From: Nitrosospira sp. Nsp2 | Lineage (GTDB): Bacteria; Pseudomonadota; Gammaproteobacteria; Burkholderiales; Nitrosomonadaceae | NCBI RefSeq assembly: GCF_003050965.1 | Contig: NZ_QAOU01000001.1 | Span: forward strand, 806,001 to 870,000 | Direction: 5' to 3' | Length of the DNA stretch: 64,000 nt | Shown: in pieces, positions 1 to 64,000 of the stretch | Position numbering within the stretch: position 1 is the first letter of the stretch | How the letters are laid out: every line of letters starts with the position of its first letter | Notes under the pieces: generated by a model | What the model was told of the DNA's origin: nothing | Seen by the model: the letters and a program-made list of their open reading frames with translations, nothing else | The model's database searches: none | Position numbers and translations under genes: made by a program

Positions 1-126
1 AATTTCAGACAGGAAGACCCGCACTCCATGCGCCTACTCCAGATGCTGTTTGACATCGAGGATGGGCTGATCGAATCCGAGGCATTGAAGAGCGACTTTG
101 TCGTGGTCGCTGCTAAACCACTATAA
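1..126 (+). CDS. 3' end of an unidentified gene (start outside window)
   Basis: Frame 1 is open from the first base to a TAA at 124-126 and encodes 41 residues ending in SDFVVVAAKPL. The short hydrophobic beta-strand-like end resembles the last strand of a Rossmann-type enzyme such as a SAM methyltransferase, but that is only an impression. The gene cannot be named from this fragment. About 245 bases without a supported gene follow. Confidence 0.45.
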   Translation, partial: NFRQEDPHSMRLLQMLFDIEDGLIESEALKSDFVVVAAKPL

Positions 127-371
127 ATGCTGAAGGCTGAGCCCGTACGATTTTACAGCGAAGGCTAACGTGCTTTCACTTTCACGTTGTTGCGTTGTCG
201 CGCTGGCGATAATTGCGCGAACGGCGGAAATCATTAAGTTGCCAGCCCCTTATTCCTCGTAAAATTCACCGCATACAGCAATTCGCCGAAAACTCAAAAG
301 CCGGCTGACATGTGGATCAAGGCCGGCAGTGCCGTGCTCGTGCTGGGCGCGAGGCGAGGGCTCGCCGAGCT

Positions 372-593
372 TCAGCCAGTTTTTAGTTTAACCGCGAAAT
401 CCGCGATCCCGATCTTGAAAAGGAACCTGGCCGCGGTATCGAGGGTTTTGAATTGGCGAGTCTCGCGTCGGGAAGTTTCCAACGGATATCCGTCGGCTAC
501 GATCATGTAGCCGTTTGTCATGACAGCATAGCTCACCTGGATACGCTTGAGCGCGCCGGCATTCAGCAGAAGTTTAAGTTCTCGCTCGGTCAT
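372..593 (-). CDS. ParC-like small partition-associated protein
   Basis: 73 residues starting MTERELKLLLNAGALKR. The N-terminus, and the later pattern in which a phenylalanine-rich 'FKTLDTAARFLFKIGI' stretch precedes a short basic end, resemble the small ParC-family partition-associated proteins of proteobacterial plasmids and integrated elements; this assignment is from memory of the family. The frame stays open upstream to 782, but the upstream part is low-quality coding sequence overlapping the neighbouring regulator, so I chose the ATG at 593, which follows an A-rich stretch with only a weak ribosome binding site. An alternative ATG lies at 641. It sits downstream of an HTH gene on the same strand, and together they look like a two-gene unit left from a plasmid or integrated element. 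Confidence 0.5.
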   Translation of the reverse strand: MTERELKLLLNAGALKRIQVSYAVMTNGYMIVADGYPLETSRRETRQFKTLDTAARFLFKIGIADFAVKLKTG

Positions 594-694
594 TTTTTTC
601 TCATTTTTATTATCGTCCAACCAACGTTTCTTTCGCGGCATACGTATACAGAAAATAGTTTGGCGATGGTACGGCCAGGTGCGACCGCGGGGCA

Positions 695-931
695 TTACTG
701 AAAGTCCGCATCCGCGTCGAATAGCTTGCCTTGCTTCACGACTACCAGCAAATCGCCAGGTTTGACTTGAAGAAAATCGCACAGCTTGGACAGTACTTGG
801 CGGTCAAAACTGTTCACCTTGTCGTAGTAATAGCGATCAATGGTGGCACGTGCGATACCCGTCGCCCGACACACGTCGGAGACTTTGAGGCGCTTGGCTC
901 CCAGGATCGTGGAAAGGCGGCAGCTGATCAT
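695..931 (-). CDS. Small XRE/Cro-type HTH regulator
   Basis: 78 residues, almost entirely one helix-turn-helix domain. 'LKVSDVCRATGIARATIDRYYYDK' fits helices 2-3 of the Cro/C1 fold, and 'VLSKLCDFLQVKPGDLLVV' is the typical C-terminal helix of the short HTH_26/YozG-type regulators in which a small DNA-binding protein has no effector domain. It would act as a cytoplasmic DNA-binding dimer. The start at 931 lies 13 bases from a perfect 20-bp palindrome, a natural autoregulatory operator. The ParC-like gene follows on the same strand about 100 bases downstream. The function is probably control of this small module. Confidence 0.75.
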   Translation of the reverse strand: MISCRLSTILGAKRLKVSDVCRATGIARATIDRYYYDKVNSFDRQVLSKLCDFLQVKPGDLLVVVKQGKLFDADADFQ

Positions 932-943
932 TACGAAGCAATC

Positions 944-963
944 ATTAATCGATATCGATTAAT
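944..963. promoter_or_regulatory. Perfect 20-bp palindrome, likely operator
   Basis: ATTAATCGATATCGATTAAT is identical to its reverse complement. It lies 13 bases upstream of the start of the minus-strand HTH gene (931). The position and perfect two-fold symmetry fit the binding site of a dimeric Cro-type repressor, so autoregulation is inferred. Confidence 0.6.
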
Positions 964-1433
964 ATAAGCTATGTAAAGATTAATGTCGAGCGAGCAGAGC
1001 ACGGACGGGGTGAGTCCAACCGGAGTACTGGCTCCCCATCGATTCTGTGTGTTCTGCGAGAGCGGTTTTTCATTCCGCATCCCCCAAAATCAGCCCCTAT
1101 ACGCTCTATGAAAAGTTTCCTGGAAGTATTGATCCCGTTATTTCAGCGCCTTCTGCTTCTTGATCCCATTCCGTGAAAATTAATAAATTATTAAAAGATA
1201 GATTTGAAAAATCCAGCTTATTAGCTATGTTGAATGAGACACACGTCGTGCCAGGAATAGTGACACCCGACTCAACCTCTTCCATGTTGATGATTTTGTT
1301 ACAAGAAATAGAAGAGGCTCAGAAACGGAAACGGGGGGACAGAATAGCGGCGCCGAACAGAAATGGATTTAGAAGCGGCATAGCGTGGTCACGGTGTAAT
1401 CGAAGATGCTCAACTTATCTGAGGAAAGCTGTC
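964..1433. other. Intergenic region upstream of TIGR03118-type gene
   Basis: No gene is supported. The downstream gene's frame stays open back to 1173, but that stretch has no signal peptide and no good ribosome binding site, so it is treated as leader. Confidence 0.5.
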
Positions 1434-2561
1434 ATGCGAAAAGTCCGATACTGTTTGTATTCACTCACTGCAGGCGTGGTGTTATCTACCTCCATCCATG
1501 CCTGGGCTGTTCCTTTCAATCAAACCAACCTGGTTAGCAGTGATCTGGTGGCGCACCCAGCGCCAATTGGGGATCCCGATATTAAAAACGCATGGGGTAT
1601 GTCGTTTGGTCCATCTAACCCATTCTGGATCTCCGGAAACGGTTCTGGAAAATCGGTGATATATAGCGTGGACCCGGTGACCCAGGTTCCCACCCAACAG
1701 CCACTGAAGGTAACGATTCCCGGCAATGGCAGTGTGACAGGCCAGGTCTTCAACAGCAATGCGGCATCATTCAATGGTAATCAGTTTCTCTTCGTGAGCG
1801 AAGACGGCACGGTTTCCGGCTGGCGGCCAGCGCTGGGCAGCACGGCTGAAGCTATCGCCCCGGCGTCCTCGGCCAACGTTTACAAGGGTGTTGCCCTGGG
1901 CAGCGTCGGGGGTAATGATTATATGTACGCGGCGAACTTCAGGGCGGGCACGATCGATGTCCATAAGGGCGTTAACGGAGCTCCGTCCCTACCGGGCTCG
2001 TTTAGCGATCCCACTCTCCCTGCGGGATATGCGCCCTTCAACATTCAGAATCTCGACGGCTCGCTCTACGTTGCTTATGCTAAACAGGACGCGGACAAGT
2101 CGGATGAGGTCTCCGGGCCGGGAACTGGCTTTGTCGATAAATTCAGCCTGAGTGGCGACTTTATCGGTCGAGTGGCTTCCGGGGGGGCACTGGATGCGCC
2201 ATGGGGCATGGCGATTGCGCCATCCTCGTTCGGTAACATGGCGGGTGACTTGCTGGTGGGTAATTTCGGCGACGGCCACATCAATGTTTATGACGCCACC
2301 ACCCACGCATTTCTTGGGCAAGTAACTGGTGCTAACAATAGCCCGCTTGCGGTCGACGGATTATGGGCCATTTCGCCAGGAAATGATGGATCGGCAGGAA
2401 GCAGCCATCTGCTGTACTTCACTGCAGGGCCCGACTCAGAGGCTAACGGTCTGTTTGGCGTTCTAACCCCCGTTCCGGAGCCCTCGGAATATGCGATGAT
2501 GCTGGCTGGTCTTGGGGTATTAGCGCTTCTGATCAGGCGCCGCACTCCCACTCCCAGCTGA
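1434..2561 (+). CDS. TIGR03118-family surface protein with PEP-CTERM tail
   Basis: 375 residues. An N-terminal signal peptide (MRKVRYCLYSLTAGVVLS...HAWA) is followed by a beta-propeller-like body beginning FNQTNLVSSD and containing 'NAWGMSFGPSNPFWISGNGSG', which matches my memory of the TIGR03118 family. The C-terminus has the complete PEP-CTERM sorting signal: VPEPSEYA, a hydrophobic helix, then RRR. Exosortase would cleave this signal and release or anchor the protein at the cell surface. The ATG at 1434 was chosen because it has GAGGAAA upstream and starts the signal peptide directly. The frame is open further upstream but without a signal sequence. The biochemical function of the body is unknown. 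It is one of six PEP-CTERM-like genes in the window. Confidence 0.85.
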   Translation: MRKVRYCLYSLTAGVVLSTSIHAWAVPFNQTNLVSSDLVAHPAPIGDPDIKNAWGMSFGPSNPFWISGNGSGKSVIYSVDPVTQVPTQQPLKVTIPGNGSVTGQVFNSNAASFNGNQFLFVSEDGTVSGWRPALGSTAEAIAPASSANVYKGVALGSVGGNDYMYAANFRAGTIDVHKGVNGAPSLPGSFSDPTLPAGYAPFNIQNLDGSLYVAYAKQDADKSDEVSGPGTGFVDKFSLSGDFIGRVASGGALDAPWGMAIAPSSFGNMAGDLLVGNFGDGHINVYDATTHAFLGQVTGANNSPLAVDGLWAISPGNDGSAGSSHLLYFTAGPDSEANGLFGVLTPVPEPSEYAMMLAGLGVLALLIRRRTPTPS

Positions 2562-2599
2562 AGACCGCGACATATTTCAATCGGCTTCTCATGAAAAAC

Positions 2600-2623
2600 C
2601 CGAGCCTCCCCGCCGAGGCTCGG
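2600..2623 (-). terminator. Rho-independent terminator (best on minus strand)
   Basis: CCGAGCCTC and GAGGCTCGG form a perfect 9-bp stem with a 6-base loop. On the minus strand the hairpin is followed by GTTTTTC, so it suits the metallopeptidase transcript that ends at 2805. On the plus strand it could weakly terminate the PEP-CTERM gene ending at 2561. Confidence 0.65.
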
Positions 2624-2804
2624 TCCTCATCACTCCAGGCGGTGCTACGGTTCGAATCAAAATGCTTGCCTCTCAAGAGGTGTGGAGGAGCCTCACGCCG
2701 GTTGTACGAAATGGCGGGATAAGGTCCGTGTCGATAATAAACGAGTCTGCAACCCGAATGGATCGTTCATTCCGGCGTTAATATTTTGCACAGCTCAACT
2801 TCAC

Positions 2805-3488
2805 TCATCGGCGCAAAATCGCCAGCCAACGCGCCATGTTGAGGAGTGTCATCAGGGAAGCGGCAACGTAAGTCCACGCCGCGGCGCTGAGCAGGCGCCG
2901 GGCGTGCGGTAGGTCCCCATCTATCAGATAATGCCCTCGCTCCAAATTCGGCAAGGCGCGGGCAAAACTGGCATTCAACTCCATCGGCAAGGTGAGTGCG
3001 TGCACAAGCGCGGTGCTTCCCAGGGTCAGAAGGCCGCCGGCAACGAACAGCAATCCTGCCGCCGGAGACCGTGATAACGTCATAATCACAGGAGCCAGCA
3101 TCAGGATACCCGCGCCCAGCTTCTCCACGGGCGCAACCCATTGGACCAGTCTGGTACGCAAGGCAAGGGGGGCGTAATTATCATGGTCCTGGATCGCATG
3201 CCCTACTTCATGCGCCGCGACTGCTACGGCGGTCAAGGAGCGACCGTTGAACTTATCCGGCGTGAGACGGACTTTTTTTGCCAGGGGATCATAATGGTCG
3301 CCTGATTCCGTTACCTCCACGCCGATATGTTGCAAATTGGCCTGGTCCAGCAGGTCGCGGGCGAGTTGGGCGCCGGTAAACGAATAGCGATTCGCCGGTT
3401 CGCTATACTTTTCCATGGTATGTTTGACCCAATAGGAAGGTCCGACAATCAGGAGAATGACGAAACAGATCAATATCAGATAAAGCAT
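2805..3488 (-). CDS. YugP-type membrane zinc metallopeptidase
   Basis: 227 residues. There is an N-terminal membrane segment (residues 1-19), a zinc-binding HEVGH motif at residues 93-97 within 'AVAVAAHEVGHAIQ', and further hydrophobic segments after residue 115. This order matches the neutral zinc metallopeptidase family typified by Bacillus YugP, and the length is usual for the family. The two histidines and a downstream acidic residue would hold zinc, with the glutamate as general base. The physiological substrate of the family is not known. The gene stands alone, divergent from the next PEP-CTERM gene, with a terminator-like hairpin about 180 bases past its stop. Confidence 0.85.
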   Translation of the reverse strand: MLYLILICFVILLIVGPSYWVKHTMEKYSEPANRYSFTGAQLARDLLDQANLQHIGVEVTESGDHYDPLAKKVRLTPDKFNGRSLTAVAVAAHEVGHAIQDHDNYAPLALRTRLVQWVAPVEKLGAGILMLAPVIMTLSRSPAAGLLFVAGGLLTLGSTALVHALTLPMELNASFARALPNLERGHYLIDGDLPHARRLLSAAAWTYVAASLMTLLNMARWLAILRR

Positions 3489-3969
3489 GGCAGGAAATAT
3501 AGTAAAAAAACAACTGGATCTGGATAGGCCAAATGACGGCTTATCAACGTTGGATCGTCAGGGTTTCAAATAATTTCTTAATTTTAAATTGTGCCAGACT
3601 GAATGCGTCAACAATACCATTTAGCGTAGGAGAAAAAGAGGTCTGCACCCGGCCTGTGTAACACGCCCTCGATATTGGAAGTTCATGTTTGTGTTCCCTC
3701 AGCGCGACGGGGCGGGCAACGTTGATTTTGTCATCCAGGTACGTTTCTCGGTCAGGCCTATAGATTGCATTGCATTTCTGGTCCTTTGCTCACTTTTCGA
3801 ATTTTTCGCGCTCTTCTGCTGTATTCATTTTCGTTCATCTTTAACGTCTTGGTTTTCAATTCGTCGAGCAGCTTCCTGCCACCGCCTGGCGCTTCAAGAT
3901 TTCTTTAGGGCCGTGCCCCATTTCCGTAAGTAAAATCCGATGAGGTTCTTCAATCTTAAGGAGAGTCGA
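3489..3969. other. Divergent intergenic region
   Basis: Promoter region between the divergent metallopeptidase and HAF-repeat genes. Short open frames here have no ribosome binding site and no recognisable product. Confidence 0.4.
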
Positions 3970-5169
3970 ATGAAGACAAAATTACCCTGTCTTGGGTTAG
4001 TTGCCGCAACCATTTTATTGGGTGGCGTAAATCAGACTCAGGCCAGCACTTATGCTGTCACTGTACTCAAGAGCCCGCCGGGGGCATTTTATGATTCTCC
4101 CAGTTCCCTTAATAACTCAGGACAAGTCGTTGGAGACAGCCTTGTTGCGACTGCGACCGTACACGCAATGCTATGGGAGGCCGGCAAGGTAACCGATCTC
4201 GGGACATTCGGCGGAAATTATAGTTACGCCGAGGCCATTAACGATGCGGGAGTAATTGTTGGTTTTAGTGTAACTTCTGCCGGCGTTAACCGCGCCACGC
4301 TCTGGAATGGCAGTGCGGGTATTGACCTTGAACCCTCGAACAAACTGGGCGGCTACGCTTCCGATATCAATAACCTGGGGCAGGTTGTGATAAATAGACC
4401 TGCTGATGCCGGGTCTACACATGCTGTGCTTTGGACTGACAATACCGTTACAGATCTGCCTGTTTTTCCCGGTAGCAGAATTTATAGTAACGCCAGCGCG
4501 ATCAATGACGCCGGAGAAATTGTCGGATCCATCACTGACCTTGATTCCCTTCTAACGCGTGCCGTCCTATGGCACGGGAATACCGTCACGGATTTGGGTA
4601 CGTTGTATGAGAACTTCAATTCAGCCAATGACATCAGCAATACTGGAGAGATTGTCGGGGATAGCGTGGTAGCCAACGGAATACGGCATGCCACCCTTTG
4701 GTCCGGGTCCACCATTACCGATCTTGGTGCGCTGACTCCAATCTCGGGCTCCGACAGCGAAAGTGTTGCTAACGCTATCAATGATGCGGGGCAAATCGTT
4801 GGCTATAGCATACTGGACGATAATCCGCGCGCAACCGTGCAACATGCGACATTGTGGGACCATGGCGCACTAATAGATCTTAACGATGCCCTCGATCCTG
4901 CTTCCGGGAGAACGGGATGGGAAATTGTCAATGCTTCCGATATTAACAATAACGGAGCCATAGTAGCGGATGCATGGCAGCACGGGTTCCAACACGCCAT
5001 ATTGCTGACCCCTGTACCCGAACCGGAAGCTTTCATGCTGCTGCTGGCGGGTCTTGGATTGCTGGGATTCAAGATGCGTCGTCGCACGATGGATTTCCGG
5101 GCCAATACGGGTCCGTCAGGCATGAAGGCGGTTTACCTGGGCAGACAGGGTCAAGCTGCAAATTTCTAG
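3970..5169 (+). CDS. HAF-repeat extracellular protein with PEP-CTERM signal
   Basis: 399 residues. The start at 3970 follows AAGGAGAG and begins a signal peptide ending near QTQAS. The body is built of about six HAF-type repeats of the form A-I-N-D-A-G-x-I-V-G ... H/R-A-x-L-W ... TDLGT, a family of predicted surface beta-structures of unknown function. A PEP-CTERM signal (VPEPEAFMLLLAGLGLLGF-x-MRRR) is complete. Unusually, about 25 further residues follow the arginine cluster, whereas most PEP-CTERM proteins end within a few residues of it, so a frameshift or lost stop near the original end is possible. Two decayed HAF loci occur elsewhere in the window (35.1 and 43.7 kb). Confidence 0.85.
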   Translation: MKTKLPCLGLVAATILLGGVNQTQASTYAVTVLKSPPGAFYDSPSSLNNSGQVVGDSLVATATVHAMLWEAGKVTDLGTFGGNYSYAEAINDAGVIVGFSVTSAGVNRATLWNGSAGIDLEPSNKLGGYASDINNLGQVVINRPADAGSTHAVLWTDNTVTDLPVFPGSRIYSNASAINDAGEIVGSITDLDSLLTRAVLWHGNTVTDLGTLYENFNSANDISNTGEIVGDSVVANGIRHATLWSGSTITDLGALTPISGSDSESVANAINDAGQIVGYSILDDNPRATVQHATLWDHGALIDLNDALDPASGRTGWEIVNASDINNNGAIVADAWQHGFQHAILLTPVPEPEAFMLLLAGLGLLGFKMRRRTMDFRANTGPSGMKAVYLGRQGQAANF

Positions 5170-5761
5170 CTGATGGTTCAATGAACTAAAGAAATGGGAC
5201 TCACTTGACCACTGAAGTGAGACCAACCTCAACAGTTCGGTCCCTTCCCCAATTATCGTTTTACTGATTTCGACGAGTCGCTGATCATTTGGCTACAGCG
5301 GCACGCTTCCAACGCTCTCCTCTCTACCTGTCGAATCTTACAGGTATTTCATATTGTTGCTTCATCACGCCCCGATTCTGCCGTAGATTAATAGGTGAAA
5401 CTCGTCATGGGCGGTCGCGCTCGCGCAGAAATCGTCTCGCTGCGCGATGATTCGCGATGGCACTTGCTGCATACCTGCAACATACTTTGCGGGCGCGACC
5501 CATAAACCTGGAGACGTCATCGGCAAGGCAATTCATCGTCCGTATAACCGCGGATATGGCTGCGCACCGGGCATGTGCGTGCAATGGGCCGCCGCTGCTT
5601 CGCTCTTTGTCTGGCTCACTGAAGGTATCGTCGCTGGCAATGGGATTGGTTGAAGTCGGGGCAATTACCACGCCATGGCTGGTCATGCATTGGTCGCGCA
5701 TCATCACGCGATTGCTCGATATGCCTGAATTCAACTAAAGATTTTTGTTGGGAGCGAGGTA
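5170..5761. other. Intergenic region with unassigned open frames
   Basis: Overlapping frames on both strands between about 5405 and 5738 (up to 109 codons) give no recognisable product. I see no convincing gene here. The segment may be a decayed fragment. Confidence 0.4.
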
Positions 5762-8668
5762 ATGTTAAGAAAAATCGGCAAGCTCGTCCTTGATGAAATG
5801 CCCGACGGAATTGTCATCACCACAATTGATGGAGTTGTCATTTACTGGAACAAGGGTGCTGAATCGGTGTTCGGCTATACGGAGGCCGAGGTGCTGCAGC
5901 GTCCACTTGACGAGTTGATCGGGACGCCGAATCAGCAGACGTGGAAGATTGAAAACAATCTCAAGGATATTAGGCGGAAGGAGGTCTACGTCCAGGAAGC
6001 ATTATGCCGGAGAAAAGACGGGGGGCTCATCCATGCGGACATATCGAGCAAAGTCCTGTCGATTGAACAGCAACCAAATGATCTTGTACTGTTCAGCTGC
6101 AAGGACATAACTCATCTTAAAGCGTTGCGCGACGCCAAGTTGATCGGTACCAAATTTGGCAACTTGCTGGATTCGACGCCTGACGGGATTGTCATCGTGA
6201 ACTCGACAGGCCGCATTGTGCTGGTCAACACCCAGGCGGACAAGCTGTTCGGATATCGAACGGGCGAACTAATTGGCCAACCGGTGGAGGCGCTGCTACC
6301 GCACCGCTATCGCAGCCTTCACGTTGGTCATCGAGCCAATTACTTCGCCCAGTCCCACACCCGAACAATGGGCGCCGGACTGGACTTGTATGGCCTCCGA
6401 AAGGATGGCGTCGAGTTTCCACTCGAGATCAGCCTGAGTCCCATTCAGACAGACGAAGGGATGTTCAGCATGAGCGCGATCCGTGACACCAGCGAGCGGA
6501 AAAAAGCGGAACAGAAATTCCGCGATCTGCTGGAGTCGGCGCCGGATGCGATCGTGATCGTCAATGATCAGGGCGAAATCGTATTGGTCAATTCGCAGAC
6601 CGAAAAGCTTTTTGGTTATCCACGCGAGCAACTTCTTGGCAACAAGATCGAGATGCTCATACCTGCACGTTTCAGAATGCATCATCCCCGTATGCGGAGC
6701 AGCTTTGCCGCTGCCCCGCGCCCGCGGCCTATGGGGGCCGGGCTGGAACTGTATGGTTTGCGAAAAGACGGGAGCGAGTTTCCTGTTGAAATCAGTCTCA
6801 GTCCGATTCAAACCGAAGAGGGCACGCTGATATCCGGTGCCATCCGGGATATCTCGGAGAGAAACCGTATCAAGGAAATACACACTCAACTCCGGCGCGA
6901 TCTTTCTGAGCGCGAGATTGCGGAAAAGGCGCTTTTTGAAGAGAAGGAACGCCTGCGGGTCACGCTAAGCTGCATCGGGGATGCCGTCATTACGACTGAT
7001 GTGGCGGGAAAGGTGACCTATCTCAACCCCGTTGCGGAAGCCATGACAGGCTGGATTTCCCAAGAAGCGTATGGCCTCCCGCTGCCCGAGGTATTTCAGA
7101 TAGTCAATGCGCTTACAAATGAACCCGTTCCCAACCCGATCGAGAAAGTGCTTCGCGAAAAGGAAAACGTCAGCCTCACGCCCCATACGCTGCTGATACA
7201 GCGAGGCGGCAAAACTTTTCCGATTGAAGACTCGGCAGCGCCGATACGTGACCAGCATGGCGAAATCATGGGCGCGGTGCTCGTGTTCCACGATGTCACC
7301 CACGCGCAGAAAATGGCGCTGGAGATGACGTATCAGGCCACCCATGATGCGCTGACCGGCCTTATTAACCGGCATGAATTCGAGCGGCGCCTTGAGCACG
7401 CATTGCAGACGGGCAAGCAGGACGGGAAGGAGCATACATTGCTTTATCTCGATCTCGATCAGTTCAAGGTGGTCAATGACACCTGCGGCCATACCGCCGG
7501 CGACGAACTGTTGAAACAATTGACGGGCGTGCTCCAGGCCAAGCTGCGCAGTAGCGATACGCTGGCGCGTCTGGGCGGCGACGAGTTTGGCGTGCTGCTC
7601 GAAAGCTGCCCGACGGCACCCGCCCTTCGGATAGCCGATCTGTTGAGGCAGACAGTGCATGAATTTCGCTTCGTCTGGGACGGCAAGATCTTTCCACTGG
7701 GTGCCAGCATCGGGCTGGTGACGTTCAGCGACGGAGAGGAAACCCTTTCCGATGTTATGCGCATGGCTGACGCCGTCTGTTTCCTTGCCAAGGACAACGG
7801 GCGCAACCGGGTTCAAGTCTATACCTCCGAAGACAAGGGCCTGGCCAAACGCCGTGGCGAGATGGGATGGGTAGGGCGCATCCAGAAAGCGCTGGAGGAG
7901 GATCGGTTTGTGCTCTACACGCAAAAAATACTGCGGCTCTCCGATCATCCCGAGGGTGGCGATCACTATGAAGTGCTCCTGCGCATGAAAGGCGAGGACG
8001 GGATGCTGGTGCCGCCGATGGCTTTCATCCCTGCTGCGGAGCGCTATGGGCTGATGCCCCAGCTCGACCGATGGGTGATCGTTACCGCGTTTGCGCAATA
8101 CGCGGACCGCCACCCGCCCGGCAGCCCGCTTGGCACATGCTCAATTAATCTTTCAGGTACGTCGATTTGCGACGAGAGTTTATATGAGTTCCTGGTCGAG
8201 CAATTTGATCTGCATAAGGTTCCACCCGCTGGAATCTGCTTCGAAATTACAGAAACCTCGGCAATCGCGAACCTGATCCAGGCGAACATGCTGATCGGAA
8301 AATTGAAGGATCTCGGCTGCCGCCTTTCCCTGGATGACTTCGGCAGCGGAATGTCCTCCTTTACCTACCTCAAGCATTTGCCGGTGGACTACCTAAAAAT
8401 TGATGGCGGGTTCGTTAAGGACATGGTCACTGACCCGATTGACCGCGCTATGGTCGAGGCCATCAATAATATAGGGCACGTGATGAAAATCGAGACGATT
8501 GCGGAGTTTGTGGAGAACGACGCAATTCTTGAGGCGTTGCGAGGAATTGGCGTTGACTACGCGCAAGGGTATGGAATCGAAAGACCGCGCCCGGAGAGTC
8601 CGCAACGGCCTGATTCAGAATTGGCCTTCGCCACGAACAGATCTCAGCGCCGGAACTGTTCACAATAA
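5762..8668 (+). CDS. Multi-PAS diguanylate cyclase/phosphodiesterase
   Basis: 968 residues and no transmembrane segment, so probably a cytosolic sensor. Four PAS domains come first (about residues 8-120, 130-245, 255-370, 395-515). The second and third are close relatives of each other (both contain 'DGIVIVN'/'DAIVIVN' and '[13 protein letters not shown]'), suggesting internal duplication. A GGDEF domain with intact GGDEF at 605-609 follows, then an EAL-type domain in which the signature is EVL at 737-739. The key acid E737, the DDFGSG loop at 858-863 and 'LKIDG' are present, so phosphodiesterase activity is plausible. It would interconvert c-di-GMP in response to a ligand or redox signal sensed by the PAS domains. 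Start follows GGGAGCGAGG. Confidence 0.92.
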
Positions 8669-8762
8669 TTCATCGTGCTGAAACGTCATTATTGCAATCA
8701 TCCGGGTCGGCCTGATCCACGGGATGAGCGGTTAGGGCGGCGGCAAGAGGACGACCGAATGG

Positions 8763-9815
8763 TTATTGCGCTTGCCGGCTTGAAGAAAAAAGATCCCAGG
8801 CTGCCATAAACAAAGCGGCGATCACGGGGCCGATGACAAACCCGGTTAGCCCGAAAAGAACCATTCCTCCAAGGGTGGAGATAAGAACCATGTAATCGGG
8901 AATTTGAGTGTCAGCGCCGACGAGTATGGGCCGCAGGATATTATCCACCAAGCCTATAACGAATATTCCAAAGACGATAAGAACTGTTCCTTCGAAGATC
9001 GCTCCGGTAAGAAGGAAGTAGATTGCGACGGGTCCCCAGACTAACCCCGCCCCAATTGCCGGCAACAGGGAAAGAAAAGCCATTACCGTCCCCCACAACA
9101 CGGCCCCCGGAATTCCTAGAAACGCGAATATCACGCCTCCCAGGGCGCCCTGCAATGCAGCCACGGCAATGTTGCCCTTTACGGTGGCACGGACAACAGT
9201 AGTGAACTTGCTGAACAGGTGCCGCTTGTGTTCCGGGTGTAGCGGGATAGCAAGTCTTATTTTCTCAAATACGATGTTTCCATCTCGCAACAGGAAGAAC
9301 AGCAGATAGAGCATGACGCCAAAGCTTACGATGAACTCGAATGTATTTTGTCCGATCTTTAGCCCTTCCACGGCGATGAGCTGAGTTTCCTGGGCGGCGC
9401 CGTTTGATAACGTATCTTTTGCTTCTGAAAATTTTGCCAATCCGGCGCCATCGAGGAGATTGACGATCCATGGGGGTAGCATGCTGATCGCCTGATGGAA
9501 ATATGTGCCAAATTTCAGCTCCCCGGAGCTGATTTTCTGATAAAACGCGTGGCCCTCATGCAGGAGCGACGTTGTAATGAATGTCGCGGGGAGGATCACA
9601 ATGACGAGGCAGAGCAGTAGCGTTGCAAACGCAGCGAGGTTCTCCCGTTTGGGTATCAGGACCAGCAGACGCCGGTAAAACGGCGTAAACATGATGGCCA
9701 GCACGCACGCCCAGAACACGGCACCGTAAAACGGTAGCAGTATGGTGCCGAATGCCACGGACACGGCAACTAACAGGAGCAGGAAAGCTTTATGCTGAAG
9801 CTCGGTCGAATTCAT
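8763..9815 (-). CDS. AI-2E family (YdiK-like) membrane transporter
   Basis: 350 residues with the pattern of the AI-2E transporter family: paired membrane helices at the N-terminus (about 8-45), two further helices near 60-85, a long soluble stretch (about 85-150), then a compact group of helices with the glycine-rich 'GALGGVIFAFLGIPGAVLWG' and 'LPAIGAGLVWGP' regions, and a final pair. Members include exporters of autoinducer-2 and Na+/H+ antiporters, but most are of unknown substrate, so the transport role here is open. It lies 81 bases downstream of a phospholipase-D lipoprotein gene on the same strand and may be co-transcribed with it. Confidence 0.88.
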   Translation of the reverse strand: MNSTELQHKAFLLLLVAVSVAFGTILLPFYGAVFWACVLAIMFTPFYRRLLVLIPKRENLAAFATLLLCLVIVILPATFITTSLLHEGHAFYQKISSGELKFGTYFHQAISMLPPWIVNLLDGAGLAKFSEAKDTLSNGAAQETQLIAVEGLKIGQNTFEFIVSFGVMLYLLFFLLRDGNIVFEKIRLAIPLHPEHKRHLFSKFTTVVRATVKGNIAVAALQGALGGVIFAFLGIPGAVLWGTVMAFLSLLPAIGAGLVWGPVAIYFLLTGAIFEGTVLIVFGIFVIGLVDNILRPILVGADTQIPDYMVLISTLGGMVLFGLTGFVIGPVIAALFMAAWDLFSSSRQAQ

Positions 9816-9896
9816 GAAATCCCGATTAAAATGAGAATATTTCCGGCTGCGCCACTTGCTTGTTTCGGTGCTGAGCTTTCAGAGCCAACCAATCGA

Positions 9897-11252
9897 TCAA
9901 ATCCAGCGGGCGAGCAGGCGCGCGCCGAATTCTTTCAAGCGCGTGACAATGGAGCGCTGCCGCCAGTGTTCCAGCGTGACAAGATGGGAAGCCTCCATGT
10001 CGTTGTCATACATGGCTTTCATCTGCTCGCCGAACTCTTGACTTACAACGATGGCGTTGATCTCCTGGTTATGCGCGAAGCTGAGCCAATCGAGATTACT
10101 CGAGCCTATGGTGGACCAGACACCGTCGATAAGCGCTGTCTTGGCATGCAACATGGCATCCTTGCGTTCATAAATTTTTACTCCGGCGCTTAATAATTCG
10201 TCGTAGTACGAATGCGAGGCATAAAAAACAAGATTGGAGTCGGTCTCGTCCGGGAGCAGCAGTCGCACGTCGACATTGCGCCGCGCCGCGTTTCGCAAGG
10301 CGGCCAGTAAACGCGCGTCAGGCACAAAGTATGCGTTTGTCACATACGCATAGGTTTTCGCGCTATCGATCGCCGATAGGAGCGTCACGTAAATCGGGTT
10401 ATGCGGCTGATCAGGGGAGCTGCCGATAACCCTGACTATTTCGGTGCCTTTCTTATCGATCCGCGGGAAATAGGAGGCCCAATCGAGAGATTTTCCGTTC
10501 TGCTTGAGCCAGGTGGCCGCGAACAGTTTCTGAAACTCCCGGACGACAGGGCCCTCGATACGCATATGTGTATCGCGCCAGGGCTTGGCCCCTTTCTCAG
10601 GTGGCTTCGATCTGAACGAGCCGCTGGAATACACGCTGCTGATATTTACCCCCCCTACGAACGCGACCTGGCCGTCCACTACGAGTAGCTTGCGGTGATC
10701 GCGTCCCATCTCCCACTTCTTGCGTATCAGCAGAGGATTGAGGGGATTGAACTCCAGCACGTTCCCCCCGGCATCGATGAGAGACCTGAAGAATTCTTCA
10801 GGCGTACTTGCAGAACCGACGCTGTCATAAACGAGGTTCACTTGCACCCCTTTCTTTTGCTTCTCCAACAGGGCGTCGGCGAAGCGCTGCCCGACTTCGT
10901 CATTCTCGATGCTATAGGTTTCCATGTTGATGTTGCTTTTGGCGTCTCGTATTGCTGCATACATGGATTTGTAAGTAGCGGGTCCGTCAAGCAGCAACGT
11001 CACCTTGTTACCAGTCGTGAGAGGGCTTTCGGAGATTTCCTCTACCTGTGCAAGGTGTTTGGTAAAAATGTCTGTTTCTGCGCTCCCGTTTTTACGGGCC
11101 AGCACAAGCTCGCTTTGCCGGGCGGAAAGCGCGCCGCGCGTCCCTTCGACGCGCACGGCAGGGCTCGTGTCCTGAGTATTGCGGGGTACTGGCAGCGAAC
11201 CACAACCGACCAGCAGAAACCCGCAAACAACTGTTACAAACCGTCCTCGCAT
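9897..11252 (-). CDS. Phospholipase D-like lipoprotein (cardiolipin synthase type)
   Basis: 451 residues. The start at 11252 follows AGAGGGAG and opens a lipoprotein signal peptide with lipobox LVGC, so the mature protein should be membrane-anchored. Two HKD motifs are intact: HRKLLVVD beginning at H186 and HAKTALID beginning at H369, each followed by a glycine/serine-asparagine turn (GGVN and GSSN). This two-domain layout is that of cardiolipin synthases and related phosphatidyltransferases. Transfer of a phosphatidyl group between phospholipids is likely, although a phosphodiesterase role cannot be excluded. The frame is open upstream to 11453, but that region has no signal sequence. The AI-2E-family permease gene follows. 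Confidence 0.88.
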   Translation of the reverse strand: MRGRFVTVVCGFLLVGCGSLPVPRNTQDTSPAVRVEGTRGALSARQSELVLARKNGSAETDIFTKHLAQVEEISESPLTTGNKVTLLLDGPATYKSMYAAIRDAKSNINMETYSIENDEVGQRFADALLEKQKKGVQVNLVYDSVGSASTPEEFFRSLIDAGGNVLEFNPLNPLLIRKKWEMGRDHRKLLVVDGQVAFVGGVNISSVYSSGSFRSKPPEKGAKPWRDTHMRIEGPVVREFQKLFAATWLKQNGKSLDWASYFPRIDKKGTEIVRVIGSSPDQPHNPIYVTLLSAIDSAKTYAYVTNAYFVPDARLLAALRNAARRNVDVRLLLPDETDSNLVFYASHSYYDELLSAGVKIYERKDAMLHAKTALIDGVWSTIGSSNLDWLSFAHNQEINAIVVSQEFGEQMKAMYDNDMEASHLVTLEHWRQRSIVTRLKEFGARLLARWI

Positions 11253-11857
11253 GATCCGGTCTCCCTCTAGGCAGGAGTGCATCTGATGAGCGAGAAGTCG
11301 TTCAACCGCATAAAACGGCGTGGTATTACCATGTAGGCGAGTTTGCGTTGTTCCGCCTTGAACAGAAGCGCGTGGCGGTGTTCGATCGCAATGAAAAAGC
11401 CAGGAGCGGAAATCGCGCCAGCGGTTTTTTTCAGATATTTTTTCATCTTTCATCCGTGAGGTCTCTCATGCCCGGCCAGTACGTGAGCAGCGTATAGACC
11501 GTAGATGGGCGCAACGTCCCGCAGCATCACGGATTAAGCAAACATTATGCCAGATATAAGAGATATAATTGTCAATGAGTTACAGTCCCCAATCTGATAA
11601 CCCGGGAATTGTTGTCAAGAATTGCGTCAGTGCTGCTGTAACCGACTGCATCCTCCCGGCGGGTGCGTCGCATGGCGGCGGGCGAAAGCGCGTAAAGCAC
11701 CCGCGACAGGAATCAAGTTGGGCGGAAGGATCCCGCGTCCCCCAATCCCAACTCAGTTGGTTTCGAACAGTGGTTGCTGTCGAGAGGGGGGACGGTCGAA
11801 CGGCGGTTGGAAGGGAACCCTTTTCCGGATGCAAGCAGAGGTGCGAAACAGGGTGAA
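11253..11857. other. Intergenic region, no gene supported
   Basis: Six hundred bases between two minus-strand genes. Frames on both strands overlap each other and encode proline/serine/arginine-rich translations typical of shadows. Confidence 0.4.
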
Positions 11858-12478
11858 CTATAATCGCGGCTGCGCGGCCCCTCTTCGCATGGATGCGATG
11901 CTCACAACAGCAAGACCCGCCAGCAGCAGGGCATAGAATTCGGGCTCGGGAACGGAAGATACCGGGGCGTTATACGAACTGCCGAGCGAGGCGCCCTCGA
12001 CATTCAGCACATCCAATGCCCAATGTGAATCCCTGCCGTTGAAACCAGTGTGAGCCGTGCCTTGGAAGCCATCAGTCAATGACCCCTTGGGAAAGTTGCT
12101 GTATTGGGTCAGGGTGGCGGTATAACTGCCAGGGAAAAGAAGGTGCGTAAGGAACGAGTCCCAGGTGTGGCCGCTGACAGGGTCTCTTGCACTTAGCGCA
12201 CCGCCGTCATCGCTGAAACCGATACGGGCGCCCGTGGAAGCGTCGAAAAGCGTGACCATTGGGTCAAATCCGCCGCGGGCTATGACTGTCCCTTCGGAAT
12301 TGCTTCCACCCGCGTAGGACCATGTGCGCAACGTAACCTCTCTAGCTGCGCCTGTGACGGCGAAATTAAATTCCTGTACCTCGTTAGCATGGCCGAAATT
12401 CCCGATAAAGGCAAAATCGGCAGCGTTTGCGCTTCCACCGATCAAGCTGATCGCAACCAGCGCCTTGTACGTTTTCAT
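11858..12478 (-). CDS. DVUA0089-type PEP-CTERM surface protein
   Basis: 206 residues. The start at 12478 has AGGGGGCGGG upstream and opens a signal peptide ending near GGSANA. The body begins ADFAFIGNF and has 'QEFNFAVTG' and 'FDPMVTLFDASTG' stretches that match the DVUA0089 family of secreted proteins. It ends in a PEP-CTERM signal (VPEPEFYALLLAGL, then MRRG). Export through Sec and processing by exosortase are expected; the molecular function is unknown. The frame is open back to 12571, but without a signal peptide there. It is monocistronic as far as visible. Confidence 0.82.
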   Translation of the reverse strand: MKTYKALVAISLIGGSANAADFAFIGNFGHANEVQEFNFAVTGAAREVTLRTWSYAGGSNSEGTVIARGGFDPMVTLFDASTGARIGFSDDGGALSARDPVSGHTWDSFLTHLLFPGSYTATLTQYSNFPKGSLTDGFQGTAHTGFNGRDSHWALDVLNVEGASLGSSYNAPVSSVPEPEFYALLLAGLAVVSIASMRRGAAQPRL

Positions 12479-13003
12479 GCCCGCCCCCTGAAGAATACAT
12501 CCACCAAGAAAGCCCCTCACCGCGCATAGTAGATACGCATGCTCATGATATTGCCCGTCACCGGTTGCCACAATAGTAAAGCTGGGCTAGTGCTGGAGTT
12601 TTCCCTGGTCATATGTGCTAATAAAACGACACCGGATTTTCTACCCCGTGTTGCTGCTACCACTGCTGCTGGGTTAGTCCGGGGCGTTGAAGTCAGGGTC
12701 ATAATGCCGATTCTGGCGTGGCTTGCAGTTTATCGCATCGTTATTTCGCCGGCTTGCGCCTTTCCCTATAGATAAAGGATGGAGCGTACGCTTTTAATAA
12801 TCAACGGGGGGACTGCGGGACGCCGCCCGGCGATCCCCGGGGGATGGTATGAGGAGATGGATTAGAAAATGGGGCAGGGAAATCGATGTAGACAGATCAA
12901 TTCGTGCTTCACAGGCCCAGGAGAGGGTGTCGGAGCAATTGCGGAATGCGGGCATCCGCCTTTTGCATCCGCCAGCTCAACAAAAAAAGATAGTTGAGGT
13001 AGA
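12479..13003. other. Intergenic region, no gene supported
   Basis: No conserved frame, repeat or RNA gene could be seen. Short frames on both strands overlap. Confidence 0.4.
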
Positions 13004-13210
13004 TCAGTCTGGAGAAGAAGCGGGCAGCGGCGCGATGCCCAGGCTGGGCCCCGTTTTCTTCGCCCAGAAAACTCGTGGCTCAGGCCAACCGACCAGGTTT
13101 TGCGTATAAATATATGGTTCCAGGGAGTCACCCGAGGCCTCGTAGATTCCGTCACTGATGCGCTGGATGGCTCCGTCTGCGGCTCGGATATAAGGGACTA
13201 ACCGGTTCAT
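13004..13210 (-). CDS. Orphan small protein, LVGWPE family (copy A)
   Basis: 68 residues. The layout is NRLVPYIRAADGAIQR, a variable middle, then 'PYIYTQNLVGWPEPRVFW' and G-x-x-x-GIAP near the end. Four other proteins in this window share the same three blocks (41.1, 41.5, 53.9 and 56.0 kb) while differing elsewhere, which is what selection on a real protein would produce. I do not recognise the family. No signal peptide or membrane segment is visible, so a small cytosolic protein is likely. It stands alone in DNA without other genes; a 9-bp direct repeat lies just upstream of its start. Confidence 0.7.
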   Translation of the reverse strand: MNRLVPYIRAADGAIQRISDGIYEASGDSLEPYIYTQNLVGWPEPRVFWAKKTGPSLGIAPLPASSPD

Positions 13211-13230
13211 GGTCAGATCTCACGGAAAAG

Positions 13231-13258
13231 CGATGAGTTAGTATTTTAACGATGAGTT
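13231..13258. repeat. 9-bp direct repeat upstream of copy A
   Basis: CGATGAGTT occurs at 13231-13239 and 13250-13258, spaced 19 bases start to start (about two helical turns), 21-48 bases before the ATG of the LVGWPE gene. It could be a regulatory site. The rest of 13211-13543 shows no gene. Confidence 0.4.
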
Positions 13259-13543
13259 GTGAAAATTCTAGTATTTTTTTGTGAACCAATCGCTCGATTT
13301 TGCCGTAACCGACGGGACGCGGCCTGACGGGCGATAAATTTGCCCGGCTTCCGGCGAGGGGCGAGCAGTCTTCTCTGTGAGTTGGCCACCCTGTTGTCAT
13401 TCTGGAGAGTCGACAATGGAAAGACTTCATTTTGATGAGTGTTTTACCGCTCGTTAGGCGCGGAACCGCACAGACCTTGCGAGCGGCAAAACATAGTGTC
13501 TGGATCGCGTATCGAGCCGATTTGCGTGAAAAGGATTACCATC

Positions 13544-15451
13544 GTGAACCCCCTTCCCAGCTCAGTTCCCAGTTCAGTTTCTGGCTCGGTTTATAGCAGT
13601 GGCACCTACGCCAGGATCGGTCCTGCGCCTACCGGGAATAGTGAAGTCAATGCTTTGATATCCGGCACCAAGTGGGGTAGCTCCGGCCTCGGTGGAGGCG
13701 GGAAGGTCACGTTCAGTTTCCCGGTTTCCTTTGCTGTGGGCAGCAGCGGGCAGTTCAGTAGCGGAGCGTTTGCGTATGGCGGCGAGCCGGACGACAGCGG
13801 CCAGGCTCTTAACGACGCGCAAATCCACGCGGCGCGCGAAACGTTGCAAAAGTGGGCCCGGGTCGCGAACCTCACTGTAACCGAGGTAGCCGATACCCCC
13901 GATACCGCGTGGGAATCCGGGGATAACAGTGCGGCGGGCGATATCCGGTTCGCGATGTCGAATTCGCCATCTACAGCTTGGGCCTATTATCCTGGGCAGG
14001 ATAACAAGCCTTACGGCGGAGATGTGTGGCTCAACAAGAACGACTTTAACAGCCCGGTCGTTGGAGACTACGCGTACTACGCTATCATGCATGAAGTCGG
14101 CCACGCCCTGGGGCTGGAGCATCCGCACGAGAATAAGGATAACGACATCATGAGCCTGTCCGTCGATGCGCTCAAGTACACCATCATGAGCTATCGGGAT
14201 TACGTCGGAGACGAGATTGATGGTGTCGGTCCGAATTTTTTCCCTACCACCCCCATGCTCTACGATGTGCTCGCGTTGCAAATGATATACGGCGCCAACT
14301 CCAACTATCGGAACGGGAACGATACCTACAGCTGGGCGGCGGGCGCAAAGGTCTACGAGACGATCTGGGATGGCGGGGGCGTGGATACGCTGAGCGCGGC
14401 GAATCAGCCGCGGAATGTTGAGCTCCACCTGACTCCCGGAGTGTACAGCAAGATCGGGGAGGCCATATGGAATGAGCATGCATGGGTGCGGGACAATCTA
14501 GCGATTGCCTTCGGCGCCAACATTGAGAACGCAACCGGCAGCAGTTATGACGATACCATTTTCGGCAGCGTCGCGGGCAACATTCTTTCAGGGGGGGCGG
14601 GAAACGACACTATGCGCGGGTCCGAGTGGGCGGACCGTAACGTATTTGATAACGATAAGATGTACGGCGGCAGCGGCGGCGACTTCATGACGGGCCATAA
14701 CGGCAATGATGTGATGAACGGCGGCGAAGGCAATGACTTTGTCATCGGGGACGATGGGAACGACATTCTGTCCGGCGACAGCGGCAATGATATCCTGAAC
14801 GGCGGGGCAGGGAACGATCTCCTCATCGGGGGCTTGGGGAGCGATACGCTGAACGGTGGGGGAGGGTGGGATGAGGTCTCATACGCGACTGCGACCGCTC
14901 CGGTCGGCGCAGACCTTTCCCTGGCGGGTGGCCGCGCAACGGCAGGTGATGGCGTTGACAAGTTAAAGGGCATCGAACAGCTGACCGGTTCTGCCTTTGA
15001 CGACAGGCTTACTGGCGACGCGCGTGCAAACGCGCTGAATGGCAGGTTGGGCAATGACACGCTGCACGGTGGGGCTGGCAATGACAAGCTTACCGGCGGT
15101 GGCGGCGATGACCGGTTTGGATGGACTGCAACCTCCTTCAATAGCGGCGATATTCGTGCCGGCGAGCTGGACACGGTATCGGACTTCAGCAGCGATGATG
15201 CACTTGATTTCAGCGGCGCTCTTGAGGCGCTGCTGATAGCGAACGGTGCCCGCCTGAGCACGGCGACATCCGACATCACCTTAACGGAAGTGATGAGCGC
15301 ATCAACCAACGTTTGTTTGAAGAATGGCCGCGACCTGTACATCGATTTGGACAGCAGTCACAGCATCACGGCAAATGATTACCATGTCCAGTTAACCGGA
15401 TTGACCGCCAGCCTGAAGTATGACGCGGCAGCGGATATGTTTAACGTCTGA
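13544..15451 (+). CDS. Serralysin-like M10 metalloprotease with RTX repeats
   Basis: 635 residues from a GTG at 13544 preceded by AAAGGA; the frame is open to another GTG at 13439, so the start is uncertain. The catalytic domain carries the extended zinc motif HEVGHALGLEH (H183, H187, H193) and a downstream 'YTIMSY' Met-turn, as in serralysins. A calcium-binding RTX region of G-G-x-G-x-D-x nonapeptides follows (about residues 345-530), then a C-terminal region like that used for type I secretion. There is no N-terminal signal peptide, as expected for ABC-exported proteases. No exporter genes are adjacent, so the secretion system must be encoded elsewhere. It is probably an extracellular protease. 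Confidence 0.9.
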   Translation: MNPLPSSVPSSVSGSVYSSGTYARIGPAPTGNSEVNALISGTKWGSSGLGGGGKVTFSFPVSFAVGSSGQFSSGAFAYGGEPDDSGQALNDAQIHAARETLQKWARVANLTVTEVADTPDTAWESGDNSAAGDIRFAMSNSPSTAWAYYPGQDNKPYGGDVWLNKNDFNSPVVGDYAYYAIMHEVGHALGLEHPHENKDNDIMSLSVDALKYTIMSYRDYVGDEIDGVGPNFFPTTPMLYDVLALQMIYGANSNYRNGNDTYSWAAGAKVYETIWDGGGVDTLSAANQPRNVELHLTPGVYSKIGEAIWNEHAWVRDNLAIAFGANIENATGSSYDDTIFGSVAGNILSGGAGNDTMRGSEWADRNVFDNDKMYGGSGGDFMTGHNGNDVMNGGEGNDFVIGDDGNDILSGDSGNDILNGGAGNDLLIGGLGSDTLNGGGGWDEVSYATATAPVGADLSLAGGRATAGDGVDKLKGIEQLTGSAFDDRLTGDARANALNGRLGNDTLHGGAGNDKLTGGGGDDRFGWTATSFNSGDIRAGELDTVSDFSSDDALDFSGALEALLIANGARLSTATSDITLTEVMSASTNVCLKNGRDLYIDLDSSHSITANDYHVQLTGLTASLKYDAAADMFNV

Positions 15452-15659
15452 TGCGACCGGCAGGTTTGATGCCGCTGACCTAGATCGCGTAATTGCCCCC
15501 TTTGACCGATGCGGCAGGTACGCCGCTATTGCTGGCGTAATCGGCGCCATCGCAAGGCAATGGTTCTGGGCTCCTCGTTTGGTTGGACGCGAGCCGCGTA
15601 ACAGCCGTCGCTAAATCAGGTATATTGCGGGGTTCCATAAAAGCATCCGGCCCGCATTC

Positions 15660-16382
15660 ATGTCCTTCCTCGACCCTGCCGCGATTTTCACCCGTTCATG
15701 GTCGCTCTACGATTTGTTGACTGAGCATAACTATATGTTTCATCGCGAGATCTACGCCGGGGTCGATGAGCTTCTGGGGTTACGCGATGATTCACCCTAC
15801 CGACTGCTGGATCTGGGCTGCGGCAATGCTCGCTATCTGGCGCCCTGCCTGATGCGCATACCGCCAACGTTGTACCGGGGCGTGGATTTGTCCGAGACGG
15901 CGCTGGCAGAGGCGCATGAGTACCTGGCGGAACTCCCCGGCGAGGTCGTTTTAACCCAGGGGGATCTTCTGGATGCGGTCGAATCGACCGCGGAAAGCTG
16001 GGATGTTCTTTTCACCGGATTTGCGCTTCATCATCTGATGACCGATCAGAAGGCGCGCTTTTTCCGCGCCGCCGGGCGATCCCTGTCGGAGAAGGGCTGG
16101 CTGATCCTGGTGGATGTCGTACGCGAGGAAAACCAGGACCGGGAAACCTATCTGGATGGTTATCTGCGATTCATGCACGAGAAATGGACGGAGGTGCCTC
16201 GGGACCAACTGGAGGAAGCCTGTACTCATGTGCGTGAACATGATTACCCCGAACCCCTTTCCACCCTGCAGGAAATGGCCCGGCAAGCGGGGTTGAGCCA
16301 CATGCGACTGATCGGCCGCCACGCACAACATCACACGCTGCTATTCACTCGTTCTGCCACGTCCGCAATGAAAAAGGGTTGA
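15660..16382 (+). CDS. Class I SAM-dependent methyltransferase
   Basis: 240 residues. Motif I is 'LLDLGCGNARYLAPCL' around residue 50, followed by an acidic 'GVDLSETALAEA' motif II, and 'FTGFALHHL' and 'LILVDVV' strands further on. This is the Rossmann fold of small-molecule class I methyltransferases. The substrate cannot be told from sequence. The last codons run into the next gene, a permease of the bile-acid:sodium symporter family (TGA at 16380-16382, possible TTG at 16379), so the two are probably co-transcribed and translationally coupled. No clear ribosome binding site precedes the ATG. Confidence 0.85.
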   Translation: MSFLDPAAIFTRSWSLYDLLTEHNYMFHREIYAGVDELLGLRDDSPYRLLDLGCGNARYLAPCLMRIPPTLYRGVDLSETALAEAHEYLAELPGEVVLTQGDLLDAVESTAESWDVLFTGFALHHLMTDQKARFFRAAGRSLSEKGWLILVDVVREENQDRETYLDGYLRFMHEKWTEVPRDQLEEACTHVREHDYPEPLSTLQEMARQAGLSHMRLIGRHAQHHTLLFTRSATSAMKKG

Positions 16383-16399
16383 CGCCGGGCACTCGCCTC

Positions 16400-17350
16400 A
16401 TGTTACACAAACTGGCTCTCTTATTCCCGTTCTGGATGATTCTCTCCGGAGCAATGGCGCTTTGCTGGCCCGAATGGTTCATAGCCCTGAACCAGGGTTC
16501 CATCATGGTGCTGGTGCTCGCGTTTGTCATGCTGTGCATGGGGTTGACACTGACTCTTGACGATTTTCGCAGAATTGCCCGCATGCCCCGTGCAGTGGGG
16601 ATCGGTTTTGCGGCCCAGTACTCGATCATGCCGCTGCTGGGGTGGGGCGTGGCCCATGCCCTGAACCTGCCGCCCCATTTCGCCGTTGGCCTGATACTGG
16701 TGGGCTGTTGTCCAGGGGGTACCGCATCGAACCTGGTCACGTACATCGCTGGGGCGGATGTGGCGCTGTCGGTGGTAATGACAGTCTGTTCCACCATGGC
16801 TGCGATCATTTTAACGCCGTTGCTCACCCAGTTGCTTGTCGGGGCGATGGTTCCGGTGGATACCTGGATGCTTTTCAAGCAAACCCTGCAGGTGGTGATC
16901 ATCCCCGTCGTGCTGGGCGTGCTGCTCAACCGGTGGGTTCCCCGAGCGGTTGCGGAGGTAATGCCTGTGGCGCCTCTGTTATCGGTCATCGGCGTCTGTT
17001 TCATTTGCGCCGTCGTCTTTGCCGCGAATGCAGAGGCGATACTTGCCTACGGAGGGGAACTGGTCCTCGCTACCGCACTGCTGCATGGGGGCGGCTTCCT
17101 GATGGGCTATAGCTTCGCCCAAATGCTGGGTTATCAGGGACAGAGCGCAAGGACGATCTCGATCGAGGTGGGGATGCAAAACTCGGGTCTCGCCATCGTG
17201 CTGGCGAAGCAGGCGTTTCCATTGTTGCCGCTGGCGCCCGTGGTTGGCGCGGTTTCGGCGGTCATGCACTCGTTGCTTGGGAGCTTGCTGGCGGTCATAT
17301 GGCGCACTCGAGTGCCGCGACTGCCGCAGGTGAAGGTGCCGGCGCCGTGA
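16400..17350 (+). CDS. Bile acid:sodium symporter family permease
   Basis: 316 residues from the ATG at 16400; a TTG at 16379 overlapping the previous stop would add seven residues. About nine to ten membrane helices are visible. 'GLILVGCCPGGTASNLVTYIAGADVALS' is the characteristic discontinuous-helix segment of the bile acid:sodium symporter (BASS) family, and 'EVGMQNSGLAIVLA' is the second conserved crossover region. Bacterial members carry organic anions such as pantoate or other carboxylates with Na+; the substrate here is not known. Coupling with the methyltransferase gene suggests that the two work on one metabolite, which is an inference. Confidence 0.88.
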   Translation: MLHKLALLFPFWMILSGAMALCWPEWFIALNQGSIMVLVLAFVMLCMGLTLTLDDFRRIARMPRAVGIGFAAQYSIMPLLGWGVAHALNLPPHFAVGLILVGCCPGGTASNLVTYIAGADVALSVVMTVCSTMAAIILTPLLTQLLVGAMVPVDTWMLFKQTLQVVIIPVVLGVLLNRWVPRAVAEVMPVAPLLSVIGVCFICAVVFAANAEAILAYGGELVLATALLHGGGFLMGYSFAQMLGYQGQSARTISIEVGMQNSGLAIVLAKQAFPLLPLAPVVGAVSAVMHSLLGSLLAVIWRTRVPRLPQVKVPAP

Positions 17351-17558
17351 CGGATTGACAGCGTCTACGGTGGACGCCCGGCAGCGCGTCAAGACTCTTT
17401 CGCGCCTGGTTGTCATCAGTCGCGCTTGGGATGCCTGCTTGCAATGCACGGAGGCTGCGGTAACATGTTTGCCAACGAGAGACTTCGATGGAACTGCGCA
17501 GTCATAGCTCGCAGTCATATCTATTGGCAGCAGTGAACAAGTTCGTAAACAGTCGTCC

Positions 17559-17807
17559 ATGACGGATTTTAGTCTTGTGCTCATCATTTCCGCCGCAGTG
17601 ATTGGCCTGGTGTGGCTTCTCGCCTGGTTTTTCATCAGAGTACTGCAGGGGGAGATAGACATTAGCGTCAACACTGCCTTGCTGATATTGCTGGCGGCCA
17701 TCCTCGTGGTGCCATTCGCGATGAACTTTTCCGCGCACATGATCGCCAACTCGATGCACAGCGCCGGGGATGCGGAAAACCCGGATGCCGAGCGGAAGAG
17801 CCGCTGA
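17559..17807 (+). CDS. Small two-helix membrane protein
   Basis: 82 residues with two clear hydrophobic segments (about 5-28 and 40-60) and a charged, hydrophilic C-terminal tail. No family is recognised. The coding potential is supported by this clean membrane topology and by its position between two plus-strand genes. The ribosome binding site is poor. It could be an accessory membrane peptide or a spurious frame. Confidence 0.45.
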   Translation: MTDFSLVLIISAAVIGLVWLLAWFFIRVLQGEIDISVNTALLILLAAILVVPFAMNFSAHMIANSMHSAGDAENPDAERKSR

Positions 17808-17891
17808 CCCCGGCTGCGCTAGTTGCTGCAGAGGTCGCGGTAGCAGTCGAGGGGGTGTCATCTCGTTTTATCGCAATAGCTGGAAGAGGAC

Positions 17892-18689
17892 ATGCCGAAG
17901 GGAGTAAAAGCGAAGGGAGTGAAAGTCTGGCCGCTGCTTACCGGGACAATACGCTATGAAAAAAAGATTTCCACTCACGGCCGGGGTCATGGGGAGTTCA
18001 TCGACGCGCCCATACTCGCCTATCTGATAGCAACACCCAATGGCAGGATTCTGTACGACGTGGGATGCGATTACCGCAAGGTCTCCAACCCTGGCTTGCA
18101 GGCGCAATATTTTTATCCGATGCGCCCGACAGTCGAGCCGCCGAAGATGGGTGACGAGCAGCGTATTCCGCGTTATCTGGCACGCCTGGGACTGTGCTCG
18201 TCCGATATAGACGTCGTGTTTGTCGGGCACCTGCATTTCGACCATGTTGGCGGTCTCTGCGAGCTTCCGGACTGCGAAGTGCACGTTCATGCGGATGAGT
18301 TGGCTGCCGCGCATACTGGAATGGACGGCAGTGTATTTAAGGATGAGCTGGCGGATGCGACCCGCTGGCACCTCACGACCGGTGAATATACCGTAACAAC
18401 GGGAATTCGTGCTGTCGCCAGTCCCGGTCATACCGCCGGGCATATGTCGCTATTCATCGAGTTGCAAAAAGGGTCACCTATCATCCTCTGCGGCGATGCG
18501 GCGGATCTGAGCGAAAATCTCTCCGAGGAAATAGCCCCAGGATGCTGCTGGCAGGATAACCAGGCGTTGGCACTGACCAGTATACGTAAGCTCAAGTCCC
18601 TGGCCGCAAGGGAAAAGGCCGAGCTCTGGCCCAACCACGATATGGCGTTTTACCGGGGCTTACCGCAATTTCCGGCGTGGAGGGATTGA
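17892..18689 (+). CDS. Metallo-beta-lactamase fold hydrolase, AHL-lactonase-like
   Basis: 265 residues. The zinc signature HLHFDHVGG begins at H113 (H-x-H-x-D-H), followed by 'SPGHTAGHMS' and 'LCGDAADLS', giving the remaining metal ligands, and a late 'WPNHD'. The order and the N-terminal 'ILYDVGCD' strand match N-acyl-homoserine lactonases of the AiiA type. Such enzymes open the lactone ring of quorum-sensing signals, but related lactonases act on other substrates, so activity toward AHLs is inferred. The start follows GGAAGAGGAC. It stands alone. Degradation of its own or neighbours' signals is a plausible role. Confidence 0.82.
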   Translation: MPKGVKAKGVKVWPLLTGTIRYEKKISTHGRGHGEFIDAPILAYLIATPNGRILYDVGCDYRKVSNPGLQAQYFYPMRPTVEPPKMGDEQRIPRYLARLGLCSSDIDVVFVGHLHFDHVGGLCELPDCEVHVHADELAAAHTGMDGSVFKDELADATRWHLTTGEYTVTTGIRAVASPGHTAGHMSLFIELQKGSPIILCGDAADLSENLSEEIAPGCCWQDNQALALTSIRKLKSLAAREKAELWPNHDMAFYRGLPQFPAWRD

Positions 18690-18961
18690 GATTCAGGCGT
18701 CCGCCCCTAAGCAGGCCGCGAAACAGGACTTCAGGCCCGGAGCCCAGGGTCCGTAGAAGCTTCAGTCGTTCAAATTCAGCCAATTTTTGCTGTTCGTCTG
18801 ATCGCTCCCGATCTAACGGCCGGCCCTTCGGATACCGGGGCGGTGACGGGACTGAATGTGCCCGCTCTTTGAGCAATTTGCGGATGTTGATGTAAATTTG
18901 AAGGCTGGACGCCGGCAAACCGGGGCTAAACCCGCGAATTTCCTTGTTATCATCCGGGTTT

Positions 18962-18992
18962 TTCCCTTAGAATCATAGGCAACCTAAGGGAA
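18962..18992. repeat. 9-bp inverted repeat
   Basis: TTCCCTTAG and CTAAGGGAA are perfect inverted arms around a 13-base spacer. The repeat lies in the 526-base region between the lactonase-like gene and the regulator gene. No T-run follows, so an operator or weak hairpin is as likely as a terminator. No gene is supported in 18690-19215. Confidence 0.4.
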
Positions 18993-19089
18993 TAAATGGC
19001 ACCGTTGCTGAACAGATGAATTAATGCGACAGGGTACAGTTCGCTCCACATAATCGGTCAGGTTGCGGAGAAAAAGAAATATTTAACAA

Positions 19090-19118
19090 TTGTGACAATT
19101 TGTCAACTATAGTATGGT
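19090..19118 (+). promoter_or_regulatory. Candidate promoter with internal palindrome
   Basis: TTGTGA at 19090-19095 and TATGGT at 19113-19118 are 17 bases apart, a plausible sigma-70 promoter for the regulator starting at 19216. The palindrome TGACAATTTGTCA (19093-19105) overlaps the -35 element and spacer, where a bound repressor would block polymerase. Autoregulation is inferred. Confidence 0.45.
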
Positions 19119-19215
19119 AAAAGTGTCTAAAAGATAGTTGCAGCAGATAAACGAGACCGATTCTATAATGAAAGCGTGCGTTTTCTAATCTGAGTGTGGA
19201 GAGGAGGGTAGCCTA

Positions 19216-19857
19216 ATGCTTAATACCATGGGAGAGCGGCAAAAGCAGTTGCTTAAACTGCTACGAGGAAAAAGGCCCGGCATGAGTGTCGATGAGTTGG
19301 CGAAGAGCCTGGAAATCACGCGTAATGCCGTCAGGCAACATCTCGCCTCTCTTGAGGGAGCAGGGCTGGTAACGGCCGGGAAGACCCGTCCATCCGGCGG
19401 GGGACGGCCACAGCAACTTTACGTCCTGACCGAGCTTGGTAGAGAAAGTTTTCCGCGCCAGTATTCGTGGCTTGCGCAGTTGGTGGTGGCATCGGTGCAG
19501 CAGGAGGAAGGCTCCGAGAACATGGGCAAGCGTTTGAACGACATCGGCGTCGGCGTCGCTCAGCAGATGCGCAGCCAATATCCTAATCTAAAGACGCATG
19601 AGGAAAAGGTCGACAAGCTGGCTGAGGTTATGGACCAACTCGGCTACAACGCAAAAAAGACTACCATGCCCGACGGCGAGACGGTGATTGAAGCGGATAA
19701 CTGCGTGTTTCACAGGATGGCGATAAAAGACCGCGAGATTTGCCATCTGGACAAGGGCATGATGGAGACTTTTACCGATAGCCAGGTCAAGCACGATGAA
19801 TGCATGGCCGAAGGCGGAGATTTATGTCGATTCAGATTCTCCCCGAAAAAGGAGTAG
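19216..19857 (+). CDS. SufR-like winged-helix regulator with cysteine cluster
   Basis: 213 residues. An N-terminal winged helix ('MSVDELAKSLEITRNAVRQHLASLEGAGLV') is followed by 'GRPQQLYVLTELG', as in the DeoR/ArsR-like SufR group. The C-terminal half has cysteines at 163, 176, 196 and 204 in an arrangement resembling the iron-sulfur-binding domain of SufR, the repressor of Fe-S cluster biogenesis genes. It therefore probably senses iron-sulfur or redox status. No suf or isc gene is adjacent, so its targets are elsewhere, and the name is a family resemblance only. The gene has its own promoter-like region. Its stop codon is built into the terminator stem. Confidence 0.78.
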   Translation: MLNTMGERQKQLLKLLRGKRPGMSVDELAKSLEITRNAVRQHLASLEGAGLVTAGKTRPSGGGRPQQLYVLTELGRESFPRQYSWLAQLVVASVQQEEGSENMGKRLNDIGVGVAQQMRSQYPNLKTHEEKVDKLAEVMDQLGYNAKKTTMPDGETVIEADNCVFHRMAIKDREICHLDKGMMETFTDSQVKHDECMAEGGDLCRFRFSPKKE

Positions 19858-19875
19858 GTTCTACTCCTTTTTTTT
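19846..19875 (+). terminator. Rho-independent terminator containing the stop codon
   Basis: AAAAAGGAGTAG and CTACTCCTTTTT make a 12-bp stem with a GTT loop, ending in a run of eight T. The TAG at 19855-19857 is the stop codon of the SufR-like gene, so the last codons and stop form one arm of the hairpin. Confidence 0.9.
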
Positions 19876-19960
19876 GTCCTCATTTTTTGCCATCATTTGC
19901 TGCGATAATTTTGCAGCGGCTATTTTCCTCAGCTTATTTTCCTCCGCTCAGTTCACCTGC

Positions 19961-20674
19961 TTAAGTGTTCGCCGGCTGTAATAATCGCGATTCCACCAGC
20001 ACATCAGCCCCCGCTTCACCCACGATGACTCGTGCAGGAATATGTTCTCCAGCGCGCCAACGTGCAACGGCTTTGCGCTTCGATTCTCCACTCACCAGAA
20101 ATAGAATCTGCCGCGAGCGGTTGAGCCGTGCGGCGCTGAGCGATACCCGCTGAGGCGGCCGTATCGGCGCATTGAATACCGCCAGCGTATCGGGCGAATC
20201 TTGTTCCACCCCCCAGTCATTGTGAGGGAAGAGACTCGCGGTGTGCCCATCCTTTCCAAGCCCGAGCAGCGTTAAATCGAAAACACCAACCGGCCGCAAC
20301 GTGTTTGCATAGGCCTCAGCCGCTATATCCGCGCGCGGCCCATTCGGAATCTCGTGGATTTGCGCGCGAGGAATAGGCACGTGGGCGAGCCACGCTTCTC
20401 CGGCCATTCGCGCATTCAGTTCTTCTTCGGTTGGCGGCATGCAACGCTCGTCACCGAAATAGATATGCCAGAGCGACCAATCGGTCGGCGCTTCCCGTAA
20501 CCGTTGATAAATTGGGCGCGGGGTTTCGCCCCCCGCGAGCACCAGGAGAAAACGGCCGCGTTCCTCGATGGAGCGAGCGGCGCTGTCGAGAATGGCGTCT
20601 ACGGCGGCGTCCTGGAGCGCCTGGAGATCGTCAAACGCGTGCCAGCGGAATTGTTCGGATTGGGGTGAGTTCAT
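19961..20674 (-). CDS. pgl: 6-phosphogluconolactonase
   Basis: 237 residues. 'LVLAGGETPRPIYQRL' near residue 45, 'WHIYFGDERCMPP' near 70 and 'DLTLLGLGKDGHTASLFPH' near 135 are the three hallmark blocks of DevB/SOL-type 6-phosphogluconolactonase. It hydrolyses 6-phosphogluconolactone to 6-phosphogluconate in the oxidative pentose-phosphate pathway, in the cytoplasm. The gene is on the same strand as gnd and tal (24.0-26.1 kb), separated from them by three secreted coiled-coil genes and a broken PEP-CTERM gene. No glucose-6-phosphate dehydrogenase gene is seen in the window. Confidence 0.92.
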   Translation of the reverse strand: MNSPQSEQFRWHAFDDLQALQDAAVDAILDSAARSIEERGRFLLVLAGGETPRPIYQRLREAPTDWSLWHIYFGDERCMPPTEEELNARMAGEAWLAHVPIPRAQIHEIPNGPRADIAAEAYANTLRPVGVFDLTLLGLGKDGHTASLFPHNDWGVEQDSPDTLAVFNAPIRPPQRVSLSAARLNRSRQILFLVSGESKRKAVARWRAGEHIPARVIVGEAGADVLVESRLLQPANT

Positions 20675-21136
20675 GAGTTTTAATTAACCTTGTTGTGTTA
20701 TTTCGAGTTAAGCGCCTGGTCCGGTCGGTCGCCCGTACATCCTGCGAAGGCAACCGGCAGCCGCCGGGGAATAATACCGCAAGGCTGGATAACAAGTAAA
20801 ACTCCCGCAACTCCCAGCGCACATACACCCCGTGCTGGCAGCTCAGTTCACTCTCAGTTAGCAATATGCCAGCCATGTCGCAGCAAAGTCGGTCGGGTGG
20901 CAGCAGTTCGGAGAGTCAGGATGAAGCAGGCTAATTGATGGGTCGAGGATGCACGCGAAGCCTGGGGGATTTATGGCAGGCTTGAGCTCCAGAGACCGGA
21001 TGAGAAACGTTGCAAGCAGGTATTAACGTCGACGCTTTCCGTTAGCTTATCAGGCGTCGCGAGCGAGAGGAGGGGGTCTTGGAATTTAGTGCCGGCGGGC
21101 GCAGCGAGGCCGTGATACATCGCCGTGTTGCCTTAG
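20675..21136. other. Intergenic region, no gene supported
   Basis: Upstream region of pgl. It should hold the pgl promoter, but no clear -10/-35 pair or RNA was identified. Confidence 0.4.
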
Positions 21137-21607
21137 TTATCGCCGGGACGCATTAGCAGTGTTGAGTTTGGATTCCGTATCGGAGTTTTCCTTGAGTCGG
21201 GACGCAATTCTACGATGGGTATCTGCTTTTTTGGCATCTGCCTCCGCGGCCTGCTCGTACTTGCGTATCAATGCCGATGCGTGTGATTGAAGATCCTGCG
21301 CTTTTTTACCGTAAAGATAGCTCTTGTTTTCGTATTGCTCCAGTAACAGCTTGTGCTCCTCAGCCTTTGCCCGCAGCTCCGCAGCGGAATCCTCGTAATA
21401 CTTGGCTACGGTCTCATGATTCTTGCTGGCCGCAGCTTCAAATTGTGTCGGTGAAACTATTGCATGGCTGTTTTGCGCGAGGTCAATACGTTTGGCGGCA
21501 TGAGCACCCAAGTCCTCCGCACCTGCAACCGGGAGTGGACCTGCAATCACCAAGCCCAGCATGAATAATATCTTAAGAGTTCCAGGATTTTGTCGCGCTT
21601 TATTCAT
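21137..21607 (-). CDS. Secreted coiled-coil protein, YYE/YLYG paralog 1
   Basis: 156 residues. The signal peptide (MNKARQNPGTLKILFMLG...PVAGA) is followed by a divergent linker and then a long helical region with 'NHETVAKYYEDSAAELRAKAEEHK', 'LEQYENKSYLYGKKAQDLQSH' and 'LIRKYEQAAEADAKKADTHRRIA' stretches. The two genes upstream on the same strand encode the same blocks. The product is expected in the periplasm as a coiled coil. I do not know the family's function. The ATG at 21607 has no good ribosome binding site (only GAAGGG 12 bases upstream); the longer frame to 21661 would need a TTG start and lacks a signal peptide at its beginning. It is probably the last gene of a tandem array. Confidence 0.78.
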   Translation of the reverse strand: MNKARQNPGTLKILFMLGLVIAGPLPVAGAEDLGAHAAKRIDLAQNSHAIVSPTQFEAAASKNHETVAKYYEDSAAELRAKAEEHKLLLEQYENKSYLYGKKAQDLQSHASALIRKYEQAAEADAKKADTHRRIASRLKENSDTESKLNTANASRR

Positions 21608-21797
21608 AAGGAGGTGCCCTTCGCCATATTCTGGTGCACGTGAAATGGGATGTGAGCGCAAAATGGCAGGGGGCTAGCCATCTGTTGACTGTTTGCTAAC
21701 TAGGGTTTGCGGAGCTGATTATCTGCTACTAAGGCGGCTACAGGCAATGCTGTATCCCGCCTTAGACAGTATGAAACAAATCGGGTTCAAATGCCAG

Positions 21798-22184
21798 TTA
21801 TCTGACGCTCAACCGCTGTCCTGAAGGGTTTTGTTCCTCAAGTTGCAAGGCCATCTGGTGATGCAACTCAGCTTCTTTCATGCTGGCTTGTGCTTCTTTT
21901 TCGTACTTGCGCGCCAAGGCCTCGGTATGGGCTTGCAGATCCTGAGCCTGCCTGCCATAGAGATAGCTATGGTTTTCGTACTCATTCAACAACTCTTTCT
22001 GTTCCCGCTGTTTTGCCTGCATCTCCTTGGCTACTTCCTGATAGTACTTTGCAACTACCTCATGCTCATGCGCTGTTGACGCATTTTGAAGGGCGGAGTT
22101 AACGTCAAAGGAGAACGCAGGTGAGCTCAGCGCGGCTAACAGGCCGAGCAAAGATATACTGGTAACAATTTTTCCGGCTTTCAT
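21798..22184 (-). CDS. Secreted coiled-coil protein, YYE/YLYG paralog 2
   Basis: 128 residues. The start at 22184 follows AGAGAGGTG and opens a signal peptide ending ALSSPAFS. The mature protein is almost all predicted helix with 'HEHEVVAKYYQEVAKEMQAK', 'LLNEYENHSYLYGRQAQDL' and 'ALARKYEKEAQASMKEAELH', the shared core of the triplet. It is rich in E, K, Q and A with regular hydrophobic spacing, so a periplasmic coiled coil is likely. Its own sigma-70 promoter lies at 22268-22296 with consensus-like boxes. The function is unknown; a structural or envelope-stress role is a guess from localisation only. Confidence 0.82.
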   Translation of the reverse strand: MKAGKIVTSISLLGLLAALSSPAFSFDVNSALQNASTAHEHEVVAKYYQEVAKEMQAKQREQKELLNEYENHSYLYGRQAQDLQAHTEALARKYEKEAQASMKEAELHHQMALQLEEQNPSGQRLSVR

Positions 22185-22267
22185 GATCACACCTCTCTGA
22201 CTTTGGTTTCTCTGACGGAATTGCTGCATGTCTGTTCTTTCTGTCTTTTCGAGCTACCATGGTGTGA

Positions 22268-22296
22268 AGAATACACAAATATCCACACTTTGTCAA
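22268..22296 (-). promoter_or_regulatory. Sigma-70 promoter of paralog 2
   Basis: On the minus strand TTGACA (22291-22296) is separated by exactly 17 bases from TATTCT (22268-22273), about 85 bases upstream of the ATG. The sequence upstream of the -35 box is conserved with the corresponding region of paralog 3. Confidence 0.7.
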
Positions 22297-22465
22297 CTTA
22301 CTTATGTATAAAGTATGGATAGGGGCCGTCCCCGATATCGCTGTAACACAGGCGTGAGGTTTATTTTCAGGCGAAAAAATAGGAGGATCAGCCGAGGCTG
22401 CCCCCTATCTTCCCGTGTCGTTGTTTGATCGTTTGACTGTATTGCTGAGCTGGCTTGCTTACCCG

Positions 22466-22900
22466 TTACTGCGGCAGACTGTTGTCACGAGGAGGCTCAT
22501 TCGCAACATTAAAAGCCTTTGCGCCGGGTTCACCGGAGCTGTCGCCGAGCTGGGCAGCCATCTGCCGATGCACCGCCGCCTCTTTGCTGCTGGACTGTGC
22601 TGCTTTCTCGTATTTACGCAGTGCCGCGCTGGCTCGGGACTTCATATCTTCGGCATTCCTGCCATAGAGGTAGCCCTTGCTCTCATACTCTTCAAGCAAC
22701 GATTGCTGTTCCGATGCCTTTACCTGCGCCTCTTTGGCCGCATCTTCATAATAATTTGCCACCGCCTCATGATCGCTTCTGGTTTTGGCGCTCTTAACGG
22801 CTGCGTCGATATCGAAATTTTCCGCTGCGCCTGCAAGCGGGCTCGCCGCAGCAAAAACGGCAAGCAGGGAAAAAGTAGCGACAATTCTGGGGAGGTTCAT
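22466..22900 (-). CDS. Secreted coiled-coil protein, YYE/YLYG paralog 3
   Basis: 144 residues. The signal peptide ends near ASPLAGA, followed by 'DHEAVANYYEDAAKEAQVKA', 'LLEEYESKGYLYGRNAEDM' and 'ALRKYEKAAQSSSKEAAVHRQMAA', aligning without gaps to the two downstream paralogs. The three genes are in the same orientation with 190-280 bp between them, each with its own signal peptide, so this is a tandem amplification that has diverged. The C-terminal tail after the helix (about 25 residues) is unique to this copy. A separate promoter lies at 22994-23022. Confidence 0.82.
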   Translation of the reverse strand: MNLPRIVATFSLLAVFAAASPLAGAAENFDIDAAVKSAKTRSDHEAVANYYEDAAKEAQVKASEQQSLLEEYESKGYLYGRNAEDMKSRASAALRKYEKAAQSSSKEAAVHRQMAAQLGDSSGEPGAKAFNVANEPPRDNSLPQ

Positions 22901-22993
22901 ATCAAGCCTCGCGGACAGTGATCGAACAGGAACGGGAAACCTGCGCCCTGGCGTTTATGGAAAGGGTTTGGAATCGATTACCACAGAGCGTAA

Positions 22994-23022
22994 AGAATAT
23001 CGGAAGGAGGGTATTTCGTCAA
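22994..23022 (-). promoter_or_regulatory. Sigma-70 promoter of paralog 3
   Basis: TTGACG (23017-23022) and TATTCT (22994-22999) on the minus strand are 17 bases apart, the same -10 box and spacing as in front of paralog 2. Just upstream, the plus-strand pattern GTCAA-x-TTAC-xx-ATGT-x-TAAAGTAT is shared by both. The rest of 22901-23328 holds no gene that I can support. Confidence 0.6.
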
Positions 23023-23328
23023 GTTACGCATGTCTAAAGTATCTTATTGACGGGAAACACGTCCCCAATAAGTCCTATTCTGACGATTCCAACAGTAACT
23101 ACCGGTCGTTCAAAATTAGGGAAAGTCAGGGAATGCCCTGTTCTTTTCTGATCGAAGGGCCCTTTTGGTCGACGGGGTCTACGGATTTGCAAAAGCCATG
23201 GCGAAATTCCAACGTACTGAGCTTGCAATTGCCAACTGTTTAACTAAAGCAAGAATGTACGGAGAATTTAACAGCAGATGCACGCAAGACCGCCGGATAT
23301 TGCCGATTATTAATAAGGAGAATGGATC

Positions 23329-24002
23329 ATGAACGCTGGCGTGCAGGAAGCGAAAGACGGAATATCACCAAATGTCGAGCCGGGAAGAGCGACGGGTGGG
23401 TTGAAAAAAACAAGCGCTGCCCTGATTTTTCTCTGCATTTATGCCACTCATACCAATGCCGCAGGTACTTTCAGCATAGAGCCGCGCATAGATGACTTCA
23501 ATACCATTGGTTTTCATGAGGGCCAAGTCTTTACTGTTCCTTCGGCAGACGCCACGGTGGATATCAGCCCGGGCGTGAGTGGGATCTTGTCGTATACCTG
23601 GACTAACACCACTGGAAAGCTCGAGTTTCTTGACGTAACAGCACATTTTCAGACCAATACAGCACGGCAGGTCTAGTAGGGATTGGTCCAGCGGATTTGA
23701 TTAGTGTTCCCCTCCCATCGGATCCCGTGGGTGGACCGGAGATAAGCCATACTGAAACTGCCGCCTTTAACCAAACATTTGGCCCGCCCTTCTCATTTGG
23801 CGTCGGGACCCACTCCATAGGCGTGACCATTTTTATGCAGCCAACTGCAACACCTAATGAAGCTTTCGCTATTCAACCCTCCTTTTCATTTGCTGTTCAG
23901 GTGGTTCCAGAACCAGAAACCTACGCGATGTTTTTAGCAGGTCTCGGGCTTATAGGGTGGAGAATGCGGCGATCAAAAAAGTACCAAACTACACCGATAT
24001 AA
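23329..24002 (+). pseudogene. PEP-CTERM protein gene broken by a frameshift
   Basis: The first part (from 23329) has an internal hydrophobic signal segment and a beta-rich body reading '...LDVTAHFQTNT' before a TAG at 23674. The neighbouring frame continues '...TAGLVGIGPADLISVPLPSDP' through to a complete PEP-CTERM signal (VPEPETYAMFLAGLGLIGW-x-MRR) ending at 24002. The two halves join in the region 23655-23675 if one base has been lost, so this is one gene of about 225 codons with a single frameshift. It is either a true pseudogene or a sequencing error in the assembly. Function of the body is unknown. Confidence 0.75.
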
Positions 24003-24035
24003 TAATCTGCCGCCCGTTTTGCTGTTATGTCCAAC

Positions 24036-24941
24036 TTATTCCTTCTTCATCTCATGGCCGCCGAACTGGTTCCGCAGGGCGGATAGAAGCTTGTTGGAGA
24101 ACGATTCCTGATCGCGCGACTGCAACCGTTGCAACAGCGCCAGCGTGATGACCGGTGCGGCGACATTAAGGTCGATCGCCTCGGCAACGGTCCAGCGGCC
24201 CTCGCCCGAGTCCGACACATAGGGGGCGATGCCGTCGAGATCTGGATTTTTCGCCAGCGCGGCCGCGGTCAGGTCAAGCAGCCACGATTGCACCACGCTG
24301 CCGTCGCGCCAGATTTCGGCCACCTGGTGCAGGTCCAGATTGAATTCTGTTTTATGGCGCATGATCGCGAAGCCTTCGCCATAAGCCTGCATCATGCCGT
24401 ACTCGATGCCGTTGTGAACCATCTTGGTGAAGTGGCCCGCGCCACTCGGGCCAACGTGGCCCCAGCCTTTGTCCGCGGCCGGAGCGAGGGTTTCGAAGAT
24501 CGGGCGCAGCCGTGCAACGACCGGCTCATCGCCACCCACCATGATGCTATAGCCGTTCTGCAGGCCCCAGATGCCGCCGCTGGTACCGGTGTCCACATAA
24601 TGGATGCGGCTAGACCTAAGCATCTGCGCACGGCGTTGCGTATCCTTGTAGTTCGAATTGCCGCCGTCGATAATGACATCGTCGGGTTCGAGCAGTGGCA
24701 GCAACGCGGCTATGTTCTCGTCCACCGGCGTGCCCGCGGGAATCATCAGCCAGATGATGCGTGGAGGTTTGAGCGAACTGACGAGCTCTTCAAACGATGT
24801 CGCTGGCAAGACATTTATTTCCTCCAGCTGTTTCACCGCCTCCGGGTGGCGGGCGAAACCGGCGACGCGGTGACCTCCGCGTATCAACCGTTGTGCCATC
24901 GGGCCGCCCATGCGCCCCAGGCCGATCATTCCAAGCTCCAT
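24036..24941 (-). CDS. gnd: 6-phosphogluconate dehydrogenase, decarboxylating (short form)
   Basis: 301 residues, the length of the short NAD-preferring class rather than the 470-residue class. The nucleotide-binding motif GLGRMG is at residues 7-12. 'DGGNSNYKDTQRRA' near residue 94 and 'GTSGGIWGLQNGY' near 120 are the substrate-binding blocks, and 'HNGIEYGMMQAYGEGF' follows with the catalytic lysine region just before it. It oxidises 6-phosphogluconate to ribulose 5-phosphate and CO2. The gene is 40 bases downstream of tal on the same strand, so tal-gnd form an operon. pgl is nearby in the same orientation. Confidence 0.93.
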   Translation of the reverse strand: MELGMIGLGRMGGPMAQRLIRGGHRVAGFARHPEAVKQLEEINVLPATSFEELVSSLKPPRIIWLMIPAGTPVDENIAALLPLLEPDDVIIDGGNSNYKDTQRRAQMLRSSRIHYVDTGTSGGIWGLQNGYSIMVGGDEPVVARLRPIFETLAPAADKGWGHVGPSGAGHFTKMVHNGIEYGMMQAYGEGFAIMRHKTEFNLDLHQVAEIWRDGSVVQSWLLDLTAAALAKNPDLDGIAPYVSDSGEGRWTVAEAIDLNVAAPVITLALLQRLQSRDQESFSNKLLSALRNQFGGHEMKKE

Positions 24942-24981
24942 CGTTTTCTCCCTGTGAATGTGATGGACAGATGCTGTCCGT

Positions 24982-26097
24982 TCAAGCTGCGATACTCTGG
25001 CGCTTGCCGTTCAGCGCAGCCAGCAACTTGTCATACGAGGCGGCAAAAGCGGCCACGCCGTCCTCCTGAAGTTGTCGGGTAACGGCGTCCAGGTCAATGC
25101 CCAGTTCGCGCAGCTTCGCCACATCCGCATCGGCCTGCTCGATCCCTTCCTGGAGCGTTGGGCGCACGCGGCCGTGATCGCGAAACGCTGCCATCGTTTT
25201 CGGCGGAAGCGTATTGACGGTGTCTGGGCCGATCAGTTGTTCAACGTACATCACGTCGGAATAAGCGGGATTTTTCGTGCCGGTGCTGCCCCAAAGCGGG
25301 CGTTGTACAGGCGCACCCTGAGCACGCAGTCCGGCGAAAGGCTCGCCATAGAATGTTTCCCGGAAGCGCTGATAAGCAAGCCTGGCGTTGGCGATGGCGA
25401 TCTTTCCCCTCAGGCTCAGCGCCTCGGTAGTGCCTATTTTATCCAGCAACGGGTCTACCGCGCTATCCACGCGGCTGACAAAAAACGATGCAACCGAAAC
25501 CGGCCACGGCGCAGCCGAATCCGGCTTCGTATCGGCGCGGTGGCCGAGCCCGCGAATGTAGGCTTGCGAGACATCGGCATAATTCTGCAGCGAAAACATC
25601 AGGGTCACATTGATATTGATACCCGCGGCGATGCACTGGGTAATCGCGGGAATGCCCGCCGGGGTTGCGGGAATCTTGATCATCAGATTGGGGCGCTGCA
25701 CGGCATTCCATAGCCGGTGCACGTCCGCCACGGTTGCTTCCATATCGTTGGCGAGATGCGGCGAAACTTCAAGGCTGACATAGCCGTCGCCGCCCTGCGT
25801 CGCGTCGTAGACCGGCCGCAGCACATCCGCCGCCATGCGAATGTCCTCGAACGCAAGCGCTTCAAATAAATCCTTGTCGCTTAGTTGCCGATTCGACCGT
25901 AGCAGCTGGCGCATTGCGTGGTCATAGCTTTGGCCGTGGGCCATCGCCTGCTCGAAAATCGTGGGATTGCTGGTTACGCCGCGCAGCTTGTCTTCATTCA
26001 CCATGCGTTGCAATTCGCCGCTATTGATGAGATCGCGGCTGATCGAGTCCAGCCAGATGGACTGGCCGAGTTGTAATAACGGTTCAAAAGGATTCAT
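24982..26097 (-). CDS. tal: Transaldolase
   Basis: 371 residues. The start at 26097 follows AGGAGGAAA and begins MNPFEPLLQLGQSIWLDSI. 'GVTSNPTIFEQA' at about residues 40-51 and 'LMIKIPATPAG' with the Schiff-base lysine K141 identify the longer transaldolase class found in cyanobacteria, actinobacteria and many beta-proteobacteria. It transfers a three-carbon dihydroxyacetone unit between sugar phosphates in the non-oxidative pentose-phosphate pathway. The frame is open upstream to 26193 but without start signals. gnd follows after 40 bases. Confidence 0.93.
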   Translation of the reverse strand: MNPFEPLLQLGQSIWLDSISRDLINSGELQRMVNEDKLRGVTSNPTIFEQAMAHGQSYDHAMRQLLRSNRQLSDKDLFEALAFEDIRMAADVLRPVYDATQGGDGYVSLEVSPHLANDMEATVADVHRLWNAVQRPNLMIKIPATPAGIPAITQCIAAGININVTLMFSLQNYADVSQAYIRGLGHRADTKPDSAAPWPVSVASFFVSRVDSAVDPLLDKIGTTEALSLRGKIAIANARLAYQRFRETFYGEPFAGLRAQGAPVQRPLWGSTGTKNPAYSDVMYVEQLIGPDTVNTLPPKTMAAFRDHGRVRPTLQEGIEQADADVAKLRELGIDLDAVTRQLQEDGVAAFAASYDKLLAALNGKRQSIAA

Positions 26098-26342
26098 GTC
26101 TTTCCTCCTTGGCAACGCCGCTTCATTCACGGATGGGAGGGCAATATCGGTAGCGGGGCGCCGCGGTTCAAACTGCCGCCAGCTGCCCGCCAACTGCCCT
26201 TTCGGTATTTCGACAACTGTAACAATCGGTTTGATCCGCTAGCTGTGCAGTATCGTCTCCGAGGTCTTTCTGAAGTAAAGCATAATCATGGGACAATGCA
26301 AGCGCTCAAGCATTCACCGCCTGTTCGTTTTATTCGGTCCAA

Positions 26343-27134
26343 CTAAAAATTGTCCTTCCATTCGCGGATAGCGGCGAATACGTCGACGCGGTCGGTCAAT
26401 GCCCTCCCGGCATGTCGACTCGCGGCCTGAATGACTTCAGGCTGATTACAGCGCAGGAACGGGTTGGTGGCTTTTTCCAGCCCAATGGTCGAGGGCAGGG
26501 TAGGGGCATTAAGCTTCCGCAGGTTTTCGACGGTTTTTTCGCGTTTTATCAGGGTCTGGTTGCCAGGCTCCACCACGCGGGCAAAGCGAATGTTGTCGAG
26601 CGTGTATTCGTGGCCGCAATAGACCTGTGTTTCATTGGGCAGGTCGGAGAGTTTTTCCAAAGACTGAACCATTTGTTGCGGCGTGCCCTCAAATAATCGT
26701 CCACAGCCACAGGCAAACAGGGTGTCACCACAAAATAGCAGGTTTGCGCCATAATAGGCGATATGCCCGGCGGTATGGCCGGGAATATCCAGCACACTGA
26801 GGGTAATAGAAAATTCCGGAAGGTATACGTTGCCTTCTTCGTTTTCTTTTTCGTCGCATTCCCTGAGGCGATGGGTGAGTGTTGAAATCGGCTCTCTGGT
26901 GGGCCCGTAGACCGGCACGTTAAACTCTTGCAGCAGCGCGGCATTGCCTCCCACATGGTCATTATGGTGGTGCGTGTTGAGAATCGCGATGAGCTTTAGC
27001 TTCTCGCGGCTCAGGTAATCCAGCACGGGTGCGGCGTCGCCGGGATCAACCACGGCAGCGTCGGAATGGTCCCGGATCACCCAGATATAATTGTCCTTGA
27101 AAGCGCGGAGCGGGAGGATGTGGGGAACGGCCAT
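26343..27134 (-). CDS. gloB: Hydroxyacylglutathione hydrolase (glyoxalase II)
   Basis: 263 residues from the ATG at 27134. The binuclear metal motif THHHNDHVGG (H55, H57, D59, H60) is followed by 'DIPGHTAGHIAYY', 'LFCGDTLFACGCGRLFEGTPQQM' and 'YCGHEYTLDNIRFA', all diagnostic for glyoxalase II, with the C-terminal helical domain ('NPFLRCNQPEV') that binds glutathione. It hydrolyses S-lactoylglutathione to lactate and glutathione in methylglyoxal detoxification. It is divergent from the methyltransferase-rnhA-dnaQ cluster, as in many beta-proteobacteria. Confidence 0.94.
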   Translation of the reverse strand: MAVPHILPLRAFKDNYIWVIRDHSDAAVVDPGDAAPVLDYLSREKLKLIAILNTHHHNDHVGGNAALLQEFNVPVYGPTREPISTLTHRLRECDEKENEEGNVYLPEFSITLSVLDIPGHTAGHIAYYGANLLFCGDTLFACGCGRLFEGTPQQMVQSLEKLSDLPNETQVYCGHEYTLDNIRFARVVEPGNQTLIKREKTVENLRKLNAPTLPSTIGLEKATNPFLRCNQPEVIQAASRHAGRALTDRVDVFAAIREWKDNF

Positions 27135-27321
27135 AATCAAGGGTAACTAGCGAGTGAGCGGATCAAAATCGGATTGGACAGAGTCAAACCCGGCATATTG
27201 ATTACGATGTCAAATGTAATGACAATTCGCGGCTGCCCGAAATTCAACGCGAGCGAATCGAGCGAATATAGCCGCGTATGGATGGATTTCCAAACTGCCG
27301 TCATCCCTGCACCATTACTAT

Positions 27322-28098
27322 ATGCCAACGAATAACAAACTGGAATGGTTTGGAACCTGTTTGGGCCAGTATTTGCTGGAGAGGGAACAAAATCATTTTG
27401 ACAGGGCCGTAGCCGATGTTTTCGGTTACCACGCCGTGCAGATCGGTTTTCCACAGTACGATTTCCTGCGCGCCAACCGCATGCCGCTCCAGTTCGGCAT
27501 ATCGACGGAAGAGGGAGGCGCAGTGCGTGCGGCTCCGGATTTTCTACCGATCGAATCGAATAGCATCGATCTGGTGCTGTTGCCTCATATACTCGAGTTC
27601 AGTGCCAATCCGCACCAGATCCTGCGCGAGGTGCAACGGGTGTTGGTGCCGGAAGGGCATGCAATCGTTTGCGGCTTCAACCCCCGCAGTCTTTGGGGCG
27701 TACGGGGGCTTTTCGGTTCAATGAACGATGACTATCCCTGGCGAGGCAATTTCATCGCGCGGCCGAGGCTCAAGGATTGGCTGACATTGCTGGATTTTGA
27801 GATTACCGAAGACCGCTTATGCTGCTACGTGCCCCCATTCAGCCAGGAGAAGTGGCTGAAGCGATTCGGATTCATGGAAGGGGTCGGCGATCGGTGGTGG
27901 CAGTCTTCCGGCGGCGTATATTTTCTGACGGCGGTCAAGCGCGTGCACGGCATGCGCGTTATAAAGCCCGAGTGGAAGGAAGTTCGCGCACGAAGAAGGG
28001 CGATGGCGCCGGTCGCGCAAAAGCTCACGGGCAACGCGACGGGGAAAGAACCCCGCAGGGCTGCGCGCAGCAAGACTGAGGCGCGCGTCAAGGAGTGA
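27322..28098 (+). CDS. SAM-dependent methyltransferase-like protein next to rnhA
   Basis: 258 residues. It has a class I methyltransferase-like core in which '[34 protein letters not shown]' corresponds to motifs III-IV and '[21 protein letters not shown]' to the next strand, but the usual glycine-rich motif I is poorly conserved ('[14 protein letters not shown]'). Proteins of this type are commonly encoded next to gloB and rnhA in beta-proteobacteria. The substrate is unknown and loss of SAM binding is possible. The C-terminal tail is very basic. Its stop overlaps the GTG start of rnhA by four bases (GTGA), indicating translational coupling. Confidence 0.82.
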
Positions 28099-28682
28099 AA
28101 GCGCCGCGCACGGCAGTAGTGGACATATTTACCGACGGGGCCTGCAAAGGGAACCCGGGAGTGGGCGGCTGGGGCGCGCTGCTGCGATATAACGGACGTA
28201 CGCGCGAGTTATGCGGCGGCGAAAAACTGACGACCAACAACCGCATGGAGCTGCTCGCGGTCATTCGCGCGCTGGAAGCGCTAACAAAGCCCTGCGAGGT
28301 TCGGGTCCACACCGACTCCACGTATGTCCAGAAGGGCATCAGCGAATGGATCCATTCGTGGAAAAAGCGCGATTGGCGCACAGCGGACAAAAAACCGGTC
28401 AAAAACGACGACCTGTGGAAAGAACTGGATCGCCTGACACAACGGCACAAAATAGAATGGCTTTGGGTGCGCGGTCATTCCGGCCACGACGGCAACGAAC
28501 AGGCCGACAGACTGGCTAATCAGGGCGTTCAGTCGGTGCTTGAGAACGCAGCTCTCACCGCCTCCCCAACCCCGGACCGATTTGTTGCGGAGAATTTGGC
28601 GGGTAAGACGACGAACAAGACGTCAAGGATCGAAGAGGCGGACCCGCCGAACGCGGGACAGCAGGAAAGAGGAAACCAATAA
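28095..28682 (+). CDS. rnhA: Ribonuclease HI
   Basis: 195 residues from a GTG that overlaps the preceding stop. The catalytic aspartate is in '[17 protein letters not shown]' (D14), the glutamate in '[10 protein letters not shown]', the next aspartate in '[12 protein letters not shown]', and the last acidic residue in '[17 protein letters not shown]'. It degrades RNA in RNA:DNA hybrids. The fold ends near residue 145. The remaining 50 residues are a low-complexity tail rich in T, N, E and A, longer than in the E. coli enzyme. dnaQ follows immediately, so gene order is methyltransferase-rnhA-dnaQ. Confidence 0.95.
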
Positions 28683-28683
28683 G

Positions 28684-29454
28684 ATGCGCCAGATTTTTAT
28701 CGACACGGAAACAACCGGCCTTGAACCCAAGCTCGGTCATCGTATTATCGAAATCGCCGCAGTGGAGATGAAGAGCCGCAGGCTGACGGGCCGCCGCTTT
28801 CATTATTATCTGAATCCCGAGCGGGAGATCGAGGAGGGTGCACTGCAGGTCCATGGATTAACCACGGAATTTCTTCAGGACAAGCACAAGTTTGGCGATA
28901 TTGTGCACGAGCTGATCGAGTTTCTCGATGGTGCTGAGCTGATCATGCACAACGCGCCCTTCGACGTCGCCTTCCTTGACCATGAACTGGGCCTCGCGGC
29001 GTTGCCTCAGCTGTGCGAATGCTGCCATTCAGTGACGGACACGCTGAAAATCGCGAAAGAGCTGTATCCGGGGAAGAGGAACAACCTGGATGCGCTCTGT
29101 GAACGGTATGAGGTGGATAATTCACGGCGTGCCTTACACGGCGCGCTGCTGGATGCCGAGTTGCTGGCGGAGGTCTACCTCGGCATGACGCGCGGACAGG
29201 AAAGCCTGCTGATGGAACTGGAGGCTGAGCCCACGCTCGACCTTGCCGCGAATCTGCATGAGTTGCACTTGATCGTGCTGCCGCCGACACCGGACGAACT
29301 CGAGGCTCACACCCGGCAACTGGAGATGATTGAAAAAGAAAGCAAGGGAAAGTGCTTGTGGAGGCGACTGGAATCCGAAGCTGCCGACGCCGCCGAGGAA
29401 GTTGCCAAGGACGTTGCCGCGGGCTTGGTTAAAGTGGAGTTGAAGTTCGCGTAG
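28684..29454 (+). CDS. dnaQ: DNA polymerase III epsilon subunit (proofreading exonuclease)
   Basis: 256 residues from the ATG at 28684, preceded by GAGGAAA. Exo I is 'IFIDTETTGLEP' (D7, E9), Exo II 'HNAPFDVAFLDHEL' and Exo III 'RALHGALLDAELLAEVYL', the full DEDDh set. It is the 3'-5' proofreading exonuclease of the replicative polymerase and binds the alpha subunit through its C-terminal region. The start is one base past the rnhA stop (28682), so the two genes are co-transcribed. The longer open frame to 28540 is inside rnhA and is not used. Confidence 0.95.
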   Translation: MRQIFIDTETTGLEPKLGHRIIEIAAVEMKSRRLTGRRFHYYLNPEREIEEGALQVHGLTTEFLQDKHKFGDIVHELIEFLDGAELIMHNAPFDVAFLDHELGLAALPQLCECCHSVTDTLKIAKELYPGKRNNLDALCERYEVDNSRRALHGALLDAELLAEVYLGMTRGQESLLMELEAEPTLDLAANLHELHLIVLPPTPDELEAHTRQLEMIEKESKGKCLWRRLESEAADAAEEVAKDVAAGLVKVELKFA

Positions 29455-29489
29455 TTGCTTGGCCTGCCAATTCCTCTAACCCTGAACCT

Positions 29490-29528
29490 GGGTTCCGCGT
29501 AGCGCGGGGAAGGCGACGAGGGGAACCC
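29490..29528. repeat. Inverted repeat between dnaQ and a convergent gene
   Basis: GGGTTCC (29490-29496) and GGAACCC (29522-29528) flank a smaller CCGCG-TAG-CGCGG hairpin. No T-run follows. It may act as a weak bidirectional transcription block between convergent genes. Confidence 0.35.
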
Positions 29529-29650
29529 TAGCTTCCCCGAAAGTGCTGCGGGCTGACAGGACAAGCCGTGATAACCCATCCGTCGGGGATACGCATCACC
29601 TCAAGTAACGCAGTCGTACCTGTTTTTACGGCAACCGCTGGACAGTTCGA

Positions 29651-30943
29651 TTAAAACAGCTCGAACTGCCCCCCGGCGTCTCGCGCCTTGCCCGATTTTT
29701 TCTTTCCCGCGCCCTCGCCCGTGTTCCGTTCAAGCGCTGGGGTGATTGAAGGTCGCTGGAAAAGGGAGGTATCCAGTCCTTTAAAACGGCCAGAACGTAT
29801 ACCCAAGCCGAGACGCGCCACGGTTTTCTCGAAGCGCTGCCGGATCAGGTCCGCCCAGATTCCTTGGCCGTGCATGCGCTTGCCGAAGCTTGAGTCATAG
29901 TCCTTGCCCCCGTGGATGTCGCGCACCCGGTTCATCACCCGCGCCGCCCTATCCGGAAAATGGGCTTCAAGCCATTGCCGGAATAGCGGACTGACTTCCC
30001 AAGGCAGGCGCAGCGTGACGTAGCCCGCATTAATGGCGCCGGCTTCCGCTGCCGCCACCAATATGCGTTCGAGGTCAGGCTCTGTCACGAAAGGGATGAC
30101 TGGCGCGATGCTGACCCCAACCGGAATGCCCGCGTCGGTCAAGGTGCGGATCGTGCGCAGGCGGCGCATGGGCGCGGTCGCGCGGGGTTCCAGAGTGCGC
30201 GCCACCTCCGCGTCGAGGGTGGTCAACGTCACCGCTGCCATCGCGAGCCGTCGCGATGCCATTTCCGCCAGTAAGTCGATGTCGCGCTCGATAAGGGAAG
30301 ATTTCGTGATCAGCGCCACCGGGTGCTGGCACTCGCGCAGCACCTCCAGCACCCGGCGGGTCAGCCGCAACTCGCGTTCGCACGGTTGATATGCATCGGT
30401 ATTGACGCCGAGCGCGATGGGCTCCGGTACATGGGAGGCTTTCGACAATTCCTGCCTCAGCAAGTCCGGAGCATTTATCTTGGCGAAAATTTTGCTCTCG
30501 AAATCCAGCCCCGGGGAGAGCCCGAGATAACTGTGGGTGGGGCGCGCGAAACAGTAAATGCAGCCATGCTCGCAGCCGCGATAAGGATTGAGCGAAATGC
30601 TGAACGGAACATCAGGGGACTTGTTGCGGCTGAGGATGCTCTTGGCCTGCTCCTCGATGATTTGCGTCTTCCACGCCGCTGCCCCGTCCGGTCCGGGTAC
30701 CGGGTCCATTTCTGCGGCGGGCTGGGCGCCGGCCTGAGCGCCGACTGCTGCGCTTCGCTCGCAATCGCCGAGGCTTTCGCCGGTCCAGCCATCGTCGATA
30801 TCCTCGCGTATCAGAGTCTCGTAACGCCCTTGCAAGTTCGATACCGCGCCGCGTCCCTTTTTTGCTTTCAGTGGGGCTTGCATGAATGGCGGTTCAGCGT
30901 CGCGGTATGGCTCGTCTGAATCGCGTGGATCGGATATCGACAT
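29651..30943 (-). CDS. PA0069-family radical SAM protein
   Basis: 430 residues. The radical SAM cluster motif is C-x3-C-x2-C in 'GCEHGCIYCFAR', preceded by 'FSISLNPYRG' and followed by 'GVNTDAYQPCERELRLTR', 'ALITKSSLIERDIDLLAEMA' and 'TLTTLDAEVARTLEPRA', all typical of the PA0069/Rv2578c family, related to spore photoproduct lyase-like enzymes. The reaction of the family is not established. The first 75 residues are a variable, probably disordered extension, and the C-terminus is again charged. It is convergent with dnaQ. Confidence 0.9.
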   Translation of the reverse strand: MSISDPRDSDEPYRDAEPPFMQAPLKAKKGRGAVSNLQGRYETLIREDIDDGWTGESLGDCERSAAVGAQAGAQPAAEMDPVPGPDGAAAWKTQIIEEQAKSILSRNKSPDVPFSISLNPYRGCEHGCIYCFARPTHSYLGLSPGLDFESKIFAKINAPDLLRQELSKASHVPEPIALGVNTDAYQPCERELRLTRRVLEVLRECQHPVALITKSSLIERDIDLLAEMASRRLAMAAVTLTTLDAEVARTLEPRATAPMRRLRTIRTLTDAGIPVGVSIAPVIPFVTEPDLERILVAAAEAGAINAGYVTLRLPWEVSPLFRQWLEAHFPDRAARVMNRVRDIHGGKDYDSSFGKRMHGQGIWADLIRQRFEKTVARLGLGIRSGRFKGLDTSLFQRPSITPALERNTGEGAGKKKSGKARDAGGQFELF

Positions 30944-31211
30944 GATATGTATCTTACAGGTGCGAGATTGGGCTGAATCTTACGGCGGTTGCTGGCTGTT
31001 CGCCTAGGGCCGCTTGTAGCTGGTAGCTTGCAGGGTGTAGCTGGAATACGCCAATTCGAGTCTTACGCCGCAATTTTGGTTCAAAATGGAATGTGTGTCT
31101 CAATTTCAGCACGGTAGGTAAGAGCGTAACTTCGCAGGGTGTTTATCTGTTTCGCGCGGTATGTGATGATACGTCCTGGCCACGATGAAAAGTTAAGGTG
31201 AGGGACGAGTT

Positions 31212-31634
31212 ATGAAACCGACGATATTCGCTATATTTCTGCTCAGCTGGTGCCTGGCGGGCGTCGCCACCGCGCAGACCGCGCCGAACATTGAACGCAA
31301 AGTGGATCCGCGCATCGCACAGCTGGAGATGGCGCTGAACCTGGTGAACCAGGAACAGCAGTCGGTATACCAGCAATTTCAGATGCTGCAGGAGATGCGT
31401 CGGAGTGAAGTACAGAATATAAACCCGCTCGTTATGCAGGACATGGGGGGTGTAAAGGACATGCCCCCAATAAGTTATGACGAAAGTGTACGGGTGCAGC
31501 GCGAACGGAAGGATCGCATCCAGCAACACGCACGCGAACTCGACCGCCTGTATGCGCGCTATTCTGAATTAGGTGAACAGAAGAACGCGATACTGGAACA
31601 GCTCAGGGAGATCGCAAAAGAGACAGTGCGGTGA
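31212..31634 (+). CDS. Periplasmic coiled-coil protein of unknown function
   Basis: 140 residues. The signal peptide MKPTIFAIFLLSWCLAGVATA precedes a mature protein that is nearly all predicted helix, with heptad-like spacing in 'RIAQLEMALNLVNQEQQSVYQQFQMLQEM' (two blocks) and a second charged helix near the C-terminus. No cysteine remains in the mature part. The start follows GTGAGGGACGAG. No family is recognised. It differs from the three secreted coiled-coil proteins at 21-23 kb, since it lacks the YLYG block. Confidence 0.75.
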   Translation: MKPTIFAIFLLSWCLAGVATAQTAPNIERKVDPRIAQLEMALNLVNQEQQSVYQQFQMLQEMRRSEVQNINPLVMQDMGGVKDMPPISYDESVRVQRERKDRIQQHARELDRLYARYSELGEQKNAILEQLREIAKETVR

Positions 31635-31794
31635 CAGGGTTGTTCGATCACAGGCCGCTCCAGTTGACTATTGACCGTTGCATACCTGCGTCATATCCGC
31701 TGTGGGCTGTGGAATGCGAAACAACTTCATCATCTTCCGCGGGCCAGCTTTACTGACGTGAGCTGAGGTGAGGTGCCCAGCTTGCAGCGGCTTC

Positions 31795-31869
31795 TCAGAT
31801 GATGCCTGCAAATTTAAGGATGGCGAGGACAATAACAATCAAGCCGACCAGATAGATTACGTTGTTCAT
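31795..31869 (-). CDS. Very short membrane peptide (24 aa)
   Basis: An ATG at 31869 preceded by ACGGAGAATGCC opens 24 codons: MNNVIYLVGLIVIVLAILKF followed by AGII and TGA. It is one transmembrane helix with a GGAG ribosome binding site at the right spacing. Such one-helix peptides starting with M-N/D-x-I-Y-L-V/I-G-L are often seen as unannotated small proteins in proteobacteria. The function is unknown. The rest of 31635-32155 holds no other gene I can support. Confidence 0.55.
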   Translation of the reverse strand: MNNVIYLVGLIVIVLAILKFAGII

Positions 31870-32155
31870 GGCATTCTCCGTTAGAAATTGAACCGGCTAA
31901 GTTTATAAAAACTGACTCTACGCACTCACTTTAGCTCTACATGCGGTTGAGTTCCGTACGCCAAGGCACACATGGAACAGGCTGGACAGTAAATCCTTGG
32001 AGGAAATGTTCATTGAGTTGCGGCTGCTTTGTTTTGCTCCTATTTGCGAACTCACGCAGCGGGTTTTGCTCTAGGGCTTGAGAAGCTGTCGGAGGGATAT
32101 CGGAGCGATATGGTTGTGAAGAGACAAATCGTACGAAGCGTACAGTGGGAGAAGC

Positions 32156-32524
32156 ATGGCGATGAGCAGAATTAACGCCGCCAACGTCAAACTGAAACGG
32201 GCTTATGATCCGCCGGAGGCCGCGGACGGCACGCGGATACTGGTGGACAGGCTCTGGCCACGTGGAGTCAAAAAGACCGAGGCAGCGATCGAGCAATGGG
32301 CAAAAGATCTTGCGCCCAGCGCAGCTTTACGAAAGTGGTTCGGCCATGACCCCGGCCGTTGGGAAGAGTTTTGTGAGCGCTATGCGGCAGAGGTGAGCCA
32401 GCACCCCGACCAATTGAAGCAACTGCGGGTGTTGGCGCGCGAGGATTCCATTACGCTGGTTTATTCCGCCCACGATGAGCTGCACAATAATGCCGTTGCG
32501 CTACGGCGTCTTATTCTGGGGTAG
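32156..32524 (+). CDS. DUF488 (YeaO-like) protein
   Basis: 122 residues. 'VKLKRAYDPPEAADGTRILVDRLWPRGV' at the N-terminus, 'WAKDLAPSAALRKWFGHDPGRWEEF' in the middle and 'LVYSAHDELHNNAVALRRLI' at the end are the three conserved blocks of DUF488/YeaO proteins. Function of the family is not settled. The start follows GGGAGAAG. A second ATG two codons downstream is equally possible. It is convergent with the cytochrome c gene. Confidence 0.88.
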   Translation: MAMSRINAANVKLKRAYDPPEAADGTRILVDRLWPRGVKKTEAAIEQWAKDLAPSAALRKWFGHDPGRWEEFCERYAAEVSQHPDQLKQLRVLAREDSITLVYSAHDELHNNAVALRRLILG

Positions 32525-32590
32525 AACAAATGCTGTTCAAGCTTGCAGTGGATGCAAGCTCGGCGCGGTTTTAGGACGCCGCCCCGGGGA

Positions 32591-33457
32591 CTAGGGCTGC
32601 GCCGGCTCGCGTTTCATGATACTCATCACTTTCAGGTAAGTGATCAGTTCTTCCGTAACCTGTTCCGCGTTGGCGATGCCTCGCGGAAGACCTGGCATCC
32701 GTGCGTTGTAGCGGATGCTTTGCGGGCTCAAGATCCAGCGCCGCAGATATTCCGGCTTGATGTACTCCACAACGCTGGTCGGATAGTTGAGTTCCGGCGC
32801 CTTGCCCCCGCCTTCGCCATTGATGGTGTGGCAGGAGACGCAGTATTGCCGAAAGTGCGTGTACCCGCGTTTCACCTCCTCCGAGGCATTGGCCGGGGGC
32901 AAAATATTCGGGAATGGCGCGTCCGGTCTGAGCGTGATGCGCATCACCTGGTAAGGGAAATCGGAATCGCCGGACGCCAGAAGGTCCTTCGAATTCAGGT
33001 TATCCCACACCAGGTAGAGCGGCCCGAGTTGTACCACTTCGTTGTTCTGCACCGGGTTCGTCGTGGTAAAGGGGGCATTGTCCGGGCTCGCAAAGGCGAA
33101 GTAGGCGGGATGGGCGAGGAATTTCTCCACCGGGATGCTTGGCTGGAACCCGTCGATGGAAGTGAACACAATCTCCCGCGCCTGCTCCCACTCCTTGCCG
33201 AAGACGTGATCCAGCACAGGCCGGGCTGGAAGTGCCTGATAGATCCGTTCCCTGTTTTCGTGCGGTTCAAAAATCTTTAGTGAAACCGCTGGCGCGATGC
33301 CGCGCATGGTCTCGAGGGAAAGGACCTTCACCACTTTATCTCCCCGTTTGAATTCGATCGTTGCCGGGTCGTTTGACGCCGCGCCAGCATGGAAGGCAAA
33401 GGCGAGCAGGCCGCCAAGCATGAACAGGAAATACAGAGAGACTTTCAAGGTTTTCAC
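32591..33457 (-). CDS. Secreted monohaem cytochrome c protein
   Basis: 288 residues from a GTG at 33457. The signal peptide ends near AFHAGA. The N-terminal 170 residues resemble a sulfite-dehydrogenase-like or oxidoreductase-associated domain without obvious cofactor ligands. The C-terminal third is a cytochrome c domain with the haem site CVSCH (C206, C209, H210) and a later methionine in 'NARMPGLP' that could be the sixth ligand. It should function as a periplasmic electron carrier or a subunit of a periplasmic oxidase. No partner enzyme gene is adjacent. Confidence 0.85.
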   Translation of the reverse strand: MKTLKVSLYFLFMLGGLLAFAFHAGAASNDPATIEFKRGDKVVKVLSLETMRGIAPAVSLKIFEPHENRERIYQALPARPVLDHVFGKEWEQAREIVFTSIDGFQPSIPVEKFLAHPAYFAFASPDNAPFTTTNPVQNNEVVQLGPLYLVWDNLNSKDLLASGDSDFPYQVMRITLRPDAPFPNILPPANASEEVKRGYTHFRQYCVSCHTINGEGGGKAPELNYPTSVVEYIKPEYLRRWILSPQSIRYNARMPGLPRGIANAEQVTEELITYLKVMSIMKREPAQP

Positions 33458-33773
33458 TCTTCGTTATGGAGAGAATGTAGGCGGACGGTATAGCCGCTAA
33501 TAGCGGCTGACAATAAGCGAACAAAACGTCTGGCCGGCTTCGTGAAGCGCGACACTCGGGATTATATCCAAGAAACTAATCAGGGAAACATGGTTTGTAA
33601 GCACGCCGATATGCGAACGATGCCGAGGGTTGGGGTGAGTTTCCGCCCGCTGACTGTAATCTTCGGACATTGCCCATACATGCCACGAAACCGCGGCCCG
33701 TCCCTATTACACCATTACACACTCGCCTCTAATGTACTTTAACGCACGGATGAGATAAACGAAAAGGAAAATC
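33458..33773. other. Divergent intergenic region
   Basis: Region between the cytochrome gene and the SDR unit. No gene, RNA or repeat was identified. Confidence 0.35.
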
Positions 33774-33938
33774 ATGTATTCCCCATCGGGACAATTATTG
33801 CTTGTTTTCGTCTTCCTGTTTGCACATCAGTTTACAGCGACACGCTTTCAAGCTGCGCTTCCGGCCCGATTTCCGTGTTGCCCGGATCGCGATCGGGAGG
33901 GCTCACTTTTACCAATATTCTTAGGAGAACAGGTATGA
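33774..33938 (+). CDS. Small ORF coupled to the SDR gene
   Basis: 54 codons from an ATG with a strong AAAGGAAAA ribosome binding site. The N-terminal half is hydrophobic (SGQLLLVFVFLFAHQF) and the C-terminal half polar with two adjacent cysteines. Its TGA overlaps the start of the next gene in an ATGA arrangement, typical of translational coupling. I do not recognise the peptide. It may be a leader whose translation controls the SDR gene, or a small membrane peptide. Confidence 0.4.
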   Translation: MYSPSGQLLLVFVFLFAHQFTATRFQAALPARFPCCPDRDREGSLLPIFLGEQV

Positions 33939-34957
33939 AACCAGAAGACGACGCCATTGCCTCACGACGCCAGTTTGTTGGCGGAGTGACTGCCGGCCTT
34001 GCCACGGCATTCATCCCCCCCGCCTTTGGGCAGCAAGGGCGCCAGGAAAGCGGCGCCGCCGGTTCGCGGCAAGGCGCCAGCCAGTTCCTTAAACAGGATC
34101 CGAGGACGCAGTATCCAGCTCCCCCCTTCCCCCAGCAGAAGCAGGAGCCGCCCGGCCTTGTGGGAAAGATGACACCGCGGCCTGATCATGGCGAAACAAG
34201 CTACAAGGGCTCGGGCCGGCTGGTGGGTAGAAAGGCACTCGTGACCGGCGGCGATTCCGGCATTGGCCGCGCCGCTGTCATCGCCTTTGCGCGTGAGGGC
34301 GCCGATGTCGCGATCAACTATCTCCCTGTTGAGGAGCCCGACGCTCGGGAGGTTGTGGAACTGATCCGGGCGGAAGGGCGTAAGGCGGTCGCGATCCCCG
34401 GCGACATCCGGGACGAAAATTTCTGCTCCAAGCTTGTTGCCGAAGCCGTACGGGATCTGGACGGACTGGATATCCTTGTCAACAATGCGGCCATGCAGGC
34501 CGCGCAGCCCTCCATCGTCAATCTCACGACCGAGCAGTTCGACTCGATATTCAAATGCAACGTTTATGCGATGTTCTGGATCACCAGGGCCGCCATGCCG
34601 CACTTGAAGCCAGGCGCAACCATTATCAACACCAGTTCAATCGAGGCTTACACTCCATCCGACGCGTTTATCGATTATGCGCAGACGAAGGCGTGCAGCG
34701 TTGCTTTCACAAAATCGCTGGCGAAGCAGGTGGCCAAGCAGGGCATACGGGTCAACGCCGTGGCGCCGGGACCATTCTGGACCCCGATGCAAACGACAGG
34801 ATGGGCAGATCTTAGCAGGTTCGGCAACGATGTTCCGCTCGGCCGGCCCGGCCAACCAGCGGAACTGGGTCCCCTGTATGTCTTTCTTGCGTCGCAGGAG
34901 TCAAGCTACGCGACCGGACAAGTGTACGGTGCCTCGGGCGGGGAAGGACACCCCTAG
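33935..34957 (+). CDS. Tat-exported short-chain dehydrogenase/reductase
   Basis: 340 residues from the ATG at 33935, which follows TTAGGAGAACAGGT. An N-terminal twin-arginine signal (SRRQFVGGVTAGLATAF, R11-R12) and a proline/glutamine-rich linker (about residues 35-85) precede a complete SDR domain: TGGDSGIGR at 104-112 for NAD(P), 'LVNNAAMQ', serine in 'INTSSIEAY', catalytic Y248 and K252 (YAQTK), and 'VNAVAPGPFWTPM'. The SDR part resembles the YghA-type diverged SDRs. Export of an NAD(P)-dependent enzyme by Tat, already carrying its cofactor, is notable. The substrate is unknown. Confidence 0.9.
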   Translation: MKPEDDAIASRRQFVGGVTAGLATAFIPPAFGQQGRQESGAAGSRQGASQFLKQDPRTQYPAPPFPQQKQEPPGLVGKMTPRPDHGETSYKGSGRLVGRKALVTGGDSGIGRAAVIAFAREGADVAINYLPVEEPDAREVVELIRAEGRKAVAIPGDIRDENFCSKLVAEAVRDLDGLDILVNNAAMQAAQPSIVNLTTEQFDSIFKCNVYAMFWITRAAMPHLKPGATIINTSSIEAYTPSDAFIDYAQTKACSVAFTKSLAKQVAKQGIRVNAVAPGPFWTPMQTTGWADLSRFGNDVPLGRPGQPAELGPLYVFLASQESSYATGQVYGASGGEGHP

Positions 34958-35098
34958 CGCCATGAGGGACATTGTCACAGGCGGATGGGGTCTGCCCGGC
35001 GCACCTGTCGATGAGTATGAATATCTCAATCTCAGGCGGCCTATTGGAGCGAAGCAGCGGGTATCAACCAAGCGGGGCAGGTGGCGGGACGATCTCTC

Positions 35099-35290
35099 GC
35101 GGATGCGGACACTGAACATGCTTTTATCACCGGCCCTGACGGGATGGGCATGAGAGACGTTGGCGCTTTTAGGCGGAGCCTACAGCTTTGCTTATGGCAT
35201 CAACAATGCCGTCAGATGGTGAGAGGTTCCTCCATTTCCGATGGCGCTATACACGCGTTCATTACCGGGCCCAAATGGGCGGACATCAGG
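35099..35290 (+). pseudogene. Fragment of a HAF-repeat gene
   Basis: 'TEHAFITGPDGMGMRDVGA' in one frame, 'LGGAYSFAYGINNA' in the next and 'QMVRGSSISDGAIHAFITGP' in a third are successive pieces of HAF repeats (compare the intact gene at 3970-5169). At least two frameshifts and no start or signal sequence remain. The remainder of 34958-35556 contains only this relic and a metallo-beta-lactamase fragment. Confidence 0.7.
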
Positions 35291-35438
35291 TGGGAAGGGC
35301 GAAAAGTGTCAGATATGTTTGTCAGGTTCCGATGTACTTCAGGATGACATATCGGGAAATGAGTTTGCCTATGCGCTCCTTTTAGTGAAACAGCCGCAGC
35401 AGAATTGGAGCTAAACCATTTCCAGCCGTTGGTGTACT

Positions 35439-35553
35439 CATTTGGTCGATTTGCCTGTTTCCATAAACGAGGTCCTTGATGTTGATGCAGTAATTGTCAC
35501 CCATATTCATCGGGATCACTGGGACGAGGCAGCGATAAATCCGGCGCCCAAGG
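35439..35553 (+). pseudogene. Fragment of a metallo-beta-lactamase-fold gene
   Basis: One frame reads LVDLPVSINEVLDVDAVIVT then HIHRDHWDEAAINPAPKALN, with the H-x-H-x-D-H metal motif of metallo-beta-lactamase hydrolases of the UlaG-like group. Nothing upstream or downstream continues the fold: the frame is stopped within a few codons and runs into the convergent GGDEF-EAL gene. It is a relic of about 38 codons. Confidence 0.6.
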
Positions 35554-35556
35554 CGC

Positions 35557-37758
35557 TTAATATTGCGCATTCTTCTCTTTCACCACAAACTCCTCAAATT
35601 GATCTAATGGAAGAGGTGGGCTGAACAGGTAGCCCTGATAAGCAGTGCATCCATGGGTAGCGAGAAAGTCCTTTTGTGCTACGGTTTCCACCCCCTCGGC
35701 GATTACCGCCAACCCCATGCTTTTTGCCAAGAGCAGAATGGCGCGGACGATTGTTGCGTCGTTATTATCAGTGAGCACGTCCCTTACAAATGACTGATCG
35801 ATTTTTACCCAATCCATTGGCAGGCGTTTCAGATAGTAGAGCGAGGAATAACCGACACCAAAGTCATCCAGGGCGAAGCCCACACCCTTGGCCTTGAGTG
35901 CAGCCATCTTCTCAATGGTGTCGTCCATGTTGTGGACCAGTATGCTTTCCGTAAGCTCAAGCTTGAGTCTTTGCGGATCGGCGCCGGTTCGATCGAGCGT
36001 CGAAACTACCTGCTCGACAAAGTCTGGCTGACAGAACTGGCGAGGGCTTATATTCACCGCCAGATTAAGCCCAGCTGCCTCCGGTCGCTCCGACCAGATT
36101 GCAAGCTGGGTACACGCGGTTTCCAGCACCCAGGCACCCAAAGGAAGAATGAGGCGGGTTTCCTCCGTTTGAGGAATGAATTCGTGTGGAGGCAAAAGGC
36201 CGCGTCGAGGGTGCTGCCACCGTATCAGCGCTTCGGCACCCGTGATCCCGCAATCATCTACCTGCGGCTGGTAGTGAAGAACAAACTCGTTTCTCTCCCA
36301 GCTTTTGTGCAAATCCGACTCCAGAGCAGCGCGGGCATTCATTGCCGCTTGCATATCCGGATCGAAAAAACACATTGCATTGCGGCCTGATGCTTTTGCC
36401 TGATACATCGCCAGATCCGCTTGCTTGAGCAACTCGTCTGTTGTGTGTGACTGATCGTTAAATACTGCGACCCCTATGCTCGCGGTGGTGTGGTGTTTAT
36501 GGGCACCTAGACTGAATGGTTGATTGAACGTACAGTGAATCCTTTCGCAGATGACTTTTACCTGAGCAACGGCTGCGTCATAATCTTCGCTAAAGTCTGT
36601 TACCAGTATTATTACAAACTCGTCGCCCCCCAAGCGGGCGACAGTGTCCCCTTCGCGCACACAGGAGATCAGGCGGGGAGCAAGCTGCCGAAGCAACAGG
36701 TCACCGGAATCATGGCCGAACGTATCATTGAGCAATTTAAAATTATCGAGGTCGATGAACAGTAACGCACCCGTGCGGTGGTTACGGGCCCTTGCTGCGA
36801 GTGCCTGCCGCAACCGGTCCAGCAAGAGTTGCCTGTTGGGCAACCCCGTCAACGAATCGTAGAATGCCAAGTATTGGATTTTGTTCTCAGCGCTCTTGCG
36901 TTGCGTAATATCTGTGTTGATTGCAAAGACCGACTGTGGCTGTCCCTCCTCATTTCTGACCAACGTCCAATGTGCTTCAACAAACAATATGCCTCCGTCC
37001 TTGCGCCGCTGCGCGATCTCGCCTCTCCATTCCCCAGAGTTCAACAATAGGCTGGTTGCTTCCTTGAAGGCCAGGATGTCCTCATACAACATCTCTATCG
37101 ATTTGCCCGATACCTCTTCGGAAGTCCATCCATAGAGCCGCTCAGCACCCTCGTTCCAAAACTGAATGCGATGATCGATGCCATGCACAATAATCGCGTC
37201 GGTTGCCTTGTCGAGCAAGGAAGCCTGCTGGTGGATGCGAGCACCGGCTTCCTGGCGGGCATGTTCAGACTGCTTGCGCTCGCTAATGTCGTTGAAATAA
37301 ACTGCCAGGCCTTCTTCTGACGGATAGGCGTGCACCTCGAACCAGCCCTCCAGAGGCGCGTAGAAGGTTTCAAATTTCACTGTGGTGTTTTCCGCGAGCG
37401 CCCGATGGTATTCACGATCAAAGATTGTTCCTATCGCCTCCTTAAATTCCTTCCAGAGCACTTTCCCCAGAAGATCGCCACGGGGGCGCCGTAACAGATT
37501 TTCCGCTTCCCTATTCACATAGGTGAAGCGCCATTCCCGATCCACTGTGTAAAAAGCCTCGGTAATACTTTCCAAAATCCTCTCTGTGCGAAGTTTCGCA
37601 TTTGAAAGTTCGAGCGTTGTCGCCTGCTGTTCCCTTATGGCCAGCAGCAGTTTTTTATTTAAACGTTCTAGTGCTACAGCTTTTTCTTTTTTCACTGACA
37701 GAAGTTGGTTGTGAACGAGTTCCCGCGTGGCTGGCGTGCTGAAGGTCGCGTCAGGCAT
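35557..37758 (-). CDS. PAS-PAS-GGDEF-EAL c-di-GMP enzyme
   Basis: 733 residues from the ATG at 37758. A helical N-terminal stretch (about 20-60, probably coiled coil) is followed by two PAS domains (about 62-180 and 185-300), a GGDEF domain with the intact signature at 377-381, and an EAL domain with EAL at 509-511, 'ELTES', 'DDFGVGYSSL', 'KIDQSFV' and 'AEGVE' all present. Both catalytic activities look possible. There is no membrane segment. It is one of three such proteins in the window and is not visibly in an operon. A tRNA-Val gene lies upstream. Confidence 0.92.
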   Translation of the reverse strand: MPDATFSTPATRELVHNQLLSVKKEKAVALERLNKKLLLAIREQQATTLELSNAKLRTERILESITEAFYTVDREWRFTYVNREAENLLRRPRGDLLGKVLWKEFKEAIGTIFDREYHRALAENTTVKFETFYAPLEGWFEVHAYPSEEGLAVYFNDISERKQSEHARQEAGARIHQQASLLDKATDAIIVHGIDHRIQFWNEGAERLYGWTSEEVSGKSIEMLYEDILAFKEATSLLLNSGEWRGEIAQRRKDGGILFVEAHWTLVRNEEGQPQSVFAINTDITQRKSAENKIQYLAFYDSLTGLPNRQLLLDRLRQALAARARNHRTGALLFIDLDNFKLLNDTFGHDSGDLLLRQLAPRLISCVREGDTVARLGGDEFVIILVTDFSEDYDAAVAQVKVICERIHCTFNQPFSLGAHKHHTTASIGVAVFNDQSHTTDELLKQADLAMYQAKASGRNAMCFFDPDMQAAMNARAALESDLHKSWERNEFVLHYQPQVDDCGITGAEALIRWQHPRRGLLPPHEFIPQTEETRLILPLGAWVLETACTQLAIWSERPEAAGLNLAVNISPRQFCQPDFVEQVVSTLDRTGADPQRLKLELTESILVHNMDDTIEKMAALKAKGVGFALDDFGVGYSSLYYLKRLPMDWVKIDQSFVRDVLTDNNDATIVRAILLLAKSMGLAVIAEGVETVAQKDFLATHGCTAYQGYLFSPPLPLDQFEEFVVKEKNAQY

Positions 37759-37882
37759 GAACAATATAATTGCATTGCACCCCTGATTTTAGTTCAGAGC
37801 AACTGTGGTGGTTGGAGCGCCAGCCAAAAACGGCACGGTATAACGTTTAGTGGCCTTCTTTGGTTTTCTTCGGACTATCTGT

Positions 37883-37957
37883 TGGTGGGCGGTACTGGGA
37901 TCGAACCAGTGGCTTCCACCGTGTGAAGGTGGCACTCTACCGCTGAGTTAACCGCCC
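37883..37957 (-). tRNA. tRNA-Val (CAC)
   Basis: On the minus strand GGGCGGT and ACCGCCC form the 7-bp acceptor stem. The D-arm, an anticodon stem CCACC/GGTGG around TTCACAC (anticodon CAC), and a T-arm with TTCGATC are all present, and CCA is encoded. It reads valine GUG codons. Confidence 0.95.
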
Positions 37958-38073
37958 CGTTGCGTTAGTTATCGTAATTAATTGATAACCGCTGAGGAGG
38001 CGCAATTAGATCATAAATGGCGGATTACGGTCAACGCGTGGGCTGTTCGCAATATCACTTTCGCTGACCCTTG

Positions 38074-38463
38074 TTATTCGTTCGGCTTTTCGGCATCCCT
38101 GCCGACAAGTAGTGACTTCAGCCCCAGGTAACGCGGGGGCTCTTCCGGGATTGGCTCAGGGCTGATCCTCGTCAGTTCCGCTTCCAGTTGCGCGACGCGC
38201 CGTTCCAGCGTGTCTTTCTCCGCCTCCAGTCTGCTGATATGGCGTCGCAGGCGCGCACTTGTCCACATGCTCTTTACCATGCTGGGCCAGGAGAGCAGCA
38301 CCGCGATAACCGCACCTATGCCTGTCGCAATTAGCAGCACCATGGCCAGCGAGCTGTCGAAGCTCCAAAGGCCTAACGTTACTGTTGCCGTTGAATTGTT
38401 CTGCAGAGCGAACGCCACGGCGGCAATGGCGAGGGCAATGCCGAGAATTAACAATAGCTGCAT
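38074..38463 (-). CDS. LapA family membrane protein
   Basis: 129 residues. Two membrane helices (about 2-20 and 38-62) with 'FALQNNSTATVTLGLWSFDSSLAMVLL' between them are the LapA/DUF1049 pattern, followed by a cytoplasmic coiled coil ('RLRRHISRLEAEKDTLERRVAQLEAEL') and a proline-rich end. In E. coli LapA works with LapB in controlling lipopolysaccharide synthesis. lapB is not next to it here, so the role is transferred from the family with caution. Confidence 0.85.
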   Translation of the reverse strand: MQLLLILGIALAIAAVAFALQNNSTATVTLGLWSFDSSLAMVLLIATGIGAVIAVLLSWPSMVKSMWTSARLRRHISRLEAEKDTLERRVAQLEAELTRISPEPIPEEPPRYLGLKSLLVGRDAEKPNE

Positions 38464-38795
38464 GGCTGTCTCCTGCTGTCAATTGTCCACGAAAGACGCG
38501 TAGTCGGGAAGATGGAATAGTATGCACCCGGTAACAATTGCTGGAAAGGAAACGGGATAATAAGGGCGGGGAACGGCAGGGTGGTGAGCAGGAGCAAGTA
38601 CGTAGGGCCCACGCGCTTGGGCAGTTATTAAGAAACCCCCCCGGGTCTCCCGGGTTACGCGATGGTTTCAATCGTGTTCTCACTTCCAAATGATGCGAAT
38701 GACCCGGCATGATACGGCCGGGTCGCGTAAAATAGCGCGTTCTGTAGATTCAAATCTTACCCAACCGTAAGCCTATTCTCTCCACACCCACTTCC

Positions 38796-40205
38796 ATGAT
38801 CCGTACCCGCTTCGCTCCCAGCCCAACCGGCTACCTCCACATAGGCGGCGCCCGAACCGCTCTGTTTTCGTGGGCTTATGCCCGAAGGCACGGCGGCAAA
38901 TTCGTTTTGCGAATAGAAGATACGGATCTTGAACGCTCGACGGCGGAATCAACCCAGGCAATACTGGACGGGATGGCATGGCTGGGGCTGGATTACGACG
39001 AGGGGCCGTTTTATCAGATGCAGAGGCTGGCGCGCTACCATGAGGTGGCTGAGCAGCTCCTTCGCTCCGGCAAGGCGTATTACTGCTATTGCACAAAGGA
39101 AGAGCTGGATGCCATGCGCGAGCAGCAGCGCTCGGCCGGGCTGAAGCCCCGGTACGATGGGCGCTGGCGTGATTCGACACAGACGCCGCCGCCCGGTGTC
39201 AAGCCGGTGGTGCGCCTGAAAAATCCACAGGACGGCGTCGTTGTCTTCAATGATCTGGTCAAGGGCCAGATTGCCGTTGCCAACGGCGAACTGGACGATC
39301 TGGTGCTGCTGCGCGGCGATGGCGTGCCGACTTACAACTTCGGCGTGGTGATCGACGATCTGGACATGAATATTACTCACGTGATCCGGGGCGACGATCA
39401 TGTCAACAACACTCCGCGCCAGATCAATATTCTTAAAGCACTAGGCGCGTCATTGCCGCAGTATGCGCATGTGCCGATGATTCTGGGCGCGGATGGTGAG
39501 CGGCTGTCCAAGCGGCATGGGGCTGTTTCCGTGATGCAATACCGCGAGGATGGCTACCTGCCCGAGGCGCTGGTCAATTATCTGGCGCGGCTGGGCTGGT
39601 CGCATGGAGACGAGGAAATTTTCAGCCGGGAACAGCTGGTCGAGTGGTTCGACCTTTCAGCCATCAACCGTTCGCCTGCGAAGTTCAATCCCGAGAAACT
39701 GCAATGGCTCAACCAGCAGTATCTTAAAGGTGCCGACGATGGGCGGTTGGCAGCGCTGGTGCGGCCTTTTCTCGAGGCGGATGGTTGCGACCCTGCCGCT
39801 GCGCCGGGGCTGCCGAATTTGGCGAGCGTGGCGAATCTGCTCAAAGAGCGTGTCACCACCGTGGCTGAGCTGGCCGACGCGGCGGTATATTTCTACCGTT
39901 CGCTGGACCCTTCACCCGAACTTAAGGCGCAGCATTTCACTGCCGAGGCGAAGCCGGGCATTTCCAACCTGCGGCAGAAGCTCGCGGTTGTCGAATGGGA
40001 AAGCCACGCCATACATGACGCCATCAAGAGCTGCGCCACGGCGCACGGCATGAAACTGCCCAAGGTCGCCATGCCACTGCGGGTGATGGTGACGGGCGAG
40101 ACGCAGACGCCCTCGATCAATGCGGTGCTGGAGCTGCTCGGCAGGGAGGAAACGCTCAAGCGCATGGATGAGCAGCTGGAAAACTTTCCCAACGAACGCG
40201 AGTAG
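38796..40205 (+). CDS. gltX: Glutamyl-tRNA synthetase
   Basis: 469 residues, full length for a bacterial GluRS. The class I HIGH-like signature is '[15 protein letters not shown]' at about residues 10-24 and the KMSKS-like signature is '[12 protein letters not shown]'. A cysteine pair in '[13 protein letters not shown]' is in the zinc/acceptor-binding insertion. It charges tRNA-Glu and feeds tetrapyrrole synthesis through the same product. It is followed by tRNA-Ala and tRNA-Glu genes on the same strand, so the enzyme gene and its substrate tRNA lie within 200 bases. Confidence 0.97.
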
Positions 40206-40278
40206 GGCGTTAATGCCGTCGTGCTGCTTTACATTGACTGCAACAGGACGGCTCAGTATAATTCGCGTTCATTTTGCC

Positions 40279-40354
<76 letters not shown>

Positions 40355-40398
40355 GCAATCTGGCAAGTAACAGACTGAAGACGGTCAAAAGTCCCTCA

Positions 40399-40474
40399 GT
40401 CCCCATCGTCTAGTGGCCTAGGACATCACCCTTTCACGGTGAGTACAGGGGTTCGAATCCCCTTGGGGACGCCA
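40399..40474 (+). tRNA. tRNA-Glu (TTC)
   Basis: GTCCCCA/TGGGGAC acceptor, anticodon loop CTTTCAC (anticodon TTC), GTTCGAATCC T-arm, CCA encoded. Its 3' half is also read, on the opposite strand, as the C-terminus of a serine recombinase relic, which suggests an attachment site. Confidence 0.95.
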
Positions 40475-41009
40475 CTAATTCCTCTGTTAGAAGCTTAATT
40501 TTGTAATGAATACAATAGGCTAACTCGGAAAGGTCGAGCGTGATCCGCTCGATAAGACCGCGCAGAAGATCCTTCAACGCATCACGCTCAAGCTCCGACA
40601 AATTGTCGGCAATCTCCGCAAGCATGTCCTTCACGTCCGATTCCCTAATCTGGCTCATAGCCTTAGACTGCCTTCGCGCTATTTCCAGAGCGGCAAGCTA
40701 ATTGTTAAGCGTATCACGCTGATTTGCGAATTCTTCAATTTTATTGATAAGAGTTTCGGCGGCAGTAGTTTCCGATAGCACATCCGATAAGCGACTGATC
40801 TTTGCGTCAAGGCGTTTTAGTTCCGATCGTAGTGTTTCCCCTTCTGCATCATCATCAGTTAGCCTTGCTGATTTCCTTGCGCTCGCAGTCACAGACTTGA
40901 TAAATGCCTCGGATTGCAGATTGGCACAGACATGAGCCAGCACTTCCGAGTCAGTTCGCTTGGCTTTGATGCTGCGTTTACCGTGAATAGACACGGTTAT
41001 GCGTGACAT
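40434..41009 (-). pseudogene. C-terminal part of a large serine recombinase, ending inside tRNA-Glu
   Basis: Two pieces in one frame are separated only by an in-frame TAG at 40698-40700. The first (from 41009) has 'DSEVLAHVCANLQSEAFI' and the coiled coil 'LRSELKRLDAKISRLSDVLSE'; the second reads 'LSELERDALKDLLRGLIERI' and ends VASPRGFEPLYSP. These are the coiled-coil and C-terminal parts of large serine recombinases; the final residues are encoded by the reverse strand of tRNA-Glu. The resolvase catalytic domain is absent. A separate recombinase fragment lies at 41978-42205. It is an inactive remnant of an element that had used tRNA-Glu as its attachment site. Confidence 0.78.
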
Positions 41010-41030
41010 TGGAATAGCCGGCTTAGAATT

Positions 41031-41055
41031 AACCCGCCGCCGAGCGGGTTTTTTT
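41031..41055 (+). terminator. Rho-independent terminator, phage-like
   Basis: AACCCGC and GCGGGTT form a 7-bp stem around CGCCGA, and the T-run reaches seven. It lies at the junction between the recombinase relic and the next genes, without an intact plus-strand gene in front of it. Confidence 0.7.
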
Positions 41056-41100
41056 ATGGATGTTTAGGGAGGATGGAGCCAGAAATAAGCTCAGCCTTAG

Positions 41101-41346
41101 TTAGGCTGTGGATTGCTGGTAACGTGGCGCGATGCCTATGCTGAGACCGATCTTTTTTTCCCAAAAAACTTTTGGCTCTGGCCAACCGACGAGTTCTTCT
41201 TCGTGCGCATATCGGTTTATGTCGTTATCGGGGCATGAAAACGGATCAGGTGCATCGGCTGCGCAGTGGGGGCATTTATAAACCATAGCAGGTAATCGCT
41301 CGATTTGTCCTTCAGCGGTTCGCGAATATAGAACGTAGCTAAGCAT
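41101..41346 (-). CDS. Orphan small protein, LVGWPE family (copy B, cysteine-rich insert)
   Basis: 81 residues from the ATG at 41346. It begins MLSYVLYSRTAEGQIER and ends with 'RYAHEEELVGWPEPKVFW' and 'GLSIGIAP', the three family blocks. Between them sits an insert absent from the other copies that contains 'YKCPHCAADAPDPFSCPDND', with a C-x2-C pair and a further cysteine, suggesting metal binding. It lies next to copy C on the same strand, inside the interval that separates the two recombinase fragments. The function is unknown. Confidence 0.68.
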   Translation of the reverse strand: MLSYVLYSRTAEGQIERLPAMVYKCPHCAADAPDPFSCPDNDINRYAHEEELVGWPEPKVFWEKKIGLSIGIAPRYQQSTA

Positions 41347-41460
41347 GACCCTTTCGGCGCGCAGTAGACGCACAGTTTGTGAAACCTTTGAAGCTTCTCA
41401 TATTTACTTCAGAGGGAAAAGTGTTCGATTCCGGTACCCGCTGACGCGGATGCTTGACTA

Positions 41461-41652
41461 TCAATCTACCGGCGCCAAACCCATTGTTGGACCTGTTTCT
41501 TCCGCCCATAAGACTTTGGCTTCGGGCCATCCGACAAGCGCTTCTTCATGGACGTAAGGATGGTCCAGGAAGCCGGGCAACTGATGTGCGATTTCATGAT
41601 GTCGCCAGATTGTGCCGTCCTCGGTCCGGACGTATATAGCAAAGCGGGGCAT
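41461..41652 (-). CDS. Orphan small protein, LVGWPE family (copy C)
   Basis: 63 residues from the ATG at 41652, which has AAAGG at a good distance (an ATG at 41658 is too close). It contains 'FAIYVRTEDGTIWR', 'HPYVHEEALVGWPEAKVLWAEE' in two blocks and GPTMGLAP. It is the shortest copy and ends two residues after the GLAP block, so that block probably marks the end of the domain. Adjacent to copy B with 114 bases between them; the two may be a local duplication. Confidence 0.68.
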   Translation of the reverse strand: MPRFAIYVRTEDGTIWRHHEIAHQLPGFLDHPYVHEEALVGWPEAKVLWAEETGPTMGLAPVD

Positions 41653-41761
41653 TGGCATACCTTTCTTGCGTATTTATATCGAATAATTATAGAAAGCCTA
41701 TAAATGTTTGCAGTTATTTTTGGCGGGTGCACTATTAGTTATTGGTTTCGGTGGCCGCTAG

Positions 41762-41975
41762 ATAGTTAAAGACTGGAAGGACGGCGCGGAGATCGCGCTG
41801 GTCCGGTCCCAGAAAAAGGACGTCGACGCGCGTAATTCGATCCTGAGTGCGGCAAATGATCGCTGGGCTACGGACATCGAGGGGGTGCGTAAGGGTGTCG
41901 AGTCAATTTCAATCGCCGTAGCCGAACGCGAGAAAGCGGCGCTAGCCGCAATGCTCACTGCCAAGCGTGCCAACC
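41762..41975 (+). pseudogene. Helical phage-like fragment
   Basis: Open frame directly after a TAG, without a start codon, reading 'IVKDWKDGAEIALVRSQ' and then a helical, alanine/arginine/glutamate-rich stretch ('SISIAVAEREKAALAAM'). Composition and layout resemble phage spanin- or Rz-like proteins, but the resemblance is weak. It abuts the recombinase fragment on the other strand at about 41975. Confidence 0.35.
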
Positions 41976-41977
41976 GG

Positions 41978-42205
41978 CGAATCGGACACGCGGACTCGGC
42001 TCGCTCGCTCAGCTTTCTTGCTATCTCGCTTTGCGAGAATTGCCTCTGCCTCCGCTTCCGTGATTATTGCTGGATGCGTATCCCTCTGGATATCCAATCC
42101 TCCCTTGGCCGTCTGCGACCCTGAGACCGGTCTTCCTTTCCGCGGTGCACGTTCCAACCGTGTGCCCAGCGACAACTTCTCCGCAATAGCGCCAGCGAGG
42201 AGCAA
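41978..42205 (-). pseudogene. Middle fragment of a serine recombinase
   Basis: The frame reads '...GLDIQRDTHPAIITEAEAEAILAKRDSKK...SRVRVSDSP', the end of the Recombinase domain found in large serine recombinases just before the zinc ribbon. In an intact protein this region would be directly upstream of the coiled coil that is instead found at 40434-41009. About 970 bases carrying two LVGWPE genes and a phage-like fragment now separate them, so the recombinase gene is broken and rearranged. Confidence 0.65.
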
Positions 42206-42554
42206 AGACGGTGTAGGGGCAGGACGCCAATCTGGAGCAGGTTAGGACAGGGTCGCCGTTCCATTACAAGCTACTAGGGATTCAAGAGCACACGGCCCCG
42301 TACCTGTAAGGTGGAAGAAGCCGCTAATCGTAGCAGGTGGGGGTTTGGGATGCGGCGTAATGCTGCCCATTCCTCCCTGGAAATTTTCGGCACAAGTTGA
42401 GGAAATGCAAGTTCGGATGCCGGGACAAACGTAACACCTCTTCTCTCTGGTGTACCTTAGTCCAATAGGCTGAGCTATCAAAATGAGTAAGATATAGGGG
42501 TGATTAGTGCTGTTTGGGTTTTAGTAGTAATAGTATAAAAACCAAGAGGGACAC
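42206..42554. other. Gene-poor region
   Basis: No gene supported. A plus-strand frame around 42290-42450 encodes a short hydrophobic segment with no start codon and may be another relic. Confidence 0.35.
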
Positions 42555-43268
42555 ATGAAGAAACAAAGCTTTTTAACTTCCGTTGCAGCGATGTCAGTTC
42601 GGAAACTCTACGTTGCGGTGCTGGTTTGTGCCACCTCTATCACGGCCCCCGCCGCAGAAGCTATCCCTATCCTGCACGAGGCTGGCGGCAATTTCTCCAA
42701 TAAATGGGTTTCGCCGACCGTCGTTGCCAGCGGCACGACCGGCGTTACGGGCACGGGCGCACCCGAGTGGATGGGCGGCGATCGACTCGACATCTTCAAG
42801 TTCTCCGGCCTGGTGCCGGGCGCAACATCCATCGTTTTTGATTTCTCACTGACCGGACCCTATAGCCCTGGCGCCTATGAAAACGGCGGCGGCGCCATCT
42901 ACTACAGCTATGCGCCGTTTTCCGGCTCCTACTATGTCGATCAGGGCGATGGAAAGGTTCGTGGCAGCCAGGATCTTCTCGCCGGCTATTTTGACGTTAC
43001 CTACAACCCGTGGAACGCCGCCAACGCGTCGAATCGCGGCACTTCAAGCTTCACGCTGAACCTTGCTAAGGAATTCGCAGGCGATCTCTTCCTGGCGCTG
43101 GACTTCACCTACGGCCGAGTCAGCTACAATATCAATTCGCCTTCCTGGGCCACGTATGGCGACACCGACCCCAGTTCCTTGGCGGTCCCCGTGCCGCTCC
43201 CCGCGACGGGCTGGCTGTTGCTCGCCGGTCTCGTCGGCCTCGCCGCGAACCGCCGCAAGCTCATCTGA
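42555..43268 (+). CDS. VPLPA-CTERM secreted protein
   Basis: 237 residues. Signal peptide ending near APAAEA, then a glycine, tyrosine and serine-rich beta-structured body, and a C-terminal VPLPATGWLLLAGLVGLA followed by NRRK. The VPLPA motif is a variant of the PEP-CTERM sorting signal that is most common in alphaproteobacteria. Together with codon use that looks more GC-rich than the surrounding relics, this suggests acquisition from outside; both are impressions. The start follows AGAGGGACAC. Cleavage by an exosortase encoded elsewhere is expected. The function is unknown. Confidence 0.82.
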   Translation: MKKQSFLTSVAAMSVRKLYVAVLVCATSITAPAAEAIPILHEAGGNFSNKWVSPTVVASGTTGVTGTGAPEWMGGDRLDIFKFSGLVPGATSIVFDFSLTGPYSPGAYENGGGAIYYSYAPFSGSYYVDQGDGKVRGSQDLLAGYFDVTYNPWNAANASNRGTSSFTLNLAKEFAGDLFLALDFTYGRVSYNINSPSWATYGDTDPSSLAVPVPLPATGWLLLAGLVGLAANRRKLI

Positions 43269-43681
43269 CCGCGTCGATCTGATACTCTACCTCTTCAAAG
43301 AGGGGAGCCTATTGCGGAAATTTCGCGGAAATTAGCATTACCTTGCTACGCACATTGGCGTTCCACGCGGAATTGACTGCTCTTCTTTAGCCTCCACAGC
43401 GCCAAAACCAGCGGCGAAAGCCGCTGGTACCCTAGTTGACGTTGTTTCTACGGCTGCCCAGCCTAATATTTCCTAACCCAGCCTACCCATGTTCCAGGGT
43501 TTGCTGGGTTAGCGCTTCCATGAAGTCAACCATTTCCTTTCATGTAGTTGCAAAATTTCGGCTTTTTGGCACCGCCGCAAGTGTGATCAGCAGATTCATA
43601 ACTATACTGGAAAATAGAAAACACGCTGATCACCCTTGTCGTGATCTTTGGCGGAGGATCTGATAAACGTTCACTGCTGGC
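43269..43681. other. Gene-poor region
   Basis: No gene supported between the VPLPA-CTERM gene and the HAF relic. Confidence 0.35.
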
Positions 43682-43838
43682 ATGTCCGACCTCGGCACAC
43701 TCGGTGGGAACCGTAGCGAGGCTTACGGGATCAACGACGCAGGGCAGGTGGTAGGGCGATCCGCGACGACTGACAACGGGCAGGAGCATGCCTTCATCAT
43801 CGGGCCCAGATGGCGTAGGCATGACCGATCTTAATTCA
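43682..43838 (+). pseudogene. Single HAF repeat relic
   Basis: MSDLGTLGGNRSEAYGINDA, then GQVVGRS and QEHAFI, is one complete HAF repeat; after a one-base shift the reading continues 'GPDGVGMTDLNSLL'. No signal peptide or PEP-CTERM part remains. It lies directly before the VOC gene. Confidence 0.65.
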
Positions 43839-43865
43839 CTGTTAAAACACAGCGGAGGAAAGAAC

Positions 43866-44552
43866 ATGGCAAATGCGCAGACTGAAATCTACGGTAACGA
43901 CCCGACCGGCGTCGCGAAAGTAGACATGAAGTTCGAGATCGTCGTCATCCCTGTCTCGGATGTCGACCGCGCGAAGGAGTTCTACGGGAGGCTCGGGTGG
44001 CGGCTCGACGCCAATTTCGTCAGCGGTAAAGACTACCGCGCGATCCAATTTACGCCGCCTGGCTCCGGATGCTCGATCATTTTCGGCAAGAACGTCACCG
44101 CCGCGGCACCCGGCTCCGCTCAGGGTCTGTACCTGATCGTCTCCGATATCGCGGCCGCGCGCGCCGAGCTGCTCGGTCGCGGCGTGGAGATCAGTGACGT
44201 GTTCCACGACGCCGACGGCGCATACGCTGGCACGGACGAGCCGTACCTGTTTGGTCGGCTCCGGGTCAGGGGTCCGGATCCCGATCATCGCAGCTACCGC
44301 TCGTTCGCCTCGTTCTGCGATCCGGACGGCAACGGCTGGTTGTTCCAGGAGGTCACGACGCGGCTGCCTGGTCGCGTCGACCCCGCGACGACGACCTTCG
44401 CGTCGGCGAACGATCTGGCGAGCGCGCTGCGGCGTGCGGCGGCCGCGCACGGACAGCACGAAGCGCGGACGGGGCAAGCCGACAAGAACTGGCCGGACTG
44501 GTACGCGGAGTACATGGTGCGCGAGCAGTCCGGCAAAGAGCTGCCTCAGTGA
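43866..44552 (+). CDS. VOC family (glyoxalase-like) protein
   Basis: 228 residues from the ATG at 43866 (AGGAAAG upstream). The vicinal oxygen chelate fold shows in 'FEIVVIPVSDVDRAKEFYGRLGW' and, at the end of the fold, 'SFASFCDPDGNGWLFQEV'. A C-terminal helical extension ends 'NWPDWYAEYMVREQSGKELP', seen in a subgroup of bacterial VOC proteins. Such proteins include lyases, dioxygenases and resistance proteins; the reaction here is unknown. High GC and codon use differ from the flanking relics, and the stop overlaps the truncated start of an oxidoreductase gene, so the cluster looks imported as cargo. Confidence 0.87.
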   Translation: MANAQTEIYGNDPTGVAKVDMKFEIVVIPVSDVDRAKEFYGRLGWRLDANFVSGKDYRAIQFTPPGSGCSIIFGKNVTAAAPGSAQGLYLIVSDIAAARAELLGRGVEISDVFHDADGAYAGTDEPYLFGRLRVRGPDPDHRSYRSFASFCDPDGNGWLFQEVTTRLPGRVDPATTTFASANDLASALRRAAAAHGQHEARTGQADKNWPDWYAEYMVREQSGKELPQ

Positions 44553-44641
44553 ACGACTACGACATGATCGTCGTCAGCGGCGGTGCTCCGGCGACCACTG
44601 CATTGATGCGCTGGCCTAAGTTGGCCTGCGATCTTCCTTAA
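44549..44641 (+). pseudogene. Truncated start of a FAD/NAD oxidoreductase gene
   Basis: A GTG overlapping the VOC stop (GTGA) opens 30 codons, VNDYDMIVVSGGAPATTALM then a short unrelated end and TAA. The first 15 residues fit the FAD-binding N-terminus of pyridine-nucleotide disulfide oxidoreductases, but the G-x-G-x-x-G motif is already damaged and the rest is missing. It seems that an original VOC-oxidoreductase pair has lost the second gene, and a different oxidoreductase gene now starts 13 bases later. Confidence 0.55.
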
Positions 44642-44653
44642 AGGAGGTGACTC

Positions 44654-46033
44654 GTGTCGCGGCATTTCGATGCAATTATCATCGGGACCGGCCAGGCAGG
44701 CCCGTCTCTGGCGGCGCGGTTTAACGGCGCGGGAATGACTGTCGCCATTATTGAACGCAGCAAGTTTGGCGGCACATGTGTGAATACGGGATGTATCCCG
44801 ACAAAGACCCTCGTCGCGAGCGCGTACGCGGCGCATGTTGCTCGCCGCGGCGCCGAGTATGGTTTTGACGGCGATGGCGATGTGCGAGTTGATATGAAAC
44901 GCGTCAAAGCGCGAAAGGATGAAGTTTCCGGACGGTCGAGCAAGGCCGTCGAGGAATGGTTGCGAGGACTGAAGAATTGCACGGTCATCCAAGGCCATGC
45001 CCACTTTCAGTCGTCCCGCACGGTCGTCGTCAACGATGAGGTGCTGCAAGCCGACAAAGTTTTCATCAACGTCGGCGGGCGCGCCTTTGTTCCCGCGATG
45101 CCGGGAATTCATGAGGCACCGTTTCTCACGAACTCTTCAATGATGGATATCGACTTCTTGCCGGAGCATCTTGTCATCGTTGGCGGAAGTTACGTTGGGT
45201 TGGAATTCGCTCAGATGTATCGCCGTTTCGGGAGCCAAGTCACGATAGTAGAGAAGGGACCGCGCCTGCTTGGACGTGAAGACGAAGATGTTTCGGACGC
45301 CGTGCGTGAAATCCTGGAGATGGAGGAGATACGGATCCGGACGAATGCGAAATGTATATCACTGGCGAAGCGTGACAGTCGTATCGCCGTTGGTATGGAA
45401 TGCGACGAAGGTCCGCCGGAAGTAGTAGGCACTCACGTTCTTCTAGCGGTGGGACGTACTCCCAACACGAACGACCTGGGTCTAGACCGGGCCGGCGTTG
45501 CGACCGACCAACGCGGTTACATCATCGTTGACGATCAACTGCAAACAAACGTGCCCGGCATCTGGGCCCTGGGCGACTGCAACGGCCGCGGCGCCTTTAC
45601 ACATACTTCCTATAACGACTATGAGATCGTCGCCGATAATCTCCTCGACTCAAACCATCGCCGCGTGTCAGACCGGATCCAGGCGTACGCTTTGTTTACA
45701 GATCCACCGTTAGGACGATGCGGCATGACGGACGCCGAAATAGGGAAGTCCAGGCGCCCTGTACTTGCTACGAAACTTCCGATGAGCGGAGTGAGTCGCG
45801 CCGTTGAGAAAGGTGAGACACAAGGTTTCATCAAAATCTCTGTTGATGCGGAAACAAAACATATTTTGGGTGCTGCGATTCTTGGCACCGGAGGCGATGA
45901 AGTAATTCACGTTTTGCTGGACGTCATGTATGCGAAGGCGCCGTATACGGTAGTGCAGCGCGCAATGCACATTCATCCGACAGTTGCGGAATATCTCCCC
46001 ACCGCCTTGTCCAAACTGGAACCCGTTGCGTGA
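44654..46033 (+). CDS. FAD-dependent pyridine nucleotide-disulfide oxidoreductase (mercuric reductase-like)
   Basis: 459 residues from a GTG with a near-perfect ribosome binding site (AAAGGAGGTGACTC). 'DAIIIGTGQAGPSLAARF' binds FAD, 'GGTCVNTGCIPTKT' holds the redox-active C-x4-C pair, 'HLVIVGGSYVGLEFAQMY' binds NAD(P)H, 'GIWALGDCNGRGAFT' contacts FAD again, and the C-terminal dimerisation domain ends with 'MHIHPTVAEYLPT'. This is the mercuric reductase/dihydrolipoamide dehydrogenase family, but without the N-terminal heavy-metal domain or the C-terminal cysteine pair of MerA, so mercury reduction is unlikely. The substrate is unknown. Confidence 0.92.
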   Translation: MSRHFDAIIIGTGQAGPSLAARFNGAGMTVAIIERSKFGGTCVNTGCIPTKTLVASAYAAHVARRGAEYGFDGDGDVRVDMKRVKARKDEVSGRSSKAVEEWLRGLKNCTVIQGHAHFQSSRTVVVNDEVLQADKVFINVGGRAFVPAMPGIHEAPFLTNSSMMDIDFLPEHLVIVGGSYVGLEFAQMYRRFGSQVTIVEKGPRLLGREDEDVSDAVREILEMEEIRIRTNAKCISLAKRDSRIAVGMECDEGPPEVVGTHVLLAVGRTPNTNDLGLDRAGVATDQRGYIIVDDQLQTNVPGIWALGDCNGRGAFTHTSYNDYEIVADNLLDSNHRRVSDRIQAYALFTDPPLGRCGMTDAEIGKSRRPVLATKLPMSGVSRAVEKGETQGFIKISVDAETKHILGAAILGTGGDEVIHVLLDVMYAKAPYTVVQRAMHIHPTVAEYLPTALSKLEPVA

Positions 46034-46183
46034 GCAACGTTGGAGGACAGTATGATCCCCTCTATAGCTTCGGACGTGTTCCTCGGCGGGTGATCGGCGA
46101 GACGCGCTCGGGTTCGCTTGCGTCCCACCAAGAGGACCCCACTTGCCATCGGCGACTTATGGTTGAGACGATTGCTGGAATAT

Positions 46184-46546
46184 CTAAATGCGGTCAACGA
46201 CGCAGATCACATTCTTGCCGAATTTGGCCCTGAAGGGACTGAATTCGGGGTCGGGTCTAAAGGTTTCTCGGATGCGAAGGATCGTGTTAACCCGATCAAC
46301 CTCAAACTCCTGCCACCCAGACGTGGATAGCGTTCTAGAGTCATCTTTGATCTGCACTCCAGCCACGAGAATTCTTCCCGCTGATTCGTAGATAATGTAA
46401 GGTTCAAACGTCCGAAAGTGGCCCTCGTTTTTGTAGTGAAGTCGAACTCTTGTTTTGCTACGGATGGCCTCGCATAGCGTGGTTTCCAAGTCTGTTCTAC
46501 GCGGAGCTGGGCCTGTCCGATTTTTTGATTTTATTGTTTCAAACAT
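46184..46546 (-). CDS. WYL-like small protein (copy 1)
   Basis: 120 residues from the ATG at 46546, chosen over 46552 because GGAA is at a workable distance. The core 'LCEAIRSKTRVRLHYKNEGH', 'FRTFEPYIIYESAGRILVAG' and 'FEVDRVNTILRIRETF' follows the strand order of a WYL domain (ligand-sensing module usually attached to an HTH), but no DNA-binding part is present. A paralog with the same architecture is at 48791-49156. The surrounding plus-strand DNA is also duplicated, so copy 1 and copy 2 arose by a segmental duplication. The function is unknown; a stand-alone sensor or anti-repressor is a guess. Confidence 0.7.
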   Translation of the reverse strand: MFETIKSKNRTGPAPRRTDLETTLCEAIRSKTRVRLHYKNEGHFRTFEPYIIYESAGRILVAGVQIKDDSRTLSTSGWQEFEVDRVNTILRIRETFRPDPEFSPFRAKFGKNVICVVDRI

Positions 46547-46647
46547 ATCCATTTCCTACGGAATATTGTGAAGAAATATTAACCCAGCAATGCGAAAATA
46601 AATAACATTTGACGCAATAGAGAATTCGTGTTAGGTCATAGTTGAGT

Positions 46648-46668
46648 CCGCCTTTTGGCGGTTTTTTT
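46648..46668 (+). terminator. Rho-independent terminator, phage-like
   Basis: CCGCC-TTTT-GGCGG followed by seven T. A near-identical hairpin lies at the matching place in the second copy of the duplicated segment (49254-49275). Confidence 0.85.
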
Positions 46669-46736
46669 ATTTGAGGAAGCCCGTGGCAACGAGTTTGACG
46701 GGCAGTGGGATGAAGATGCGTCAGGCTATGTCGACT

Positions 46737-46928
46737 TTATTGGCGCGTTTGGACACTGTCGTCCAGCGCAAGGCGTTCGGAACTGTTGATCAAGGCAGGC
46801 AATTCCTCTTTAGCCAGTCGCTGCATTTTGAGCGTGCGCTTAAGAATTTTGTTAGTTCTTTTTTCCAGCCATTTATCGAATTCTTTTGCCTTGTATCCCA
46901 ACGCATCAATACCTTTTGGTTTTTTCAT
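46737..46928 (-). CDS. Small basic helical protein of unknown function
   Basis: 63 residues from the ATG at 46928 (AGGAA six bases upstream; an ATG at 46934 is too close). MKKPKGIDALGYKAKEFDKW and the following lysine-rich helix give a compact, strongly basic protein that could bind nucleic acid. No family is recognised. It overlaps on the other strand the remains of a phage gene starting near 46680. A TATATAGGA-type AT-rich segment upstream could be its promoter. Confidence 0.5.
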   Translation of the reverse strand: MKKPKGIDALGYKAKEFDKWLEKRTNKILKRTLKMQRLAKEELPALINSSERLALDDSVQTRQ

Positions 46929-47316
46929 CCGCATTTCCTATATAAAAATCCTATATAGACTGCAAAAAAACGGGTACCTAGGAGGCCGTCCACTCAGCGG
47001 AAACCTCGATGAGTAGTCAGCAGGCATGTCGCGGCTCTGATGTTCGCAAATTTCTTAATCGAATAATGTACGCAAACAAACTGAAGCACGACATTTTCCT
47101 TCTTGCGAGGTATGACCATTTCGCAATCTGTACTAGTCTTCTAGCAGGTCTCCCTTAAAAAGTTGTGAAATGCGCTGGCGTTTGCAATGGATCCCGTAAT
47201 CAGAGAACTAAATTCATTTGCCGTTTACATTAGTTATTTATGCGGCGTAAGGACCGCCACCGGGGTGCTGTCATGGGCAGGTCATTTATGCCAATCAATC
47301 ATGAACAGGTATTGAG
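46929..47316. other. Gene-poor region
   Basis: AT-rich DNA with no supported gene between the small basic protein and the DUF1772 gene. Confidence 0.35.
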
Positions 47317-47757
47317 ATGTTGCACGCCGCGCAATTCGTCGCTGTTTTTTGCTGTACCGTTTTTGCCGGTGCCGCGCTCTACATCAGTCTTGTTGAGCAC
47401 CCGGCACGGATGGACTGCGATACAAAGACTGCCGTTACGGTTTGGGCGCCCAGCTATAAACGGGCAACAATGATGCAAGCTCCACTGGCTATCTTGAGTT
47501 TCAGCGCCGGGGTGTCCGCTTGGTTGCTCGATGGCGGCATCATGTGGTTTATTGGGGCAGTTCTTATTGGCTTGGTCGTGCCATTCACATTTCTTGTAAT
47601 CATGCCCATGAACCATCAGCTTCTAATTCCCGGACGTGACCTCGCGTCGGATGAAACCCGAGCGCTGCTCGAAAAGCGGGGAAAACTCCACGCTGTGCGT
47701 ACCGGGCTGGGTTTGTTGGCGTCTGGAATCTACATTATTGAGCTACTTAAAGCCTAA
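47317..47757 (+). CDS. DUF1772 membrane protein
   Basis: 146 residues. Four hydrophobic helices (about 5-25, 50-70, 75-98, 125-143), with 'AALYISLVEHPARMDCDTKTAV' after the first helix and 'FLVIMPMNHQLL' after the third, match the DUF1772 (anthrone-oxygenase-like) membrane family. The function in bacteria is unknown. The ribosome binding site is weak (AGG). It is intact, unlike most of its neighbours, so it is either recent cargo or still selected. Confidence 0.8.
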   Translation: MLHAAQFVAVFCCTVFAGAALYISLVEHPARMDCDTKTAVTVWAPSYKRATMMQAPLAILSFSAGVSAWLLDGGIMWFIGAVLIGLVVPFTFLVIMPMNHQLLIPGRDLASDETRALLEKRGKLHAVRTGLGLLASGIYIIELLKA

Positions 47758-47957
47758 CTCGCGCATGAACTCGAACGAAGCATTACTTGCGCGGTTAACC
47801 GGACCGGGCTTTTCCAGTGCTGCCGGCAACTCTGTTCATCCTCGTTCGCGGGACAAAATCCCGTATTTCTAGACCTTCGCAGAACTTAACGAGCGGCACG
47901 CTGCGCCTACTCCTCCCAACAAAGCAGATCAGAGTGGGCCAGCGGCTTTGATGGATA

Positions 47958-48117
47958 CTTTTACAGTAGCGAAGTTATCCCATCCCCCGTATCGCAAGCG
48001 CTATTACAGCCGTTGCGATGCAGCCGAGTATCCGAACGGGTGGCTGACAACAAGTTGCCCCTTTACATCTGGTCTTGCAGCTAAGAGCAACATGACTGCC
48101 ATAATGGGAATTGTGGC
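47958..48117 (-). pseudogene. 3' end fragment of an Nramp-type transporter gene
   Basis: 'IPIMAVMLLLAARPDVKGQLVVS' in two-block form, then in a shifted frame 'PVRILGCIATAVIALAIRGMG', matches the last 50 residues of the intact transporter at 52269-53558 ('VPIMAVMMLLAARPDVMGQFVVS' and 'LRVLGWIATCVMALAVVGMG'). There are two frameshifts and the gene is cut off at about 48117 by HNH-like sequence. DNA identity to the intact copy is visible by eye, with many substitutions, so it is an old paralogous relic. Confidence 0.75.
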
Positions 48118-48462
48118 GTGATCGGATGCGGCAACGTACTGAATGTCGGGGAATGTGTCAGAACCATTATCCGTGGCGCTGCGCGGTGGCACGATCGGGC
48201 CTGCGCGAGTTGTGGGGAGCGGCCGTTCTGGATCGTCTAAGTATTTATGGAAAACCACATGGGATTAATACATCCGGAGACGATAAAGGGTGAGGAAAAG
48301 TGGAACGCAAAGCTGAACGATGCTCAAGTCAGGAAGATATACGCAGATCGCAGAACCAATCGATTGCCGATGAATCAGGGGGTTGGTCATACCATCATTG
48401 GTTTAGTGAAACAACATGGATCTGGCGTCATGTCGACTCATATCCAGAGGAATCCACATATT
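48118..48462 (+). pseudogene. Degenerate HNH-endonuclease-like gene
   Basis: The beginning reads 'IGCGNVLN' in one frame and 'ECRGMCQNHYPWR' in the next, the N-terminal zinc knuckle common in phage HNH endonucleases. The end reads 'GEEKWNAKLNDAQVRKIYAD' and 'GVGHTIIGLVKQ', the helix-turn-helix tail of the same proteins. The HNH core that should lie between them is missing and frames do not agree. The gene is therefore a deletion derivative of a homing-type nuclease. Confidence 0.6.
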
Positions 48463-48639
48463 ATGTGTGCGCCAAAAATCCCAAAGGCTGACCCGTTAAT
48501 CGGAGAAGCAGCTAAACAGGATGCCGATATTGCAGCCTCAATGCGGGATATTGCAAAGGACCAACTCGCTTGGGAAAAAGAAAGGGCGATCAAGCAAGAC
48601 CCGCTCGTCGAGAACATCGTCAGCTTTATCGCGGAATAA
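48463..48639 (+). pseudogene. N-terminal fragment of a phage virion protein
   Basis: MCAPKIPKADPLIGEAAKQD then a helical stretch ending 'KQDPLVENIVSFIAE'. A short protein starting M-C-x-x-PKIP-x-DP-x-IG-x-AA is typical of the internal or structural virion proteins of podovirus-like prophages, which are several hundred residues long. Only 58 codons remain, so the gene is truncated. Confidence 0.5.
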
Positions 48640-48649
48640 CGGAGGTCGA

Positions 48650-48946
48650 ATGATTGTAAAAATCGTGCCGTCAATTGACCAGATCGTTTTCGATGTTCGG
48701 GCTGCGCTCGGCTGCTTTGAAACCTTGGGGCATGACCCCGAATTGGCATGCGAGATAGCCAGTATGCATCTGAACCAGCTCCTTGCATATTTAGAGGCGG
48801 TCAACGGTGCAAATAACCTTCATGCCGAATTTGGGCTGGAAGGAACTGAATGCTCCATGATACTCAAAGGCTTCCTGGATGAGGATAACCGAGTTAAGCA
48901 GCCCAACCTGGAAATTGCGGAGGTTCTTCCCTTCCGTCCGGTTTGA
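48650..48946 (+). CDS. Small phage-region protein, 3' part antisense to WYL-like copy 2
   Basis: 98 residues from an ATG with ACGGAGGTCGA upstream. The first 50 residues, beginning MIVKIVPSIDQIVFDVRAAL, look like genuine helical coding sequence. The last 45 lie antisense to the WYL-like gene (48791-49156) and match the corresponding antisense reading of the first copy at 46.15 kb, so they may be non-selected read-through. The likely state is a small phage protein whose original 3' end was replaced by the duplicated segment. Confidence 0.45.
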   Translation: MIVKIVPSIDQIVFDVRAALGCFETLGHDPELACEIASMHLNQLLAYLEAVNGANNLHAEFGLEGTECSMILKGFLDEDNRVKQPNLEIAEVLPFRPV

Positions 48947-49156
48947 ATCATCTTTGGTCTGCATTCCGTGAACCAGTATCTCCCCGCTTTGCACACAGTA
49001 CACAGTGTAAGGTTCAAACGTTCGAAAGCGGGTTTCGTTTCTGTAGTGGAGGCGAACTCTCTTTTTGCTGCGGATGGCCTGGCATAAGGCGATTTCCAGG
49101 TCTGTTCTACGTAATGCTGGGCCTGCGTCCTTTTCTGGTCTTGGCGGCTCAAACAT
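48791..49156 (-). CDS. WYL-like small protein (copy 2)
   Basis: 121 residues from the ATG at 49156, preceded by GGAATGAAC. Blocks 'LCQAIRSKKRVRLHYRNETR', 'FRTFEPYTVYCVQSGEILVH' and 'KFGMKVICTVDRL' align to copy 1 at 46184-46546 over the whole length, with changes spread throughout but the R-V-R-L-H-Y, R-T-F-E-P-Y and V-I-C-x-V-D-R patterns kept. Such retention argues for a functional protein in both copies. The family and role are as uncertain as for copy 1. Confidence 0.7.
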   Translation of the reverse strand: MFEPPRPEKDAGPALRRTDLEIALCQAIRSKKRVRLHYRNETRFRTFEPYTVYCVQSGEILVHGMQTKDDSNRTEGKNLRNFQVGLLNSVILIQEAFEYHGAFSSFQPKFGMKVICTVDRL

Positions 49157-49253
49157 GTTCATTCCAGTTGAACGTTGGGAATGAATGTTAACGCAATAAT
49201 GGAGAAAAAAATAACGGTTGACGCGGTAGCGATCTGATCTAGGCTGACATAAA

Positions 49254-49275
49254 GCCCGCCTTTTGGCGGCTTTTT
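49254..49275 (+). terminator. Rho-independent terminator, phage-like
   Basis: GCCCGCC-TTTT-GGCGGC followed by five T, equivalent to the hairpin at 46648-46668 in the duplicated segment. Confidence 0.8.
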
Positions 49276-49292
49276 CATTTTAAAGGAAGCGC

Positions 49293-49447
49293 ATGGCATT
49301 CACTGAGTTTGATGGGCAACTGGACGACGATGAGCCCATGTGTATTATGCATTGCGGTATGGCATCGATGAGAAACCGGCAACAGGTGATCCGGTCGTCA
49401 TCGCCCGGGACGCAAACGGGACCTTGATTCAGGACGGCTACCGATGA
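49293..49447 (+). pseudogene. Degenerate phage gene after the terminator
   Basis: An ATG with AAGGAAGC upstream opens MAFTEFDGQLDDDEPMC; in another frame further on the reading is 'YGIDEKPATGDPVVIARDAN' to a TGA at 49445-49447. At the matching place in the first copy (from about 46680) one frame reads 'EFDGQWDEDASGYVDFIG'. Both are frameshifted relics of one phage gene. Confidence 0.5.
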
Positions 49448-49689
49448 AAAATCCATGGTTTTGCAGAGCGCAGCCACGGCCGCGGGCCGCGATGAATCCG
49501 TTGAACTCAGGCCGGTCCAGGATGCGATGGTGGAGTGTGAGGCGGCGGGACCAGAGCCGATAATATCTTCTCCAGGAATTCCATCATCTCAGCAATCTTT
49601 TTTTATTGGGAATGAGAATCATAATCGTCTCATAGGAGAAGGGTCAGCAATTGATACCGCACCGCCTTTAACAAATCGGATTACTGAAA

Positions 49690-49965
49690 ATGGAAACACT
49701 TTACGACGCGAGCGTATATCCAGACCCAGTTCTGAAAACGATATGGGGCGCAGGAAATCTTGGGGTGGCGATCGCCAATTGGTGGATGCTGGGATGGCCG
49801 GAGAGAGTCTCGAAACTGCTGACCCAGCGGATATACGAGGACGAGTTTCAGCGCCAACTCTCCCAGATGGAGGAGATATTGGCCAGAACAGCGGATATGG
49901 GTTATTTCTCCCCAGTGGAGGTGGTCATAATGTCAGGCTACAGTCTGGAGCCACCAAATTTGTAG
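49690..49965 (+). CDS. Small phage-type protein of unknown function
   Basis: 91 residues. METLYDASVYPDPVLKTIWG is followed by a hydrophobic 'LGVAIANWWMLGWPERVSKLL' in two blocks and a helical, glutamate/glutamine-rich C-terminal part. The composition is that of a genuine protein, unlike the overlapping 285-codon frame on the same strand. I suspect a prophage protein, but cannot name it. The 'LGWPE' inside it is not followed by the V-F-W and GIAP blocks and is not a member of the LVGWPE family. Confidence 0.55.
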   Translation: METLYDASVYPDPVLKTIWGAGNLGVAIANWWMLGWPERVSKLLTQRIYEDEFQRQLSQMEEILARTADMGYFSPVEVVIMSGYSLEPPNL

Positions 49966-51296
49966 AGGGCATCCCTGTCACCAAAGCAGAAATCCCGCTA
50001 TCCCGGAATCACTTCGAGCTCGAAGGCGTCCGCCCCCTCGTTGAATCCCTCATCAAGCGGCGTGCTGCTGCCAAGCAGGGCGGTAAAGACCTCTCCAATG
50101 CCAAAGACCACGCCAGGGAACGGATGGATGGCAAGCGCGAGCGTTCCGTGGACCGAGAACAAGTGGTTGCGCCTGCAAGCCAAGGCGATGGAGAAGGCAG
50201 ATTCTGGGGCTGCAAATATCCTCGGCAGATTGTCGATGCTACCAGGGCGGGGAAAGATTCAAAAGGGACGGGGAGGGCACTTGCGGATAGGTGCAACCCG
50301 CATCCGCTGTGACTCGACAACAACCCGCATACGCTGCCAATCCTGAAAAGAGGTCCAGTCAGGACGGACCCAACGCTCGCGGCCGACGCGATTCCGATTT
50401 ATCAGACGATAAACGGAAACGCCGCCAGATGATGACCCGGTAGCATTCTCCAAACAGGCCACCTTTCCCGGGTGGCTTTTCTGTTTCTGAGTACCACAGA
50501 TTGGTTCGGGGATGAGCTGAAGCCTATTCTCAAGCAAGTGGCTACGTTGCGCCGGGTCGACTGATGGCCGGGTTTAACCAGCGCGTGAAGGAATTGAAAC
50601 AGGAGAGTGTCCGGTAGTCCACGCGACCGAAAGAAGCATCCCGCCTCATACGAGCGTAAGGAATACCTGGATCGCCGCTTCTAGGGCGATCGCAATAAAC
50701 GTGAGGAATGATGATGAAGACGGTGGCGAGTCGCGAGGACCATACCGCAATTATGGCGGGTGGGGGGTCTATCAATCGTGCATTTAACGAGCGCCTAGAC
50801 AGCAATAGCAGACCCATTTTGCTTTTGAAAGCTATGGGTCCTCCTTCCCGGCGTTACCCATTCGGACTATTGCTATTGATTGACTCCCCTGCTTATCGTG
50901 GTCGTCTGTTTGGCTGTTCCATAAGCGACATTATGTAGCGGGCAATATGGGCGTGCCCTCGGTTAGTCGTTTTGGTATTTCCGTTATGGCGATTGCCATA
51001 CTTCTTATATCTGGGCAGACAAGTGCAGCTAGTTATAAGTTTACCGACTTGCGTCCAGGGACGGCCTCCTTCATCTCGGATGATTTTCAGCTTTAAAACG
51101 ACGGACCGGAACGAAGCCGACAGACTCGCTCGTATTGATCCGTTAAGCTCGAACAAGAGTTTCAGCGCACCGGAATTATGGCGGGACTGAAAACCGATTA
51201 CATGTTATAAACCTTAACTATTCCTCCTGTATTTATAATAAGACAGTTTCGGCTTCCACACTTACGCTGGAAGGATTCTGAACAAACGAGGTGATT
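49966..51296. other. Decayed accessory DNA
   Basis: About 1.3 kb with no gene I can support. A plus-strand frame ends 'RDSDLSDDKRKRRQMMTR' at about 50450 directly before a hairpin terminator, so it is probably the tail of a lost phage gene. Open frames around 50.0-50.3 kb on both strands overlap and cannot be decided. Confidence 0.4.
50457..50479 (+). terminator. Rho-independent terminator
   Basis: GCCACC and GGTGGC form a stem around TTTCCCG and are followed by TTTT. It follows a short charged C-terminal-looking frame in decayed DNA. Confidence 0.6.
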
Positions 51297-51815
51297 GTGA
51301 AAATCCTGCAAGCAGCTGCAAAGAGAATGGGTATTGTAGTGGGCATACTCTCAATCCAAGCTTTTTGGTTATTAGGAACGAACGCATTCGCACAGTCAGC
51401 ACCGAATGTACCTGTGCCCAATGAGAAAACAAACCCAGTTAACGTTCACGGTGCAGTGAATATTGGCGTGACTCCGTACCAGGTCGAGCAAACTATTGCC
51501 GATTCCGCAACCTGTGCGCCTCAATGCACTTTACGTTATCCGGAAGTACCACAGGGACAGCGGTTGGTTATTACGCATGTTTCTGCCCAGTTAAGTCCCG
51601 CAATATCCGTGATCATTCTGGAGGGAGGTAACGGGACACTATTTGTGACGAAGCCTTACAGAGCTGCCAGTAACTTGAATGCTCAAACCACCTTTTACTA
51701 CGAAGCCGGGCAAACTCCTTCTGCACGGATGTATGTCCCCGACACTAGCGATGATGGTATCGGTCATACCAGTTTGATCGTAACTCTCATTGGACACTTA
51801 ATTCCGTTACAGTGA
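51297..51815 (+). CDS. Secreted protein of unknown function
   Basis: 172 residues from a GTG at 51297 with GAGG five bases upstream (a GTG at 51291 is an alternative). The signal peptide ends near NAFAQSAPN. The mature part is predicted mostly beta ('QRLVITHVSAQLSPAISVII', 'TTFYYEAG') with a C-A-P-Q-C pair that could form a disulfide. No PEP-CTERM signal is present. No family is recognised. It is intact and has a good start region, so it is probably expressed. Confidence 0.65.
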   Translation: MKILQAAAKRMGIVVGILSIQAFWLLGTNAFAQSAPNVPVPNEKTNPVNVHGAVNIGVTPYQVEQTIADSATCAPQCTLRYPEVPQGQRLVITHVSAQLSPAISVIILEGGNGTLFVTKPYRAASNLNAQTTFYYEAGQTPSARMYVPDTSDDGIGHTSLIVTLIGHLIPLQ

Positions 51816-52140
51816 GGTGCACCTCGCTTCGGCTGATGCGGCCAACGGCGCCTCGGCGCCACACTGGCCCATGTATGCCCGATGATTGGACCGCAAGAAG
51901 CTGTAGATTCCTCATGCTGAGGGCGTTATTTTCCTGCATGTGATAGCTCGAACCGGGGCCGTCTGCGGTACGGTCCACGCTAAAGCCGTTATCAAGCATC
52001 ACCTCCAGGAACGATAAGTCCGTTACGGTCTTCGCATATTTGCCTTGCGGCCAGATGTAACACTTGGCACCCCCCATCCCGAAGTTAGGCCGTTGTCCAT
52101 AAGATAATCCCTGCACGCAGTAACGTCCGCTAACCGCTCA
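51816..52140. other. Region with an unassigned minus-strand frame
   Basis: A minus-strand frame from 52116 to 51787 encodes 109 residues of protein-like composition but overlaps the end of the secreted-protein gene and has no recognisable homology or clear ribosome binding site. It may be a relic. Confidence 0.3.
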
Positions 52141-52218
52141 TCATTTGTTGTCCCCGCGGTAACAGGTTGCCTGTTCAGAGGACGGGGCTTGCTTGGCTTT
52201 CTTATTCCTTTCGACCAT
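52141..52218 (-). CDS. Candidate 25-residue peptide
   Basis: ATG at 52218 with AAAGGAACTCGCA in front opens MVERNKKAKQAPSSEQATCY and five more residues to a TGA. A good ribosome binding site is the only support. It lies between the Nramp gene end and decayed DNA. Confidence 0.3.
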   Translation of the reverse strand: MVERNKKAKQAPSSEQATCYRGDNK

Positions 52219-52268
52219 TGCGAGTTCCTTTAGCCGTTGGGATCCGCCGCCGGCCTTAACGAAGACTT

Positions 52269-53558
52269 TCATAGTAGCGAAGTTATTCCCATCCCAACTA
52301 CGGCAAGTGCCATTACACACGTTGCGATCCAGCCGAGTACCCGAAGACGGGTGCTGACAACAAACTGTCCCATCACGTCAGGCCTTGCGGCTAGAAGCAT
52401 CATGACTGCCATAATTGGAACGGCTATTACGCCGTTGATGACAGCGCTCCAAAAAAGAGCTTTGATAGGATCTATAGAGGTAAAGTTGAGGGCGACGCCC
52501 AATAGCGTGGCAACGATCAAGATCAGGTAGAAACCCTGGGCGTCCAGAGGTGCGCGACCCAGGCCAATATTCCATCTGAAAGATTCCGCCACTGCATAGG
52601 CAGCCGATCCTGCCAGAACCGGAACGGCAAGCATTCCGGTGCCTATGATCCCTGCCGAGAACAGCAAGAATGCATATTCCCCGGCTATTGGGCGCAACGC
52701 TTCCGCAGCCTGCTCAGAGCTTTGAATGTCGGTAATGCCGTGCAGGTGCAGGGTCACTGTGGCGGTCAGCATGATAAAAAAAGCAATCAGGTTGGAAAAA
52801 CCCATGCCGATATACGTATCAATCTTGATACGCCGCAGGTGAGCGCTTGCTTGATGCGGGGCTTCTTTTAGCGGCTCGTCACCGTCTACAGCACGTTGTT
52901 CCTCGACTTCCTGAGAAGCTTGCCAAAAAAAAAGATACGGACTGATGGTGGTGCCGAAGACGGCAACCACTGCTACTACATACTCGGTTTTAAATGATAT
53001 GAATGGCATGACGGTCTGCCTGAGCACCTCACCCCATGGCACTTGTACGATAAACACTGTCGCAACATAGGCGAAAAGGGATAGCGTCAGCATCTTCAAA
53101 ATCGGTGCATACCGCGGAAAGGGAATAAAGACCTGCAGTACCAGCGAGAGAACACCAAATACGACCGCATATAAATGCGGCGATCCACCGATGAGCAATT
53201 TAAGCGCCGCGGCCATTGCCCCAATATCGGCTGCGATATTGATCGTGTTGGCAACCAGGAGCAACGAAATAATGCTTCGAAGCAGCCACGGGGGGTAATG
53301 TGTCCTAATATTGGCAGCAAGACCGTAACCGGTTACCCGTCCAATGCGGGCGCTGACCACCTGGATACCCACCATCAGGGGGAATGTAAAAAATGTGGTC
53401 CACAACATCGCATAGCCAAAGCCCGCCCCTACTTGCGAATATGTTGCAATGCCGCTCGGATCATCATCCGCGGCACCGGTAATGAGTCCGGGACCGAGTT
53501 TTTTCCAAAAGGGAGTTTTTAGCAAAGCGCTTTTTTCTTCTTCGTCCACGCCGCCCAT
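52269..53558 (-). CDS. Nramp-family divalent metal transporter
   Basis: 429 residues with about eleven membrane helices. The first metal-binding helix has DDDPSGIATY at residues 31-40 rather than the canonical D-P-G-N, and the partner helix reads 'TTISPYLFFWQASQEVEEQ' without the usual M-P-H. These features occur in Nramp-related transporters of the natural-resistance family that lack the methionine specific for transition metals, so magnesium or another divalent ion is possible. It sits in the inner membrane. A truncated relic of a close paralog lies 4 kb away at 47958-48117, so the gene was once duplicated in this region. Confidence 0.9.
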   Translation of the reverse strand: MGGVDEEEKSALLKTPFWKKLGPGLITGAADDDPSGIATYSQVGAGFGYAMLWTTFFTFPLMVGIQVVSARIGRVTGYGLAANIRTHYPPWLLRSIISLLLVANTINIAADIGAMAAALKLLIGGSPHLYAVVFGVLSLVLQVFIPFPRYAPILKMLTLSLFAYVATVFIVQVPWGEVLRQTVMPFISFKTEYVVAVVAVFGTTISPYLFFWQASQEVEEQRAVDGDEPLKEAPHQASAHLRRIKIDTYIGMGFSNLIAFFIMLTATVTLHLHGITDIQSSEQAAEALRPIAGEYAFLLFSAGIIGTGMLAVPVLAGSAAYAVAESFRWNIGLGRAPLDAQGFYLILIVATLLGVALNFTSIDPIKALFWSAVINGVIAVPIMAVMMLLAARPDVMGQFVVSTRLRVLGWIATCVMALAVVGMGITSLL

Positions 53559-53937
53559 TTTTCGATTATCTTCAGGGGCTTGAAGCGTGTATGTTGCGGG
53601 CGCAACGAAATATTTTCAGTACGATAACACACGTTTTGCCATGGATAGTTTCGCGCTGTAACCTCCCGTCGAATTGGAAATAGGGGGAGCGTGAGGGCAC
53701 GAGCTATTCAACGCGTACGCGGCATGTAAAGCCCATGGGGCAGGGCTATTTGGGAGCTTCAATTTATCCCGCCTGCCATCTTTATTGCTTCTTCAAAGAT
53801 GAGAGGCGCGTTGCCAGAAATTCTATTGCTCTAACGCTGTTTCGATTGCTTTGTAAGGCTTGTCATTCGAAAACAATCATGCTGAGTTCTTTGGGAGGTT
53901 GAGGACTCGGGAGCGTGCGGCCGGCAATCTGTGCATA
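53559..53937. other. Intergenic region, no gene supported
   Basis: Upstream region of the Nramp gene. Promoter elements were not identified with certainty. Confidence 0.35.
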
Positions 53938-54165
53938 CTACGCCGCACTACGTGGAGCTATAGTCAGTGTGTAGGAGGAAACGGGAGCCACACCGACACA
54001 AGGCCCCGATTTAGCAGCCCAGAATACCTTGTGCTCCGGCCAGCCCACGAGAAGCTCTTCATATATATACGGATACAAAACGTCATCGGGGGAGTTATAA
54101 ATGGCGAATGAAACCCTCTCCGTATAGCCTTCTGCGGTTCGGATGTACGGAACAAACCGGCACAT
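53938..54165 (-). CDS. Orphan small protein, LVGWPE family (copy D)
   Basis: 75 residues. MCRFVPYIRTAEGYTERVSF is closest to copy A (13004-13210), followed by 'PYIYEELLVGWPEHKVFW' and GPCVGVAP, then a 15-residue tail. With copy A 41 kb away, similarity over the first 50 residues is high enough to be seen by eye, while the flanking DNA is unrelated. This supports independent copies rather than one large duplicated block. An AT-rich stretch with CCTATAAAAAAGT lies about 90 bases upstream. The function is unknown. Confidence 0.7.
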   Translation of the reverse strand: MCRFVPYIRTAEGYTERVSFAIYNSPDDVLYPYIYEELLVGWPEHKVFWAAKSGPCVGVAPVSSYTLTIAPRSAA

Positions 54166-54512
54166 AGGTAACCCATTTGATAGAGAGGGGATTCATTGTA
54201 TCTAACGCCTTGTTGCGAATGCATCAAGTTTTCGTAAACTTTTATTACTTTTTTATAGGATATCGCCTCGATTTATGAGCTTATTGAATGATCAGATCAG
54301 AGAAAAGCATGCGCCCCGTCCATTGACCGGCAGCGCAAGTATTGAGCATACGAAGAGGAATATCCGGTGTGGAGCATCAGGACCGAAGCGCGATTCACTC
54401 GCCATTCCGCAAGGAGGCACGGCAGTAATGCGCCCCGTCACGGAGAGAATCCTCCACCTCCATGCGGGGCATCGGCAAAATTCTGCATCAACTGCTGTGG
54501 CTGGCCGTTGAT
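54166..54512. other. Intergenic region, no gene supported
   Basis: Holds the AT-rich upstream region of copy D and one weak plus-strand frame (54275-54511) without recognisable product. Confidence 0.35.
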
Positions 54513-55244
54513 TTACCTGCTTGATGTATTGCTGCGCGCGGCTATCCTGCCGACCAGAAGAAGCCCTGCCAAAAGCATGATGTAAGTATGGGGTTCCGGG
54601 ACTACTGACACCTCTGCCGGTATCGCCAAATTGGTATTGAGAGCTACATTATCGATTTCAAATCCGTATTTGGTGCTCAAGGCCACTACCCGGTTAAATG
54701 CCGTATCCGAGGTAATGTTTACGTAAAACGTGCCGGCGGCACCCTGGTTTCCATTCGCAAGTGGGTCTACGTCAAGTCCCGTGTAACTGAAAAGCAGGTT
54801 GGCGCCATCGTAAAACGACAGCCTGTTGTAGTCGTCCACGGAGCCCCACAATAGGCCAAAATAATTATGGTATTGATCCAGTTGCAGGGTGACCTCTCCA
54901 ATACCTGTGCTCAGATATTGACTGACGCCGAGACCATCCGCCTGGTTATTTCCAAACAGCGCCCCATTCCCTCCCATAATATAGGGCGAAGCGTATTTCC
55001 CTACGACTTGAGGAAGGGCAATGGCGCCCGCTCCAATCCCCCTAAAAGACACGGTAATGCCTCCGTCGACTGTACCGCCTGTTGCGGCCAGGCTATCAAA
55101 ATTTACATACGGCCCTGTACCGACCGGTGTCCCGCCTACTGCAGCAGTGAGAGTCGTAGCCGCTATCGAAGAAGACGATATTGCAGCGGTGTTTAATATA
55201 AAAACCATCGTGGCGCCGATAAGCCGAGCCGTTTTATTTTCCAT
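54513..55244 (-). CDS. Npun_F0296-type exosortase-dependent surface protein
   Basis: 243 residues from the ATG at 55244. Signal peptide ending near SSSIAA, a beta-rich body beginning 'TLTAAVGGTPVGTGPYVNFD', the block 'FGLLWGSVDDYNRLSFYDG' characteristic of the Npun_F0296 group, and a PEP-CTERM tail (VPEPHTYIMLLAGLLLVG, then R-rich end). The product would be exported and processed by an exosortase at the cell surface. The function of the body is unknown. The frame is open upstream to 55289 without a signal sequence. Confidence 0.84.
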   Translation of the reverse strand: MENKTARLIGATMVFILNTAAISSSSIAATTLTAAVGGTPVGTGPYVNFDSLAATGGTVDGGITVSFRGIGAGAIALPQVVGKYASPYIMGGNGALFGNNQADGLGVSQYLSTGIGEVTLQLDQYHNYFGLLWGSVDDYNRLSFYDGANLLFSYTGLDVDPLANGNQGAAGTFYVNITSDTAFNRVVALSTKYGFEIDNVALNTNLAIPAEVSVVPEPHTYIMLLAGLLLVGRIAARSNTSSR

Positions 55245-55977
55245 CGAAGTCTTCGTCCTTATCTGATTAAGTTGTATCGTTATTCTCAAAACAGGTATTT
55301 GTATGACTGGTTAATAATCAAGCAATTATTATGCCTATTTAAAATATCTTTAAAGAAGAACTACTTACAATACTTATGAAGGGATGATGCTCTTGGGGCG
55401 AAAATTTTTCGACACGACGAGTTTTGCCCGACGAGAAAGGGCGTGAAGGGCGAGGGGGAATTGAAAGGAAGGTGAAAAACGCGACCGGCTGACGAGTTAT
55501 AGCTGAGGATTCGAAATCATCGACGAACCGCTGAATAAGCGGCTGGCGTGGTTATGCAAAGGACGGTGAAAACCTTTGAGCGAGGGCAGTTCATCGTTTC
55601 AAATAAACAGCCCCTCGAAAAGCATTCGGGCCAAAACTTCGGCAAATCAACTATGGGTCCCGGCACCGCCTTGACGCCTGATTCTTGAATGTCTGCATCG
55701 CCTTGGATATTGGCGTGGCTGTACGGGTAAAGAAAGCTACATCAGTGCCACAAGATCAGCAATGCGGGGTGGAGCGTGAGGCGGTGAGTACACAAAGCAC
55801 GCGCGCCCGCGAATGAGCCTGTTCTGACTTACTGGCAGAGAACCCTGTGCGAGTTGCTGTCAGATGGAGAGTTCGCCAGGATGCGATTCAGAGAAGCATA
55901 TGCGGCAGCTCGGGAATATGCGGCTATGGCGCGCTCAACATTGGTGTTCCGTGTTTACGATACCAATGGCTTTATTT
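55245..55977. other. Gene-poor region with phage-like debris
   Basis: No gene supported. Near 55990-56010 the plus strand reads ACCCGGCGGGCTTTTTTAT, resembling a degraded version of the phage-type terminators at 41031 and 46648. Confidence 0.35.
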
Positions 55978-56253
55978 CTACCCCACCCCTAACCCGGCGG
56001 GCTTTTTTATTTCGGTGTTGCTCAAGGCGGGCTCCAGGGCCTCGATGCCGGATGAGTCTGAGGAGGAGGCGCAAACAGGCGCTAAACCATTGCTGTGTCC
56101 CTTTTCATATATCCAGAAGACCTTCGATTCGGGCCAGCCCACGAGGGGGGCTTCATGAGCATATGGGCCTAATGGCCCTTTCCAGTCAAATAAGAAATGA
56201 TCGCGCTGAATGCTTCCTTTCTTGGTTCGTGTATAGAACGCATAAATAGTCAT
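55978..56253 (-). CDS. Orphan small protein, LVGWPE family (copy E)
   Basis: 91 residues from an ATG with AAAGAGATGACT upstream. 'AFYTRTKKGSIQRDH', then 'GPYAHEAPLVGWPESKVFW' and G-H-S-N-GLAP, after which 30 residues continue that run antisense into the degraded terminator and are probably not conserved. The family domain ends at GLAP, as copy C shows. As with the other copies, no other gene of known function is next to it on the same strand. Confidence 0.68.
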   Translation of the reverse strand: MTIYAFYTRTKKGSIQRDHFLFDWKGPLGPYAHEAPLVGWPESKVFWIYEKGHSNGLAPVCASSSDSSGIEALEPALSNTEIKKPAGLGVG

Positions 56254-57041
56254 CTCTTTCCTTTATTGCTACGGAGTTTTGAGTTTTTATAGAAACCGGC
56301 TGAAGCTGGACTCGACCGTCTTGTATGGATTACGACGTCTAATTCCACTTCCTGAATGTGGGCAATTTAATATATGCACCAGGTAGAGTTCAGTGCGGTA
56401 CCGCTCTTATCAACCGCTTGGATGAAACGTATGTCCGTGAACCTCAAATGAAGAGGGTGGCTAACAGCGGGCCACGAGTTGTACCTTCAATTCGGCCTTA
56501 CGGGACACGCCGCGCTCGGCAAGACAGTGGGCAAAAGGCGAGATTGAGACCTTGCTTTAACTGTGCCGGCGGGTAGAGCGGGGTTTTCCATCGACGACTG
56601 CGGCAACCCTTCTCGATCCGCTGGTTGCGCTATGGAGAACAAGGACTGGATGGCAAGCCGATTGCCGAGGAGGATTTCAGCAAGCTTTGGCTTACTGCAG
56701 GATTCTCGGCTCGATAATAATACGGCGAGCGGGGCGTCACCCCCATTTAATATGTCTAACCGTAACGGGTTATATTATTTCGGTGGGTGCGTTCCTAAAG
56801 ACCTCCCGAGTCTTTCCCCTTCTCAACAGATCATTTCTTACACCAAGGCCGGCGAAAAGCGGATTGCCTTGCTCGAATGGAGTCCTTTAAGCTCGACCGC
56901 GAGATTCAGCGTCCGAGGAAATCACAGTAGCCGCTGAAGCAAATGAACCCGAAGGCAGCAAACACCACTCAGTTTAAGAAACTGATCGCTCAGCGTAAAA
57001 AACGCTTAGTCGGCGGTGCGTCGTGCAGCGAGAAGGCTGGA
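56254..57041. other. Gene-poor region with phage-like debris
   Basis: No intact gene. Short plus-strand pieces such as 'LDGKPIAEEDFSKLWLTAGF' (about 56640-56710) and a 34-codon frame starting MNPKAANTTQFKKLIAQRKK at 56944 look like remains of phage genes. Confidence 0.4.
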
Positions 57042-58901
57042 TCATGAATGCTGAACAGTGGATGAAGTGCCCGTTTGAAGCAAGGTGGCGAACGCCTCTG
57101 CCACTACCGGGCGGCTGAAATAATAGCCCTGGCCCTCATCGCAGTGCTGGGCTATCAGAAATGCACACTGCTCTGCTGTTTCCACTCCCTCCGCGATAAC
57201 GCGGAGCTTCAGGCTTTTACCCATGCCGATCACGGCACTGACAATCGCGGCATCCTCTGCGTTACTGGTCATCCGGTTGACGAATGATTTATCGATCTTG
57301 AGCGTATCAACTGGAAATTGTCGCAAGTAACTCAGACTGGAATAGCCGGTGCCGAAGTCATCGATTGCGAGCTTCACGCCCAGATCCGTGAGCGCATTCA
57401 GCACCGGATTTGTCACCGTCGCATCTTTCATAAGGACGCTTTCAGTCAGTTCGAGCTCCAGGTAGCGCGGCTCTAGGCACGTATCATTGAGCGTTGTGCC
57501 TACGTATTCCGTAAAGTCTGTTGCGCTGAACTCTCGCGCGGATGTGTTCACCGCGACGATGATCGGCGGCAGGCCAGCATCCAGCCACGCTCGAGCCTGA
57601 AGACAAGCTTCACGCAGTACCCAGCGGCCTATAGGAAGGATGAGGCCGGAGTCCTCGGCGACGGGTATAAACTCAGACGGCGGCACCAACCCTCGTTCCG
57701 GGTGCTGCCAGCGAATGAGCGCCTCGACTCCAATGATCATATTGCTCTGAAGATCTATTTTTGCCTGGTAATGCAGGACGAACTCCTGTCGCTCAAGTGC
57801 CCGGTGCAGGCGGGCCTCGATCGATTGCCGTTCGACGGCTCGAACATTCATGTCCTGCACGAAGAATTTGTAATTGTTACGTCCGCTCTCCTTGGCATGA
57901 TACATCGCGCTATCGGCGCTTTTGAGCAGAGTCTCCGCATCCCGTCCGTCCGAGGGATAAGTTGCGATGCCAATGCTTACCGATAAGTGAAGCTCATGCT
58001 GATCAACGTCGAATGGAACAGTTAGCGCAGCCAGTATCTTTTGCGCGCTGATCGCCGCATTTTCCGCCTGTTTGATATTTGAAAGCAGTATCACGAATTC
58101 ATCGCCACCCTGGCGACTGGCGGTATCGGAGTGACGTACGCAAGCCAGCAGGCGTCGGGCGACCGATTGCAGAAGCTGATCGCCCACCGCGTGCCCCAGA
58201 GAATCATTAATGTGCTTGAATCGATCCAGATCCATGAATAACAAGGCTATTTGCGTGCCTTGACGACTGGCCAGCTCGATCGCCTGGACGAGACGGTCAT
58301 GCAGGAGCATTCGGTTAGGTAAACCGGTGAGAGCATCGTGATGCGCCAGATGATCCAACTGCGTTTTAGCGCTTTCAACTTGTTCGACCAGTTTTCTCGC
58401 TTCGATTGTGGCGACGACCAAGCGCGCGTTCGCTTCCTGCAATACTTTTATACGGCCCGACGCGACTTGCGTCTCTCCTAAACGGGCTTCCCGCTCTTGG
58501 AAGGTCGCACTTTCACGCACATGGGCTTCCCCTTCCCGTATCCCGGCCGCTACCTCGCGCAGACGCGCGGCTTCTTCACGCAAGAGGGCGGCACCTTCGC
58601 GCAGGTTGGCGGCATCTTCGCGCAAATAGGCGGCATCTTCACGGAGGAAGGCGGTGTCTTCCCGCATGTTGGCCGCATCCTCGCGCGAATATGCGGTGTC
58701 TTCACGCAGATCTGCTGCCTCTTCCCGGGCAGCGACCGACGTCTCGCGGTTTGAAAGCACTGTCTCACCCCCGGCGACGGCGCTTTCCCGGCCTGTAATT
58801 GTTTCTTCGTGAATATCGGGCATCTCATCAGGCATGTCTGGTAAATCCTGTTGACCTGAGCCTTCAGTACCTGGGGTGCCTTCATTGTCATGTTTATTCA
58901 T
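57042..58901 (-). CDS. GGDEF-EAL protein with N-terminal heptad repeat tract
   Basis: 619 residues. After a 40-residue acidic head comes a tract (about residues 55-130) of roughly ten repeats of the seven-residue unit [A/N/Y/F]-L-R-E-[D/E/G]-A-A, probably a long single helix. A coiled coil (about 140-190) leads into a GGDEF domain with intact signature at 265-269 and an EAL domain with EAL at 393-395, 'ELTESVL', 'DDFGTGYSSL', 'KIDKSFV' and 'AEGVE' present, so both c-di-GMP synthesis and breakdown are possible. There is no sensory domain. Its ATG overlaps the stop of the KaiC-like gene (TAATG), so it belongs to that operon and may be controlled by the ATPase. Confidence 0.92.
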   Translation of the reverse strand: MNKHDNEGTPGTEGSGQQDLPDMPDEMPDIHEETITGRESAVAGGETVLSNRETSVAAREEAADLREDTAYSREDAANMREDTAFLREDAAYLREDAANLREGAALLREEAARLREVAAGIREGEAHVRESATFQEREARLGETQVASGRIKVLQEANARLVVATIEARKLVEQVESAKTQLDHLAHHDALTGLPNRMLLHDRLVQAIELASRQGTQIALLFMDLDRFKHINDSLGHAVGDQLLQSVARRLLACVRHSDTASRQGGDEFVILLSNIKQAENAAISAQKILAALTVPFDVDQHELHLSVSIGIATYPSDGRDAETLLKSADSAMYHAKESGRNNYKFFVQDMNVRAVERQSIEARLHRALERQEFVLHYQAKIDLQSNMIIGVEALIRWQHPERGLVPPSEFIPVAEDSGLILPIGRWVLREACLQARAWLDAGLPPIIVAVNTSAREFSATDFTEYVGTTLNDTCLEPRYLELELTESVLMKDATVTNPVLNALTDLGVKLAIDDFGTGYSSLSYLRQFPVDTLKIDKSFVNRMTSNAEDAAIVSAVIGMGKSLKLRVIAEGVETAEQCAFLIAQHCDEGQGYYFSRPVVAEAFATLLQTGTSSTVQHS

Positions 58902-60388
58902 TACGGTCTTCCTGTGTCGATTCCCTGTCCAAGCGAGACAGCAGGATGCCCGGACATGATTCCGTCATATCCGGACAAGGTCTTGCCGATAACTATGCCT
59001 TCCTCTGTTACATCAAACAATCGAATGTCCTTGCTGTGCTCGCTGCCCCGGACTTTAACAACCGACAGGACACGTTTGAGCTGCCCCATGATTTCGGTAT
59101 AGCGCTGCACGATAATCGCATCGGCGAGAAAAGCGCTTCCAAACGGGCTGAAGCGCAGGTCGGTGAAGCGGTCTTCCAATTCCGACGTCATCAGGATGGT
59201 CACGCCCATGCCCGTCAGCTTGCCAATCATCCTGTACAGCGATCCGCGAAAATCTTCGCTAAACTCAGGCGCGAGCGCCAACTCAAATCCGGACAGAGAG
59301 TCAATGACAAGGCGCTTCGCTCCTACCCGGTCAATCATGTCGACCATATCATGCAGGATTTCATCAATCGAATAATCCAGCGAACGTATGGCAAGCGATT
59401 CAACCTGCCCCGTGGCGAAAAGCGACGCCAGCTTGGTGCTCAGCAGCTGGCTAGGGCTCTTCTCGAACGCCGCGATAATCCCCCGTTCGCCCATGCGCGC
59501 GCCTTCAGCAAGAAATTCCGTCGCAAATATCGTTTTGCCGGACCCAGATGGCCCGACCACGAGCAACGAATATCCAGCCGGCAAACCGCCCCCCAGCATT
59601 TCGTCCAGGCCAGGTATTCCCATGGAAAGACGTTCAGCAGGGGCGAATCGCTTCTTCTGTGACTCAATCTCTTTTTTTGGTTCGATAACCGCCCGCGGGA
59701 AAATCTCGATTCCTTTGTCATTAATTCGGAACGTGTGCAGACCTTGTGCCTGAGCTTGACCCCGCATTTTGACTACCTGCAGCTTGCGTACCGCGGAATT
59801 GCGCTGCAGGTTCTGGGAAAGCCATAGGATGCCATCAGCTACGGTAAAGACAGGGCTTGACTCTGTTTCTGGCGTCAAGTATTCACCGATCAAAAACGTT
59901 GTTGCCTGCCAGCTGGTCATTTGCATGCCCAGCTGCTGGATGAACCGTTGAAGTTCGGATACGCCCTGTCCTGCGACCTTAGCTGACTCCACCACCGAGC
60001 GAAACGAATCCACGAATACGAGGCTGGGGCCATAGTTTCTTACTTCTTCGGCAATGCGCGACAAAACCCGGTCAAAATTTCCCTCGGTCAGCTCGGCAGC
60101 CAGGTTGATGAAGCGAACGCATTCATTGATTTTATTGACGTCGAAAAACTGGAATTGCTGTTGATAGCGGAGCATTTTCAAGGCGGGCTCTCCAAGTACC
60201 GTGAAAAACAATGCTCGATTATCTGAATTTGCCAGGGAGAACATGATTTGATGAGCGAGCGTCGTTTTTCCGGTGCCGGGGGTCCCCGCTATCAGGTTAA
60301 ACGAGAATTCCGGCAGGCCTCCGCCTAGCAGGTTGTCCAGGCCAGGTATCCCCGTCTGAAGCCGACGTATGCTAAGCTTTTCACTCAT
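58901..60388 (-). CDS. KaiC-like double-domain ATPase
   Basis: 495 residues with two RecA/KaiC-type domains in tandem. Each opens with GIPGLD-x-[LM]-L-GGGLP and has a Walker A: GTPGTGKTT from residue 35 and GPSGSGKT from residue 279. The second domain keeps a Walker-B-like 'KRLVIDSLSGFELA'. This is the architecture of KaiC and of the KaiC-like ATPases widespread outside cyanobacteria; no KaiA or KaiB gene is adjacent. The start overlaps the upstream small gene by ATGA and the stop overlaps the GGDEF-EAL gene by TAATG, so the three are one translationally coupled operon. A signalling switch acting on c-di-GMP turnover is inferred. Confidence 0.92.
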   Translation of the reverse strand: MSEKLSIRRLQTGIPGLDNLLGGGLPEFSFNLIAGTPGTGKTTLAHQIMFSLANSDNRALFFTVLGEPALKMLRYQQQFQFFDVNKINECVRFINLAAELTEGNFDRVLSRIAEEVRNYGPSLVFVDSFRSVVESAKVAGQGVSELQRFIQQLGMQMTSWQATTFLIGEYLTPETESSPVFTVADGILWLSQNLQRNSAVRKLQVVKMRGQAQAQGLHTFRINDKGIEIFPRAVIEPKKEIESQKKRFAPAERLSMGIPGLDEMLGGGLPAGYSLLVVGPSGSGKTIFATEFLAEGARMGERGIIAAFEKSPSQLLSTKLASLFATGQVESLAIRSLDYSIDEILHDMVDMIDRVGAKRLVIDSLSGFELALAPEFSEDFRGSLYRMIGKLTGMGVTILMTSELEDRFTDLRFSPFGSAFLADAIIVQRYTEIMGQLKRVLSVVKVRGSEHSKDIRLFDVTEEGIVIGKTLSGYDGIMSGHPAVSLGQGIDTGRP

Positions 60389-60804
60389 TTTTGGAACTCC
60401 TCGCCAGTGTAATTCGAAATGTCAGTGCTCCAGGCCAAACATAAAATACGGGTTGTTAGCTGCTCGCCAATTAGTGAGGCCAGGATGTCGGTGAAAGTGA
60501 TCAGCAGCAGGTTATTTGCTTCGCTAACTTGCGCGGGTGTCTGTTTCTTGAAGCTCATTTTTAATTCTGCCAACCCTTGTTTAGCCTGCAACTGATCCGA
60601 GGCGACAGAAAGCCAGGGAAATACCGCACGATGCAGGAATATGGTTCTTGCATAAAGCGAATTGAAACCGTCTTCGCCGACGATCGAAATGATTTCGCGT
60701 GCCATCGGCTCCCACAAGCTGATCGCAGCATCCGCGATCTTCTCATCGGACTCTACCAGCAGGCTTTTAATTAACTGGTGCCGCGGGAGCTCATTGGATT
60801 CCAT
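60385..60804 (-). CDS. Small helical protein encoded before the KaiC-like gene
   Basis: 139 residues, predicted all-helical, starting MESNELPRHQLIKSLLVESD. It includes 'AAISLWEPMAREIISIVGED', 'LYARTIFLHRAVFPWL' and 'NNLLLITFTDILASLIGEQL', suggesting a four-helix bundle. There are no membrane segments or cysteine clusters. Its TGA overlaps the ATG of the KaiC-like gene. No family is recognised by me. By position it may be a dedicated partner or regulator of the ATPase, in the place where kaiB would be expected in other systems, but it shows no KaiB thioredoxin-like pattern. Confidence 0.78.
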   Translation of the reverse strand: MESNELPRHQLIKSLLVESDEKIADAAISLWEPMAREIISIVGEDGFNSLYARTIFLHRAVFPWLSVASDQLQAKQGLAELKMSFKKQTPAQVSEANNLLLITFTDILASLIGEQLTTRILCLAWSTDISNYTGEEFQK

Positions 60805-61302
60805 AAGAAATATCGATAATTTGGCGGGACAATAGCGTTGATGAAAATCAGCGGCGATTTTCAGTGGTAGGGGATGAGTATATGCGACCCAACCCGAAGT
60901 GTATTAGGTAATAACGACGCGCCCTACATTTTCCTTACCGAATTGCAAGATCCTCAAACGGCAAAGGACGTCGTTACGCCTAACTAGCGCGTGCATCGAA
61001 ATGGTGGATTTCGCCCACGTCCTTTGGGACGCATGAAATCCTGTTTTTGTTATTCCTTTGGGAATTTCGCCGTTAGGGCGGCGCGATCCAGGCTTATGCT
61101 CTGGATCACGCTCCGCAGGAAATTTGTTAGAAATCCTTTAGATGCAGCCGATCAAGGATGTTCGTATCCTCGGCTAATGCATTTTTTCGCATCTCATCAA
61201 TGCCGAGAAGAGCAAGCGGATTTTCGGTTTGTTCCATAGATAACGTTACAAAAAAAAAGCTAGAGTTTCGATCGTTAAAACCCGTATTTTTCGAAAAAAT
61301 CC
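60805..61302. other. Divergent intergenic region
   Basis: Should contain promoters for the KaiC-like operon and for the zinc-ribbon gene. GATCCAG and CTGGATC (61085-61107) form a 7-bp hairpin with a 9-base loop. A minus-strand frame from 61237 (36 codons, MEQTENPLALLGIDEMRKNA...) lacks a ribosome binding site. Confidence 0.4.
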
Positions 61303-61752
61303 ATGCACACCGAAGTTGCCGCAGCCCTGAGAAGCGCAAACGTACTTGTCGAACTCTTGAGCACGACGAAGTCTCTTTCCAATTACGAGGAACTCACGGC
61401 AGCCGTTTTGGAGGTAAATTCCAGACTCATGAATGCTACCACCGTCGCGTTGGCGAGCCAGGAGGTACAGTCAAACCTGCTCTCAAGAATACGCGAGCTC
61501 GAGACGGAACTAGCGAATGTCGCGGGATGGGAGGCGCAGGCCGAAAGATACGCCTTGCATGCTTTAGCACCTGAGCGTTTCGCTTATGCGCTGAAACCCG
61601 ATGCAACGAATGGGGAGCCTTTCCCCCTGCTCTGCGCAAACTGCTTCACAAAGCGTCAGAAAGCTCTGCTTCAGTTAAGGAATCACAACAAGTTGGGGCG
61701 ATGGTACAGCTGCCACAACTGCAGATCCGAGATATATGTCGATTTCCCATGA
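61303..61752 (+). CDS. Coiled-coil/zinc-ribbon protein of unknown function
   Basis: 149 residues. The N-terminal 75 residues are helical ('RSANVLVELLSTTKSLSNYE', 'VALASQEVQSNLLSRIRELE') and probably form a coiled coil. The C-terminal part has a four-cysteine zinc site: C-A-N-C in 'PLLCANCFTKRQKALLQL' and C-H-N-C in 'WYSCHNCRSEIYVDF'. Similar coiled-coil plus zinc-ribbon proteins occur in prophage and accessory regions of proteobacteria; the function is unknown to me. The ATG has no good ribosome binding site. Confidence 0.75.
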   Translation: MHTEVAAALRSANVLVELLSTTKSLSNYEELTAAVLEVNSRLMNATTVALASQEVQSNLLSRIRELETELANVAGWEAQAERYALHALAPERFAYALKPDATNGEPFPLLCANCFTKRQKALLQLRNHNKLGRWYSCHNCRSEIYVDFP

Positions 61753-62198
61753 TGTGCTTTCGCGTTACTTGTGAACCAGGTAAAACCGGAATCTCCAGAA
61801 GATAAGAGAACGGCCGCCTCCCGAAAATTGCGCCGGCTTGCCCCCTCGATTGCGGAACTAATGTCGCGTCCACCCGCCGGTTGCGCTCTCCCAAAGACAT
61901 GGCCAGGGCCTCCCTGCGACAATTTGTCGCATTCCTAGGCTGGCTGAAATAGATTATTCTCGCGCACGCTCGATCGAAAAAGCACTGCGACGGCATTGCG
62001 TGCTGCGCCGTCGATATTCCCCGGTTCCAGTTACAGATAATTCCCAGCTTTCAACGGCGAATAGAGGCTCACCATGGCAGGAGCAGGAATAGGCCCGAGA
62101 AGTTGAGAATCAGCAATTAACTTTCCCGCTCGAAACCGAATCGAGAGGCCACCTTTGAAGCAGGTGTCGTAAAAGAATAATCGGAGCATATCGATAAT
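61753..62198. other. Leader region of the TonB receptor gene
   Basis: No gene supported; a minus-strand frame covering 62031-62531 is the shadow of the receptor's beginning. The palindrome TGCGACAATTTGTCGCA at 61915-61931 is the one notable element and could be an operator. Confidence 0.4.
61915..61931. promoter_or_regulatory. 17-bp palindrome upstream of TonB receptor
   Basis: TGCGACAA and TTGTCGCA are perfect inverted arms around a single T, 268 bases before the receptor ATG. The 11-base core GACAATTTGTC is the same as that in the palindrome near the SufR-like gene promoter (19093-19105). Confidence 0.35.
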
Positions 62199-64000
62199 AT
62201 GACGCCGGGCATTAAGCCAAAACTTGTCTACGCCTCCTTTAGCCTGGCAGGTCTGCTGTGGATATCTTCCAGCGCGGCCGCGAGTGCGCCGGATGGGGTG
62301 GCAAAAGATGACAAGACCAAGTGGGCTCCGCCGGTAATCAACAAGCCGGTTGCCATCGCTCCCATGCCAGAAGCTTCGCTGAATATCAATGTATCGCCTG
62401 TCGCTGCGCGAACCACTGGTACGAAACTGGCGCTTCACGAGCCAGTGGTGAAAATGCCGGAAGTGACAATTGGGGGAAAAGTGAAGCCCCCCCGCAAGCA
62501 AACTGAAGTGGAACGGTACAGGCTGCCTCAAACCACGGAAAGTATCACCCGGGAAAGAATCGACAACACGATCAATCTTGCGAATCCCGAGGACGCCATC
62601 AAGTACATGCCGTCCATACAGGTACGCACTCGCTATATCGGCGATACGAATGCGCCAGTTGGCATGCGCACCTCGGGCACGTCCGCGAGCGCGCGCAATC
62701 TGATCTATGCGGACGGCATTCTGCTGTCTTCTTTGCTCGGCAACAACAATACAAACACGGGCTCCCCCCGCTGGAATACCGTATCGCCCGGAGAAATAGA
62801 ACGGGTTGATATCATGTATGGCCCGTTTTCAGCGGCCTACGCCGGCAATTCCATAGGGGGCGTAATCAATATTACGACCCGGATGCCGGAAAAATTCGAA
62901 TTCGGGGCAGACGCCCAGGCGTCCTGGCAGACTTTCAATCTTTATGGCACGAAGGATACCTACGAGACGCAGCGTTATGCGGGTTACGTCGGCCACCGCT
63001 ACAACGATCTGTCATTCCGTTTCGACTACAGCCATCTCAATGCCCAAAGCCAGCCCATAACGTTTGCAACCACTCTTATTTCGAACACCCTGGCGGGTGC
63101 TGGAGATACAGTGGCGACAGGTGCCTTTGCGGGCGCAAATCCCACCAACGCGCGGAACCTGACGCTGGGCGCGGGGAATATCAATCATACCGTGCAGGAC
63201 AACTTCAAGTGGAAGCTTGCCTACGACATCACGCCCTCCATCCGGCTTGCGTATACCCTGGGCCTGTGGATGAACAATGCGCATGCAAACACACAAAGCT
63301 ACCTGAGGGATGCGGCAGGAAATCCGCTGCAAAGCGGTTTTGTCAATATTGATGGCCGAAGGTACAACCTGTCTCCTGCCAATAGCCCCACTTTTGCCGG
63401 TAACCAGACTGATCAGACCACCTGGTCCCATGGGATCAACCTTCGATCCAATACGGGCGGGGTTTTTGATTGGGAATTGGCCGCAAGCCTGATCGAACTA
63501 GGCAAGGACACCGTTCGGGCGCCAACAGTTGACCCTACCCTCGCGTTTGCCGGCAATGCACCCGGCAGAATCACCAGCTTGAGCGGCTCTGGCTGGCATA
63601 CCGTGGATGCCAAGGGTATCTGGAGGCCCAGGGTCGATCTGCTCGGTTCTCATGAAATCAGCTTTGGCTTTCACCATGATTTGTATACGCTGAAGAATCC
63701 CGTATTCAATACGGGTAACTGGCAAAGCGGCCCGGGTCAGAGTGTTTTTACCAATTCCACCGGAAAGACCCAGACTGAAGGTTACTGGATTCAGGACGCG
63801 TGGGATTTCCACGAGAAATGGAACTTTACTGTTGGTGGCCGACTGGAATCCTGGCACGCATACGACGGCGTGAACACTTCAACGGTGGGTGGGTCGCTCC
63901 AAACGGTAAATCAGGCCGACAGAAGCGCGGTCAACTTCTCTCCCAAGGGGAAGTTGACCTGGGCGCCGCTTCCGCAAGTGAGAATCGGCGCAGCCATTGG
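62199..64000 (+). CDS. TonB-dependent outer-membrane receptor (3' end outside window)
   Basis: 600 codons are open to the window edge. The signal peptide (KLVYASFSLAGLLWISSSAA) is followed by a proline-rich segment and a plug domain: 'TINLANPEDAIKYMPSIQVR', 'NLIYADGILLSSLLGNNN' and 'IERVDIMYGPFSAAYAGNSI' then GGVINITT, the hallmark of TonB-dependent receptors. From about residue 230 an amphipathic beta-barrel pattern runs to the edge. Receptors of this type take up iron chelates, cobalamin, metals or other scarce compounds using proton-motive force. The plug resembles the iron-complex class, but the ligand cannot be told. No sigma/anti-sigma pair is next to it. Confidence 0.92.
   Translation, partial: MTPGIKPKLVYASFSLAGLLWISSSAAASAPDGVAKDDKTKWAPPVINKPVAIAPMPEASLNINVSPVAARTTGTKLALHEPVVKMPEVTIGGKVKPPRKQTEVERYRLPQTTESITRERIDNTINLANPEDAIKYMPSIQVRTRYIGDTNAPVGMRTSGTSASARNLIYADGILLSSLLGNNNTNTGSPRWNTVSPGEIERVDIMYGPFSAAYAGNSIGGVINITTRMPEKFEFGADAQASWQTFNLYGTKDTYETQRYAGYVGHRYNDLSFRFDYSHLNAQSQPITFATTLISNTLAGAGDTVATGAFAGANPTNARNLTLGAGNINHTVQDNFKWKLAYDITPSIRLAYTLGLWMNNAHANTQSYLRDAAGNPLQSGFVNIDGRRYNLSPANSPTFAGNQTDQTTWSHGINLRSNTGGVFDWELAASLIELGKDTVRAPTVDPTLAFAGNAPGRITSLSGSGWHTVDAKGIWRPRVDLLGSHEISFGFHHDLYTLKNPVFNTGNWQSGPGQSVFTNSTGKTQTEGYWIQDAWDFHEKWNFTVGGRLESWHAYDGVNTSTVGGSLQTVNQADRSAVNFSPKGKLTWAPLPQVRIGAAI

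Follow-up and report, generated by a model that had tools for sequence, protein, structure and literature searches.

Copper enzymes are essential to bacterial ammonia oxidation, and periplasmic copper handling in ammonia oxidisers is incompletely mapped. CusF, SilE and PcoE, the small periplasmic copper/silver proteins of the Cus, Sil and Pco islands, are the described proteins which the family reported here, an undescribed family of exported helical hairpins, would most resemble in its working. Three adjacent members lie in the window, the whole 64-kb stretch of Nitrosospira DNA under analysis. Proteins of one branch of the family, the copper-island clade, share with CusF, SilE and PcoE their small size, export, candidate His/Met ligands and a place in copper/silver efflux islands beside CusCBA and CopA. 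They differ in forming an all-helical hairpin instead of the CusF fold, in being lipoproteins in many cases, in their genus-wide expansion, and in that their metal binding is putative; CusF (PF11604) has its own gene in these islands, and the hairpin family includes no CusF member by sequence. PmoD/AmoD (PMC6189053) are likewise a multi-copy family with a link to copper, found in methane and ammonia oxidisers, but PmoD is a CuA protein of cupredoxin type that carries a membrane helix at its C-terminus, whereas the proteins described here are helical hairpins and the triplet carries no conserved Cys. The LIC_10421 / LIC10421-LIC12816 family (NF047526, NF047569) also consists of short exported proteins and gives a weak full-length match (best E 2.5e-4); membership was rejected because the score of 21 bits falls far below the cut-off of 100. 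WXG100 / ESAT-6 proteins are helical hairpins of ~100 residues with an aromatic-rich turn containing Gly, but they show no significant fold or sequence match to the hairpin family, whose export is of the Sec or lipoprotein type. Nitrosomonadales are rich in copper-related proteins according to a survey of Betaproteobacteria, and the hairpin family is not among the categories of that survey turned up by a term search (PMC6769254). Highly expressed uncharacterised proteins have been described in N. multiformis (PMC5960693).

An earlier note on this DNA had proposed that three exported helical paralogs lie in tandem, and the reading frames bear it out. P0003 (22466..22900, 144 aa), P0002 (21798..22184, 128 aa) and P0001 (21137..21607) all lie on the minus strand, and the span 21137-22900 is bounded exactly by the P0001 stop and the P0003 start; counted from its ATG at 21607, P0001 has 156 aa, and the TTG start chosen by the ORF caller makes it 174 aa. 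Each protein has a signal peptide (signal peptides and lipoboxes were called by eye throughout) and a YLYG block, and pairwise identities are 43-47%. In the order P0003, P0002, P0001, the first shared motif reads HEAVANYYE, HEVVAKYYQ and HETVAKYYE, the YLYG block LLEEYESKGYLYG, LLNEYENHSYLYG and LLEQYENKSYLYG, and the third motif LRKYEKAAQ, ARKYEKEAQ and IRKYEQAAE; P0003 has an H-R-Q-M-A end. The shared pattern first described for these genes is thus found in all three, except that P0002, with RKYEKEA, breaks its RKYE-x-A-[AQ] element. Intergenic gaps of 281 nt (P0003-P0002) and 190 nt (P0002-P0001) make the arrangement unlike a tight operon. The similarity represents homology rather than chance, since the closest paralog pairs match at E ~1e-30 and the three genes score 149-169 bits against the family profile over their full length (signal peptide, two helices and turn).

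The triplet genes are old and under constraint. Set against the orthologs of L132 (same species) and L039 (Nitrosospira sp. Nsp14), they have dN/dS values of 0.06-0.34, which indicates purifying selection. The duplications, which the earlier note had left to be dated by phylogeny, are old, because dS among the three paralogs is at or beyond saturation and each of the three has an ortholog in a second species.

AlphaFold2, run on P0002 with 30 aligned members, predicts helices at residues 38-71 and 79-118 (pLDDT ~92-98; mean pLDDT 85, pTM 0.70), with the YLYG motif as the turn of a two-helix hairpin. The helices assumed in the original description as coiled coils are confidently predicted, and antiparallel two-helix hairpin is the better term for their shape. 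Besides the start Met, H41 and H108 (P0002 numbering) are the sole invariant residues in 30 members, Gammaproteobacteria included. Both histidines are present in the triplet together with the glycine-ended aromatic turn, the features by which members are recognised. Counting outwards from the turn pairs position 41 with ~109, and the two histidines should therefore lie face to face where the modelled hairpin opens. In helix 1 a conserved core stripe that includes H41 is supported (p 0.013); in helix 2 the stripe falls short of significance (p 0.09).

Searches for the family find 12 full copies and three fragments in the window's own genome, on contigs C1, C2, C3, C4 and C6. The description of the family as locally amplified holds for the tandem triplet, but the amplification is genome-wide and family-wide, with nine further full copies elsewhere (C2, C4, C6). 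Members occur in 100 of the 125 genomes of the taxonomic family, and copy number in the genus varies from 3 to 24 matches. Beyond the taxonomic family they are sparse: 26 of 399 genomes of an order-level sample contain members (10 of these 26 belong to the window's own taxonomic family), as do 7 of 369 in a class-level sample (5 of them outside it), and a phylum-wide sample adds two marginal matches. Fragments and copies with in-frame stops occur in the family. The earlier note could not assign the proteins to a described family, and searches of Pfam, NCBIfam, PHROGs and PDB sequences uphold this: triplet members and relatives match no Pfam or NCBIfam model at the cut-off, these two collections and PHROGs giving sub-threshold coiled-coil noise only, and PDB gives no match by sequence. 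By fold, Foldseek returns generic hairpins from PDB, all at E > 0.7, and a literature search found no paper naming the family.

The triplet is sited between genes of the pentose-phosphate pathway, as reported before: pgl (6-phosphogluconolactonase, PF01182; 19961..20674) on one side, gnd (6-phosphogluconate dehydrogenase, PF03446/PF00393; 24036..24941) and tal (transaldolase, PF00923; 24982..26097) on the other, all on the minus strand and all conserved neighbours, pgl with synteny in L128-L132. Beyond pgl lies a plus-strand gene for a SufR/ArsR-like winged-helix regulator (19216..19857; PF08279, PF01022 and PF18546, with TIGR02702 below cut-off), which in relatives adjoins a further family lipoprotein gene. 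The order gloB, tal, gnd, one to three family copies, in places DoxX, pgl, the SufR-like regulator and a family lipoprotein gene is kept in Nitrosospira relatives (L128-L131). Between gnd and pgl there are three copies in the window's own species, the same three-gene cluster in Nsp14, and one or two copies in others. The siting had been called unusual; it is rather an inherited syntenic address in Nitrosospira, and does not speak for a pentose-phosphate role. Such a role for the triplet was rejected because the synteny is inherited and other copies have unrelated neighbours. In a FastTree phylogeny built on few columns, with many weak forks including deep ones, P0002 and P0003 cluster with other residents of the gnd-pgl locus, and P0001 falls in a pgl-locus clade in which the HExxxxYYE segment is doubled in the other members. 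This grouping suggests that the locus probably held two ancestral copies and then gained one. Between P0003 and gnd, on the plus strand (23329-24002), a PEP-CTERM-type protein (..VPEPETYAMFLAGLGLIGWRMRR) seems split over two frames and is possibly a frameshifted pseudogene.

The most widespread branch of the family, the copper-island clade, is found in Nitrosospira, Nitrosomonas and gammaproteobacterial methanotrophs. The nearest plasmid-borne relatives are from Methylomonas and Methylobacter, and in all five methanotroph plasmids (Methylomonas DH-1, EFPC1, LL1 and koyamae; Methylobacter YRD-M1) the gene adjoins a heavy-metal RND operon; in one of the five it is also near merR-merT-merP. A weak match in Variovorax has genes for a metal P-type ATPase, a copper-binding protein and a heavy-metal sensor in its vicinity, and other families of the window's order show similar linkage (L152, L154, L156). 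In 12 Nitrosomonadaceae genomes, which are related to one another, a family gene lies no more than 10 kb from 12 of the 43 CusA/CzcA-type pumps (TIGR00914, not all of them copper pumps); 4000 circular shifts give an expectation of 2.4, and none reached the observed count, several rows of profile A3 having been drawn from loci picked for their pumps. The figure for other RND pumps in these genomes is 3 of 53, against 3.2 expected. Copper-clade genes account for most of this linkage: 9 of 12 have a heavy-metal RND pump within 10 kb, where 0.29 are expected (0/4000 shifts). Among the remaining 111 family genes, 12 are near pumps at 10 kb against 2.9 expected (p 0.007), and at 5 kb there is no excess; the weak excess at 10 kb (p 0.002-0.007) is partly inherited, the genomes being related. 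Copper linkage of the whole family in its strong form was therefore rejected, as one clade holds most of the signal. One copper-clade gene (G064, L191) is an exception in having no metal genes nearby.

The islands hold CusF (PF11604, with WPxMTM), CusC, CusB, CusA, CopA and one to three family genes, a set that is not complete in every island. The copper-clade proteins are mostly lipoproteins, and in most the lipobox is followed by (P)HPMDM, a plausible candidate set of Cu(I)/Ag(I) ligands. The window's own genome has a copper island at C2:364-385 kb, with one copper-clade gene at C2:384.5 kb; the CusB of this genome (L144:7304-8947) has a C-terminal CusF-like domain in addition to the separate CusF gene. 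At their head, copper islands carry a conserved gene for a small exported Cys/His-containing protein whose signal region includes LWLPLQGA (L144:4709-5182, L133:16488-16898, L138:2424-2843, L140:6200-6580), and the one copy searched against Pfam has no match.

The triplet lacks the lipobox, the HPMDM segment and the His-Cys motif, and falls outside the copper-island clade, in a Nitrosospira-rich half of the tree (FastTree, with weak deep forks). Neither the PF11604 model nor the WPxMTM motif matches the triplet, and the whole 64-kb window gives no match to CusA, CusB, CusC, CopA or the CusF motif; no metal-efflux gene was recognised there, and none of the RND permease matches of the genome falls within it. 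Regulation sets the triplet apart as well. Seven of the 12 full paralogs of the genome, along with members in Nitrosomonas and a third genus, have in common a promoter block, CTAAGGGTTTCCCTTAG-N-ATAAAACCAGGGTTTCCCCAATATAC, placed ~92-115 nt upstream of the start codon. It is sharply bounded and contains a 7-bp dyad, CTAAGGG-TTT-CCCTTAG, with a second GGGTTTCCC 23 nt on; in L120, L121, L123, L124, L125, L006, L078-L082 and L084 it lies upstream of family genes, at a distance of ~97 nt. Strict matches number 41 in 1.36 Mb of partly redundant DNA, and the only one not upstream of a listed family gene (L189) is, by position, upstream of another family copy. The block is missing from the triplet, where the best fits have 15-19 mismatches of 36; pieces of 300 nt taken at random from the window get down to 16. 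P0002 has a predicted sigma-70-like promoter, TTGACA-17-TATTCT (22268..22296, minus strand), a consensus match only, whose sequence recurs at the paralog at C2:354 kb. The triplet thus belongs neither to the copper-island clade nor to the dyad group, and keeps the histidines. Genes for a NarX/NarL-like two-component pair, sensor kinase and response regulator, adjoin several dyad-bearing family lipoprotein genes or fragments (L120:5073-6566, L144:14035-16835, L146:15789-18251, L126:4648-7076), a position that makes their products candidate regulators of the dyad genes. Another frequent neighbour of family genes and fragments, in other genera too, is an outer-membrane beta-barrel-like family (..GGWINGG..; L121:5744-7066, L081, L127:6088-7515 and 9231-10700, L143:6350-7558), one copy of which was searched against NCBIfam and had no match.

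Tentatively, the most probable reading of these results is an exported hairpin family of which one clade is an accessory of Cus-type copper/silver efflux, and the triplet a Nitrosospira-specific offshoot with the hairpin/His-pair function retained. The family, marked by a Sec signal peptide or lipobox, the YLYG-type turn and the two invariant His, has radiated in the ammonia-oxidising Nitrosomonadaceae. Since its most widespread branch adjoins copper-efflux pumps, it probably aids metal handling in the cell envelope of these copper-dependent bacteria; we infer metal binding, with copper as the ion. The copper-clade proteins would most likely act as envelope-anchored hairpins that bind or buffer Cu(I)/Ag(I) beside CusF, CusB and CopA, with the N-terminal HPMDM segment and the two histidines at the hairpin's open end as putative ligands. 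The triplet would comprise free, soluble periplasmic proteins at an inherited, Nitrosospira-specific locus, most likely keeping the hairpin/His-pair function, in metal or envelope-stress buffering, under different regulation. That the triplet as a derived, constrained branch has a metal role of its own is doubtful.

The chief rival, itself a substantial possibility, is a general envelope protein: structural or stress hairpins that pack, space or chaperone components of the periplasm and outer membrane and are induced by several stresses, with the copper clade as one recruitment and the histidines as structural residues. Most paralogs are indeed away from metal genes, their neighbours vary (porins, two-component systems, transaldolase), promoter classes differ, and the many copies have divergent tails. 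It is harder to reconcile with how strongly and specifically the widest clade is linked to Cus islands, across different classes, and with the two invariant residues both being His rather than core hydrophobics. An improbable reading is that of a lineage-specific paralog expansion whose function is dispensable or decaying, with most copies, the triplet included, of little effect; the fragments, the copies with in-frame stops and the range of 3 to 24 copies within the genus are what it would predict, yet the dN/dS of the triplet, the kept synteny and the promoter block kept across genera in other copies all speak against it. A WXG100-like secreted hairpin is more improbable by far. Several ESAT-6-type hairpins of similar size are among the top Foldseek matches, as expected for any helical hairpin, but membership was rejected, as all E-values exceed 0.7, no sequence match exists, and signal peptides or lipoboxes are present by eye.

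An extended form of the copper-accessory reading, which we consider rather unlikely, envisages a new class of envelope copper-handling hairpins in Cus/Cop islands of several proteobacterial orders, amplified in ammonia oxidisers, partly co-regulated through the GGGTTTCCC dyad and forming a periplasmic metal-buffering layer, with the triplet as a specialised branch. If it were true, copper-dependent nitrifiers would possess a dedicated metal-buffering layer in the periplasm. The family, which lacks a database model, numbers about a dozen copies per genome and includes a clade tied to copper efflux in several genera and classes, offers concrete candidates for copper handling, and H41, H108, HPMDM and the promoter element are defined targets for tests. 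Apart from the hairpin genes, the window carries a KaiC-like ATPase gene set (57042-60804), and a set of the same kind recurs at C1:292-297 kb (L126:2539-7076), where it adjoins a two-component system and two family fragments.
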